From Paracyclopina nana (Eukaryota > Arthropoda > Copepoda > Cyclopoida > Cyclopettidae): 64,000 nucleotides of DNA. Where the stretch lies: positions 2,192,501-2,256,500 of the forward strand of contig JAGUCH010000007.1 in the NCBI GenBank assembly GCA_019096065.1, given 5' to 3'. Shown one piece after another: positions 1 to 64,000 of this stretch. Within the stretch, counting starts at the first letter, position 1. Each line of letters opens with the position of its first letter. The notes beneath the pieces were generated by a model, which was given only the letters and a program-made list of their open reading frames with translations, searched no databases and had not been told where the DNA came from. A program made the translations under genes and the position numbers.

Positions 1-3000
1 TCCATTTGATCGAGGTGCTTTTGTGCCATCATCATTGAGTGTTATTAGTGTTACAAAAATTGTGCGAAAATTCGCGGACACTTTGTGAAATCACACTTCC
101 TGAGAGGCTTGAAAGAAACTGGGACAATCTGTATTTATGTGTAGCCTTTATCTTGTCGTATTATTGTTTTTTTTGCAGTGCCTCAGAAATGATGTCAAAT
201 AAAATATGTTCAAAGATTTAGTTTCGTTTACAGTTATAAAACTCTCGCCACAGTGCATAGATGATTTGTAAACTTTAAAAAGCTCGCAACAGCTGGATTT
301 TTTGTCAATCTTTCAAATGCAAGAGCTTGAAAACTAAGTATTGTTGGAGAAATTGTTGAATAAGATGAGCTAATCAGGCAAATTTCCCTAGCAAAAGGCT
401 GAACTCTATTTCTGTGTAGGCATAGGCAATTTTTCTGAAAAGGCATTCTTTAAGAGCATTGCATTAAAATATTGAGGAAAATTCATTACTTTGGCGTGAC
501 TTGTGTGCTTTTGTGGCTCCACCCCTCGTTTCCCGACCCCTCGAGTTGGCCAAGGCAAACAAAGGCAATAGAGGACAAAGCTCGTTTTCGACGCCCCGTC
601 CCCCACAGAATATTTCATTGGCCACCTCGAATTTGAACCCGTGGGGTTCGGGAATGGCAAAAAAGTGCGATGCTGGCGGCAAAGACTCCGACATAAAATT
701 AGAAAGCTCCACCCTCTCTGACAACTTTTTGGTTGCTGCTTTCATTTTTGGATCAATACTTGGTTGGCTGTGGTAGTGTTGGAAGCAGCGACAGCAGAGT
801 AGAAAATGTGAAAGCTCCTTTCTTTTCGAATTCTTTTCGAAGCCTTTTTTCTCTATAATATGCTAATGTCTTTCCAACTATGGCAGCAGCAGCGGAATGA
901 AATTGGAAATTTAAGCTGCTTTTTCGCCAAATACAAGGGGGTGAAAACTGAAGGCCCTGGTCATCTGAAGCCTTTTGAATTTGTGTTACCCACTTAAAGT
1001 TATGGTGACTCTATGCTCAGGGTATTTTTCTAAGGATATTACGTAGATGAACGGGGCATTTTTGGGGCTGCGATCAATAAAGTGTAATTAGGGTTGACTA
1101 AAAGGATTTCTGAAGAAGGGGAAATATTTCATATTAAGTGTTTTCATTGAGAAAGACTACTTTTAAAGGCCATACATAAGAAAAGGCTCGTTATTGTAAT
1201 TTTAGCATGATGTCAAATGACTTTAAATGTAAATGGCAAACGCTTGGGTGAATTCTTGAGGCAAAAACTGCTGTTAAATAGCTGCTCCTTTTGTTGTTTA
1301 TTCCTGACACGTGACAAGGGCCCATGAAGTAAAAAGTAGCGATCCTTTTGTGTTCTGCTTGTCTGAACTTGTTGAAAATCTCTCAAAAGCCTTTTGACAT
1401 TGACATCTTGGCAAATCACTAAAGTTTGCAATTTACCCAAGGCAAAGGATCATCAGGCTAAAGCTTGTCTGCTATCAATAAAGAAATGTAGGAATTTTTA
1501 GCAAATTATCAAAAACACGTACACTTGTGTGCCTGAGTGGCTGCTAATTGAATGAAAGCAACATCGTACAATTGATGGAAATAGATAGCTTTTTGCCTGC
1601 AAACAATATGGAACATGTGAGTAATTTTGTGAAATAAAAATATTGGGAAAATGCTATGTTGCAATTTTCACAGATTTTCATTGAAACATATTTTTGAGGG
1701 TACGAAAGACTTTTGAAAGCTTGAAAATAGTTACCTTGCCAAGTCAGGTTTATTTTCAGTGACTTTATATAGCTCTATATAACTGAAAGTTTCCCACGAG
1801 GAGCCAAATTCCCAAGTTGGAACAAGTGTCAAAAGCCTCAAAAAGATGCATTAATTTCATGCACGTCTCTTATATCTACCATTTCACTTCCACTGTAACT
1901 GCTTCATATTCTAACGACTGAAAAACGTGACTTGGCTGAAAGGAGGCTAAGCATAAAAAAAACCAAGCAGATGGCTCAAAATGGCGACCTTGAACCGCAG
2001 CAGCAGCAGCAGCTCGAAATTGAGTTAGTCGTGAAATTCAAGTGCTGTGAGCCAGAAGTGCATGTGGTAAAAGTTGCGCGAATCGCGGCTCGAAAATGGG
2101 AAAAAACGGCGTTTTTTCGCATGGCATTTTGCTTCGGTGGAAAGCAACTTTAGAAAGCTCCTCGATGGAATTTTTGCCGGCAACCATAGAGGAAGAAATT
2201 GCGAGGCGAGCCAGCCTTAGAAAAAGCAGCTCGTTCCCCAGCTGTGGGATGATGGCACATGTGAAAAAGCAGGGTGATCACCTTTTGATTTCATTTTTCA
2301 AAATTATCTTTTTTCACTGTTGTTATAAAAATCCAACCTTGAATGGCTTTATTTGTAATGGCTATATTTTGCGGATCTTTTTTGCAGTTTTTAGTGAAAA
2401 TACTAGATTTGGATGAGTTCTGCTAGCATTTAGTATGAAATGATGATTTGCCTTAGAAATGTAGGCTCGAGTCATTTGATTACTTGCTCAGAAAATGGTG
2501 GGGCAGTCTGCATTCTGTATGAGCCAAATGGGGAACAGATGCCTTTAAAATCTGGGTTTTTCCCACGCATTATCTCATGGCTTTGATGTGCTTGTACCAT
2601 ATAGAAAAAAAAGCAAACCAGTTTGGACTATTAATGAAGCTGGGGCATTATTAGTTTTGGAGCGTCACTCTGTAATATCCTACCAACAAAAGTGTAGTAG
2701 TATATTCTATGCGAGCTTTCTTTTCTCCATAATATAAGAGAGAGAGAGCCTTTTACATTTTGCAACCAAGCTGTATGTATGGCGAGAGAGCGAACTTTTT
2801 AATGAGATAATGGCTCGAAACATTAACATCAACTCGCATCCTGATATCCACGAATTCGACCCTTTTTTAATTAACATCACAGCCAATGTCTAATGCTTAT
2901 AAAGGCTTAGTCTCTTCTGGAGATTTCATAGTGACCCAGCCACGGTCAATATCGTTTCTTATGTACTGAGTAGGTTGCGATGGAGCTACATAAGAATCGA

Positions 3001-3502
3001 TAATGACCGTGGCAATGCCACTATGAAATCTCCAGAAGAGACTGAGCCAAAATCTAAAAGCAAGCCTTAATCAAGCTGCGTTTTTTTTTGCGTTATTGAC
3101 AAAACGCAAAATTGTTTAGAGTGGAAAAAGTGTTTTGAAGAGGCTTTATTGGAGGCTTTGGCGAATTTTCAGGTGTTTTTTAATTAATTTTGCGCTGTCT
3201 GTAGATGCAAATGTTGCGAGCCCGTTTGGAAAAAAGCTCCCTTGGAGCCATCTGAAAAGGCTGCGCCCCCTCAAAAAGTCTTCTAAGAAAGACTCGGGTT
3301 GAAAAAAAGGCTTTCCCTTGGCTGTAGAAAAGGGGCTTTCACTTTGGCTTCGAAGGTGCCCGCGAACGGAGCATTAGTTCTTGATGGCCAAATTATACTG
3401 TGCGTGAGATTTATCCAGCCAATCGAGCCTAAGACAGCAATCAATTATCTTAATGATCTCCATTACTCGTGTCCTCCTCTGAGTGCTGAGTTTGAGCAAA
3501 AA
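1..3502. other. Non-coding stretch upstream of the zinc-finger gene
   Basis: I see no gene that I can support here. The stretch is AT-rich, with two GC-richer patches at about 500-700 and 1930-2160. The second has a short CAG run. Either could be a 5' non-coding exon or promoter of the downstream zinc-finger gene, but no splice chain could be proven. A short GA run lies near 2738-2750. The only clear structure is the inverted repeat at 2904-3048. Confidence 0.5.
2904..3048. repeat. Long imperfect hairpin (about 62-nt arms)
   Basis: The left arm starts GGCTTAGTCTCTTCTGGAGA. The right arm is its reverse complement with about eight mismatches over some 62 positions, one of which would be a G-U pair in RNA. 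The loop is about 20 nt, centred near 2975. Such a structure fits a palindromic MITE remnant or a hairpin RNA precursor. I do not recognise a known microRNA in either arm, and no target-site duplication was evident. Confidence 0.7.
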
Positions 3503-8563
<5,061 letters not shown>

Positions 8564-9547
8564 GATATGAAGTATCAAATCATGAATTGCTGCTGCCAAA
8601 AATTCGAGGTCTTTCCACTGAATTAATCTGATCATGTCCTGACTATGGTAGAAAATCTGATTTTTTTCATGTAGCAATATCATAGTTTTGACTGAAACTC
8701 CCACCCACAACATGAAGTTGCTCCCCTCCCAGCTTTTCAGAACTCTTGAATTTTTTGTAGAAATGTAACTGGTTAAACATGTTTAGAAGTGGCTGGTGAT
8801 GAAATCACCGAATAGTCAGAAATTCCGCCAAAGCTTGGTACAAATGTAAACAACTCAAACACGTGGATGGAAGCGCTGCTGCAATGCTCTCCATTTTGGC
8901 GCGAAGTTTCAAATCAACAGCAAGCATTTGTTTCCACTCTTAATTTGCTCATCCATTTCATATGATATTTCCCCTTTTTTGTATTTTGATCCACAAATAT
9001 GTACTATATTGTAGTGTACAGTTCATAAATCCAACTCAATGTATAGACGAGATTTTTTTCGGTTTCTCCTCACTTATCGTTTTGCACAAAACAGTTCAAA
9101 AAAGAAACATAATAATAATGTTGCTCCTCCTCCTTATCTCCACCTAATGATTATTATACTACACTTACGGCAAGTCATTGAAAGTTGTGAATGAGGCAAA
9201 AAAAGTGAGATTGTGTGTACTTAAGAAAACGAAGAAGCAGAAAAGATTGTAGCTTCCCCAACAACAATTCTTCCAATTATCTATGATAATTTCTGTTGTG
9301 AAAACTCTGATGATATTCTTTTACTGCTAAGAAAAGACTTTAATTTTTCCCTTCTATATCAATTTGTCTCTTTGTAGATGTACTAGTAAGTTAGCATCAT
9401 TATTGTCAATAAATACGAAATCAGGTCCAAGCTTTTTATTACTACTCTGGTCGAATTCTCTCCTTTCTGGAAGAATAAATAGTTGTTGTTGTTGGTACGT
9501 ATCACATCCATATCCTCAGCAGGATTTAGTCATATAGATAAATCACA
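8564..9547. other. 3' UTR of the zinc-finger gene and convergent gap
   Basis: AT-rich sequence between two convergent genes. An AATAAA at 9409-9414 is a plausible polyadenylation signal for the plus-strand zinc-finger gene, giving an approximately 850-nt 3' UTR. No ORF or RNA gene was recognised. Confidence 0.5.
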
Positions 9548-10975
9548 TCAATTGGTATCTTTAGAATGCCTGAATCTGCGTGCATGACGAGTGCTCACGT
9601 GGTGATGATGCTTTTCCTCTATCACTCCGAATTCTTGGTGAGCAAAAATCAGGATGACAATCACAATGACTGAAGATCGAGAAAACTTGTGATCAATATG
9701 AGTTGATTTTAAACTAAAGCGGCCGTTACCAGTTATGATGACAAGAAAAAGACAGCAAGCTGTTCGACTCCGAGAGGCTCGTATCGAGTCCACAAATCCC
9801 ACCTTCGCACCAGACTCGATCACTTCAGGATCAACTCTAAATAAGGGGTCGTTTTCCATGACAGTGACTGCACTCTGCACTTCATCTTCGTCATCTTCAA
9901 TGTCCAACCTTTCCCTTATCCTCGCGAGATCTTTGTCATAGTTTCGCAGAAACTTCTTGACCTTTAAAGGGTACATGCTTTAACTGTAACCGTACAAATA
10001 GATATCGTGTCACCTTCTTGGTCTGCTTGCTATTGGAAGCAGTCAGTGGAGCTGCTGGAAGAGATTCCGGACTATGATGCTCAATGCTCAAAAGTTCATA
10101 CTCAGTATCAGAGGGTGGCGTTGAGGGGACAGTGCTTGAGGTGCCTCCAGTTTGCACAGTGGGAGAGGGAGCATCACGCACATACCAGCCATTGTCAAGC
10201 CTGACAAAAACATATCATTTAGAGATGTCATCACAGACAGATGTTACTTTATCATGCACATCAAGTACACCTCAAAAAATGCACTTGTGTCGTGAAAGAA
10301 GCTATATTGATTTAATAAATAGGATAATTATCCAATAGATGGGGCTGCTTAAAATTCCTCCGCTAACCGAACTCAGAGGGTAAGTAGCCCCTAGTAAAAT
10401 GTTGATTATACTCACTTTGCTTCACCTTTGGCCACATGAACACTAGGCAGTAACTCAGTGAGCAAAGAGGCAGCCTTGACGGGAATTTTTATCCTTTTCA
10501 GAGCGTAGAAATGGCCATCAGTCAAGAGATTGTTCACTCTTTTCAATTCAGCAACAGGAACATTGTACTTCAAGGAAAGAGAAGCCAAAGTATCACCGGG
10601 CTGGACCTGATAAGGGAAAAAATAGTCATCGCAGCAAGGCCAATTGTAAATCTCAAAGTCACCTCTGATTCCACGCACTGATCCAAAGGAGGAGCTTTTG
10701 GAGCATTTCCAACATCGACTAAAGTGTAGGATGAAGAATCATCTGAAAGTTTGCGAGCTCGTTTCTTGCTCTGTGGATCGCCACCTTTTGGAAGAAAGTC
10801 ATGCTGGAATAGTAGAGTGGAAAATTAACTGTTTCAACATGTTTCCCAACTGTTGCTAATTTCGTTGACATTTTGAGCCATTTGAACTTACAAAGTTGTT
10901 TATGTCGTCCGAAGTATCAATGAGTCTGGTCCGCTCCTCGTCATTGGAAATGTATCGAAGTCCACGAGATGTCAT
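9548..10975 (-). CDS. LYSMD3: LysM and transmembrane domain protein (LYSMD3/4-like)
   Basis: Six exons on the minus strand: 10975-10892, 10803-10663, 10606-10416, 10200-10014, 9961-9730 and 9669-9548. They total 957 nt (318 residues, near the usual 300 of the family). A LysM domain spans about residues 76-118, with the hallmark VQPGDTLASLSLKYNVPVAE. A Ser/Pro/Thr linker follows, then the family's charged segment KVKKFLRNYDKDLARIRER, and near the C-terminus one hydrophobic helix of about 20 residues. Animal LYSMD3/4 proteins are single-pass membrane proteins of the secretory pathway; the ligand is not established for this group in general. Four of the five introns are 51-90 nt. I cannot distinguish the LYSMD3 from the LYSMD4 ancestor. 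Confidence 0.87.
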
Positions 10976-11383
10976 AGTATTCAAATTAACAGGCTGCAAC
11001 ATCTGTCATTGTGTTAGAAAAATACAATTCTTCTTCTGCTACTTTATTTTGCTTGCGTGTGTCAAAGAGAAGGCCGAGCTCATATCTGAGTTCATCTTTT
11101 AAAAGACAAAAGTTTGAAAAAAGAGCCAGAGATGGGCTTTTCGCGTTGAAAACAGTCCAGAAATAACTCTGATATCCTTGAAAATAATGTGATCGGGACT
11201 AGGTCAAGTTTTTCTTAATTGGCAATATTCTATGAAAATCGTCATTGAATATATATAAATGTTGGTACCTTAAAAATAGTGCTTCGGGCACTCTAAGGTT
11301 TCGTGATATTTTCTCAGGAACAAAAATAATTTGGGGGCTTTTACAAATTATGTGAAATCTTTTGTTATGTAAACAAGATCAAA

Positions 11384-14300
11384 ATGTCCGATTCGGAAGG
11401 TGACTACATTCCTGCAACCAAAAGACTCAAAAGAGCTGTCATTGAATCTGATGATGAATCCTCGGAATTATCAGAAAATGTCGAAGAAGAGGATGAAGAG
11501 GATCTCAGTGATGTGGAGCTGCCTAAATCTGGAAGCTCCAAGAGACCCATTGATTCCACCACAGAGGAGGAATTCGACTCTGATGAGACTGACACTGACG
11601 AAGAAGACGATGACTCGGAGGATTCTGATGTCGAAGTCGACGATTATGATGTTGTCAAAGTATTTTCTGACGAGGAATCCGACATAGAGCGTTATGAAGA
11701 TGACTCCTCTGGAGACGACGAAAAGAAAGATGCCATTGGGCAGGAAAAGAAGGGCAATGCCTCATCTGACGACGACGATGAAAACAGTCCGACTTGCGCC
11801 ATTTGCCTGGGCAAATTGACACCACAAAAGCTACCTTCAAAACCAGACTCCGGTTGCGAACACACTTTCTGCAGGGAGTGTATTGTCGAGTGGTCTAAAA
11901 AGGTATAATGCTTCTTACAAGGCTTACGTGGCAGAATTTGCATAATTTGTGGTGAAAGCAAATATTTACTGAAATCATGGTAATTAGCTTTTCGCAACCT
12001 TGTTTGACTAGGAAATGGTCGGCTTGACAAAGCTTGTACTCTGGAGAGCTAAAGTTCTTTTATTTGACTTCCTACAGGTCAACACTTGTCCTATTGACCG
12101 ACGAGTCTTCAAAGTCATCATTGTCTACAATAGAATAGGCGGGAATGAATTGGCTCGAGAGAGGTGCAAACAAACGCGAAGAGAAGAAGAGCCAGCACCT
12201 GGGGATTTTGACAATTCGGTCCTGTGTGAAAGATGTGGCTGCGGAGATCGAGAGGAAGCACTTTTGCTATGCGATGGTAAAAAAAGCATTCATCCAACTA
12301 TGGCGTGGATTAACCTGATTCCCTCCCACTTCAATTTCCACGAGTCTTATATCCGAACAAGTTTGGCTGCGATCAATACGAGAGGAATTTGGGTGATTGA
12401 ATCAATTTCCTCTCCTTTTTCTTCCAATGAAGAAGAAGAGGAATTTTCTCTCAAATACTAGCACTATGCGCAAAAAAGTTTCCTCTATCGGATATACGTA
12501 CGTCTGAATCACTTGGTCCTCCTAATGATTTGTAAGCCTCTTTTTCTTTAAACCCCGAAGCAAATCAAGCAAGTCACCAAAAATAGTTGTTCCTACACTA
12601 GCATATTTTTCAGGCTGTGATTTGGGATACCATATGGATTGTTTGGTGCCCTCACTTGGCAGAATCCCGCGAGGTCGCTGGTATTGTCCCACGTGTGAGG
12701 CCACTGGCCTCATCAGTGATTATTTAACCCTGAGGCCCAGGTAAGAATTACATCATAATACACTAGAATCTCAGGTTTGTTTTGTTCGACTGTAATGTAA
12801 GCCTATTAACAGCTTTATTTACTATAGTTGTAATCTTATAGGATCACATCAATCCTCTTTATAATGCCCATTTCCTAGCAGTTTGGTTTTGCCTTTGGCT
12901 ATAAGTTTTTCTTTTTATCAATTAAGCCGTCGCTGCGCCAATAGCAAATATAGGTTACCAAGTTAAGGTAGAAAAATAATGGTCGATGACTTTTTTTCTA
13001 TACCTTTAAAAATGAAATATTTTCTGTTGTTTCTCTTGCGGTCTTTTTTATGCTCCATTGCATTGGGTTCGAGCTTGGATGATCATTTTTGTCCAATTAG
13101 TAGGTCGGGGGCCTTTGTCGAAGATCCTCTACCTCGAACCATTGAGAATGTTCGGATACGAGCAACAATACAGCGAACAATCAATCAAGTTTCGGCTCTG
13201 GTTGGCTCTGTGAGGTCTCCAAAAAAGAGGAGGAGGAGGACGAAGAAGAAGACGACGACCAGGAAGAAGAAGAAAAGCACGAAGACCAAAAAGTCTTCGA
13301 CCAGGTGACTAAATTACTCCGAGTGCAACGTGGGAAAAATGAGCTTGTTTATGGGTCGTGTCACTAATTTCTCATTTGGCCAGAAGCTCGTTTAGTTTCT
13401 TCATAAATATTTCTGAGGGTTTCCCGGGAGACCATACAAATACCACCTTATTTCGTTGACGCAGCTAAAAGTGGATGCTACGTTTCAAATTATCGCATAT
13501 AGTATGCATATTACAGTCATTGACATTTGGAAACTCTATCAAAATTCACCATAGGAATATTTCAGCAGTTTTATCAAGGGCCTTCATATCTTAGGGCTAT
13601 TTATTTCATGCATCATGAGCCATTGGTAGCATTTTTATCAGAGGCTTTTTTCTATATTGTGTGGTACAGTGAGTTTAATTTGCTGTTCTTTATAAGTGAC
13701 TTCCATGCTATTCTGTTGAGAGCTTGGAAGTTAAATTGATTTCCCAACTGAAATCTACTCACGCGCGCGAGTTGTTTACAAAGTTAAATGCAAATTAGGC
13801 AAAAAATGTGATATTCTGCTTTCTTTTTTCAGCAGTGCAGCGGCCAGCTCAGCCAAGAAAAAGCCCACGAAGAAAAGAAAGAAACCTGCAACGTCTGCTA
13901 CAACTTCGAGTGGTGGAACGAAAAAGAAACGCAAAGTGAAACGTAAAAGCAAAAAGAAATTAAGTTCAGCCGCAAAAAAGAAGGCTCTAAGGAAGCTAAA
14001 AAGGAAGGACAAAGAAGCAGAAAAGCAAGCGCTGGCCAATGATGGGGAGAAATCTCTGCTGCCAATTCCTGATTTCAACCTATTTGGAGACAAAAACGAC
14101 CTCATGTTCTATGGTGACGACGAGGAACTCTACGCAAATCCCATGCCTTCGTCCTCATCAAGGTAACTTTTTGCTGTTTCTAAGCACTAATGGAATTGGA
14201 CGTAAATATGCTCCGTTTGAAATATGAGTTGTTTTATGCTGTTGTAGCAAATGAAAGTACTTGGAGAGCCATTTCATTACCAAAGTGTTCTCATATGTAC

Positions 14301-15316
14301 TCTTGTTGTGGAAAGCCCAAAAGAACTTATTTCGAGGGATTTTTAAAAATGCACACCACATCAATCAAGTTGGGTTTTTTTCAGCTCAAGCTCTCATCCG
14401 GTTCAAAGCCGCTCAAAAGCAGCCGAAATCTTGAAGAAATCCTCAAGCAAGCCCGTTGCAGCAGTGAAACCAATTGTCAGGCTGCCTGAGGATCAACCAG
14501 TCAACCTCCTCGGAGAAATACTCACCAAGCAAAGTGAATTTCTCAAGCCATGCAGTACTTCCACAATTGTGCCCAAAGAGCCTTCCACCAAGCAGAAATC
14601 AACTCAACCAGCTCAAAGCAGTGGCAAAAGCTCCTCGGTAAGGAAAAATGAAAGCCTTTGAATCATAATGGGAGGATGAGAAGCTTTCTCCTCCCTTGGG
14701 CCTTGTTGAAGTTTTGCGCACTTGAGAGGAAAAAGTATTATTTTGCAACAATGGCTGAAGTAATACTTTATCATTTTATCCTCATTTAGGGTGCTTTATA
14801 TTCTAAATGTGCACTTCAGCATGGTAGAAAAGCTTTTTTTGTGCCCTTTCCAAAAGTTGTGTGTTTGAGTTACAAAACAAAAGGCAAACTTTTTCTACCC
14901 CTGAAATGGATTACTTTATGTTGTCAGCTTCAAAGCCACATATTTGTCAATTCAAGGACAATATTTTTTCATTTCGGTACTGCTTATTGGGGGATCTTCA
15001 ATTTCAGAATTCTGGCCTGAAAAAGACTGACAACCCGGCCCTCATTAAAACCAGCCAGAAAAGGTCATCCGAGCCTAGTGCAAGTGATTCACTGACCAAG
15101 GCTCAAAAGGCGAAACTCATGGAAAAGGCCGAGGACAAGGTGAAAACGTACCTGAAGCCCATGTTTGCCCGTGGGATCATCAGCAAAGATGCCTACAAGG
15201 TCATCATGCGGAAATGCGTGGAAAAGGTGTACGAAAGGGCCAAAGTTACACCCACGATCGATGAAGACAAAGTTGTCAAGTTGGTGGGTGCTTATGTCGA
15301 CAAATACAGAGATTGA
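11384..15316 (+). CDS. PHRF1: PHD and RING finger protein (PHRF1 homologue)
   Basis: Seven exons: 11384-11902, 12078-12276, 12614-12740, about 13101-13304, 13833-14162, 14385-14637 and 15008-15316. They total 1,941 nt (646 residues). The order is: a very acidic Ser/Asp/Glu head (1-135); a C3HC4 RING from CAICLGKL (about 138-185); a PHD finger (about 221-267, CERCGC...CDLGYHMDC...WYCPTC); a basic Lys/Ser-rich middle; and a C-terminal helical block ending VKLVGAYVDKYRD, which matches the conserved tail of PHRF1. PHRF1 is known as an E3 ubiquitin ligase that also reads chromatin and can bind the RNA polymerase II CTD. The protein is much shorter than the human one (about 1,650). The acceptor at 13101 could equally be 13104. 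Confidence 0.88.
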
Positions 15317-18305
15317 GACTGATTTGGCATTTGAGCCCTTTAAATTGTCAGGCCTACTTACTAATGGTAATTTTTCCTCTGAAGCACTGGTGGCATGTCA
15401 AAAAGTCTGCTTCTACCTACTTTCGATTCTCTCTCGAGAAATAATGGTTTGAGGAAATGAAAAGATTCTGTAATTGGGTGTAACGAAATCAGACTCCTCC
15501 TTTCCAACCTCTACTTGAAGAATGCAAAAAGTGCTTGGAAAGCAGAGAGTTGTCTTGATAAAATGCAACATATGTTAGCTAGGCATGAATATTTTATGAG
15601 AAAACAAGGAGACGGATCAACTGGACCTGTATAAAGCTCATGAATACAATGTGCGGCTACTTTTTGTAACTATATGTGCTATAGATACATATACATGCAT
15701 GCAGGGGATTCGTTTCCCTCTGCTAATGAAGCAAAGCCATGCAAAGAGATTGAAAAACTTCCAGCCTGATTCCTGGAATTAATGGATAGTAAACAGAGTA
15801 GGCATTTTCCGCGTAATGAACGTCATGCACGGCTGTGCCGCTGTATCGCCCACTCATTTGACGGATTTTTAAGGTGCCCACGCGTTCGTTAAAAATACAC
15901 TGAATATGCGTTCATTTATTTTAAATGCCATCGTAAGTAGTACACCTGGATAAAAAAGCAGGAATCGCCTGAATTTTTTATCTGCTCCCTGACAGCCAAC
16001 CAATAAAGAAATGGGGGAAAGCTTAATGAACATGGGCAACAACCGAATGGGCCCAGCTTATTAATAGCACCCAAATTGCTATATATCTGAAAACATGGAC
16101 TGTCCTCTCTGTAAACAAACGCGTAAGAATAACACTACGGCAGAATGTCGTTCCCCTCTGAAGGACTCTTGTCTGCTTATGGATGTTGTATTCATATCTT
16201 GGGATGAGTTTCTCTTTATACTTCTGAGTCATGGTATTATTGGGAAAAATTAAGCCTTTCTCATTCCACCACATGCATTCCTAAAAAAGGTAGAGGAAGA
16301 AAATGGCCTTTGCAATACAAGTAACCATTTATTGATTATTCTACTACTTTGAAGGCTCTTCTCTAATTGAAAGAAGAAAAAATGTGAAATGCTCGTACTC
16401 AAACCACCATCCGTCATTTCTTATCAAATGAAGCACAGCGTGGAAAAACATGCCAAAAAGCATCTTAGCAGCCAAGAATTACACATGACCAAATGCATCT
16501 TAATAAGTTGCATAAAAATGACATGCCCACAACAGCATCATGATAGCATGGTCATGTAATTCTATGCATTTAATCCTCCGCAAAATAATAGTGCTAAGCA
16601 AATAAGGACTTCTTTTGGGCTTTCATAGCATGCGATCCACCTATCATGATTATTAATGAGTATGTTACATCATGTGGGTACAGGAAGGAAACCGTGCAGA
16701 ATCTGGTTACATGGTTGGAACATCTGAGACTTGAGCGGTATATGTAGCAGTTTCTAGTAAAAAAGTTGTTTGTGGGCGAGCATACATAAACAAAGGCCCA
16801 TTTTCATTTTATGGTTTTTCCCTAAAAATTGCGAAAAATGGGCCAATATTTTCACTTTATCGCTTGCTTTCTTTTTTTTTTTTAGCTTTTGGGTGAATAA
16901 CAATTTTTAAAACTAGATTTTGATTATTTTGTAAGAACCTCAGTCTCATCAGTCAATACACGACTGCCTCGTTCTCAAGAAAGCACTAATTGTGAAATGC
17001 GAGCTGTAGTCATTACTACCTTCTTGCTCAAATTAAAAAGCCTGTTTTTTCGCAATGCTAGAAAGGCAAAGCTTAAGTTTCATGCGATATGCATGCTGCA
17101 CACAACTCGCTATAAGGAGGATCCTCTCGACTTCACTAGTAGTGATTTCTGCTTCTCTACGTCGTTGGGGCTTTCACTTTTAGTAGGAGTTTGTTCGTCC
17201 CTGGTGAAAGACGTAAAAAGCAACAAGAGGTTATTGAAGAAGTCTCACGTCATTGCAACTCCAAAATGTAAGGAATACGTGAATTTTTCGATTCTTAAAA
17301 ATGGCCAGAAAATACAACGATTGCCTAAGTTTAAAAATGCATTTTTGAATTATTGATTTTGGAAATTGACCAATTAGGCCTACGCAAACTAAACAAAGTG
17401 ACTTTACATTTTACTTTCACGTCGAAAAACTGTGTGGTAATTTTCTCAAGGTCAATAAGCTTCAAAGCGAAAGTGAAAAAATAAAGTCAAGCAAGACTTT
17501 TTTTCTGCTATATGTTGAAAAATGTGACGTTTTCACACTTGTGAAGCATTCAAAGTACGCAGACGCGACTTCAAGTGAAAAGCAGGCTTAAGAATTCGGA
17601 AAAAAGTCTTCGTAAAAGGGCTGTGATACATTTATGTAATGCACACTATAATATCACAAACATTTAGTGCATCTGTGAGAAAGATCTGTTGGCCATATTC
17701 ATTTATATCAATCTTTTTGGGCAAGCAAGTAAACAAAACCGCTGAATTAACGCTCGCATTATTATTAGGAAAGCTTAGCTTATTTTCTATTAATGCCGCA
17801 AGATTGCTGTTGTTGTTGTAGCGTTGCAACACAATTCGATAGTATTGGAATTTTTACAAGATAAAGTGAGATCCATTTAAGCAGCCTTGCCTTGTTTGTT
17901 ATTTGGCTTGAAAAATGGCTGGGAGCCAAAGAGGTGCTACTGCTGCTTCATCCCTTTTTCCAAGCTGCTGGGAAAACAAATAATTACACGAGGTACGACA
18001 ACATTTTGATGGCTGGCTATTTAAAAAAAACAGCGTTCAAAAGCTTGTTTCCATGTTTTTCAATCTTGTAAACAGCCCAAAGGTCAAGTTAAATGAGTCA
18101 TTTGGTACACACCTGGAAACCCTTTCTTACCCTTGATAACAGCGCCATCTGCTGCATTAAAAAGCGTTTGTTTTTCGATTTTGCTTAGGATGTTGCTGCT
18201 CCTTCCTTAATTTCATGACTGGCTTGCTGTCATCAAGTTAGGCATTGACAAATGAGGAAAACAGCCAAAATGCACCACCATCACTGAAGACGTCTACTGC
18301 GAAAA
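15317..18305. other. Intergenic, no gene seen
   Basis: About 3 kb of AT-rich sequence between PHRF1 and the receptor gene. An AATAAA at 16002-16007 could end a long PHRF1 transcript. Open frames here (for example 16997-17356) have no recognisable domain and no splice context, so I call none. The sequence just upstream of 18306 should hold the promoter and 5' UTR of the receptor. Confidence 0.45.
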
Positions 18306-21300
18306 ATGGAAGTTTACTCTCCAAATCAAGACATTATTGATAACAGCTCCATCGCCAGTAAGCATTGCATTAATTAATGCATGATTTCTCATTCATGACT
18401 TTTGCTAGAAAATGGCTTCAACTTTGATACTAAAAGCTTTGTTTTTCGCTCAGATACGTCGACGACAGGAGCTAGCTCCCTTGGGAACACCCTAATCAAT
18501 GTGAGCTTAGGGGTTCTGCTGTCGATTTTGATGGCCACCAGTATTTTGGGCAACATTTTGGTGTGCGCAGCCATATGGACGGACAGAAATCTCAGAAAAG
18601 TAAGCCATTATAACAAAAAACACCAGGTGGTTGTTCACTAAACGACAGAGCCATTAACTGTGGGATTTTTTTGCAGCTCTCTAATTTGTTCTTCATTTCT
18701 TTGGCCGTGGCTGACCTACTCTTGTCTATACTTGTCATGCCATTTGCCATTGTCAATGACCTCCTTGGAGAGTGGAAATTTGGGAAGGAATATTGCAACC
18801 TTTGGATCTCAACTGATGTCATGTGTTGCACGGCAAGCATAATTAGCCTACTTGCCATCTCATTAGAAAGGTACTTAGCATAAACACCAATTATGAATTC
18901 AATAGTAATGTTTTACTCTATGAAATGTGAATCTGAGTAAGCTCCTTTCAAGCAAGGCTTATTTCCAATTTGATAGAATTTTTATTTTTTCTGCTTAGGT
19001 ATTAGTGAGTCTTATTTATGTAAAGTTGTTCAGCTTTTTCTTGCAATTTTCTGCCTTAGCAGCAAAGCCTTGAGTAAATAATTCCTTCCTTTATGCCAAG
19101 TTTTTTGGCAGAAATGCGCACACATTCATCATATATACACGTATTCTTCTACTTCAGAGAAATGTTGGATGAGAATGAGGAATTAATTTTTTCTAGAACT
19201 TTGATGGGAGTATTTTCCCCCCATGAATTGCTAATATTGGTTGTAAGGTTCCTCTCAAAATTATGAAAAAACCTCTTGGTAGCTTTTTTAAAAGCTGAGA
19301 TGTGTGCAAAATGAAAAGTTTTGCTTTCCTTCCTGATATGATGTCAGATATGCTATGTGAAAGTTGGGTGGAAGTTTCTGCCTGAAATATGTTATATACT
19401 ATGCATTTTTGGCAAATGTACTCATTTTTAAGAAAAGCTGGATTTGCAAGACATCTCCCTTTTTTTGCAGGTACATCCACATCAAGGATCCACTTCAGTA
19501 TACTGAATGGCTCACTCGGAAGTCAGTGCCAGTGTCAATATTGATCATTTGGCTTACCTCAGGCCTGATCTCTTTTTTGCCAATTTCATTGGGCTTACAT
19601 GCCCCACCAGAAACAATAAGTAACCAATACGACGAATTCAACCAAACAATCAAGCTAACAAGAAGGTAAATAACTAATAATCTGAAAAAAAAACTTTACG
19701 AGCAATCTAAACCAGTTTTGGCTGAAAACTAGATTTTTATTTGCTCTTATGTGAAAGCTTTCATCATTTTTGGTTGATTGGCTTTCCTTGCAAAAGTACC
19801 ATTTTCTCTAATATGTCTTCTAAATGCAGTGATGAACTGTCTCAACTGTTAAGTTTTGTGCTCCAATTTACGGCTTACATTTGCAGTTTCGTCAGCAACA
19901 GCAGTGAAAATGCCACAACCTTACCACTGATGTTGCAAATTCATGGTGAAGAGGGCTCAAATGGGAAAAGTGACAGCGTGATAACATCTTCACCTCTTTC
20001 TGCATCCAACAGCATTTTGGTGAGCCATCAGAAAAGCCCAATTTTTACCTGGTCAATTCTTACAGCATTATAGCCAATCGATGCAGTCTTAGGGATCTCA
20101 AAGCCTGCACCTACTAAAGTATTTTCATTTTTTAATGAAGCTAGTCTAAGCCTCTATTAATCTTTGAATTATGAAGCTACTGACAAATTGTGAAAGATCA
20201 GGAAAATGCTCCAGCATTCCTTAAGAATCTTGAATACTTAATTAACGACCCAAGCATAAATTAAGTCTGAAAAAGGGCCATTTTTGACAAATCGACTTAC
20301 ATATTGCGTACACATTTCTGTTTCGTAAAAGAGGATACATGGTGAAAGCATAGCATAGACTACTACGGTAAAAGCGATTAAGTCAATTGATATCAATGTT
20401 TCTCTGTCAAATGGGAGGTGGAAAAATGGCCATAAATTACACATGTGCTTGCTGTGGTACAAACTACTGCATTACTTTATTTTGGTGCAGCAACAAAAAG
20501 CAGCCTTCTGTGGGGATATGGCTTTGTTGCTCTCAGATAATTACATTTGCTCTTAAGTTAATCAATTAGCAGAAGATTGGCCTTTTCTCCCCTTTAAAAA
20601 AGTTACGTGTGACAGAAACCTTTTTTACCAACTGATAAGCTGCTTTACTACCCTCATTAAAAATCTCTTTCCTAATTAGAATATTTGTCTAGCCTCAGTA
20701 CTTCACCAACTCTTTTATGGCATCAAGGCCGAAATGGCCGCGGAAAAGGCACTTTTTCCATTTGATCGCATGCAGTACAGAGATTATGCTTGTATGGCTT
20801 CGTTTGATAGTGAAAAATACATGAAAATTCACTCCGCAGCCTCCACGACCTCAATGCCAACTGGATTTCAGCCCGATTTACTCCATCACTTCGTCTTTGG
20901 TGTCATTCTTCTTGCCATGCATCATCATGCTCATAATCTACTTCCACTTATTTGCCATTGCTAAGCACCATCTAAAGGAAATGAAGTGAGTGTGAAAGGT
21001 GTCTTCTCCTATAATGCTTGTTTAACCTCTGTGGCTTATAGAGCTCACAATCAGCCATTAGTGAGGCTGAGGCTGATAAATGAGTTGCAGCAACACCGCG
21101 AAGGCCATCAAGGCCAAAACGGGTCAACTCCGGTTGCTGAGGACCAGGGGAAAAAGAAGAGGAAGAAGAAGCAAACTATTGCCACTTTGAGTGACTCTCC
21201 CCTGATACAGGAACACAAGGTAAAGTCCACGAGGGACTGTAGAGCTTCTAAAGTTATGTTTTAAATGTTCAAGGCTGCCATCACAATTGGCATTATTATG

Positions 21301-21665
21301 GGCGTCTTCCTCCTATGCTGGATGCCATTTTTCGTGGTCAACGTTGTGGCAGGGTTCTGCAAAGATTGCATTTCTGCAACCACTTTCAAGGTTCGCTTTT
21401 GAGGCATTTTCTTTCATGCGAAAATAAACGGGAATTCCAGGTTCTCACGTGGCTGGGCTACTCCAATTCAGCCTTCAATCCAATCATCTACACCATTTTC
21501 AACACCGAATTCCGCAACGCATTTCGACGCATTTTATCGCACTTGGGGATGAACATTTGCCGGATGCTCCACCACGGAGCTGGAGAGGCCAACAACTGGG
21601 GCCATCGTGGCATCAACAACGGAGACAATGTCATTCCGGACTCAATGTCATACAGACAGAAATAA
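18306..21665 (+). CDS. Dop1R1: Dopamine D1-type receptor (Dop1R1-like GPCR)
   Basis: Nine exons: 18306-18357, 18409-18599, 18677-18870, 19471-19665, 19887-20019, 20840-20985, 21042-21219, 21274-21390 and 21441-21665. They total 1,431 nt (476 residues). Seven helices are visible. TM3 carries the amine-binding Asp ([12 protein letters not shown]). Intracellular loop 2 reads [10 protein letters not shown], as in insect Dop1R1. TM5 has [14 protein letters not shown]6 CWMPFF and TM7 NSAFNPIIY. It should couple dopamine to Gs at the plasma membrane. Two oddities: the TM3 end is ERY rather than DRY, and the 19887-20019 exon adds about 44 residues to extracellular loop 2, including NSS and NAT glycosylation sites. 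That exon was chosen because it alone restores the frame between its neighbours; an acceptor at 19829 is an alternative. The intracellular loop 3 tail is basic (KKKRKKKQ). Confidence 0.88.
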
Positions 21666-21780
21666 GATCTGCTACATGAACAAGAAGTACCTGTGATTCC
21701 AAAGCGGTTCCAATAATATATGGTATAAAAAGCCTATAATACATTGAAAGAGTATATGCGAAAAAATTCAGTATTAATAA

Positions 21781-24260
21781 TCATGGGCATTGCTCGGCAG
21801 CCTCGAGCATAAACAGGTCTTCGCTGGCCTCTTGCTCAGCTTGGACCATCAAGGCCTCAAGATCGGCTTCTTCTTCGTCATCCTCAAAGCACTCATCTGA
21901 GGCCCTTAAGAGTAGGGCCTCTACGGCCGCTTCCTCTTCTTTGGTTTCCTCTGTGGTGAAGCTATCCCACTTAGAGCCTTTGTTCTCGAGGTCGAGGCTG
22001 TCATCCTTCAAGATCTCGAGCCAAGGAATGGCATATTGGGGAGGAAGCTCCCAAGGCTGTGACCTGGAACAAATGAAATACTTGTGTCAGGCTTTATAAG
22101 CATAATAAAGAAAGTATATCACATTTCCAGTGCCCAATAACAAAGCTAGTTAGAAAAGGACAAAAGTCACCAAGAAAAGCATAGACCTAACAAACAAAAG
22201 AAGCAGCATCTTTGTTACGTTCATTTGCCAGAATTCTTCGTCTTTGTCAAGATTCCCACATGAAGTTTATTGAATAGTATACCTGAATCCTTTGCAGTCA
22301 GGGTCATGACAAGTTTGGCAAACTTGGTTGGCTTTCAGGTCCACTAGGAATTTGACATTGTTGCTGCGATGAGGCCGGCCAATATTGGCACAGAATCGAA
22401 AATTGGCCATCTCGTAAGTGAGGGTCATGGACAGAGCGTTCCAGGTGACTTTTCGAATGTACCCAATATCACTTTTAGGCCTGACTAGACTTTGCATCAC
22501 GTAATTGTCAATTTCGGGGAAGCCAGAAGACTTTCCACTAACACCTTCTTCTCGCTGCTTCTCACTTTTCTTGGTCGGGTGACATTTGCGGTAGGACATG
22601 CTGGAAATATCGAATTGGACCAATTTTCTCCGCTCCATTTTGCCATCAGAGCACGTGGTGGGAAAAGTGACCAAACTCTATAACAAAAAAGTTATTCCAC
22701 TCTCATTTCGCGAAATTAATTGACATCATTCGAGAGCGCAAGAAAAATAATTAACTTCATAACATGACAACAAAGGACAAAAAGCTAGCTTTTCACTCTT
22801 TCGTGTAAAATTGAAAATAAGGCAGGAATTGCCAAATTCAAGGAGGAAAAAAGTGCAAACTTGGCCGAAAAAATGGCTGATGCTTCATCAAAAATTCAAC
22901 AAATCAGAATGTGGATGAGATGATGATCGTGCATGGTGAAAGGCTGTCATGCAGAAACATCCGACTCTCACCTTGATGAAAAAATCTCGATCGTTGGCAG
23001 AACAACTTTGCAATGGTTGGGTTGAGCAGAACTTCCCACGTTTAAGCAGAGCACTTTTGCCAAACTTGGATGAAAGGAAGGTGCGAAAGTTTCTGTTTTT
23101 CGTGTACACCGACTCGTCCACAAAGACTTTGTCATTGGCAATGCGGAACTCGTCCATTGTGCGCATTTTGCCAACCAGGCACCTCACATAATTCCCAACT
23201 TGTCGGTTGTCTTGGAAAAAAAGTTGCTCTTCAGCATCTTGTTCGTTGCAGTACGAGGAAATGTTGAAAATCACATGATGGCTGAACTTTTGTGACGTGG
23301 ACGAATCCAAATCCACTACTTCAATGTTCCGAATAAAAGGAAACTTATCTCGCAGATCTTGGTTGACAAGTGTCAGGAACCTTTCCAGCATCAAACTGCC
23401 ACTCAAGTCAGAGGCTTCTTCGGATCGATGGAATTCGAGGTCGAAGTACAACTGAAAATATACCAAATACATGCAATTATAAAAGCTCCCAATAAAGAAT
23501 CATTTTACAGCAATTCTACCAATCAATTTCGATTGAATGTCCTCCTATTCAGGCTCGTCTCAATTTGAGCTCGAATTATGAAAAGACTGATTTTTCAATT
23601 GCCCCTCATTCATGGCTCCATAGCAGCCTACTATGCAACAGTACATAATGGTACCAAATCTTCTTTTCAGTTACCAACAGACCTCTAAGTCGATCTGACT
23701 AATTGCATAGCGTGGTATAATGCTGTTACCACATTAGCATTATATACACATTTGTACAAATGAAAAAAAGCGATTTTAGGTATAATAGTAGAAATAAAGA
23801 AAATGAACTATGGATATCAAGAAAATTCCAGCGCAAAAATCACCTTAGAGTTATAATCACTTCCGATGACCTCATAGACATGCCTGGAATCAGGAGGTTT
23901 TGCTTTCAGCAGTTTCCACATAGTGAACGCATGACAAGTCAGGAAATGACGTCGACCGTTCTGATCTAGCTCCACTGCAAAAACACTCAATTCTGGCATC
24001 ATTTGTGCAAATGCAAGAGCTTCGTGCTGCTTTTGAAAAACCCTGTACACACAGGGTGTCATCGCTGTATTGTCTTTCAGCAGTTTGGCATTGCCGTTAC
24101 TGCCGCTGTCACATAGCAGTATATCTTGAGTCCTTTTTAGTCTCACTGCTTCACTGGCTTCTTCGAGCTTTCGTTTTAGTATGGACGTCGTTTTGCTGCT
24201 ACCATAAAAGTTAGCAGGCGTAAAGCAAACAATTTGTTGATTATGATCTTCGTCGGCCAT
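21781..24260 (-). CDS. PRIMPOL: Primase-polymerase PrimPol (AEP superfamily)
   Basis: Four coding exons: 24260-23844, 23451-22972, 22677-22283 and 22063-21781. They total 1,575 nt (524 residues; human PrimPol 560). The catalytic motif LYFDLEF opens exon 2, with the DxE metal ligands at about residues 143 and 145. SQKFSHHVIF matches the SxH motif region, and VYTKNRNFRTFLSSKFGK matches the third conserved motif. The C-terminal zinc-knuckle region includes VCQTCHDPDCKGFRYT. Acidic stretches near the end (DECFEDDEEEADLEAL, EDLFMLEA) sit where vertebrate PrimPol binds RPA. PrimPol reprimes stalled forks in nucleus and mitochondria. Drosophila is generally considered to lack it, which fits a non-dipteran host. 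An untranslated exon upstream is suggested by an acceptor-like CATTTCAG just before the start codon. Confidence 0.9.
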
Positions 24261-24585
24261 GATTTTAATTTCCACCGCTGAAATGAGTATACATAATAGG
24301 TCTTGTGCATTGGCAAAGTTTGTTAATGTAAGGAGCCCTGTCCATTGGTAAATGCACCACCTGCTAAGAGGAGCTAAGCTGAAAAGCCAATTTGGTGATG
24401 CTTGAAAAGCTCTTGAGACTTTCATTAGGGAACACGAAAATAGAGCAGAAGCACAGAGAAATATGCTTCACATGTTTTTTGAACAGCAAAATTAGAGCTT
24501 TTCCCAATCCATAATTGTGGAAGATGCAGGCTTTGAAAGAAGCAACTTTTTCCCACTAATATGGCAGAGAGGGAAAAAAGTTTAA

Positions 24586-25636
24586 CTACCTTTCTTCAAC
24601 AGTAGTTGGCAAATTTGAGGTCGTTTTTGAAGTTGCAGGCTTTGAGGCTGCTGCCATTGCTGAAGTTGGATGTTGAACCAAGTCGGTGCAAATTCTCTGC
24701 GTCATCTCCTTCAAAGGCTCGAACTCCTTCTCATTCATCAAGTTGAACTCGGTAACGAAGTAGTAGAAATGTTTGTAGCAGGTGTTGACATGGGGTTCCG
24801 CACCTACAAGCAGGAAAACTAGGCATTACTTTTTACTTCTCTCGTACGATGAACTCTGCGTATTTACCTATGGCTGACATGCGGTCAAAATGGTGAACGT
24901 AGACATGAACAAAGACTCTGTAGAGTCTCGTCAGGATTTTTTTGCAGACAGGCTGAAAGCTAACTTTTTTAGGAGAAAGTAATAAAAGAGCATTTCAGCA
25001 AAGTTATCACCTGAAAAGTTTTCGGGAATGGCACATCAGTAGTAACAGGAAAAATGGTCTCGTCATTGATCTGAGCCTCGATCCAATCCATTAACAAAGT
25101 GATGTACTGACAGATAAAAATTAGAGTAAACATTACGCTGCATGTAGGATGACTCATTGGCTATACCTGGTTGGCAGGCAAGTGAATTGGCTTTTTGTAT
25201 TTGACTCCATCTTGCCACAAATACTCAAATTTGGGTCCACCGCTCATCGTTGGGCAGGAGGTGTCAGTGCAATGCTCGCACACAGTTCCATAAATCAAGT
25301 TAATTCTTAAAATAAAAACATGTAATCTACCTCATATAAAAAATAGCCATTACAAACCTGTTGAAAAAATCCACAACATGAACTGCAAGCCAATCATTGT
25401 AGTCTTCGCCAGGAGGCAACTTCACAACCTAAATACAAAAGTTTGCATCAGTACCAAAATTAGGAAAAGCAAGCTCAAAAATCAAGTCTTACAGTTCTCA
25501 AGTTGATTCCAGAGTTGAGAGACGCCTGTGCTTGCTTATGGAGCGAATATTTCAATGTGCCCGGCTGAAAGTTCTTTTTCGGTCGAAATGTTTTGCCTTT
25601 GTCGAAAAACGAGCTGAAATTGGCTGCGAAATTCAT
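24586..25636 (-). CDS. MOB3: MOB kinase activator 3
   Basis: Six exons: 25636-25493, 25428-25358, 25305-25167, 25106-25011, 24952-24868 and 24803-24586. They total 753 nt (250 residues). The start reads [20 protein letters not shown]. The Mob fold follows: [20 protein letters not shown], the zinc ligands [10 protein letters not shown], then HVYVHHFDR and [18 protein letters not shown]. The MOB3-type sequence INLIYGT separates it from MOB1/2/4. MOB proteins are scaffolds for NDR/MST kinases; MOB3 binds MST1-type kinases. The tail after the conserved core (about residues 218-250, Ala/Ser/Thr-rich) is longer than in vertebrate MOB3. It is in tandem with PRIMPOL, 325 bp upstream of it. Confidence 0.9.
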
Positions 25637-25806
25637 TGTTTACTCTTTGGGAGTGGCCTGTGGCGTTTTCACGGAAAAATAGATTTTTGTTTTGATTCTC
25701 AGTCAGCTGCTGGTGCGGAAAGTTCCGATCGAGGTTCCGTGATAACAAACTTTAACTTCCGTTAAATTGATATTTATTTGACAAATCCAAGATGATCTGC
25801 GACAAA

Positions 25807-26259
25807 TCAATTTCGCAAAGAATCGAAATCTGGTGGACTTTCCTCTTGAACGAGTTCTTCTTCTACGACCACTTCTTCGTATCTTGGAGGGGGTGGAGAG
25901 TGCTGACATTTAGGTGTACTCATGGGATCTTTTTCATATCTGAAAAGTTAATTGAATTACCGTCACAGGTATTTATAATTTTAGTATTACCGCGTGCATG
26001 GCTGGACCATCATGGACGATGGCCTTTCCATCGGCACTCCAAATGATTCAATGTCATGGCCAAGCTTTTGATTGGCCTTTACCAGTTTGATGAGTAATTT
26101 GCATGCAATTATTATGGAGGCCCAAACCAGCACAAAGGAGGCCAGAGCAATGCCTGAGGCTATGAAAACCCAAAATTCCTGTGCTATCAGTGGCTTTTTA
26201 TGCATGAACTCTGAAAAGCCAGTCATTTGCACTTCCCATGTCTTGTTGAACGACGTCAT
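25807..26259 (-). CDS. Small single-pass membrane protein with a PPxY motif
   Basis: Two exons, 26259-25991 and 25939-25807, joined across a 51-nt intron: 402 nt, 133 residues. A short N-terminal part (about 30 residues) is followed by one strong hydrophobic segment (FWVFIASGIALASFVLVWAS, about 31-55), a basic stop-transfer stretch, and a cytoplasmic tail. The tail contains PPPPRYEEVV: PPRY fits the PPxY consensus for Nedd4-family WW domains, and the acidic tail follows. I do not recognise the family. Small transmembrane PPxY adaptors such as Ndfip or Commissureless act by recruiting Nedd4 ligases. Similarity here is architectural only. The start is the first Met of the open frame, about 235 bp from the divergent cuticle gene. 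Confidence 0.7.
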
Positions 26260-26493
26260 GGTGGTTGACTGATCCAGATGATTACATCTTGCACAAATTA
26301 GAGGCTTCTCCTTTTTTTAAATGTATGGCTTCCTAGTTAGCTTTCTGCAATGATTAGGCAACTGATCTTACGCAATTATTCAGGGGTTCTATTATGCAGA
26401 CAAAGTCGGCCTTGGATGGTAAAGTGCTCGCAATTTATTGGCCAAGGACAACTGGTTGCCCATTTTAGTTCCGTCAACGAGCAAGGCAACACC

Positions 26494-26931
26494 ATGAGAC
26501 ACGTATTGATCCTTTTAAGCCTTTGCTTCTCCCTGGCTCTGGCTCAGTTTGATTGGATTCAAAACTCAAATGTGAGATCTGATGGCTACGACTTGATGCT
26601 GCAAACTGACACAGAAACTAGAGAGGAGTCTGCCCAATTAGTCAATGGAGACACACTCAAAGTTGAGGGTGCAGTCACTTACACAAACAACGAAGGACAA
26701 GAGGTAAACGCTAATTTTCATGGACATTGGCAAGTTCAGCGAATCTTTTTCTAATCTTCAAAGGTATCCTTCTAATATGTGGCAGATGAAAATGGCTATA
26801 GGCCAGAAAGCTCAATTTTACCCACCGAAACTCCCTTAGACGCTTTGCCACCCTTGCTAAGAGCCGGAATACTGCGAAACCTGGAGATTGCCGAAATGAG
26901 GAAAGCACAAGGACTTGATCAAGAAAGCTGA
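26494..26931 (+). pseudogene. RR-1 cuticle protein gene, apparently broken
   Basis: Exon 1 (26494-26703) encodes a signal peptide (MRHVLILLSLCFSLALAQ) and the start of an RR-1 Rebers-Riddiford chitin-binding domain (DGYDLML...GDTLKVEGAVTYTNNEGQE). A 60-nt GT-AG intron (26704-26763) leads to exon 2, which begins GTA TCC TTC TAA: an in-frame stop. Directly after it the same frame reads YVADENGYRPESSILP, the classic end of an RR-1 domain, and runs to TGA at 26929. The hexamer TTCTAA thus looks inserted between VS and YVADENG. An alternative acceptor at 26785 shifts the frame and loses the motif. It could be a null allele, a pseudogene or an assembly error. Its stop lies 16 bp from the MLX stop. 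Confidence 0.72.
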
Positions 26932-26947
26932 GTTTATGATAATAGCA

Positions 26948-27867
26948 TTAAACTCCATTGCTGTTTGGCAAGCTACAAGCTTCGTTGCCGTTGACCTCAG
27001 CCTCGCTTCTCACTTGGTCAAGTATGTTCAGCATGAGATCCTGAAGGGCATACGGTGTGCATTGTTCTTCCAACCAAGAGATGACTCCCCTGGACAAATC
27101 CTGAAAGTTGTTCATGCTGACAGTCTCGTTGAAAGACATGAACAGGGTGTCCATAAGCATTTGGAACACCCTGAACTTGACCTCAGATGGCACAAAAACG
27201 CCGTCCTCGCTCTGATCGCCAGCAGCACTGGCAGTCGACGATTGGTGGGCTTTGACAAGTTGGTCGTAGTTATCCCGCATAATCTGGAGCGCAGCCAGCT
27301 CTTTGCGCAGGCAGCTGAGGTCGGTCTCCTGTTTCTTCTTCTGGGTCTCCACATGTTGGATGTAGTCTATGGCCTTTTGGAGCACCACAGCTTTGCTTGC
27401 TTTGGCACTCGAGGCCGAGGCTGAGGTTGGAGACGCATCATCTCCGTTAGTTATGGTTGGCACCAAATCCTGAAAAAGCCATCTTTTTGGCCTCAAAGTG
27501 GCAAAAAGGTGCAACTTTCTCTCTCAGGTACCTGTAAGTATTCGTAGCCTTTTTTGATGGCATCTCGCCTTTTTTGCTCCGCCTGAGTGTGAGCCTCGCG
27601 TCTTCGCTCTTTGTAAGACAGCTGCGAGTTGCCACGGCCATCGCTATCTTCATCATCTGATTGGTTTCCAGTCATGTTGGCAAGAATGAAGTCGTTATTC
27701 GAGGCTGGAGATCCCGAGCTGTTGCCCCGACTCAAGCTGATCCGCTGTTGAGGCCGCTGATTCATCAAGACCAGTTTGGCATGCTGCGATTTCGCGACTT
27801 TTCCCGAGTCAAAGTCCAATCTTGAGTTATTTAGCGCATTTGTTGACAATGTGGCAAAGTTCGTCAA
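26948..27867 (-). CDS. Mlx: bHLH-zipper factor MLX (Max-like protein X)
   Basis: Two exons, 27867-27532 and 27469-26948, with a 62-nt intron: 858 nt, 285 residues. The basic region and first helix read RRREAHTQAEQKRRDAIKKG (about residues 90-110), with the intron in the loop. Helix 2 and the zipper follow (AVVLQKAIDYIQHVETQKKK). A C-terminal dimerisation/cytoplasmic-localisation domain (VPSEVKFRVFQMLMDTLFMS) matches MLX. MLX pairs with Mondo/ChREBP to drive sugar-responsive genes through E-box-like elements; the Drosophila orthologue is bigmax. Convergent with the broken cuticle gene. Confidence 0.9.
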
Positions 27868-28419
27868 TTGACAGGAGGAAATGAGGCGCGCGAAAATTCA
27901 AACGCCATGGGCATGTACTGTGTACAAAGACATAAATAATTTACTTCTCTGACTGTGTATAAAAGATATAAAATTATATTTTCCAAGATATTTTCATCTC
28001 AAAATAAAATGCTAGGCTTGCCAGTTGGGGATTAAAATCATGCAAGACAACACTTAAAAGCAAATATGCAAATATTGTAAAGAAATCCCAAAATTCATTA
28101 AATTATAAAGTATTTTAATAGAAGTAATCTTATTTGGTTGTAACTACGGTGAAATTGTTTGCGGCTGAAAGTTGTCAGTCTTGCTCATGTTATGCCAGTT
28201 TTAATGGCAGTCACACTCCATCGAAAAATATGTTAAGAGCATCAAAAAGTGGACACTTGGAAAATAATCATGCCCGATGATCAATTTGCTTCCACTATAT
28301 GCTCTTTTATTGAGATTAATTGAGTATCACATATGCGAGCATATGATTCAACATAACTCATTACGTGGAGAGAAAGAGGCCTGCTATTCCAGAATTTTCA
28401 TCAGTCAATTACCATCAAC
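27868..28419. other. Divergent intergenic region
   Basis: About 550 bp of AT-rich sequence between the MLX start (minus) and the orphan membrane-protein start (plus). It should carry both promoters. No RNA gene or repeat was recognised. Confidence 0.4.
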
Positions 28420-29316
28420 ATGAGCAGCAACAACGTGCTCGCTTTGGCCATAATTTACTGCTCAGCATTGAGCCACTCTGCTTTTGCCTACATTTATTCG
28501 TCCTGGCTGCGCAAGAAACCTGTGGGAATGCAAACGCTGTACGATCAAGCGATCATAGCAATCATCCACACCCATTCGATCCTAGCCTGGAACTTTGCCT
28601 TCTACTGCACTTTGGCACTCAAGCAAGACTGGAATGAGCACTTTGCAGCAGTTTTGGCTTTCCTCCTCGTATGGAACAACATTGGCCTGGGACTCGTCCT
28701 GGTTGCAGGCGCAATCGTGAGATTCTTGAGCATTGCCTACTTTGCTCTCGTCAATGAGTTCCAGGAAGATGGCAAGATCATGCGATTGGTTCTCCTCCTT
28801 TGCTTCTCCCTGTCGCTCATCATCACTGGCATTGACTTCGGCTTCTACGCTGACATCAAATTGCATTTCATCGTTCAAAGAATGACAGGACACACGGATG
28901 AGCCAACCATGATGCCAAAGAGCGTCTTCATCGTTTATGGCATTGTCTTTGTTGCGTTGGGAGCCCTTCAAGTCTACATTGAGAAGAGGCACAGGAAGAG
29001 GAATAACCTGTTGGTGCAATTCGTCCCGTGCTGGCCCGAAGAAGAAGAAGAAGAAATCCAAAGTGAAGCGGACGACATCCAAGGCATCCGAATTTATGTG
29101 GTATTTGTGTACATTTGCTCAGCCATGTTTACCATACCACTCTTCGCGCACAGACGAGATGTGGAGGGAAATGTGCCCCTCAGGCCATTTTTGCAGTTCA
29201 TCACTGTTAATCTGTTGGACTGTGCTTTCCTTTGGCACAAGAGGATGACACTCAAAAGCCACATCACCAATTTGGTTGCGGCCATCTTCGACCGTTTCAA
29301 TTTGGAACTTGAATAA
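28420..29316 (+). CDS. Orphan multi-pass membrane protein, single exon
   Basis: An intronless 298-residue frame. Hydrophobic segments lie at about residues 5-26, 41-66, 74-110 (probably two helices), 122-145, 167-188, 226-245 and 252-270, so seven or eight passes are likely. An acidic run (PEEEEEEIQ, about 208) sits in the longest hydrophilic loop. No GPCR signature (DRY, NPxxY) is visible and I do not recognise the family. The motif HRRDVEGNVPLRPF between the last two helices is repeated, almost unchanged, in a partial copy downstream (29656-30006). That supports real coding capacity and a local duplication. A possible start upstream at 28365 is in another frame. Confidence 0.65.
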   Translation: MSSNNVLALAIIYCSALSHSAFAYIYSSWLRKKPVGMQTLYDQAIIAIIHTHSILAWNFAFYCTLALKQDWNEHFAAVLAFLLVWNNIGLGLVLVAGAIVRFLSIAYFALVNEFQEDGKIMRLVLLLCFSLSLIITGIDFGFYADIKLHFIVQRMTGHTDEPTMMPKSVFIVYGIVFVALGALQVYIEKRHRKRNNLLVQFVPCWPEEEEEEIQSEADDIQGIRIYVVFVYICSAMFTIPLFAHRRDVEGNVPLRPFLQFITVNLLDCAFLWHKRMTLKSHITNLVAAIFDRFNLELE

Positions 29317-29655
29317 CAAGCAAATACAGCATGTCATAAGCTGAATAGGCAAAATTAAGTACATTTATTCGATAACTCATTTGGCAATAAGATTAGCTAC
29401 TACTTGTAGTATTTACGTATGTACTTTGAGCTGTAATTCCACTTCAGAGGTTTTCTGTCGTTTTATGCATGCAAAGTACAGCTAGCACAATTCAATAATT
29501 ACTCGCTGCCTTTAACACCATTAATTAGGGTATTCTGTGTATCACAATAATTTAAGGAATTGTTTTGTACAACGCATATTCTAATTTTTGCTTGCGCCAA
29601 CGTACTATGGCTTCTTTTTTACATTAATTTTATTTCATTGTGGAGTTATAAATGA

Positions 29656-30006
29656 TGCTCAAAAAGTGTAGAGGTCAATTTTGGCGTTGCACTGTTTGTG
29701 CTCATTGTTGCACTTTGGATCTGCATTGAAGCTATAAAGTATGTAACAAAAGAAACCTTGCTACTGATGCATGTAGTGAAATCGGACTATGGGATTCAAG
29801 AAACCCGAGTTAATATATTTCTTTTCATTTGCTCAACCATGTTTGCATTACCACTTTTTGCGCGCAGGCGAGATGTTGAAGGAAACGTTCCCCATCGGCC
29901 ATTTTTCCTGTTCATCATGGCTAATTTAATGACTTGCGGGAGCTTTCTTTTGGCACCAATGGAGCAGAATCTAAGCTCATTTCGTGTTTTTCAGCGACAT
30001 GGATAG
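29656..30006 (+). pseudogene. Truncated second copy of the orphan membrane protein
   Basis: The frame from 29656 aligns with the C-terminal part of the upstream 298-residue protein, beginning at its KSV (about residue 166). Shared features are the next hydrophobic segment ending in a Glu-rich turn, the segment FICSTMFALPLFA, and RRRDVEGNVPHRPFFLF against HRRDVEGNVPLRPFLQF. The acidic loop is shortened, the C-terminus differs, and nothing resembling the first 165 residues is seen upstream, where a TGA closes the frame at 29653. This looks like a decayed, 5'-truncated tandem duplicate, though an unseen upstream exon cannot be excluded. Confidence 0.65.
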
Positions 30007-30009
30007 ACA

Positions 30010-31449
30010 CCGAGTGTGGCCAATCGCTGAAAATTGCTTCTCCACATCAAACCCCTCAATAATAAATATACTGTAAGAAGCCAATTTTCAAATTGGTCAC
30101 AACAATTAAAGCATAAATATATAAATAATCAATTTTCCGATTGTAAGACTCTGACAGCTTTAAAATACCCAATATCTTACTGGTTGTAATATTATGAAAA
30201 TGGTAGTGAAATGAGGAATTTCTCGTGTGTTCAGTTTACGTTGGTTGGTAGTTGGTAGTTTTACCTGTAGCACATAATGATGGTTTTGAGTCAAGACAAG
30301 ACCGAAATTGGCCGTTTCCGTTGGAGCTTCAAAATCTGGGCATTATAAAGGCGCTGCTTGTAGCAGCAGCAGCAGCGCGTCCCATTTTTTATTTTACTAC
30401 CTTCTTCTTGGTGAAACTAATGGACGGACAGAGGTCGGCCGTTCCCACGATCCGCAAACTTTGTTGCCTCAAGTCGTGAAAACGGCATATACATACACTG
30501 CTGCACCATATTACTGCCTACCTCTATAAGTACACTCTTTTTTTCTTAAGAATGCCGGGTTGAATACCGTGCACCTCGACAAATGAAAAAAAGGTAGATT
30601 TTTCAAATAATATAAAAAGGAGTATTTATAACATTTTGCAGATTGCATTTCCCGCGTTTATGACATGACAGAATAACTCAATGATCCTTTGTTGCCACTT
30701 CCGTTTAGGGTCATGATTTTGTAGTAGTATTTATTTGTATACTCAGTCCATTCATTTGAGCGCTATCATCGGTGGAATCAGTGCACGCAGGAGTGTCTGA
30801 TTTCTTTTGTCATGGACGTCTTCTTGGGTTTTGGTGACTGCAACAATGTACTGCTACACTCCATATACTATACAATGTGTGCGCTACACTATGCGGAGCT
30901 CTGCCAGAGACGACATGAGAACGCCAATTCCTCCACGCCGGCCCCGCGAGGAAAAAAGTTGAGCCACCAAAATAAAACCCCAATAATGTTTCACGAGGGA
31001 AAAGAAATCCAATTTGAGCGTTATCAATAATTCTCGCGTCTTAAAATGCATGAAAAACCTGCGCGCTGAAATTCGAAATTGAGATTCATTTCGGCTTATC
31101 AATTGCAACTTGTCCCAGATTCCCGTCTCAGATACCTCCCCACCAACATGGTAATTCCAAAGATGATGATGAAGATGAAGAAGTGCCTGGATTACTTGGA
31201 AGAAGGCAGAAGAGATATTGTATGAAATTGCGCGGTGCGGTGCGGCGTGAGCGTGGAATGTGCGCGTGACCTTTTGACCTGCATGGAGCAGCGGGGTCGC
31301 GCGACGAGCTGAGAGAGCGAGCGCTTTTCTTACGAGCTGTGCCAAATGTCTTGGAAGTGCTCTCGACCAACTCCTCAGTCTTGAACAAGTGTCACCCCCA
31401 GCTAGCCCAAAGGATGCTAAGCTCGCGTTTCGACTATCGCCAACACGTC
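30010..31449. other. Intergenic, no gene seen
   Basis: About 1.4 kb. It holds a short CAG-type run at about 30360-30376 and becomes GC-richer from about 31210 to 31480, which fits the promoter of NTAN1. A 193-codon minus frame across the GC-rich part has no domain and looks like chance. Confidence 0.4.
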
Positions 31450-31557
31450 CGTTGACCAGAGTCAAACGGACAAACGTTAGCGCAGCTGGATAATTTATGC
31501 GCTAAAAACGAAGCTTCGCATACTCCACTTGCACTGGACGTGAGAAACGCTCAAAGG
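31450..31557 (+). other. Probable 5' non-coding exon of NTAN1
   Basis: A strong donor (AAAGG then GTAAGA, GT at 31558) follows a GC-rich promoter-like stretch. The next acceptor, TTCTTCTTGCAG, ends at 32190, 12 nt before the NTAN1 start codon. A 633-nt intron in the 5' UTR is therefore likely. The left edge is only a guess. Confidence 0.45.
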
Positions 31558-32201
31558 GTAAGAAAAACCATTTTTTCTGCTAATATGTTTTTTAACGCTG
31601 CTTCGGAAGTTTTATTTATGCTGTGTTCATCTAAAAAGGAAATTTTTTCCTTCCGTAAAATTGCGTTTTACTTAAGCCTCCTATTTAAGTACTGATCATT
31701 TTTACTCACTTTTGATAGCTTTAAGTAAACCACTTTTCCCACCTATTTTGGTCACATGAGTTTGAAGTGTTTTGATTAATCAGAAGTACGAAAACGTTGG
31801 CATTTCATTTAAGGCTGCCGTAAGATTTTCAGGAAACGAGGCATAGATGAACACCCCATTAGTACGGGCATGATGTTGCGAGAAATTGAACAATTGCACT
31901 TTTTTTTTATTTGCTCCGGATAATTTCGAAAGCATGTAGTATTTTTCAAGTGAGAGGCATTGTAATGCTGGAAAGAAACGACAATTGCCGGAAATCGCAT
32001 TGAAACTATGCGACTATTTGTATGCTGGATTTTTTGGCATGAAAGCCAATGGATGATTAATGGATTTGGCATGGCGCATTTTCGAGCACAAAATTATTCA
32101 CGTTGATGTCGTTTATCAATTGGAGTCGGGAATCCGTGAACCATTTCGCCATGACAAATGATCCATTTTTTCACCCCTTTCTTCTTGCAGCAGACCCCAA
32201 A

Positions 32202-33513
32202 ATGGTTTTGATGATCAATGGCGTCCCCCTGGAGGAATCGCCGAGAGACGTCGCAACGTTCATCTCGCAATTTCCTCACTTCAAGGAATCCGCGTCGAGA
32301 TTGTGCTCCATCAAGCCCGAAAGCATCGGGCCTCACGGACTCGTCTACGTTTGTGCTCGGGAATTCGCAGTCACGCATCCCCACGACAGCAAAATCAGCG
32401 TTTTGGGCGCCGACGACATCACAACTAGTCACATCATCGTCATTAGACACTCAGGTAATAAGGAGCTGAATCCAGATATTGCAGCAGACATCATGCGCAA
32501 TTTCACCAACAGGAAGTGGAGCCGTGGGCGTCACTCAAATCGATAGGTATTTCAATGATGACAGCATCTCCAGCATGATACAGAGGATTCAATCGCTGTC
32601 GTACAACCACTACGAAGGCCGCATGCAAGTGCATTTGATCGGTGGCTTTTCCGATCCTCGTCGCATTTCCCACTCGCTCAGCATCGCTCTGCTACGTAAT
32701 GCTTGAACGTACAACATAGGTTAACTTAACTTTATTTGCATTACGCTCATTGCAGAAATGCTGCATAAAAATCGAAACGAACTCGATTTGGAGACGTGCT
32801 GCATCGGCGATCTCTGCACGCTGGTGCGCAACGGGATCGCTTGGCCCTTAATTTACGGGATCGGCGTCAATGTGAAAACCGGAGACATTTTTCCGGCCCA
32901 ATTCGCCGATAAAGGACCAGATATGGACATTCGCCACGCCAGAACGCTGACCGGTGGCGATAATGTTGGCGTAAGTAGAGCTATACGTATTTTTTCCGTC
33001 AAACGGTCAGCTGACGCGGGCCAATCAGCGCCGCTCTTTGTTGACACTTCCGCCGTTTCGCGGAAAATGCCGAAAACCACGTGGCCTCACGTTAAATTTT
33101 GATTTCAGCTGCTAGAAGTGTACGATTGCTCGAGAGAGGAGCTCCGCATTGGCCCTTTTTCGTACGAGCCCATGAGAGCCGTGGACATTTGGCTGCAACA
33201 AAGCGACGACTTTTTGCTGCAAAGCCTCTCATCGGTACCGGAAGTCGTGCCACCCCATTTTGTGCAGCATCTCAGGTCGACTTTAAAGCGCATCAAGGAC
33301 GATCCCTATCCCGCCGTGACCATCTTCCACTCCAACTGCCCAAGATATTACCGAAAAGACGGCATTTCCGGCCTTTGGGTTCGGGTGCATCACAAAGATG
33401 AGGCGCTAACCAACAACAACCCTAGCTCTGCTGCAATCGCGGCCGCGGCCGCTGGATGGCCCCCACCGACCTCTTCCGTACCCTCCATTGCAAACACCCA
33501 AGCATATTATTGA
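32202..33513 (+). CDS. NTAN1: Protein N-terminal asparagine amidohydrolase
   Basis: Four coding exons: 32202-32454, 32513-32695, 32756-32970 and 33109-33513. They total 1,056 nt (351 residues; human 310). Conserved blocks include GPHGLVYVCAREFAVTHP, VLGADDITTSHIIVIRHSG, VHLIGGFSDPRRIS, YGIGVNVKTGDIFPAQF, ARTLTGGDNVG, RIGPFSYEPM and PPHFVQHLRSTLKRIKDDP. The enzyme deamidates N-terminal Asn to Asp and so feeds the Arg/N-degron pathway. The extra length is a low-complexity Ala/Pro/Ser tail (about residues 320-351). The likely polyadenylation signal AATAAA at 33624 lies inside the last exon of the convergent channel gene, so the two transcripts probably overlap. Confidence 0.9.
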
Positions 33514-33568
33514 ACCGCGTGTACTTTACAAATAATTTATCGTGTGTTTTCCAATTTAGATATCTCTT

Positions 33569-36500
33569 TTACCACTTGTTTAGCTCTTCAATATCTCCAA
33601 GTTTGAAATAGACAGAAATGATGAATAAAAGCAGAAATGTGACAAACATGCTGGGCACGAGGACCTTTTGCAACTCGTTCACTCTTGAGGCCGTCCAATA
33701 CCGAGGCTTAACCTAAAGCATATGAAGGTTATCACTTTAGTTGTTACGTTAAATATGGCGCACCAATTTTTGCGGTAAAGAGCCCACGTTGCTGTTGTGG
33801 CTCAAATTCCTGGACGTCTTCACTCCAACTTGGCTCATGGAATTGGGCCTCACCACACTGTAGGACAAGTCTTGCGCGTAGGTCATTGTCAGCTCCCTCA
33901 GCCTCATTTTGTCGATCAAAATGTGCATGGCTATGATCATCGATGTGGAGAGCATGAAGTAAAGCAACCACACATCGATGGCCTTGAAGTAAGATGTGTT
34001 GGGCAGGGATGAAGTCATGGTCGACATCAAGGAGGCCAAAACGAGAAGACAAGTGAGCGAGCCCATGAAGCGATCATTGAAGTCATCGATGTCAATCCAA
34101 AAAGTGAGGCAAGCCAAAAAGCCAAGCAAGAAACTTTGGAAAAGACTCTGAGACACGTGGTATCCATATTGCCTGGCAAAATCAACCAACACCCAAACTT
34201 CACTTCTGGTCACGTTCAATGGGCTCTTAATCATGGTCATGTTGGTGATGACAAACTCAACCAGAGTTTTTGGGCCGTCGTACAAAATGTCTCCCGGCTT
34301 CAAAACCACAGATTGAGTTGTAGCTGTGCGAATTCGAAATATCATCAGACAATGCTGATCGTCAAATGGGAAAAATCTGAGGTTGAACGTGCAATGATAT
34401 TCTGCGTAGTATCTTCTCAGGAAAAAGAGGTAATTCTCGTGTCCAAGGTAAATGCGATTCTCCCTTTCGTACTTGTCCTCCAATGGTAAGGGACTACGAT
34501 TTTTCATCACCAACAAGGCAGAGTACTCATCTTTGACGAACGATCCTGTTTTGGAGTTGGCAAAGCCAATCTCAGGAATCCAAACTCGATCTCGTTCTTT
34601 CACTGCAATCATGTTCAAGTAGATGTCATCGCGAAGGTTGAGGTAGTCAAGCCTGCGATCCCTCCAGGATATGTTCAAGCGGAGAATGGTACTGAACATC
34701 ATGTCAATGGTTTGGATTTTGTCAAAGCTGAAAATCTCCAGGGTAAGAGTGAGCTCCAGAGGCTCGGTGAACTTGGATCCTTTGATGCCTTGCTTGGGTG
34801 GCAGATCCGGTTGGTAGTCATCTGGAATGAATATTCGCCTGCAGTTCTCCTCATCTGAGCCATCAGAGCAGTCTGGTTTCAAGTCACAGCGAAGATTCAA
34901 AGGCTGACAAGTTCCATCCGAGCAAGTGAATTCTTCATCTGTGCAAGCAGTCAGAGTGAGAAATTGCTCGACTCCAGTTCCACTCGAGCACTCGTTTTCA
35001 AACAAAATCCATTTTCGCCTACCAATTGGGTATACAGACTGCAAAATTCAAAACTATGATTATTGCAATTATACTTTTTAAGGCTAGCTTACTCTAGAGT
35101 TGTCAAAAAGTTGGGCTGATATGTTGTATCGCAAGTGGAATAATTTCCACGATTGGCTGCTGATATCCTTAAATATCATTAAAAATGTTAATTTCACTAA
35201 TGCAGACGTTTATACGTATTTTGCTTCTGTTTTTACCCATTTTATGGTGGAAGTTGCCAATCCCTTAAATGATGGTTTGCTACCCTCGTGAATCTGTAGA
35301 GTGTACAACCTGTCAAATCTACTTTGAGAACAAAGACCTCTCAGCTTGAATTCCAAGATTCCCTTGTAAAAATGACACATTGTACAATAAGTCCTGATTT
35401 AAAGGTCACTTTTTAATCAATTTGTCAGAGGAAATCTGCTAGCATACCTTGGGCTCGTTTCTGAGCACAAAGAGGCTCCCCACTTGCCAAATAGCCTGTC
35501 AGTATTGGTGAATGGGTCTCTTCTTTCAGCTGAAGGACCAACTCGAAGTGGAAGGTGGAAAGCAAGGCCGGCAATGACGTGGCGGTCTTGAGCCCATTAG
35601 TGGAAGCAATCCAAAATGCGAGGACTAATGCACTTTGGCAGAGGTGACAGCTCCAGACAACAAGGTGATGAGGGAGGTGTCAATCTGTTCAATAAAGTCT
35701 AAGTTGAAAACTTTAAAGGCTTCCTTCTCGTTTGAACGGTGAAAAAGAACTGTTTATTTACGTTATTTTGAGCGCGCAGCGCAGCTGACGCTTAAGCGGG
35801 AAAATACGAAAATAAAGATAAGCATATATACACAAATCGAGGTAGACACGAATTGGCAATGTTGTCAAGGCACCAAAAGCCCCCTCCTCAAATCAGGACC
35901 TGAATTTGAGGCTTAAGCCGGCTTGTTGGCATCAGGAATGATGACATTGGCTTCAGCCTTGAGCGGCAAAGTTGCCAGGTCGATGTCTTCGTAGTGTCGA
36001 TATTTGATGAAAAATTTTTCTTGACCAGCATCGGTGAATCCATCGGGTTTGACTGACATTTTGAGGTAATAAACAACCCGGTAGGCTTGGTGATGCACTA
36101 GGCAACCAAACAAGTGCTCCTGGAGCAGCTGAGGCATCGTTTTGGCATGGTGGCTTGGAAGATGGCCTAGCCTGCCACACTGAGAGCAGCGCTTAAGCAA
36201 CATGGGGCAATTTGCAATGTTATGCCCATCTTCGAGGCACTGCGGGTATATGCAGACCTGAACAATTTCCAAGCACTTCGCAGTTGGCAGGCTGTGATCA
36301 GTTGATCCGCAGTGTGGGCACGGGTGAAGCATGCAGTTCGATTTTCTGAAAAGGACCTTAAGGATGTCGGCATAGTTAATTTGGTCCAGTGGGCCTAGAA
36401 GCTCAGTGAGCCTTAAGGCGAATTCGGGGGAGAGGCAATGATGATCCAATGGAAATTTTCTTGTGTAGCCCTCCATCATCTTCAGCACAGCTGAGCCCGA

Positions 36501-39500
36501 ATGCACAAAAACTGATGCGGCTGCAGATCGAAAGGCCGTGAAGAGCAGATCTTGCTTCAAATGAGCCCTCACAGTGCCCTGGCCATAAGGTCTCCAATTC
36601 ACATAGGTTGGTTTGGGGATCGAGCCAAACCTCGGCTTGCCTTCAGTCAAGCATAAAATGATGTGAATGAATTGGAGCGCGTTCGCCTCGTCGCTTAAGC
36701 CAACTTCGATCATGTCCTTTGTTGCCAGTGCTGACAAGATCGCCATGGACCCGTGGTGGACGACTTTGAGATGGATCTTCATGTCTTCATCCCAGTCAGC
36801 ATAAGCCTTCGAAAAATCCTTTTGATTTGGGTGGATTTTTATGTTGGCTTTTGGAGGAGCTTTTTGTTCTGGTTTTCCAGGCAAGGGTTGGCGGAATTGG
36901 AAGGTGATGACCGGCGATCCACTTTGCTCTAAATAATAGTGCAAGGAGTTTTGGATCTGGTGCGGAGCGACTTCCAATGGTGGAGGGAAGGCCAGAACCA
37001 CCAAGTTTGACAAGTCAACGAGGTTGCACGGCTTAAGCCCAATACTTTTAAGCCGGCTGTCGCCAACGATTCCAAACCCTGTCTTTACCACTTGGGGGGA
37101 GTTGATGATGTCCTCCACTGCTTTTGGGATGGCTCTTTCCACAGGTTGTCCATCTCCAGGAGAGTTGACTTGGATTAGCAATATTTTGCCCGACAGGGTG
37201 CCGAGAGACAGAGAGGTGAAACCATTAATGGGAGCTTCGGCCTGGGGGGATCTTTTATAGAGCTCGTCCGGTTTCCAGGGGGTCATGTAAAGGTCGCAGG
37301 TGCCATCTCTGTAGATCTCTCCAATGATGTCCGAGTCCTTGGCCATCTGGTTCCATTGCTCTTCCGTGGTATTTTTGGAGACAACCATTATTGGCCCATA
37401 AGGGGTGGCAAAGCACTCCAGATTGCCATTCCTCAAGGTGCGATCAAGCTTGGCTTGCTTGAGCTTGTACTGGCCGAAGATGTGATCTTGCTTGTCCAGA
37501 TTGTGGAGGTCAGTGCCAATGACTGAGTTGTCGAGTCGGAACTTGCACGGGTTGACTTTGCAGTCGCCTTCTTGGGGCATCCAGGCCATCTGGCTGACAG
37601 CTCCTTTGCCTGACTTCAAGAGGAGTTGAGCTTTCTTGCAGGTGAGGACCGTGACCTCAGAAGCGTAAGCATTCATGGCGTAGATGGCTTGTGGCATGTG
37701 GGACGTAGGCAGGGCTCCCTTGTAGGCTTCTTGAACAGTTTTTGGATTGGGGAAGCAAGCGTCCTTAAGGAGCAGAATGGCAGCATCGACATCCTCTTCT
37801 GCCAGAGCCATGAACTTCTGGATGAGCAAAGGGGCCCCCTCATTGGGAGGATGGCTTAAGCCTAGGAGAGAAATAGCTTCTTTTACCTCCTCAGGCATTC
37901 CCTTAAGGGCCGATCCTTGCAAGACGATGCGATGGAATCCACCGATGACCTTGCTCAACGCTGCGATGAGTGGGAGTGCGGCAGCCTTTTCCTCGTTGTT
38001 CCACGGCTCCATGTACTGTGGAGTCCTCAATTTGGAGACTTGAAGTCGAGCATCGGCGGTGATGACAAGGAAGAGCTCAGGATGGGAGATGGAGAGGACT
38101 GACAGTGGTGCTCCATCCCGATAGAGGCATACAAGTCTAAACAAGTCCTGGTAGATGGCCTTAATTGGTCTTAGCAAGGCCTCGCTCTTGGTGCGATGGT
38201 CTTCTGGCTGCATGATACCATAATCCATTGATGGAGCCGCAATCAGGAGTTCAGGGTTCCTGTAAAGGTCAGCAGCCTCCGCAGCAGGCATCGCCAGGAG
38301 CTCGTTGAGGAAAAGGCCCTGTTTTGCCCCTAAGGAAGCCACCATGGTCTGCCTCTCCATGGCTTGAAGATGAGTGTCTTCATCTGACTGGCTACCTGGA
38401 ATGGCATCAAAGTTGATCCCTGGAAAGATTTGTTTGAGTATGGTTAGCTTCGAAGTTTCAGGCAAGACATAGTTATTCGAGAGCAATTTTTCCAGAAGCG
38501 GGTTGGAGGCAAGGATTTTTTGCAGCAAAGGATTCGGGATGCCTCTTCCAATGAGAAGTTTGTCTCCTCGTGCATCAGCGAGCTCGGGAAGAGGCGGTTG
38601 TAGTGTTGGGATGAGCAGTTCCAATGAGCTATCAGATGACGAGGCCGACCAAGAGTCCACGACAATGCCCTCTGAGTTGTCTGGGAGAAGATGCTTTTTG
38701 TCTGTGGATGAGGGTTGTTCAGGGGCATCAAGTGAGGCCAAGGGCGGCATGGGGGTCCTGAAGATGACGTGAGGCCCTACGGAATCAGCTGAAGTTCCCG
38801 GTCGGGGTTCAGGTGAAGCCGGCTTAAGCCTACGACTTGGGGATTCAGGGAATGTAGCCGGCCTCTTTTCAGTTGACGCGGCCTGAAGCTTCGTCTCCTC
38901 TTCTTGCTCAAGGTCAACCAGGAGGACGCGTCTGAGCTTAACATTATAGGATTTTTGACCCAAACGTTTACCTGACGGGCCTGGGCGAGGTTCCTGCTCT
39001 TCTTTACGATCTTGATCGCTCATGATGACGTCGATTTTTACCGATGGAGTCAAAATTTTTAAAAGGAATACTTAAGAATTTGAATTTCCGGAAGGAGTGG
39101 CGATTTGACGAGTTTTCTTGCCCTTCTTCTTTTTCGCCGAAATGTTGATTCGGCTTAAGCCTCAAGGCGACAATTCTTCCGTTGGCAGGGGAGGACGTCG
39201 GCTTAAGCTATAGACACGGAGATGAGCTTGTTCAAGCGGCTGGTTCAATCAGGCACTCGATGAAACTTTCAAAGCCAAGCTAACTTTGAAGATGAACGGC
39301 GCGTCACGAATATTTTCGAAAACGATGTTTCTCGTTCGAGAGTAAAAACGGTAGTGTTTATTTTCCGGATTCGTTGAGATCACTACAATAAAAACTGAGA
39401 GTTTCAGCACTTAAGTGAGTAAGCTAAAATTGGCGGTAAAATTCAAATTCATAGCGGGTGGGATCTCAACTAACGCGAAGGTTTGCACTTGGTATGCTAA

Positions 39501-42500
39501 ATGTGGGAGTAAAACATGTTAGTAAAGTCTATGCACTGCTAGAGTCTTTGCACTAAGCATGAGCTTTCACTTTTGCTTTAAAGTCCTGAGGGCGACGTCA
39601 CTAATTGAGCACTTTGTTCATAGTAAGATCGGCCTTTCGTTCTTCTTAGCTTAAGCAGAGCACATTACTTCAGCACTTTTAAAAGTCTAAAATCACATAA
39701 GTTGTGGTCGAGGTGCATTTTTGCGTTGGAACCTTGTTCTGGTCGCAATGGGTCCATGCACAAAGTCTTCATCAGACCCATCCTCCTTGTCTTTGAGGAA
39801 AAGATCAGGCACTAGCTTTTTGCGGTCAAGTGGATCTTCTTGGTCTTCTGGATCAGAGTATACTTCATCAATGAAGTCGAGAGCTGCTTCGGTTTCGTCA
39901 AGCTCTTCTTGCTTAAGCATTCTTTTTTCATGAGGTACTGTTTCTCTGGCAATCCAGGGAGCTTCATCTTCTTCATCAAGGTTTGGAAGAGGGATTAAGT
40001 GTTGGATCGGTCTTTCTCGATACTTGAATTCAAGAACTGGCTTTTTCTCTCCTTTTTCCTTGATGTACTTGGTCGATGGGTATTTGACAATGACTCTTCG
40101 GATTAATCCATCAGCATTCACGAAGGTTTTGTCTACAATGCCAAGCTGCCATGAGTTTTTCTTTGCATAGATTCTTGGGTCCACCATGATGACTGGATCA
40201 CCTTGCTTAAGCGACCGAATGAAGTCTCTCCATTTAGGCATCTTTTGAATCCGGAGAAGCCATGCCTGAGACCAGAAGTGCCATAATTCTTGAAGCTTTG
40301 TTTCCAGAGTTTTGTAATGTTTGGGCAGAGTCTCCAGATCCTTGGGATTGATTGTTGGCATAAGCTCTCCCCCTGGCCCCCTCGTCAAGAAGTGGTTTGG
40401 AGTCAGGACATGGCCATCAACTACTCCAATGGGGCGACTATTCACAATGCCTTCAGCTCGCTTCGCAAATGTGGAGAAGTCTTCGTAAGACAGCACAGCT
40501 TCGCCAGAGATCTTGTACATGGCACGCTTCCAGCTCTTGACAGCTGTTTCCGCGTTCCCATTGCAGTTGGGTCCATAAGGAGGTGAGAACTTCCAATCCT
40601 TGACACCAACTTTTTGCACATCTTGACGCACTGTTGTCCAGTCTACCTGTTCCAGACTTGAAATAAGTTCTTGATGTCTTGGATTACAGAAGATTTCTTG
40701 CTTAAGCTTCTTTAGACTGGCACCATTGTCACTTCTTATTTGCTTAGGCACTCCAGTTCTGACTACCATTCTGTCGAGGGCATTCTTAAGAGCCTCAGTG
40801 TTCATTTTTGGAACCACTTCAACATGAATAGCCTTGGTGTCATGACACATAGCTATCAAAATCCAAACCTTTGTATTGGATCTGAGTAGCTTGACAGGAA
40901 AGGGTCCAGCATAGTCGATTGAAATGCGTTGGAATGGAAACATTTCTTCAGCTGAGAGCATAAAGTTGCTAGGGAGTGGTGCCATAAGCTGCCTCATCAC
41001 TTTTGCTTGAGCAATGGTGCAGAGCCAACACTTTTTGGTGAGACTTTGGAATATCGCAGCAGCTCCTCTAACATAGTATTTCTCTTGAAGATAAGACGTC
41101 ATTGTCACAGTGCCATAGCCATGTCCCATGATTTGATGAATTTCTTCGCAAACTTGCACTGACAGGCAGGATGGCACGATTAATCGTCTTCTTCCAATCC
41201 AGGTTGGTTCACCTTTATAGGTTCTACCACGCATTCTAAGTTCTCCATGATCTCCTAAGAGTATGTTCAAGGATGCGAGTCTTGACACTTTTGGCCATTT
41301 CTTGTTTCTGTATAGAAAATCAAGTTCTTCACCAAACTCTTGTTGTTGGAGGATCATAAGAAGGAAGCCTTCTGCTTTGGCTTTTTCTTCTGGAGCGAGC
41401 TGTTCGTCTGTGACAATCTGGAATCGTTGTGGTCTTTTCTTCGTGATGTCAGCTTTGGCTCTGGAGTTGTTGATGAATCTTTGAACTCTTGCCATGCATC
41501 GAACACTAACTCCAAACCTCAATTTTTCAGTGGGGATAGGTAGCTTAAGCACTCTGGATTTCTTCCATTCTTGATAGACTTGATGCGATGGTACCAGGTA
41601 ACTTGGGACTACATTTTCTCCCGCCTTGATAAAATTTATCAACGACTTTTTCTGAGCGACAGCGACTGCAGCAATGTCATCATTGGTTAGCTTAAGCTCT
41701 TCGTTTGGGTAGTTCGCAATTGGCCCAAGCAAAAATGGTGGCCCATGCTTCCATAAGGTGTCGTTGGCAAGATCTTTGGCTTTGATACCTCGCGTGGGTT
41801 TGTCACTTGGATTGGTGGATCCTTTGATGTGGCGCCAATTGTACATATTTGTCAACTCAAAGATCTCAGAGACTCGACGACTGACAAATGTTTTCCAATT
41901 TCTTGCAGGTTTCATCATCCAATCCAGCACTACTGATGAGTCTGTCCATAGATAGATGTCATCGATTTTTTCGTAAAGAGCCTTAAGGTGTACTGCCATG
42001 CGAGCCCCCACTACTGCTCCTAGCAATTCTTTTTCAGGAATTGAACGAGATTCATTTAGAGGGCAGAGCTTCATTCTTGACGTGATGAGATTGGAGTCAA
42101 TTCTTCCATCTGTGTAGTGGCACACTAGATAAGCGCAGGCAGCATAAGCAACTTCACTAGCGTCAGTAAAGATATGCAGGTATCGATGAGTAGTTGGGCC
42201 TTTACGAATTGCTCGTGGGACTTGAAACAAGTTTATGTCGTCAAGGTCTTTGACAAACTCAAACCATCTGGTGATGATCAATTTTGCATCCGGATGGTCA
42301 ATTTTGTTGAGCTCTGAGTCCCAGTTGAGCTTAAGCGTTGATTTCAAGGCACATGTTGCTTGGATGAGAATTTTACCATACAAGATGACAGGAGTGACAA
42401 GTCCAAGAATATCAAAAAGTCTTGGAGTGTACTTTGTCAGGAGCCTTAAGGTGATTGGATGGCCGATGAATGGATCATAGGGAGGTTTCTGGAAGACAAT

Positions 42501-45500
42501 GGTATCATTGCTTTGGTCGATCCACATGCCAAGAGCTTTGGTTGTGTCGACATCATCATCTTTGACTTGATATTTCGATGCTCGCCATTCCGGAAGGATG
42601 TGGCTTAAGCCTTCTGGATTTGAGCAGGTCCATTTTCTTAAGGGCAAATTGGCATCGGTCATGATCTGGATGAGATCCTCAGAAACTTGTTTAAACTCGT
42701 CAATGCTCTCGACTGAAGCGATCAAGTCGTCAACATATAGGCATTTTTTGATGAGTTCGTATGCTCTGGGCTTTGACTCTTGGTATTTGGCAGCATGGTG
42801 TTGCAAGGCATAGAGTGCCATACATGGAGCAGCAGTGGTGCCAAACGGAACTGAGTTAAACTCATAAAAGCCATCGTCCCATGCAAAGCGATGAAATCTT
42901 CGATCTTCAACTGCGAGCTTGAATCTGAGATACATTTTCGAGATGTCACACGTGAAGCAAATGGGCTTTTCTCTTGCCATGAGAATGATGTCATAGCATT
43001 CGGTTTGGAGCTTAGGCCCAGGAAGCAAGGCATCGTTGAGTGATTTTCCATTTCTTGATTTTCGGGTGCCATCAAATACGATCCGGATTGGCATTGACGG
43101 TTTGTCTAGCCTAGTGACAAGCAACCAATTAAGGAACCAGCCCAGTGTGAGGTGTTCACCAGGATCTAATTTGCGGATGAATCCTAGCTTAAGCCATTCG
43201 CCGATCTCTTCGCAAGCCTTGTGGTATGATGACATGCTTTTAGACTTCAATCGGGAGATAAGGCCGAGCGTATCCTTAAGGACTTCACTGAAATTGTTAG
43301 TGAAGTTTGGCTCATTGAGGTTCCATAGACTGTTGACCTCATAGTCACCATTTGGAAGTTGCTTGATTTTGCTCAGTATGTCCAGTGCCCTCTGCTCATT
43401 GACACTCAGTGGCTTAGGATGCTTAAGCGATGAGTAGTCTTCAAGTTCATAGAGAAGCTTGAGAGCTGCATATGGAGGGGCATTCGGGCAGCATTCTTGA
43501 GGATATTCTTCTCCAACAAGTTCTGGTACAATTGGCTCTTCTCCCGCCATGGCAACAACTGTTGAAACATTGAATGAAGTGTTGTTTGTTTCAGCGTAGT
43601 GGATCACTGGGCCAAGGCGAGTAATTTGCAGCACTGGATCAGTTGGCAGGTCGCCGACAATTGTCTTAAGACCACACATTAAGTTGAAGTTGTCTTGGCC
43701 GAGGAGAAGTTCCGGAGCATTCGGAGCCAATTCTGGAAAGTTCACATTCTTCAAGTGTTCGAAGTGTTGCTTAAGCTTCTTGATGGGAGGCAGTTGAAGT
43801 GTGGGTTGAAGAGATGGTAGAGTATGCACATTTAACTGATGAATTTCACTGGTCTCTGGAAGGGAAGACTTTACATTCAAAAGAACATGTTTACTAGGCA
43901 TATTAGCTTGAGAACCCACAAATACCAAGTTTTTTGTACTTTGCAAACCTTCTAGCTTAAGCTCACGGCTGAGTGACTCTGTGATTAGGGTCAGTTCACT
44001 GCCCGTATCTAAAAAACAATTGACCAATTTGGTCTGACTAGCATCATTAGGGTTACTGACATAAACAGGTAATATAGGTAAAAGCACATTATGACGCGGA
44101 CTTAATACACGCTTAAGCTCAAATGATAAAATAGAATTCACAATAGACGCATGATTTTTCTTCTTTTTCGTTGTAGATGCCGTGGAGATGTTGTGGCCTT
44201 CGGTCGATGAGGTGGCTGCTCTAGCTTCAGCTTCAAGTCTTATACGTTTATTTATACTGACTTGAATGCTGTTGACTAGTTTTTTGCAGCAGATGAGAGC
44301 TGGCCAGAATTGGACGTCGATGAGACCTCAGTCTTGACTGATGACACTGCCGATGATTTCGAGTCTGTTAGCACTTTCACAGATTTTGCAAGTTCCTCGA
44401 GAACTTGCCGGCTTTTAGCCATTTCTTCTTTCTGGGCCTTAAGGTAGAGAAGCAGGGTGTCGTCAGATGAAGTTGCTGCAACGGTGGAGCCAGACTTGTC
44501 TGAGCTCTTAAGAGGTGCCTTCGCAGTGAACGGTGTTGGCATAAAGTCAGCTGAAGAATGGAGCCATGAATTGTGTTTGTCAGATTTGCATTTTGAGCAG
44601 ACCAGGGTAGTCTTGCACTTGCGCAGATTGTGCTGCCCCCTCAAGCACCTGAAGCAAGCATGTGCTCCCTTGCAAAGTTTAAACTTGCCTTGAGCGTCAG
44701 CATCCTTGAACAATTGGCATTCAGGGATGAAATGGGACTGCTGGCAGAGAGGGCATTCCAGGAAGGTTTTTGACTCATCCTGAGCAACTCTGACACTGGC
44801 AATGGTGAATTCTTCTTCACTGGACACGAACGTTGGCTCACATTCAGCTCCTTGGAGCTGCTCGATGACTGACATGACAGACTTGCCATAAGAATAATTG
44901 CCACCTTTGGCATAAAATGGAGGTTTGGTGGTAGCTGGCTTAAGCCCCGTCTGCGGCGCAGAGGTTTTGGTGGCATCAGCAGCTTTGGCCATTTGGTGGG
45001 AATAATGATGCTGCATTTCAGAGCTAGCCCACTCGTTGAAGAGCTCCAGTGTGAAGGCATGAGTTCTTCGGCTTGTCAAAAAGGTATTGACGAAAGGACG
45101 GGTGGAGGGCACAAAAGTGATGTTTTGAATCACCAAGGCTGAGAATGCAGTCTTTTCAAAGTCTGACATCTTTTCTGGGGCAGTTTCTTCCAGTTGGAAT
45201 ATAAATTCCGAGATGTGGTCCCTGACACTTTGTATCGTCTCTTTCTTCGTCATGTCAACTGGAGGCATGTTTTGGAGCTTTTTGACTGCGTAATTGAGTA
45301 GTCTTTGACGATCACCAAATTCCTCATCTAGTTCCTTAAGGGCTTGCAAGTAGCCTGCTTTGGTGTGAGGCTTGAACTGGACAAAGCGATGGGCGTGTCC
45401 TCCCTTCGTGGCTTGATTGAGGCGAATAATCTTTTCCTGCAGCGACATGTCAGCATCCTTATGGACAAAGTTTTTGAATGCGACTCGAAAGTGGTAATAC

Positions 45501-48500
45501 TGCATGAGATCTTCACCATCGAATGGAGGGACCTTTAAAGGATCAAATTTGATGGCTCTCTTCTTTCGAACTGAGGCAGAGTTGTTCGAGCCTGATCCAT
45601 AAGCTGGGGACTCATTGCTGCGACTTCTGGAGTGTCTTTCATCTTCTTCAGACGAGCTTGTGTCCCAAAACGGCTTCTTTTTTCTGTCATCGCCACCAGA
45701 AGACTTTTTCTTCTTGCCCTTTTTGGAACCGTCATCGCTGCTGCTGCCATCTGATGGATCATCCGGATTTGGGTCTCCAGCATTGGGGACATGTTGGCCA
45801 AAAGAGTGGGCCGTTGAAGGGCAACGTTTAAACGAATCCGTGGTCTTGTCATAGACAAGTTTGACTCCGTCTCTGGTATAGACAACTTCTTGGGCAGGCG
45901 TGTAAGTCTGGACTTTCATTGTCTTGTTCAGCATTTTTTCGTTGACCAGTCCCTTAAGGTGGCTCCTAGTAGCATTTTGTTGCAATGTCAGGATTTCATA
46001 GGCTCTTCGCGCAGTCTCCAAAAGGTAATTGTAGTTGGCATCGTGAGTATCAAATTCCTTGGCAGCCCGATTGTCCACGTCAAGCAACTCAGCCCACCTC
46101 TGCTCATAGGTGACTAAAAGTGAGCTTAAAGTTGCCATGCTCAACGATAGCTTTTCTGCATCAGCCTGACTGTTGATGTCAACTTGCAGTTGTGCAGCTT
46201 GGAGCTTAAGCCGATCCTTGAGAGAAATGAGGGCAATTTCTTCAGGAGAGACAGTCCTTTTCGACTTGGTTGATGCATCCTTAAGGCCAATGATAGCTGG
46301 GTCGTCGGCGCTGACAGGGGCATAAGAGAGGCTCTGCTGCTTGTTGCTGGGCCCTGGAGTAGCTCCCGCCGTGCTTAAGCCGCCTGGAGTGCCAAGTTGA
46401 GTGGTGCCATTTGGATCAACATTGGTTGAAGGCCTTCGTGGAGTGGCAGCGGCCTTGGATTTTCGGGCTTCCTTGGCAGTTTGGCGAGCAAATTCCGAGG
46501 CAAATTCCTCACCATCAGTGTCGCTGAAGTCGAAGTTAAGATGCCGGTCAAGTTCTTCGTCGTCGATGGTGACTTTGTTGGCTACTTCGCGACCTTTGAT
46601 GATGCCCTTGAGCTTGTCCTTAAGGCCTTGCAATGCATCTCTCGCTCCATTTGCTTTTTGAGGCATGACAGCTCCAACAGGATTGCCAGCTGCGTCATAA
46701 GCTGCAACATACTTTGGATATGCATCGGTGAGGGCGGCTTGGGCGGCCTCCACAACGCTGAGCATGTGCTTAAGCGTTTCAATTGACTCTGGAGCATCAA
46801 ATGACCTGATCCTCTTGCGATAGTCTCGGCAAGCAACCATGGCCTTCTCGAGTACTTTGATGAGGATATCTCTTGCTTCTATGGCTGCGTTTTGCTTAAG
46901 CTGCCGGTCAGATTCCTTGGTCTTCTTTGATGAAGACTTGGAAGTTGGCTTGTCTCCTCCCAGGATGGTAACGCCACTGTCAGTGGTACCTGTTCCACTA
47001 GACGAATTGGCAGTGGGGGGTCCAGATTGGTTGGATGGATTGCTGCTGGACTGCTCAGCATTTCCATCTAAATTGAGCTGGGGATTTTGATCCGCCATGC
47101 TTAAGCTGGGAGAAGTCTCCGGGTGAAAGACGTCTTCAAGGTTGGCCCCCTCGTGATGTAGCTGCTCCGAGCTCGCACTGACTAGCGAGTCATCCGGTTG
47201 GGCAGCTATGGCAAGGTAGTCTTGAAAGTTGCGTCTTGGCAAGGTGTTGGGGCTTGAGTGTCTGGTCAAGTCCACAGTGGCCGGAGAGACTTCCCAGTCT
47301 AATGATGAGACGAGCTGCTGCTCATTCAGAGACCGAAGCGGGCGATGTCGAGGCTTAAGCCACTGCTCGACTCTTCTAAATGGAGTTGACGATTCTGACT
47401 GGACATGTGGTGGCAATCCTCTAACCCTGAGGCTCTTGCGGAGGCCGGTAGTTGGAGTCTCAGGCTCTTCATTGGACATGGAGGATTGCTAGTCATGAAT
47501 GAGTCAACAAAGTGCACTTAAGTGTCATTGCACTTGCACTAGAATGAAAGGGCAGAATTAAATAGACTAGATTTCCAGTGGGGTACTTGGAGTTATTTGA
47601 GTCCTAGTCTCTGGGAAGTTGATTCTGCCCCACGTTGGGCGCCAGTTTGGTGAATGGGTCTCTTCTTTCAGCTGAAGGACCAACTCGAAGTGGAAGGTGG
47701 AAAGCAAGGCCGGCAATGACGTGGCGGTCTTGAGCCCATTAGTGGAAGCAATCCAAAATGCGAGGACTAATGCACTTTGGCAGAGGTGACAGCTCCAGAC
47801 AACAAGGTGATGAGGGAGGTGTCAATCTGTTCAATAAAGTCTAAGTTGAAAACTTTAAAGGCTTCCTTCTCGTTTGAACGGTGAAAAAGAACTGTTTATT
47901 TACGTTATTTTGAGCGCGCAGCGCAGCTGACGCTTAAGCGGGAAAATACGAAAATAAAGATAAGCATATATACACAAATCGAGGTAGACACGAATTGGCA
48001 ATGTTGTCAAGGCACCAAGTATCTGCTCCAGAATGCAAGAAAGCACAATTGTCATCACCAAAGCCCTCACCATTCAAAAAGTTTGAGTACTCCAGAGGCT
48101 TTTGGGTGACCTCATTCAACCACTTGTTGTCTTTGGGCTCAATGCCAAGCCAAACTGTTTTGCCTGATTGCATTGATGCTTCGCAAACATTGTAGTATTT
48201 GTAAGCAATATTAGTAAGAACTGTGTTTTCCTCAGGACTTTCAGGCACGGACAAGTGTCCACCAAAGCTGGCGCACAAGTTGGCGGCCTCCTTGAGATTT
48301 CTCCTTTCAGGAAAAACGGCATCCAAAGTAGTTGGCAATTCGTGGCAAAAAGACTTGGTCTCAAAGTATTCCTTTTCAACATTGTTCAGCTCCCAAGGCT
48401 CATCAATCCAAGCCAAAATGTCACCCGCTCCCAATCCTAATTTGAAATTGTAGTTAGAATGGGTTGAAATGGAAAAATTGACTTTTTACTCTTGCAATAG

Positions 48501-49393
48501 GCTATATCGTTCAAGTATTCCAAATCAAGTGCTTGACTCCATATGTTGAATCTTGACATGGATCCAGAAAAGGTTTCTTGCATTTCAAAGCCTCCCCCAA
48601 GAATGTCCTAAAAAATAATTTTATCCTTAAATATTTCTTTCATCCATTTCAAAAAAAGTTTACCTGATCTTGGCCAAGGAAAAGCATTCCCCCACCAACC
48701 ATACCAATGGAATCATTCTTGTAGTCAAAGGAGGTGAGCAAATTTTCACCATTGGAGAAAACTTGGGTTTGAACCTCATCGCTACAACATATGTTTTTTA
48801 TGTAAGTTGTGAATTTCAGAAAAAATGCAACTTTTTTGTACTCTGAAAATGCAGAAACGATGGCACAGATGTAGTTCCATTGGTAACGCCTGTAATTACC
48901 AGTCACATTGACTGACAGCCTTTTGTAGCCAAGGCTCAGTATGTAGAGTGGTGGCACATAGGCTAATCAAAGCAATTTAACGTAATTAGTGCAGGCAATT
49001 AAAAAAAAGATGATTACCTAAGCTTTTGCATATTAATTGAGATTCTTCATCGTTTTGCTCGCAGTAGGACCAAATTTGGTTGTATGAACGCTGTTGACAG
49101 GGCATTATTGCATTTTCAAAGACATTACTACCTATTTTTACCTCATATTGCAATTTTATCCATAAACAAAACGTATAATTGTCATATTGTGCCATTGGAT
49201 TGACGAATTTGGCCCACACTTCTGTGGAACTTCCATTGATGTAGCCATCAGGTGAAAAATTCAAAATGTAGCTTTCTTAAAAGAAGAATTGAGTAAAAGT
49301 ATCTTTTTTGATTGAAAACACGATATTTTACTCACTCTCTGCTTTGACTCCAAAGGTGTGCACGAGTATGAAGAAAATAGCTGTGCCGAGCAT
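33569..49393 (-). CDS. Chimeric pentraxin/C-type lectin/LDLa Cys-loop receptor channel, split by a retrotransposon
   Basis: Minus-strand exons: 49393-49336 (signal peptide), 49275-49018, 48962-48664 and 48607-48490 (pentraxin-like, ending GGFEMQETFSGSMSRFNIW), 48436-48018 then 35500-35448 (one C-type lectin exon cut by the BEL/Pao element), 35393-35284, 35196-35093, 35038-33764 and 33712-33569. Leaving out the element and one TSD copy, these add to 2,838 nt (945 codons) in frame throughout. After the lectin come a Cys-containing linker (LRGLCSQSRFDRLYTL), an LDLa module (CSDGTCQPLNLRCDLKPDCS) and a pentameric channel. The channel shows a canonical CX13C Cys-loop with FFPFDDQHC, TM1-3 and TM4 in the last exon. 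It should be a plasma-membrane ligand-gated channel with a sugar- or lipid-binding head. Ion selectivity cannot be read. As assembled, the gene is interrupted. The exon 48962-48664 may hide a 50-nt intron. Confidence 0.8.
35501..35505. repeat. Target-site duplication, left copy
   Basis: AGTAT directly abuts the left LTR and is repeated exactly at 48018-48022 beside the right LTR. Five bp is usual for BEL/Pao integrases. Confidence 0.93.
35506..35875 (-). repeat. Left LTR (3' LTR of the element)
   Basis: 370 bp, with short inverted ends TGGTG...CACCA. By direct reading it is identical to 47648-48017. It contains one CTTAAG at 35791. Confidence 0.95.
35879..35889 (-). other. Polypurine tract next to the 3' LTR
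   Basis: Minus-strand GAGGAGGGGGC, ending three bases before the left LTR. This is the usual place and composition for the plus-strand primer of LTR elements. Confidence 0.75.
35913..39053 (-). CDS. Third ORF of the BEL/Pao element (unknown role, Cys/His-rich tail)
   Basis: A 1,046-codon frame between pol and the 3' LTR. The first 200 residues are charged and Pro/Ser-rich. Around residues 600-730 (GKILLIQVNSPG, VVKTGFGIVGDSRLKSIGL, then CNLVDLSNLVVLA) the pattern resembles the RNase D/WRN-type 3'-5' exonuclease fold. That is a by-eye resemblance, and I cannot judge activity. Near the C-terminus lie three zinc-knuckle-like clusters (CPHCGSTDHS, CLEDGHNIANC, CSQCGRLGHLPSHH). I see no signal peptide or membrane anchor, so it does not look like an envelope gene. 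BEL/Pao elements usually have only gag-pol, with an envelope-like ORF in some. Confidence 0.8.
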   Translation of the reverse strand: MTPSVKIDVIMSDQDRKEEQEPRPGPSGKRLGQKSYNVKLRRVLLVDLEQEEETKLQAASTEKRPATFPESPSRRLKPASPEPRPGTSADSVGPHVIFRTPMPPLASLDAPEQPSSTDKKHLLPDNSEGIVVDSWSASSSDSSLELLIPTLQPPLPELADARGDKLLIGRGIPNPLLQKILASNPLLEKLLSNNYVLPETSKLTILKQIFPGINFDAIPGSQSDEDTHLQAMERQTMVASLGAKQGLFLNELLAMPAAEAADLYRNPELLIAAPSMDYGIMQPEDHRTKSEALLRPIKAIYQDLFRLVCLYRDGAPLSVLSISHPELFLVITADARLQVSKLRTPQYMEPWNNEEKAAALPLIAALSKVIGGFHRIVLQGSALKGMPEEVKEAISLLGLSHPPNEGAPLLIQKFMALAEEDVDAAILLLKDACFPNPKTVQEAYKGALPTSHMPQAIYAMNAYASEVTVLTCKKAQLLLKSGKGAVSQMAWMPQEGDCKVNPCKFRLDNSVIGTDLHNLDKQDHIFGQYKLKQAKLDRTLRNGNLECFATPYGPIMVVSKNTTEEQWNQMAKDSDIIGEIYRDGTCDLYMTPWKPDELYKRSPQAEAPINGFTSLSLGTLSGKILLIQVNSPGDGQPVERAIPKAVEDIINSPQVVKTGFGIVGDSRLKSIGLKPCNLVDLSNLVVLAFPPPLEVAPHQIQNSLHYYLEQSGSPVITFQFRQPLPGKPEQKAPPKANIKIHPNQKDFSKAYADWDEDMKIHLKVVHHGSMAILSALATKDMIEVGLSDEANALQFIHIILCLTEGKPRFGSIPKPTYVNWRPYGQGTVRAHLKQDLLFTAFRSAAASVFVHSGSAVLKMMEGYTRKFPLDHHCLSPEFALRLTELLGPLDQINYADILKVLFRKSNCMLHPCPHCGSTDHSLPTAKCLEIVQVCIYPQCLEDGHNIANCPMLLKRCSQCGRLGHLPSHHAKTMPQLLQEHLFGCLVHHQAYRVVYYLKMSVKPDGFTDAGQEKFFIKYRHYEDIDLATLPLKAEANVIIPDANKPA
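39054..39692. other. Non-coding spacer between pol and the third ORF
   Basis: About 640 bp inside the element without a convincing ORF. It carries five CTTAAG palindromes (39071, 39154, 39202, 39410, 39650), showing that the motif is not tied to coding sequence. It may hold splice or promoter signals for the third ORF. Confidence 0.5.
39693..44141 (-). CDS. pol of the BEL/Pao element
   Basis: A 1,482-codon frame. In order: aspartic protease (CFLDTGSELTLITE, about residues 43-56); reverse transcriptase (RIVFDGTRKSRNGKSLNDAL, FTCDISKMYLRFKL, and YVDDLIAS); RNase H (FTDASEVAYAACAY); integrase with an HHCC zinc-binding head (ending CWLCTIAQA) and a DDE core (ISIDYAGPFPV, IRSDNGASLKKLK); and a C-terminal DUF5641-type domain (GDPVIMVDP, SWQLGIVDKTF) typical of Pao-lineage elements. 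The frame looks whole. Confidence 0.93.
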   Translation of the reverse strand: MNSILSFELKRVLSPRHNVLLPILPVYVSNPNDASQTKLVNCFLDTGSELTLITESLSRELKLEGLQSTKNLVFVGSQANMPSKHVLLNVKSSLPETSEIHQLNVHTLPSLQPTLQLPPIKKLKQHFEHLKNVNFPELAPNAPELLLGQDNFNLMCGLKTIVGDLPTDPVLQITRLGPVIHYAETNNTSFNVSTVVAMAGEEPIVPELVGEEYPQECCPNAPPYAALKLLYELEDYSSLKHPKPLSVNEQRALDILSKIKQLPNGDYEVNSLWNLNEPNFTNNFSEVLKDTLGLISRLKSKSMSSYHKACEEIGEWLKLGFIRKLDPGEHLTLGWFLNWLLVTRLDKPSMPIRIVFDGTRKSRNGKSLNDALLPGPKLQTECYDIILMAREKPICFTCDISKMYLRFKLAVEDRRFHRFAWDDGFYEFNSVPFGTTAAPCMALYALQHHAAKYQESKPRAYELIKKCLYVDDLIASVESIDEFKQVSEDLIQIMTDANLPLRKWTCSNPEGLSHILPEWRASKYQVKDDDVDTTKALGMWIDQSNDTIVFQKPPYDPFIGHPITLRLLTKYTPRLFDILGLVTPVILYGKILIQATCALKSTLKLNWDSELNKIDHPDAKLIITRWFEFVKDLDDINLFQVPRAIRKGPTTHRYLHIFTDASEVAYAACAYLVCHYTDGRIDSNLITSRMKLCPLNESRSIPEKELLGAVVGARMAVHLKALYEKIDDIYLWTDSSVVLDWMMKPARNWKTFVSRRVSEIFELTNMYNWRHIKGSTNPSDKPTRGIKAKDLANDTLWKHGPPFLLGPIANYPNEELKLTNDDIAAVAVAQKKSLINFIKAGENVVPSYLVPSHQVYQEWKKSRVLKLPIPTEKLRFGVSVRCMARVQRFINNSRAKADITKKRPQRFQIVTDEQLAPEEKAKAEGFLLMILQQQEFGEELDFLYRNKKWPKVSRLASLNILLGDHGELRMRGRTYKGEPTWIGRRRLIVPSCLSVQVCEEIHQIMGHGYGTVTMTSYLQEKYYVRGAAAIFQSLTKKCWLCTIAQAKVMRQLMAPLPSNFMLSAEEMFPFQRISIDYAGPFPVKLLRSNTKVWILIAMCHDTKAIHVEVVPKMNTEALKNALDRMVVRTGVPKQIRSDNGASLKKLKQEIFCNPRHQELISSLEQVDWTTVRQDVQKVGVKDWKFSPPYGPNCNGNAETAVKSWKRAMYKISGEAVLSYEDFSTFAKRAEGIVNSRPIGVVDGHVLTPNHFLTRGPGGELMPTINPKDLETLPKHYKTLETKLQELWHFWSQAWLLRIQKMPKWRDFIRSLKQGDPVIMVDPRIYAKKNSWQLGIVDKTFVNADGLIRRVIVKYPSTKYIKEKGEKKPVLEFKYRERPIQHLIPLPNLDEEDEAPWIARETVPHEKRMLKQEELDETEAALDFIDEVYSDPEDQEDPLDRKKLVPDLFLKDKEDGSDEDFVHGPIATRTRFQRKNAPRPQLM
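44276..47479 (-). CDS. gag-like protein of the BEL/Pao element
   Basis: A 1,067-codon frame following the 5' LTR. The N-terminal half is charged and low complexity, with helical stretches. The middle (about 640-850) fits the Pao-type gag core (FDGEDLMQYYHFRVAFKNFV). The C-terminal part has zinc knuckles: CFRCLRGQHNLRKC (CX2CX4HX4C) and CSKCKSDKHNSWLH, preceded by CPLCQQSHFIPEC. It should be the structural, nucleic-acid-binding protein of the particle. The frame looks whole. Confidence 0.9.
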   Translation of the reverse strand: MSNEEPETPTTGLRKSLRVRGLPPHVQSESSTPFRRVEQWLKPRHRPLRSLNEQQLVSSLDWEVSPATVDLTRHSSPNTLPRRNFQDYLAIAAQPDDSLVSASSEQLHHEGANLEDVFHPETSPSLSMADQNPQLNLDGNAEQSSSNPSNQSGPPTANSSSGTGTTDSGVTILGGDKPTSKSSSKKTKESDRQLKQNAAIEARDILIKVLEKAMVACRDYRKRIRSFDAPESIETLKHMLSVVEAAQAALTDAYPKYVAAYDAAGNPVGAVMPQKANGARDALQGLKDKLKGIIKGREVANKVTIDDEELDRHLNFDFSDTDGEEFASEFARQTAKEARKSKAAATPRRPSTNVDPNGTTQLGTPGGLSTAGATPGPSNKQQSLSYAPVSADDPAIIGLKDASTKSKRTVSPEEIALISLKDRLKLQAAQLQVDINSQADAEKLSLSMATLSSLLVTYEQRWAELLDVDNRAAKEFDTHDANYNYLLETARRAYEILTLQQNATRSHLKGLVNEKMLNKTMKVQTYTPAQEVVYTRDGVKLVYDKTTDSFKRCPSTAHSFGQHVPNAGDPNPDDPSDGSSSDDGSKKGKKKKSSGGDDRKKKPFWDTSSSEEDERHSRSRSNESPAYGSGSNNSASVRKKRAIKFDPLKVPPFDGEDLMQYYHFRVAFKNFVHKDADMSLQEKIIRLNQATKGGHAHRFVQFKPHTKAGYLQALKELDEEFGDRQRLLNYAVKKLQNMPPVDMTKKETIQSVRDHISEFIFQLEETAPEKMSDFEKTAFSALVIQNITFVPSTRPFVNTFLTSRRTHAFTLELFNEWASSEMQHHYSHQMAKAADATKTSAPQTGLKPATTKPPFYAKGGNYSYGKSVMSVIEQLQGAECEPTFVSSEEEFTIASVRVAQDESKTFLECPLCQQSHFIPECQLFKDADAQGKFKLCKGAHACFRCLRGQHNLRKCKTTLVCSKCKSDKHNSWLHSSADFMPTPFTAKAPLKSSDKSGSTVAATSSDDTLLLYLKAQKEEMAKSRQVLEELAKSVKVLTDSKSSAVSSVKTEVSSTSNSGQLSSAAKN
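47627..47644 (-). other. Primer-binding-like site
   Basis: Minus-strand TGGCGCCCAACGTGGGGC starts three bases after the 5' LTR. The position and TGG start fit a tRNA primer site. I cannot name the tRNA. Confidence 0.7.
47648..48017 (-). repeat. Right LTR (5' LTR of the element)
   Basis: 370 bp, identical by eye to 35506-35875, which implies a very recent insertion. Since the element is on the minus strand this is its promoter end. It contains one CTTAAG at 47933. Confidence 0.95.
48018..48022. repeat. Target-site duplication, right copy
   Basis: AGTAT, matching 35501-35505. It lies within the C-type lectin exon of the host channel gene. Confidence 0.93.
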
Positions 49394-49456
49394 GGTATAT
49401 CTGCTCCGCTGACTGACCCCTTGCACACTGGAGGCTGAGCCACATTGGCCTCAGCC

Positions 49457-49465
49457 TTTATAAAG
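49457..49465 (-). promoter_or_regulatory. TATA box of the channel gene
   Basis: Minus-strand CTTTATAAAGG lies about 65-70 bp upstream of the start codon at 49393, leaving room for a TSS about 30 bp downstream and a short leader. Confidence 0.55.
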
Positions 49466-49751
49466 CCTCTCTCTGCCCTCTTTATGCCTCCTGCTAAAAC
49501 CGAACCTTTTCCCTTAATAATTCAGCTGCATATGACTTGCGACAATCCAAATTGAGTAACTATGATTGTGCATCACTTTGTACCTTTTACCACCACTTAA
49601 TAATAGCTTCTAGTAAAAAATCAGGCAATGCATCAACCTGGCCGTAACTTAAAAGGAACATTTAAGTTTTTTATTGTTTTAAATTCCTAATGACTGCGTG
49701 CAACCTTCAGCGAACATGCAATGAGTATGTTGAAAGTCACTGTTTTTAAAT

Positions 49752-52441
49752 TCACTCATCCTCGTTGGTGCTGTTTCCACTTGCTCCTGCTTTCAAGTAA
49801 GTCTGATCAAAAAGCTCCAACTTGTTGGCAATGAAATTGGCCTGATTCCTCAAGAGCTTTGACTTTGATGCAGCCTCATCAAGCATCTTGAGCTTGGAAT
49901 CAATGCGGTTAATGTCTTGCTTCATATCTGTGGTAGTTTCGTCCACAAGGTGACAGAGTCTGGCAAAGGTCGATGACAGCTCTTGCTGCACTTGGTGCGA
50001 ACAATTGGCCGAGGTCATGTCCACCACCAGCCTCAGCTTTCGGGCTGCATGATCAACATATTGCCTCTTGAACTCCTTGCACTTGGCAGTATTGGTCCAC
50101 GTCATGCGCTCGTACAGATAAATTCCGCCATAGACTCCTACACTGAAGACAAGCACTCTCCAGCCAACGGTCTTGAGGAGCAGACCACCCACTAGAAGCC
50201 CACCCATGGTCCCTTGGGAGGTCAGAGTTGCAATGGCAACCTTAGACACGACCGACCAATCATCTTGGGGAAGAATGAATTCGTTGGATGCCGTTTCTGG
50301 AGATCCTGGAGCGCCAAGGCCACGTGGTATCGTAGATTTCCTGTGAATGCAAACTTTTAGCGATTTCAAATTGGGTTTATTTTAAGTCATTACTTGTTAG
50401 ATCCAGCCGCCATAAATCTCCTCATGAGAGCAGCAAAACCAAGGCTGAACTTGAACCGAATGTCTTCCTGGAAATCAGCGCAGAGGCTGTCAAAGTGGAG
50501 GTGGTAAAGGACCTCAAATGACTCGCGTCGGGGTAAAATGTTGCGCGAGAATTGCTGCCTCTCAGCAGGCAACAAGGCTGTCATCCTTTCAATCATTTCC
50601 TGCTCATGGCTCTCGATGTTGACTTGCAGATCCGATGACAGCCTCATCTTGAGGTTGGAGCCAATGCCAGATTCAATATGGTGGTTGATCCGCGACTTGT
50701 ACACATTCATCACGAGAGGATCTGGGTGAAATGGATCATTGAACTCGTCAACCAGGATGGACAATCTGCGAATCTCCTCAGACATGGCCTTGCCCACCTT
50801 ATACTCGACATCCTCAGTGATGGAGTGGATTTTCTGTTTCATCTCCAATGTCATGAGGTCCAACTGTTTGGTAGTGAAATCACAACGATCCCAAAGCTCT
50901 TTTTTGGCTGTTGTCAACGATTTTTGCGAGGCCTAACAGAGAATAGGAGTTCAAAGTCCATTATATAACTTTACTTTAACAGTAGTACCTGGGCATTATT
51001 GAGGACTTCAGCCATCACAGCAGCCATATCCTTGACAATAAGTTGTCCTTTCTTGGAATGAGAAGAAAACTTGGTCTGCACAGCACTTTGTGACAAGCAT
51101 GCAGTGAACTCTCGCTCGAACCTCTGGAACTCTAAATACCGAGGGAAAAAATCCTCCGTGGATATTTGAGGGGGTTGCCCTTTAGCTTCCTTAAATGTGA
51201 ATTCTATTTAACATTTGCCACTTTCATAAGCATGCATATTTCACTCACTTGCATACGAGCCTGAAGAGCTTCTTTGGCTGAAATGAAGAAAATCCTTTCT
51301 TCAGCCTCAGCTCGGTTGGAGCACACTTTCAACTCATTCACCAGGAATTTGATGGCTCTGTCTGTATGCTGAGACTTGACTTCGTTTTGCATATCTTCAC
51401 CCGCAAATGCATCGGATCGATTGTGAACGATGAATATGTTGGGGTTGGACAGACGCTCTGACACTTTGTGAAAGAATTTCTGAAGCGCAAAAAACACCTT
51501 TAAATAGCGTAATCGTAAATAAGGCTGTCTGCACCTTTTCTGTCAGCATGATTGTCGACTCAGCATTTGCAACCAGGACAAACACGTCGCTGTCAAGGCA
51601 AAACTTGTCGATCCACTCGTCCAGATCCGTCTCTACGTCTATGCCAGGCGAGTCGATGAGGACCACTTCTTCCTCCAACATTTTGCACTTTTCGTTGGGC
51701 CAGATGATCCTCACTTTGGCGTTGGACTCAAGCTTTTCAGAGCACAATGCATTGCCCAGTTGAGATATCGACTGAACGGGTTTGCGGTCTTGCGAGTCCT
51801 CTGTCAATAGATAGGCCTCTTTTTCAGGGCAGCCTTCGACTTGGAGGAAACACGACGTGGTGTGGCCAATGCCAGTGGGTAAAATGCGTTCGCCCAATAA
51901 AGCATTGATTGCTGTGCTTTTTCCATTGCTGGTCCTTCCAAAAAACACAACCTGTAACATTAAAAGCGCACTCATACATTCTGCTGATGACGACACAAGT
52001 CATTTTTGAGGTTCACTTCCAAAAAGCAAGTTAATCATCAAAAATGATTATAAGTTGATTGACTTCAGAAAAATGCAAAGAGTGACTACAAAAGTTGGTC
52101 ACCTTCATGTGGTTGCGTTTCAAAACACTGGAAATGGCCTCCAACTGAGTTTTGTAGGTTTGTGCTCGCACCACACAATCCTCGGGCACAACTTGAAACA
52201 GCGAGTCCCTTTCCATCGTTTCATCCTTGCGCCGCTGCTCTTCTTGCTCTTGCGAAAAGGCGTGCAAAAACTTGGCCACTTCGCACCCGTAAGCCAAAAT
52301 TTCCTCGTAGATCGAGTTGATTTTGGACTTGGCCCGACCGAACCGCTTGAGCGGTGACAACGCCGAACTTGAGGAGTTCTTCGTGGCCACCGAAGTAGCC
52401 GATGTCGTTGAAGGCATGGTGTCGTTCAAACGCCCGCTCAT
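49752..52441 (-). CDS. Marf: Mitofusin (mitochondrial outer-membrane fusion GTPase)
   Basis: Six exons: 52441-52103, 51951-51535, 51479-51249, 51189-50989, 50932-50394 and 50340-49752. They total 2,316 nt (771 residues, the usual size). The dynamin-like GTPase has G1 GRTSNGKST (about 118-126), the switch-I-type [10 protein letters not shown]3 DSPG and G4-like HNRSD. A heptad-repeat/helical region follows, then the paired transmembrane segment ([20 protein letters not shown] and [14 protein letters not shown], about 620-656) and a C-terminal coiled coil ([20 protein letters not shown]). It drives outer-membrane fusion of mitochondria. Four of the five introns are 53-152 nt. Confidence 0.93.
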
Positions 52442-53041
52442 GTTAACATCTGCCGTCCATTTTGATGAAAAATCACTCGCTTGACTTTCCGGACTGTTTA
52501 CAATTCAGCTCACGCGTCACGTGACCACTCTGAGCACCATCTTTTGTTGTCAAAATTCAAACGCTGCGCGGGAAACGTTCTGAAATGGATAATGCATGAA
52601 AATGAAAGTGAGCCAAAGTAAGGAATCCTTTGTTTTTGCGAATCAAATACAGTTTCTGTATTTCGCGATTTTTCTTTCAACGTAGTGTCATTTCGCGATA
52701 ATTTTTATTCAGTGCCAATTATTTTGTTCCCTAGCCATTTAACGAGATTTGAGATTTCGTGGGCAATGAAATGGAGACATTGTTGATTCCAATTGCGAAA
52801 TACTGAAAATAGCAAAAACCTCATCATGTACCCAAATAGTGAAACATGATTCATGAGCGGCTTAGCGACACGCGCTCGATCGACTCCGCTCTCGAGTTCC
52901 AGAGCTGAAACTGAGCACAGTGCGATGAGAGATGATTTTAGATGACAGCAGGGCACAGGTCACGTGGGCTGTCTCAGTCGACGACATTTTTAGCAACTTC
53001 ATAAGTAGACATTCCCCATTTTTTCCGCACACATCTTCAGC
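52442..53041. other. Divergent promoter region
   Basis: 600 bp between the mitofusin start (minus) and the next start (plus). It contains CACGTGACC near 52516 (an E-box-like CACGTG) and another CACGTGGG near 52961. No gene seen. Confidence 0.4.
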
Positions 53042-53741
53042 ATGGCACAAGCCGCTGTTGTTGCCAATGGCCACATACCCGTCCAGCACCACTGGATCCC
53101 CTCCATCGACGACTTTTGGGACGCGGTTCAGCGCGTCAAAGCCAACTTTGCCGCAGGCTTCCGGACTGGCATCGAGAGGACTTGCGTGGACATTTGGCAC
53201 TGGGTCCGATCATGGCCAGTGTGGAACCGTTTGCCCTGGGACAGGATTCGGGAGCTGGAGAACCGGATCATGCCCATCTACCTGGCGATCGTGCACAAGA
53301 TCATAGAATTGGGTACATGGCACCAGTTAAACTAATCCGTTTCCTCAACAGTAATCCAAGGTTTCCTGAGCAGGTGAGCAAGGCCTGGATGTGGCCAGGC
53401 GGGTGTATGCCAAGGTGTACGAGTGGTCTCCGGGATTTGTGCGGCAAAGGCTCGACTGGGCCAGCCACCAGTTGCAGCGGCTCGTGGACAGGTTGAGGCG
53501 GTGGATCCGCATCCACGTGGACCCCAATCAGCTGATGCAGATCCTCAGGCTGACCAAGTCGCCCATCATCGCTGCCAAGGCCAATGGTGCAAATGGTGCT
53601 GCAGCAGCGGCCGCGCATGACGTTGACGAGGTTGACGAGGAGAATGAGGATGAGGAGCAAGCCGAGCAGATGAGCGCGGAAGAAGCTGCATCCGGAGATG
53701 ATGAGGACACTGCAGAAGATGAGAAGGCCAAGCGCGAATGA
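53042..53741 (+). CDS. Unrecognised helical protein with acidic tail
   Basis: Two exons, 53042-53312 and 53374-53741: 639 nt, 212 residues. The body is a series of Trp- and Arg-rich amphipathic helices (DFWDAVQRVKANFAAGFRTG, WHWVRSWPVWNRLPWDRI, RLVDRLRRWIRIHVDPNQL). The last 50 residues are an Ala run followed by a highly acidic stretch (DEVDEENEDEEQAEQ). There is no signal peptide. Amphipathic helices of this kind can sit on lipid surfaces, but that is speculation and I know no family for it. A second acceptor 9 nt downstream (53383) keeps the frame, so two isoforms differing by three residues are possible. AATAAA at 53878 fits its 3' end. Confidence 0.72.
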
Positions 53742-54079
53742 GTTTTGAATGTGTATTTAGCTTTTTTAATATCACGAATCATGGAAGCCGATCAGGGAAT
53801 AGACTCTTGATGTACCTTTTTAACTTATCATCATTTCCTTTGCTCGGCAAATTCTGACTGGGGCCAAAATTTAACTCAATAAAATTCCTCACGCTATATC
53901 TGAAAAAAGTCTCGTCTATTTACCCGTTCTCGCGCTCGTAAGTCATATTGGAAGGGTGCGAGGCTGCCTTAAAATAAAGCAACGAGTTCGCTCGAGTTGA
54001 TTTATCGCGAAATTTTTTGGCAATCAAAACAAAGCAGCGCTACAACAATTCGTTAATTTCGTTTTCTGTTTAGTGTGTC
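53742..54079. other. 3' UTR and intergenic gap
   Basis: 338 bp between same-strand genes. AATAAA at 53878-53883 probably ends the upstream transcript. The remaining 190 bp should hold the promoter of the glycosyltransferase. Confidence 0.5.
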
Positions 54080-54994
54080 ATGGTGAAACAGGTCAAGTTT
54101 CTGGCAGTGTTGACTTGTCTCGTGTTGTGCGTGTACGTGATTTATCGTTGGTCAAGACCCTCGTCGCCTTTTCTTTTAAATGTCAAAGTGCCGAATGTTG
54201 TGCATTTCGCACTAATCAAGGACGCTAATGTGGTCGAGTCCAAAGAGACGTTTGACTTCATTGGAGCCACGGCCATTTTATCAGCGTTCTTCAACCACAA
54301 ACCAGAGGTGATTTTTCTGCATACCAACATTGAAAACTTCACTGGCAAATATTGGAGCGTGTTGACATCCGTCATTGGCGAAAAACTCAAGATTAATCCA
54401 ACTGCCAGACCATCTCACGTGTTTGGGTCGCCCTTGTCATCAGTGTACCATTCCACTGACATCATCCGAATTCGCACCCTGTACGACCAAGGTGGAATTT
54501 TCCTGGACTTGGACACTTTTGTGGTTCAGCCTTTAACCCCGTTTTTCGACAACGAATGCACCATTGGTTGGCCCGAAGGGCAGAACATTGGCACTCAAGT
54601 GATTGTTGCTAAGCCTCGCGCTCATTTTCTGCAGCTGTGGCTTCAAAGCTACAAGGAATATAGAGCTTCAATGTGGTACTACAATGCTGGAGAATCTCCA
54701 ACCAAGAACATTCTAGAAAAAAGCCCTAACCTGGTCACCAGAATTCCTGTCCTGTTTGGCGTTCAAGGACTGTCAAAACAACTGTATCGTATGTACACTT
54801 GGGAAGAGTGGCACAAGTTTTACACCATACATTTGCTAGCTCGTCATCGATCTTACCTCGAAGCTGATGACGTGAAAGAGTCGGGAATTGTTGAATTCAA
54901 CGAGGAAAATATTCAGGGCTACAAAAAGCCCTTTGGTGAAATTGCGAGGTCCATCTGGAACAGGGAAGAAGTGAAGCCATTATGGCAGAAATGA
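54080..54994 (+). CDS. Type II membrane glycosyltransferase with DXD motif (GT32-like)
   Basis: An intronless 304-residue frame. A short cytoplasmic head (MVKQVK) and signal anchor (FLAVLTCLVLCVYVIYRW, about 7-24) give Golgi type II topology. The core has YHSTDIIRIRTLYDQGGIFL followed by DLDTFVV: the DLD is the metal/nucleotide-sugar-binding DXD of the Gly_transf_sug family, related to alpha-1,4-galactosyltransferase. GWPEGQNIGTQVIVAKP follows. It probably transfers a hexose from a UDP-sugar in the Golgi; donor and acceptor cannot be read. The stop overlaps the start region of the downstream C2H2 frame by 4-13 nt. Confidence 0.82.
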   Translation: MVKQVKFLAVLTCLVLCVYVIYRWSRPSSPFLLNVKVPNVVHFALIKDANVVESKETFDFIGATAILSAFFNHKPEVIFLHTNIENFTGKYWSVLTSVIGEKLKINPTARPSHVFGSPLSSVYHSTDIIRIRTLYDQGGIFLDLDTFVVQPLTPFFDNECTIGWPEGQNIGTQVIVAKPRAHFLQLWLQSYKEYRASMWYYNAGESPTKNILEKSPNLVTRIPVLFGVQGLSKQLYRMYTWEEWHKFYTIHLLARHRSYLEADDVKESGIVEFNEENIQGYKKPFGEIARSIWNREEVKPLWQK

Positions 54995-56198
54995 CAGATT
55001 TGTTTCGGTGTGGAGCCTGCTTATTCGAGTGCTGTGATTTGAATGCCTTTCTTGAGCACAAAAATGAATGTGCAACGCTTGCTGAAAAAACTGATGAAAA
55101 GGATGAAGAGCATGTTGAAATCATTGAAACGCCTCTCTTCCAAGAGCCACTGGTTGTCGACAGTTTGACTTGTCATTTATGCTTGAAGAGGTTCAAGAAA
55201 AAGTATAACCTACAGCAACATATACTCATTCATTCGGACTCAAAGGCATTCCAATGTGACATTTGCGCAAAGACATTTGTGCAAAAAGCCAATTTGCGGA
55301 AACACCTCGGCATCCATCAAAATAATAAAAAAGATGTCCAGTTTACTGAAGACATTGACTTTGAAGTTGTCACCAAGAAGGGACGAAAGGTTGAGGTTGT
55401 GGCAAAGAAAAGTGTCAAATGTGCATCATGCAATGGCGAGTTTGAAAACTTGCTCGAACTGAAAAAACACTCTTGCCAACATGAATCCAAAGATGTTCAC
55501 AGGTGTGAAAAATGCGGGCAAGTCTTTGCTTTGAGTAAATACCTGAGAAGCCACCAAAAAATCTGCAGTCATAGTGAAACATTTACCTGCTCACTTTGTC
55601 CTAAAAGTTTTGCACTCGAAATCTACTTGAAGAAGCATTTGATGACACATGCTTCGTCTGTGATTGAATGTCCTGTTTGCAAAAAGACATTCAAAAGAGC
55701 AGACAACCTGAAGAGACATAGAAAAATGCACGAGAAGGAAGCCCAAGTGTACGTTTGTCCTTTTCAGCCATATTCGGCATGTTCTAAGCAGTTCCATAGG
55801 TATGACAAGCTAAAGGATCACATCAAAACCCATGGAGAGTAAGTGATGAAAAACGTTGGAAAACGATGTGTGAAATCAAATAATTCTCTTATTTTCAGTG
55901 TCAAGCCGGTGAAACGTCCTATTTGCCAAGTTCATATTTGGGATACCCAAGAAAAGTTGTCACACATGGAAAATGCTCATGGTCAAGCTCCAATATCTGA
56001 TGAAACTGCTAACGACGTAACAGTAAGCTCTACATTTGCTTTTAAAAATCATCCTTCAATGAAAGGTTTTTTCATTTTCAGGACTGTGATCCTTCTGGTG
56101 AAACTGAAATGTTGCCAATCAATGATCTTCGAATTGAAGTTATCTCTCAGCCTTCCACAGACGACGAATTAGCATTTTTTGTTCTGCAAAATGAATAG
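54982..56198 (+). CDS. C2H2 zinc-finger protein overlapping the glycosyltransferase end
   Basis: Three exons: 54982-55838, 55899-56022 and 56082-56198. They total 1,098 nt (365 residues). Classical fingers begin at CHLCLKRFKKKYNLQQH (about 65), CDICAKTF (91), CASCNGEF, CEKCGQVFALSKYLRSH, CSLCPKSF and CPVCKKTFKRADNLKRH. A longer final finger reads CPFQPYSACSKQFHRYDKLK. An atypical Cys-rich N-terminus (CGACLFECCDLNAFLEHKNE) precedes them. It should be a nuclear DNA- or RNA-binding protein; the orthologue is not recognised. The first Met (54982) overlaps the upstream ORF by 13 nt. The second Met (54991) makes an ATGA overlap. An unseen 5' exon is possible. The stop is 28 bp from the convergent RAB3GAP1 stop. 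Confidence 0.8.
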
Positions 56199-56226
56199 TA
56201 TTATATTTTATTAAAATCTTGTGTGA

Positions 56227-59200
56227 TCACATGAATTGTTGGTCTATTGATAACGCACTCGCCACTCTAAACTCGTTATTTTTCAGGCAGCAAAACATTC
56301 GCTGCGGTGAGGCCTGTGAATAAGTGTAAGGCCTGGACACATTGACTTTGAGCACAAATTCTCTCGAATATGGGCTAGGAAATGGACTGCATTGCAAGTC
56401 CTCCTCATTCAGGATCATATTGGCAGCCTTGAAGGCATCCTTGAACATTTGTGTGACAAGTTGTCCCACTGGGCCTCTAGATCCTCCAATGGCATGGACC
56501 TCAGGCTTCACGTACAATTGCTGAACAAAGGCTGCCAACTGAGATGACACAGCCTCCTTGTCCTCCTTATGAGCCTTGGACTCGACCTTTTCAGCATTCT
56601 TCAAAAACTTGGCTTGCAAGGAGAAAGCCTGGGAAATCTTTTTCTCAGCCAGGTGGATCTGGCTGATGACATCGTTCACCAGAGCTGTTCTCCTAACCAA
56701 TTCAGCCTGCAAAATGTCAGCGTCTTCGTCACCTTCTATCGACTTGAAATGCTTCACTTCTGGCATGCATCTCAACCTTGAAAGAATGCTGAGCTTCTGC
56801 ATGGCATTGCCTATGATTTCATTGATTTGTGGAATGCCCTCTAGTGAAGCCTCTGGAGCTTCAGACAGGATTCTGGCAATGCTGCAATGCTGCAATACTG
56901 GCATCAGCATGTGAGCAGCTTCACTAGGCTTCAAGCTGGTCAAATATTGCAAAGCCTTCTCAGCCTCCCTGGTATCATCAAAGAGCCTCTTTTGCCTCTT
57001 GGCTGGCACAGGCTTGGCATTGTCCCAAGCCTCCCTCCAGAGGTTGCCCTCGCATTCCATTCTTGCACTCATCATGCCCTAAAAAGATGTTTTTCAGGTA
57101 ATTTAGGTGCGAATCTCAATTTTTCTCTATGTACCTTGTCATTGTCCCAGTCCCTTGGAGAATGCCATCTTACAAAGTCAGCCAATACTGATCCAGGATT
57201 GGCTGCCTTGAACGACTCCATGTCAGACATAAGAGAGGCCGATTGCATCTTGGCCCTCATTTGAGCGCCTTTGGCATCCATGCCAAGTTGCAGAAGAATT
57301 TCAGCTTGCTCAGCAAGCATGTCTTCTGTCAAAGGAGTTGGATCTTGGCAGATTGGTATGTACAGGTAGTCATCATGCTGGAGCAGCTTTAACTTTCCCA
57401 GCCTTTTAAGCCTGCCAACTGGTTCTTTGCTCCACACAGGAATTTCCTGCTTTCCATCAGTTTCATCACAGTCATAAAATTGCTCTTCATCCCCAGATGA
57501 CTCATTGACATCGATTTCTTCATCAGAAGCCTCCTCTTGGGCTGGTTCTTCTTCCTGCTTGGCTGAGTCTCTGGCAAGCTTCTTTTCAATGCAGCAATTG
57601 ATCATCTGTAGCTTTTGATGCAGCAAGCAAAAACCATGGTCAGGTTGACCTGATGGCAAGCCTGGCAATAATTGTCCATTCTCCCATCTAAACCTGACTT
57701 CTAGCAGGAACTCATGCATTAAATGAGCCAAAGGCTTCAATCCTCCCAAGACATGCAGGCAATGTGCAAATACAATGCTCAGTCTCCAGACAAGTCCATC
57801 AATGGGACATGACTTGATGGAGATCCCTCTCAGGCTAGAAAACTTCAACTGGTTGGAAGACAAATCTGAAGGGTATGGATGAGTTGGGTCTGGAGATGCA
57901 TCTGGAAATAAGTAGTCCAAAATTCTGATCAAATGATCAGCTTTGATTGGCCCTCCAATGGAGGCTGCCCTAGTCAATCTTGTAACTGGATCCGCAATAA
58001 TGGAGGACAATGAATAACCAGTTGACGAGCCACCAGTAAGCCTATCAAAGACATCAGGAATCTTGTCCAAGTTGCTATCACGATTGGGATCTTTGAACAT
58101 GTCTTCTCCCAAGAGCTGCTTGATAGTTAATTCTTGATCACAAATCGAGTTGAACAACTTGAGGTACTCAAAAAGAAGGCACTGGGGATTATCCTCAAAT
58201 TGACAGCTGATGGCCCAAGCTGGAGCCTCTAATAGATCCAGGTCTGAGTGGACATCATTGTCAACAATGATGTCTTCAGACAAGTCATACCATGTGGCAT
58301 GCAGTTTAAGGTTTTTCACAGGATCTTTGGCTGTTCCAAATGGGAGCTGACTCAAGTCCTGGACAAGGTTGGGGCCATAGATGCCAGAGAACATGTCAAG
58401 GTCTGGAGATGGCTGGCTCCATTCATGAGTTGTCCAATCATCTAAAATGAAGGTGAACCTGGCAGTCACTTTGACACTCGGAAACTCCAGCTCATTTGCG
58501 CAATCAAGCTTTATCTTAGCCTTGAACAAGTTCAACAGTCCTGTCAAGTTGTCACAGTCAGGAGGTTTCTTGCCCAAAACAATCATTTCGTAGTTGGTTC
58601 GAATGCCACCGCCAATGGCAATTCCTACATACATATTCTTGTGACGATCCATGACTTGAACAAAGCATGGAACTGAGCACTTGGAATTGTTCAATGCAAC
58701 CGCCAAGGTGCTCAAGACCAATTTGGACCTTGTTTCATTGTCAATGTCTTCTTTTTCATTCTTGCCAGGCGACAAAACAATGAAATGCTCCAGCCCATAG
58801 TAGTAATGAATTAGGTGGCATTTCATGGGGAACTCTTTGCTGCCGGGAGCCATCATTTCATGCACAAATGGCGGCGTTGCCCCTCTCCATGACCTAGAAA
58901 AGATCAAAAATCATTTACAATTCATGAAAGTACCGACATAATTAAAGAGCAAATGTTCGGAAATTCAAGGAAGAATGCAACATCCAAAGTGAAAAGACTG
59001 CAATGAATGGAAAATGGAAAAATGCATGAAAAAATGAATAACCTTGATTGTTCCGCTTCATTAGCTTCTTCAGGATTAGCAACTCCTTTGGAAACCTCCA
59101 TGACATTGAAATCGAACCCATAAAAATTCAGCTCTTTGTTACGAATCTTCCATGAATCTCCCTTGACAAGTCCACTTTTATTGCCATGCAGATGCCATTC

Positions 59201-59347
59201 TCTCAAAAGATGCTCAATTTGTGAAATGAACTTTTCCCAAGGAGAAGGCGATGTAAAGTCATCAATTTCAAACAGTTCCGAGGCTGACTCGATCAAGTTC
59301 TCATCCAAGTCATCATCGTAGTACAAATGAGGCCCCAAGTGTGCCAT
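56227..59347 (-). CDS. RAB3GAP1: Rab3 GTPase-activating protein catalytic subunit
   Basis: Three coding exons: 59347-59043, 58893-57135 and 57078-56227. They total 2,916 nt (971 residues; human 981). The N-terminus (FEIDDFTSPSPWEKFISQIE) and WRGATPPFVHEMMAPGSKEF, MKCHLIHYYYGLEHFIVLSP and PGLPSGQPDHGFCLLHQKLQ are family blocks. An acidic insert (about 590-615) is followed by the Rab3GAP catalytic domain. This includes VLADFVRWHSPRDW, the stretch holding the catalytic Arg of the human protein. With RAB3GAP2 it acts as a GAP for Rab3 and as exchange factor for Rab18, in lipid droplets, ER and autophagy. Confidence 0.93.
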
Positions 59348-59714
59348 TTTTCGGCCTTAACCAAAAAATCCGTAATTCCTTTGTTTTGTTATGATTTTGA
59401 CAAAAGGCGAAGTGCTACCAGATTAAGTGGCAAAAAAGGAGCCAAAAGGGTCGTCTCCAAAAACGCCATATCTGGCGCCAATTATTATTTTTTTTCTTTT
59501 TCACAATGAAAATTGGAATGCTTTTTTGTACTGCAAAAACTGATGACGAGGAAAATGATTGGAAAAAATGAATAGCAGCAACTTTGAATGAAAGCAGATT
59601 TCTCACATTTGATCAATTCATGAATTGACTAGCATAAATGCTCGATTAATTCGACTGGTTGACTCAGTTGGCCACCAATGCTGCCTAGTGGCACACACAG
59701 TCTACTTTAAAAAA
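59348..59714. other. Divergent promoter region
   Basis: 367 bp between the RAB3GAP1 start (minus) and the DM4/DM12 start (plus). AT-rich; no motif I can name and no extra gene. Confidence 0.4.
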
Positions 59715-60472
59715 ATGAGACAAATTTGCCTCTTTTTCTTGCTTGTCAGAGCCACTTTTGCTTTCAAGTCTTTGGTAGCTTTGGAAGATGACTCAAAGGC
59801 ATTATTATCAAGGCAAAGAAGATTTCTCATTCCAAGCACAACTGGTTGGTCATTCACCTTGAGATTCACTTTGAAATTCCCCTTGGAAGGATTGGGTACA
59901 TCCATGGACTTGAATGTTCCCTTTCCATACTCATTCTCACTACCAAGGTAATTCCTGAATTTCACACCCTTAAAAACTTCCATCCAATAACAATTGATTT
60001 CAGCATTGGAAGGAAAAAGCGAGATGTGTCAAGCCACTTTTATGATAGAGAGGTGGCTATCAAAACTATTGAAAAATATATGCCATCAATAGTGAGCTTG
60101 CCATCTGGTATTACGAGCCATGATTGCATGCTCAGAGCAATCTGCGAAGTTGCCAGAACACCTGCCAATGATGATGGCCTCATGGGAGATATGGTTAACC
60201 TTCTTCTAACTCCATCTCATGTTTTGGACAAGCTCGCTTTGGAATCTGATTATCTGGATGCCCAGAGGACTGGGCACTTTTTTCAAAACTGCGCCAAATA
60301 TGAGGCAAACTGTCCCATGTCTCTTTTTGAGGTAAATTATTAGCAACACATAATGGACTGATATTGAAAAATCACATTATTTTCATTTCAGTGCATTGAA
60401 AATGATAATCTTGATGCGTGGCCAAGCAGCATAAATTCTTTGTCAAACCACACAGCTCTTGCCTTTCCCTAG
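59715..60472 (+). CDS. DM4/DM12 family secreted protein
   Basis: Three exons: 59715-59947, 60004-60331 and 60392-60472. They total 642 nt (213 residues). The signal peptide is MRQICLFFLLVRATFA. Next comes the DM4/DM12 opening (RQRRFLIPSTTGWSFTLRFT), a basic dibasic stretch (RKKRD) that may be cleaved, and the Cys-bearing core (HDCMLRAICEVARTP, VLDKLALESDYLDAQRTG, NCAKYEANCPMSLFE). The family is arthropod-specific and of unknown function. AATAAA at 60514 fits the 3' end. The start was chosen as the Met before the signal peptide, not the upstream in-frame Met at 59625. Confidence 0.85.
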
Positions 60473-60580
60473 AAGAATTATCAATCAATTTTTCCCCTTT
60501 AATAATGACAAAAAATAAAGAGTTCTTGATGTAATAAGCCATCCTGGTGATACTAAAATAAAGTGTATGATTTGTGTGCA

Positions 60581-60913
60581 TCAGTTTGGAACTTGATCTT
60601 CATTAGTTGTTGCATCAAAGTGATCAAAAACATGCTGCTCGAATTGCTCATAGTCATCACTGATGACCTCCTCACACATTGGACACAAATGATCACTAGC
60701 AGTATTTATGGTATCTTGAAGTAGCAGCTTGATGCTGAATATCTTGAGCAAATTTTGCTTGAGCAACACTTGCTGATCCAATAGACATTGCTTAAGCTCA
60801 AGCGTTGATTGCTGACACTTGGCCAATTGTACCAGGGTTTCATCATCAGTTTTGTCCGGTTTCTCTTCATCATGAAGAGCAAAACTTGCTGTTGTGAATT
60901 CCTCTGAGCACAT
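60581..60913 (-). CDS. Small coiled-coil protein with a UBZ-like zinc finger
   Basis: A 110-residue frame. After an acidic head (EEKPDKTDDE), residues about 27-67 form a likely coiled coil (STLELKQCLLDQQVLLKQNL). The C-terminal CPMCEEVISDDYEQFEQHVF ... DHF has the CX2C-X(13)-H-X3-H layout and the acidic centre of the ubiquitin-binding C2H2 fingers in TAX1BP1/optineurin-type proteins. It may be a truncated autophagy-receptor relative or a last exon of a longer gene. An acceptor-like AG before the Met is present, but no convincing upstream exon was found. Confidence 0.5.
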   Translation of the reverse strand: MCSEEFTTASFALHDEEKPDKTDDETLVQLAKCQQSTLELKQCLLDQQVLLKQNLLKIFSIKLLLQDTINTASDHLCPMCEEVISDDYEQFEQHVFDHFDATTNEDQVPN

Positions 60914-61074
60914 TTTTCAGCACACACCTGTTGCTGCCTGCATAAATAAAAGCAGACATATACTTCAAGTCCACCTGTCAAGGCCGCACTAAGCAAAACA
61001 ATGAGAATGAAATAATTAGACACATCTAATATTGTATTAATCAATAATTTGCATTAATTATTACGCTCAACAAC

Positions 61075-63261
61075 TTAGGCTTTAGCAGACATCTCACGAA
61101 ACTTCTTTTTTCTCACTTGTCTCTTGAACTTTGAAGGCTTTAAGCCATAATGTTCAAGCCTGGTATCACTGATGGCAAAGTCTGCATTGACCACATTCTT
61201 CTTGCTATTCTTCTTCTGGCCAACATTTTTCAGCACATTTACATTCACTGAGGCTTTTTGCAATTGTTTTTCTTTCTTCTTCTGTCTCCTCTTTTTTGAC
61301 TTGGATTCTCCATTTACTTGAGCGCCTTCAGTTGACTCATTCATTTTGTTTTGGGTCACTTCACTCGAGCTGTCCAGCCTTACCTTCTTGGCCTCACTAG
61401 TTTCAATGCCATTCGCCTTTTTCCTCCTTCTTTTCTTACTCTTGCTCGCTTTTTGCTCACGCTCAGCTTCCAATTCCTCTTCTGGATCCTCCTTGAACAG
61501 AGAGGGCAGTATTTTCTTTTTCAAATTGACATTTCCACCTTTCCTTTTGTACTCTAGCAAGTCTTTTTTCTCCTCTTCCTCTGATCGATATTGGCACGTT
61601 TTCTTCAGTGATGCCCATGCATTCAGCTCTCGGTCTGGAGCAGACAAAATCTCCTCAACTGACAAGCCAAGGTCATTGGCAGGCACTTTTCGGTACTTGA
61701 ACCGACAGGGAAGATCTCCTATGATGTCCTCATAATCAAGCCCATAATATTCGTCAATGTATTGCTCAAAGGTCCTATGCGCTTCTGGATCAAACAGAGG
61801 CTTGGAAGACTCTAACTTTTCAGCAAACTTTGATTTCTTTTTCTTTGACTTTTTCCTCCCCTTGGATGCCTCAATTAGTTCAGTTTGGAGCTGAGCTTTG
61901 GAGTCAGTTTCCTCGGCTATATTTTCTTCCTCGTCATCTGGCTCTGCTTCGTTTACCGCCTGCTCTTCAGGATCATATTCATCCCAGTTTTCAACTTCCA
62001 AGTCTGAATCTTCAAGGTCCGAGAAAACTGGCTTTTCTTCGTCTTCTGGTCCAATAGGTTCGTTGTCATACTGATCAAACAACTCATTCATTCTCTGATC
62101 ATATTTGTCCGGATCAAAGTCACCCTCCAGATCCTCGTCCTTGAATGCAAGCTCCTCGTTGCCGGTGATTTTTCGCAGCTTTTCAATTTTCTCCAGAATT
62201 TCCTTACGTTTGAGCGCTTTGAGCTGTTTGAGCTCTTCCTTTTTCACTTCTTTTTCACGCAGTTTTCGCTCTTTGATTTCAAGCCTTTTTTTCTTTCGAC
62301 TCTCATCTTTTCTCCGCATTGAATCCTGGATGGTTCTTGGATATCTCTTGATGAAGTCATCATCTGGCTCCTCAAATCGAAAGTTGTATTTATGCTCAAA
62401 CTCGGCTTGCTTTTCCAAAATCTTTTCGTCCTCATCCAAATCCTCTTCATCATTCAAATCATCATCACTGCTCCTATTGTCAATATAGCGTTTTTTCAAG
62501 ATGTAATCTCTGAGGAACTTTTCACCTTCATCCAAGTTTTTGTCATTCCAGAAGTCTTTGAGAGATGATAGCTCTTTTTCAGCCTCGGAATCCTTCAAAT
62601 GAGTTTTATGTCCTGCAAGCCAGGCCCGATAATCGGCCTCTTCTTTCTCAACCTGCTCCCTTGTCTTTTCCTTCTTGGACAGCAGCAATGCATCATTGTC
62701 ATCATCACTGTCCTCGTCATCTTTCGTTGCCTTTTTCAAGCTTGATTGAATTTCTTGCATTTCTTGCACATACGTTTTATCTTGAAGTTTCTCAGCCAAA
62801 CTTTCATCGGCTAACTCTTCGAATTCTCCTTCATTCTGCACAATGACTTCTCTCTCCAAATCACCCAAAGTCATTGGTTTCTCGCTCGATTTCTTGTCCA
62901 ATTTCACAGGTTGGATTTTGCTGAAAAACGCAGTTTTTGAGTCGTAGATTTTCGAGTCTTTGCGCTTCAAGTTGGCTAAGGTTTTGAAAAACTCTTTTTC
63001 GTGCTCTTCGGTCCATTCTTCTGCATTTTCGTCTTCCTCAGAGCTTGATTCAGAATCAGAGTCTGAACCGGAATCTTGGCTCAATTTGGCTTTGGCAGCC
63101 TTTTCACCATACTTTGCTTTCAGTTTTTGGTATTCCTCCTTTTCGCGATATTTGTTGAAGACGTCAGCAAACTTTTCATTCACTTTAAAGTCCCTACTTT
63201 CTCCTTCATCCTCCGAAGATGACGAAGAACCAGAATCAAGGAGCTTTTTTGACATTTTCAA
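61075..63261 (-). CDS. KRI1: Ribosome biogenesis protein KRI1
   Basis: An intronless 728-residue frame. It is strongly acidic/lysine-rich. Family blocks include FFKTLANLKRKDSKIYD, KFLRDYILKKRYIDNR, RYPRTIQDSMRRKDESRKKK and the KRI1 C-terminal domain (DYEDIIGDLPCRFKYRKVPA, then LSVEEILSAPDRELNAWASL). It ends with a basic nucleolar-type tail. In yeast Kri1 is needed for 40S assembly and binds the snR30/H/ACA-associated Krr1. Length fits animal orthologues (about 700). A second Met at 63255 is an equally good start. Confidence 0.93.
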   Translation of the reverse strand: MKMSKKLLDSGSSSSSEDEGESRDFKVNEKFADVFNKYREKEEYQKLKAKYGEKAAKAKLSQDSGSDSDSESSSEEDENAEEWTEEHEKEFFKTLANLKRKDSKIYDSKTAFFSKIQPVKLDKKSSEKPMTLGDLEREVIVQNEGEFEELADESLAEKLQDKTYVQEMQEIQSSLKKATKDDEDSDDDNDALLLSKKEKTREQVEKEEADYRAWLAGHKTHLKDSEAEKELSSLKDFWNDKNLDEGEKFLRDYILKKRYIDNRSSDDDLNDEEDLDEDEKILEKQAEFEHKYNFRFEEPDDDFIKRYPRTIQDSMRRKDESRKKKRLEIKERKLREKEVKKEELKQLKALKRKEILEKIEKLRKITGNEELAFKDEDLEGDFDPDKYDQRMNELFDQYDNEPIGPEDEEKPVFSDLEDSDLEVENWDEYDPEEQAVNEAEPDDEEENIAEETDSKAQLQTELIEASKGRKKSKKKKSKFAEKLESSKPLFDPEAHRTFEQYIDEYYGLDYEDIIGDLPCRFKYRKVPANDLGLSVEEILSAPDRELNAWASLKKTCQYRSEEEEKKDLLEYKRKGGNVNLKKKILPSLFKEDPEEELEAEREQKASKSKKRRRKKANGIETSEAKKVRLDSSSEVTQNKMNESTEGAQVNGESKSKKRRQKKKEKQLQKASVNVNVLKNVGQKKNSKKNVVNADFAISDTRLEHYGLKPSKFKRQVRKKKFREMSAKA

Positions 63262-63404
63262 GCTTTTCTAAAATCTTTACACATGTGCTTCTATTGCTTG
63301 TTTTTGTTTACGTTTAGACCTTGAGAGGATCGAAATTTAGGTCGATCCCAGCTAGACTCAAGTGGGCGCAACAGTTACCAAAAAAAGACAATTTTGAATG
63401 AAAA

Positions 63405-63720
63405 AAAATGATAGGACAAGTGGTAAAAATTGCTTCGAGTAAAATGATAGGAAAAGTGGTAAAAATTGTTTCGAGTAGTGGTCAGAAAAGATGTTTGAAA
63501 ATTGTACTGAAAACGTGTCCCAAGAAAGTAAAAAGGGAAAGTGGTAAAGAACATAATTAAGAAAAATTGGTTAGAAAAATCGTCACAGAAGTGGTCTGAA
63601 AATTGGCCTAAAAAGTACTCTATGAAAGTGGTCAGATAAAATTGGTATGAAAAGTGGCTGCGGTCACAGTCAGAAAAGTGTCAGAGTAAGTGATCATTAA
63701 AAGTAGTCAGAAAAAGGTGT
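63405..63720. repeat. Degenerate minisatellite upstream of KRI1
   Basis: Two 36-bp units (63405-63440 and 63441-63476) differ at only two positions. After them, to about 63720, come at least eight looser copies of an AAAAGTGGTCAGAAAA-like core. No gene was seen in 63262-64000. Confidence 0.7.
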
Positions 63721-64000
63721 CATCGCTACTATGTGTATTGTTATAACAATACATGCTCTCCTTTTCAAGCATCCTACTTGCTCTTAACTCCTATAGCCTT
63801 CGAAGGTTCGCCCCCGTTACATTTCAATCTAATCTGAAGAGTTCGTTTAAGAAACGCAAGTTCGCTACGCAAATTCGCGAATTTTAGTTGATACAACTTA
63901 GATTAAAATCTGTTTAAAGTGCAAGTCTCAGAGTGGATGCACAATTTTTTTATGCATTTGAAAAGCTGTTTAATACTACATCATTTTCTCCATTTCTTCC

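Follow-up and report, generated by a model that had tools for sequence, protein, structure and literature searches.

The question raised by this locus is why one retrotransposon carries a single palindromic hexamer, CTTAAG, through coding and non-coding parts alike. The window (the whole stretch of Paracyclopina nana DNA that was analysed, 64,000 nucleotides) contains a BEL/Pao LTR retrotransposon at 35506-48017, with its coding strand minus and AGTAT flanking both ends, as read by eye. The assignment to BEL/Pao is given by Peptidase_A17, RVT_1, DUF5641 and DUF1759, all four above the curated Pfam cut-offs, and the LTRs (TGGTG...CACCA) with a short target duplication (AGTAT) agree with it. The 3' LTR (35506-35875) and the 5' LTR (47648-48017), both on the minus strand, are identical; the exact repeat is 372 nt, in copies at 35505-35876 and 47647-48018, and the LTR bounds are set from the 5-bp duplication. 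On the same strand lie ORF1, a gag with DUF1759 (44276-47479, 13 CTTAAG sites); ORF2, a pol with Peptidase_A17, RVT_1 and DUF5641 (39693-44141, 18 sites); a non-coding spacer (39054-39692, five sites), DNA like which occurs also in pieces with gag but without pol; and ORF3 (35913-39053, 1046 aa, nine sites), which has Cys/His clusters close to its C-terminus and no Pfam match above cut-off.

An exact count gives 49 CTTAAG sites in the element, close to what a sequence-only reading of the window had estimated, and 10 in the other 51.5 kb, where that reading was right about the low density and slightly short in its tally of about eight. At the density outside the element, 2.4 sites would be expected within it. 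A general enrichment of hexamers is rejected as the cause, the runner-up palindromic hexamer in the element (CAGCTG) having only 11 copies. Codon bias, which the same reading had considered insufficient, is rejected too: the ORFs hold 40 of the 49 sites, compared with 8.0 expected from 1000 synonymous codon shuffles (sd 2.5, maximum 18). Thirty-two of these 40 are in-frame Leu-Lys pairs and eight are in another frame; Leu-Lys is written as CTTAAG in 32 of 50 cases. The pattern shows that a nucleic-acid code sets part of the synonymous choice in these elements, and perhaps part of the amino-acid choice. A check of spacing for periodicity, which had been proposed, was made at seven periods and gave no helical or nucleosomal periodicity and only a slight signal at period 3 (R 0.27), as expected from the codon frame. 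The sites are spaced with a coefficient of variation of 0.79, compared with 0.97 at random, and 5.9% of random sets are equally even.

Most sites are longer palindromes than the hexamer itself. Forty-seven of the 49 reach at least 8 bp, 21 of them 10 bp, which bears out the earlier suggestion that an 8-bp palindrome is favoured, and the octamers divide as had been read, into 30 of GCTTAAGC and 12 of CCTTAAGG. The positions named earlier for the LTRs, the leader and the spacer are all correct. The 10-bp palindromes, located here by their CTTAAG and without strand, are found in the 3' LTR (35791-35796) and as its copy in the 5' LTR (47933-47938), in the leader (47517-47522, with an A-T flank), in the spacer (39154-39159, and 39410-39415 with an A-T flank), at the end of ORF3 (35912-35917), and at 36412-36417, 37032-37037, 37764-37769, 37855-37860, 37902-37907, 38823-38828, 39912-39917, 41691-41696, 42604-42609, 43275-43280, 43665-43670, 43956-43961, 44507-44512, 44939-44944 and 47354-47359. 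The 8-bp palindromes are found in the spacer (39202-39207, 39650-39655) and at 36192-36197, 36357-36362, 36694-36699, 40206-40211, 40701-40706, 40785-40790, 41544-41549, 41982-41987, 42330-42335, 42445-42450, 43188-43193, 43422-43427, 43770-43775, 44112-44117, 44438-44443, 45335-45340, 45953-45958, 46205-46210, 46280-46285, 46374-46379, 46619-46624, 46769-46774, 46895-46900 and 47100-47105. Two sites, one in the spacer (39071-39076) and one at 42637-42642, have non-complementary flanks and are 6 bp only.

The bases flanking CTTAAG are complementary at 46 of 48 distinct sites, compared with 21.3 by permutation, and all four pair types are represented. An ordinary dimer-binding palindrome predicts half-sites that vary independently, and such independence is not seen at these sites. 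The covariation recurs in all seven groups of enriched relatives that were tested, with P<0.001 for the first flank in each of them. Because related copies have sites in common through descent, and only identical local contexts were removed, the lineages are not fully independent; two near copies of scanned loci (L013, L022) were omitted from most lineage tests. Other palindromic hexamers, taken as a control, are complementary at the first flank in 63 of 163 cases, 11 of the 63 coming from TTTAAA and ATTAAT. The arm pairs are GC-rich in the window element and in L008, L009 and L023 (0.72-0.84, compared with 0.42-0.44 by chance, figures that include the fixed C-G pair of CTTAAG), more mildly so in L011 (0.65), and not enriched in L012 and the clade with CTAC cores.

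Individual sites turn over between copies. Across aligned coding pieces of 53-67% identity, the window element shares 12 of its 33 alignable sites with L008 and nine of 32 with L009. Where a site is lost, the core is altered far more often than TTAA is retained (two retained cases), and the L008 and L009 alignments contain no shared core with broken flanks. This pattern of loss bears on a mutational process, such as strand switching or quasi-palindrome correction in copying, that would make core-flanking bases complementary. Free arms and pairing by Watson-Crick rules only would be its natural outcome, and core totals are near expectation (59 TTAA in the ORFs compared with 49.4, the codon shuffles for cores outside palindromes being inflated by the sites' own codons); but sites are mostly lost through the core, other palindromic hexamers show little of the effect, and cores differ between clades. 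We regard such a process as highly improbable.

CTTAAG proves to be a dialect within a broader set of words, in all of which a short core fixed within a clade is enclosed by variable complementary arms. Each BEL/Pao clade in this one host genome has its own core, which is TTAA, [AT]TA[AT], TTAC, CTAC, GNNC or GCANTGC; some of them (CTAC, TTAC) are not palindromic. Complementary arms accompany 27 of 72 TTAA in the window element, 23 of 51 TTAC in L012 and its 3' piece, and 28 of 74 CTAC in L014-L017. GCANTGC, a consensus pattern picked after the data were seen, has complementary pairs in 18 of 19 and 17 of 19 cases in L033/L034, and the GNNC cores are weak at any single locus (best P 3e-4 to 3e-7). 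A cross-table of words and lineages, drawn up for the fetched lineages together with the window's host DNA, is near diagonal, and word type tracks the clades of both the gag tree (20 loci) and the pol tree (21 loci). The clade of L026-L031 shows no clear word in that table; a 5-nt core in L028, L030 and L031 (GCATT, ACATC/GATGT; best P 2e-5 in 13315 tests) is suggestive only. The sequence-only reading was therefore sound on the excess, the 8-bp preference and the insufficiency of codon bias, and too narrow in its object, CTTAAG being merely one clade's version. A host factor that reads the sites might be suggested by the single host that carries all the clades, but each clade has its own word within that genome and the window's host DNA has neither a clear word nor a comparable signal, which leaves this reading barely credible.

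We tentatively favour, with confidence a little short of even, the reading that the sites are clade-specific words of self-recognition, probably read on the element's own DNA by a protein that the element encodes. Each word would consist of the clade-fixed core with an arm of 2-4 bp that is largely free but complementary, and would be spread across the whole element, so that the putative reader (Gag or Pol, less likely ORF3) could recognize nucleic acid of its own element as self. The DNA read would most likely be single-stranded or nascent cDNA in the particle, where a hairpin or a two-fold symmetric site can be bound, and as a second choice integrated DNA. The clade without a clear word counts against this reading, the function being dispensable there or served in another way.

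Our reason for supposing a reader that acts on DNA is that the arms pair as DNA does and not as RNA does. Over eight lineage groups the excess of Watson-Crick pairs in the arms is 511, compared with 3.6 for G.U and 2.2 for A.C; the arms are complementary by Watson-Crick pairing only, and the acceptance of G.U expected of a constraint on an RNA helix is not found. The predicted probability of a hairpin on the sense strand of the window element is 0.15 in native context and 0.31 for the same sites planted elsewhere, controls that gain stem extension by chance; native context is likewise lower in L008 and L009 and slightly so in the GNNC clade, there is no gain in L012 and the CTAC clade, and none of the eight sets exceeds its planted controls. 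The low hairpin probability is present on the reverse strand too and alone is no sign of selection. Together, the Watson-Crick-only arms and the native contexts that lower hairpin formation in several groups disfavour an RNA stem-loop. Orientation gives a different indication: on the sense strand CTTATG occurs 14 times and its reverse complement CATAAG once, arms are more frequent around cores in sense orientation than around the reverse-complement cores (odds ratio 1.61, p 0.024), and four lineage groups favour an A directly 3' to the arms (z 2.1 to 3.4), a preference absent from L011, L012 and the CTAC clade. Such a strand preference is not predicted for double-stranded DNA and counts against the favoured reading, as does the kind of recognition that would be required: we know of no described DNA-binding protein that demands equal half-sites with free letters.

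The strand preference and the presence of sites throughout all parts of the transcript would suit dispersed RNA packaging signals, that is, stem-loops bound by Gag during packaging of genomic RNA, each clade having its own loop (UUAA, UUAC, CUAC, GNNC or ANU). Signals of this type, as outlined in PMC6281560 for MS2, picornaviruses and hepatitis B virus, resemble the BEL/Pao words in having many dispersed copies of a fixed core in stem-loops of otherwise varying sequence. The BEL/Pao words differ in lacking tolerance of G.U, in native contexts that do not favour the RNA hairpin, in showing no trend to longer stems, and in having cores enriched also as reverse complements, and packaging is accordingly considered unlikely. 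Among the roles that had been suggested at the outset, a binding site remains the best guess, and RNA packaging is disfavoured through the missing G.U pairs.

A DNA-like, Watson-Crick-only rule would also be consistent with sites at which an anti-silencing or chromatin protein encoded by the element acts on integrated copies. The precedent is the VANC motifs of Arabidopsis VANDAL transposons, described in PMC5735166 as non-coding tandem repeats with a known reader, which are like the BEL/Pao words in being short, in having built up within a single family and in varying from one related family to the next. Concentration of the motif in its own family is found here too, for the lineages fetched and the window's host DNA. 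The analogy is strained in that 40 of the 49 sites lie in ORFs, no tandem arrays were found (the LTR pair is the only direct repeat of at least 30 nt in the window element), and the covarying arms would be left unexplained; the reader, too, is putative here. A role of this kind appears improbable.

Under the favoured reading, in which an element-encoded protein would recognize the words, the candidate readers can be compared by their distribution. By coordinates, 35 of 59 pol matches, including L014-L016, L019, L024 and L025, are followed on the same strand by an ORF3 match no more than 8 kb downstream, and there is none within that distance for L018, L020-L023, L032, L033 and L034, all of which have words. 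No ORF3 shows in the 3' pieces for L017 and L018, and L030 has ORF3 and no clear word. Words without ORF3 and ORF3 without a word weigh against ORF3 as the reader, within the sensitivity of the search. The predicted structure of part of ORF3 is uninformative (mean pLDDT 31.8), a profile search against solved structures gave three weak matches (E 2.7-4.9), all to chains of Gag or nucleocapsid, and a protein search gave no match at E 0.001 among 7992 candidates scored. The corresponding search with pol gave 69 matches, the best 28% identical. The gag and pol trees both agree with word type, and neither protein is singled out.

Bacterial Chi and DNA uptake sequences are short words that mark a genome as self, but they are fixed words of far lower density and have no covarying arms. 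Retroviral dimerisation initiation palindromes are self-complementary sequences in a retroelement genome that act by RNA pairing, but they occupy one or a few sites in the leader, whereas the BEL/Pao element has about 50 sites everywhere. Literature searches listed no report of words such as these, as far as titles and abstract openings go, the listing of one search covering 10 of 4,652 papers; in viral contigs one stretch fitted a pattern and none was confirmed. How retrotransposons that live in the same genome tell nucleic acid of their own from nucleic acid of relatives or the host is a long-standing question, and here several clades in one genome have words that can be counted, differ from clade to clade and covary strongly within themselves. 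It is conceivable, though rather doubtful, that each co-resident clade has its own word of core and obligatorily complementary arms, and that a protein encoded by the element reads it on cDNA or on integrated DNA and would so keep the families separate, as an orthogonal addressing code that evolves by change of core.

A relation of the words to integration targets was rejected, the five target duplications (AGTAT, AATGC, GAAAT, CCCCC and ACATG), 5 bp long in the four relatives and read by eye, being unlike the internal word. No LTR pair was found in the pieces examined for L006 and L010, and the pieces L063 to L066 may extend past the element ends. In five copies with pairable LTRs, the LTRs are 99.5-100% identical, so these insertions are recent.

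The BEL/Pao element on the reverse strand at 35506-48017 of the window contains 49 copies of the palindrome CTTAAG, the number reported by the sequence-only reading, against 10 in the rest of the 64-kb window, and the runner-up among palindromic hexamers inside the element has 11 copies. Codon shuffling reproduces little of the excess: the ORFs hold 40 copies compared with 8.0 in synonymous shuffles (sd 2.5, maximum 18 in 1000 shuffles). In-frame Leu-Lys accounts for 32 of these (spelling 32 of the 50 Leu-Lys pairs in the ORFs) and other frames for 8; nine more copies lie beyond or at the edges of the ORFs, in a total of 1.7 kb, and include both LTR copies. The selected feature is more than the hexamer. 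At 48 CTTAAG sites (second LTR copy removed; expectations by permutation), the first flanking pair is complementary in 46 versus 21.3 expected (G-C 29, C-G 12, T-A 3, A-T 2), the second in 21 versus 11.8, and the third in 5 versus 11.4. The first flank is likewise complementary at 28/29, 37/37, 36/38, 23/23, 13/15 and 14/14 sites of the related loci L006 to L011, respectively, and at 24/26 sites of the gag-spacer pieces; in L009, L010 and L011 most sites extend to 10-bp palindromes (second flank complementary at 20/23, 12/15 and 14/14). This covariation indicates half-sites that are variable yet obliged to match each other, and it does not stem from base composition, because TTAC flanked by A or T on both sides in L012 is complementary in 30 of 31 cases versus 15.5 expected. 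A second word of the clade, CTTATG, is strand-biased: the sense strand of the element has 14 copies (9 with complementary first flanks) and one copy of the reverse complement CATAAG.

Of at least 59 BEL/Pao pol matches scored in the genome, 30 loci were excised for analysis. CTTAAG is enriched in the nearest loci, L005-L011, each about 5 kb long, where counts run from 21 down to 5. It is also enriched, at 6-8 per 3.2 kb, in the gag-spacer pieces L038-L044, whereas L012-L034 have 0-2 copies per locus. A scan for cores between three complementary pairs, with loop sizes of 3-8, ranked a four-base core first in every scanned locus of L005-L012 and L014-L017: TTAA, except for TTAT in L011, TTAC in L012 and CTAC in L014-L017. 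The eight loci scanned among L018-L025 and L032 also rank a four-base core highest, one that begins with G and ends with C (GTGC, GTAC, GTTC, GATC), a signal that is weak in any single locus. L033 and L034 have the core GCANTGC, with arms complementary in 18/19 and 17/19 cases. A cross-table of eight tetranucleotide words against ten element groups plus the window's host DNA is nearly diagonal, with smaller signals between neighbouring words (TTAT/ATAA 6/57 in the window element, CTAC/GTAG 8/59 in L012, TTAC/GTAA 9/92 in the CTAC clade), and the seven-base word is armed, that is, flanked by complementary bases, in 19 of 22 occurrences in the L033 type. No clear word emerged in L026-L031; a faint signal for a five-base core (GCATT, ACATC/GATGT) exists in L028, L030, L031 and L066, from a clade otherwise scored as wordless. 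Every word type forms a single group in trees of gag (20 loci) and pol (21 loci), built without the L033 type and with support of 0.33 at one deep gag node. Site density is 2.3 to 4.8 per kb in the lineages measured, under somewhat different arm criteria. The sequence-only suspicion of a binding signal was reasonable, but CTTAAG is only one dialect of a wider, clade-specific code of short inverted repeats.

Recognition as RNA was weighed by scoring the remaining arm pair, given that the other arm pairs are Watson-Crick, in eight lineage groups. The excess over chance was 511 for Watson-Crick pairs, 3.6 for G.U and 2.2 for A.C; G.U pairs are normally tolerated in RNA helices. Predicted hairpin probability of the sense strand is below that of planted controls in the window element, L008 and L009, slightly below in the clade with G-first, C-last cores, and not above in the remaining groups; the trend recurs on the reverse strand in the window element, L008, L009 and L012. 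Enrichment extends to the reverse complements of cores (GTAG 9/33, GTAA 8/28), and armed cores of the L033 type occur in both orientations (AAT 11 and ATT 8; ATG 6 and CAT 5). The Watson-Crick-only excess, low predicted hairpin formation and enriched reverse complements thus favour DNA. Pure duplex symmetry is disfavoured, because sense-orientation cores are armed more often than their reverse complements (odds ratio 1.61, p 0.024), CTTATG outnumbers CATAAG, and A is preferred after the 3' arm in the window element (z 2.4), L008 (2.1), L009/10 (3.0) and the G-first, C-last clade (3.4), though not in L011 (-0.2), L012 (-1.5) or the CTAC clade (0.7). Single-stranded cDNA as the form that is read would fit both the strand preference and the Watson-Crick-only rule.

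When the window element is aligned by codon with L007, L008 and L009, cores common to the aligned copies keep flank complementarity in all cases, including one G-C to C-G double change relative to L008 and one relative to L009, possibly a single event. Alignable window sites are also present in 12 of 33 cases in L008 and 9 of 32 in L009, and non-shared sites nearly always differ in the core itself. TTAA lying outside palindromes is scarce in the ORFs of the window element (13 versus 44.5, a scarcity that the shuffle overstates), and more weakly so in L012 (14 versus 24.8). The code is assigned to no known system, since it departs in at least one tested feature from each of three candidates: dispersed packaging signals, VANC-type motifs and dimer sites. 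It may nevertheless work like either of the first two.

The window element has open gag, pol and third ORFs and identical LTRs (a 372-nt exact repeat, or 370 nt when an AGTAT duplication sets the bounds), which suggests recent insertion. Given domain-bearing ORFs on either side, at 33749-35044 (LDL-receptor A and neurotransmitter-gated channel) and 47934-48434 (C-type lectin), insertion may have been within a single gene. Both flanking ORFs are on the same, reverse strand. ORF3 (35913-39053, reverse strand; 1046 amino acids) has zinc-knuckle-like Cys/His clusters and no Pfam match above the cut-off, as is true of its family of about 1000-residue proteins, and the Cys/His positions towards the C-terminal end are fully conserved among six copies; judged by eye, a stretch around residues 620-690 may resemble RNase D/WRN-type exonucleases. 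ORF3 is evolving faster than pol, since the L007 copy is 60% identical to the window element in ORF3 and 91% in pol. Of 59 pol matches (the genome has at least 59), 35 are followed on the same strand by an ORF3 match no more than 8 kb downstream; none was found within that distance at L018, L020-L023 or L032-L034, all of which have words. L036, a copy of L006, has a pol 97% identical to that of the window element and an ORF3 match of only 59 amino acids (46%); the ORF3 search of the genome gave no match there, and its ORF3 is lost, cut or replaced. L038-L043 combine the CTTAAG-rich spacer with a gag 81-84% identical to that of the window element; the sequence fetched for them contains neither pol nor ORF3, and they are possibly non-autonomous elements that retain the word. 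Of six contig ends inspected, two bear TTAGG/CCTAA repeats, the arthropod type. Contigs C1 and C2 each have TTAGG-type repeats at one end and a long CTGGC-type satellite at the other, the satellite lying at the start of C1 and at the end of C2 (L057, L060).
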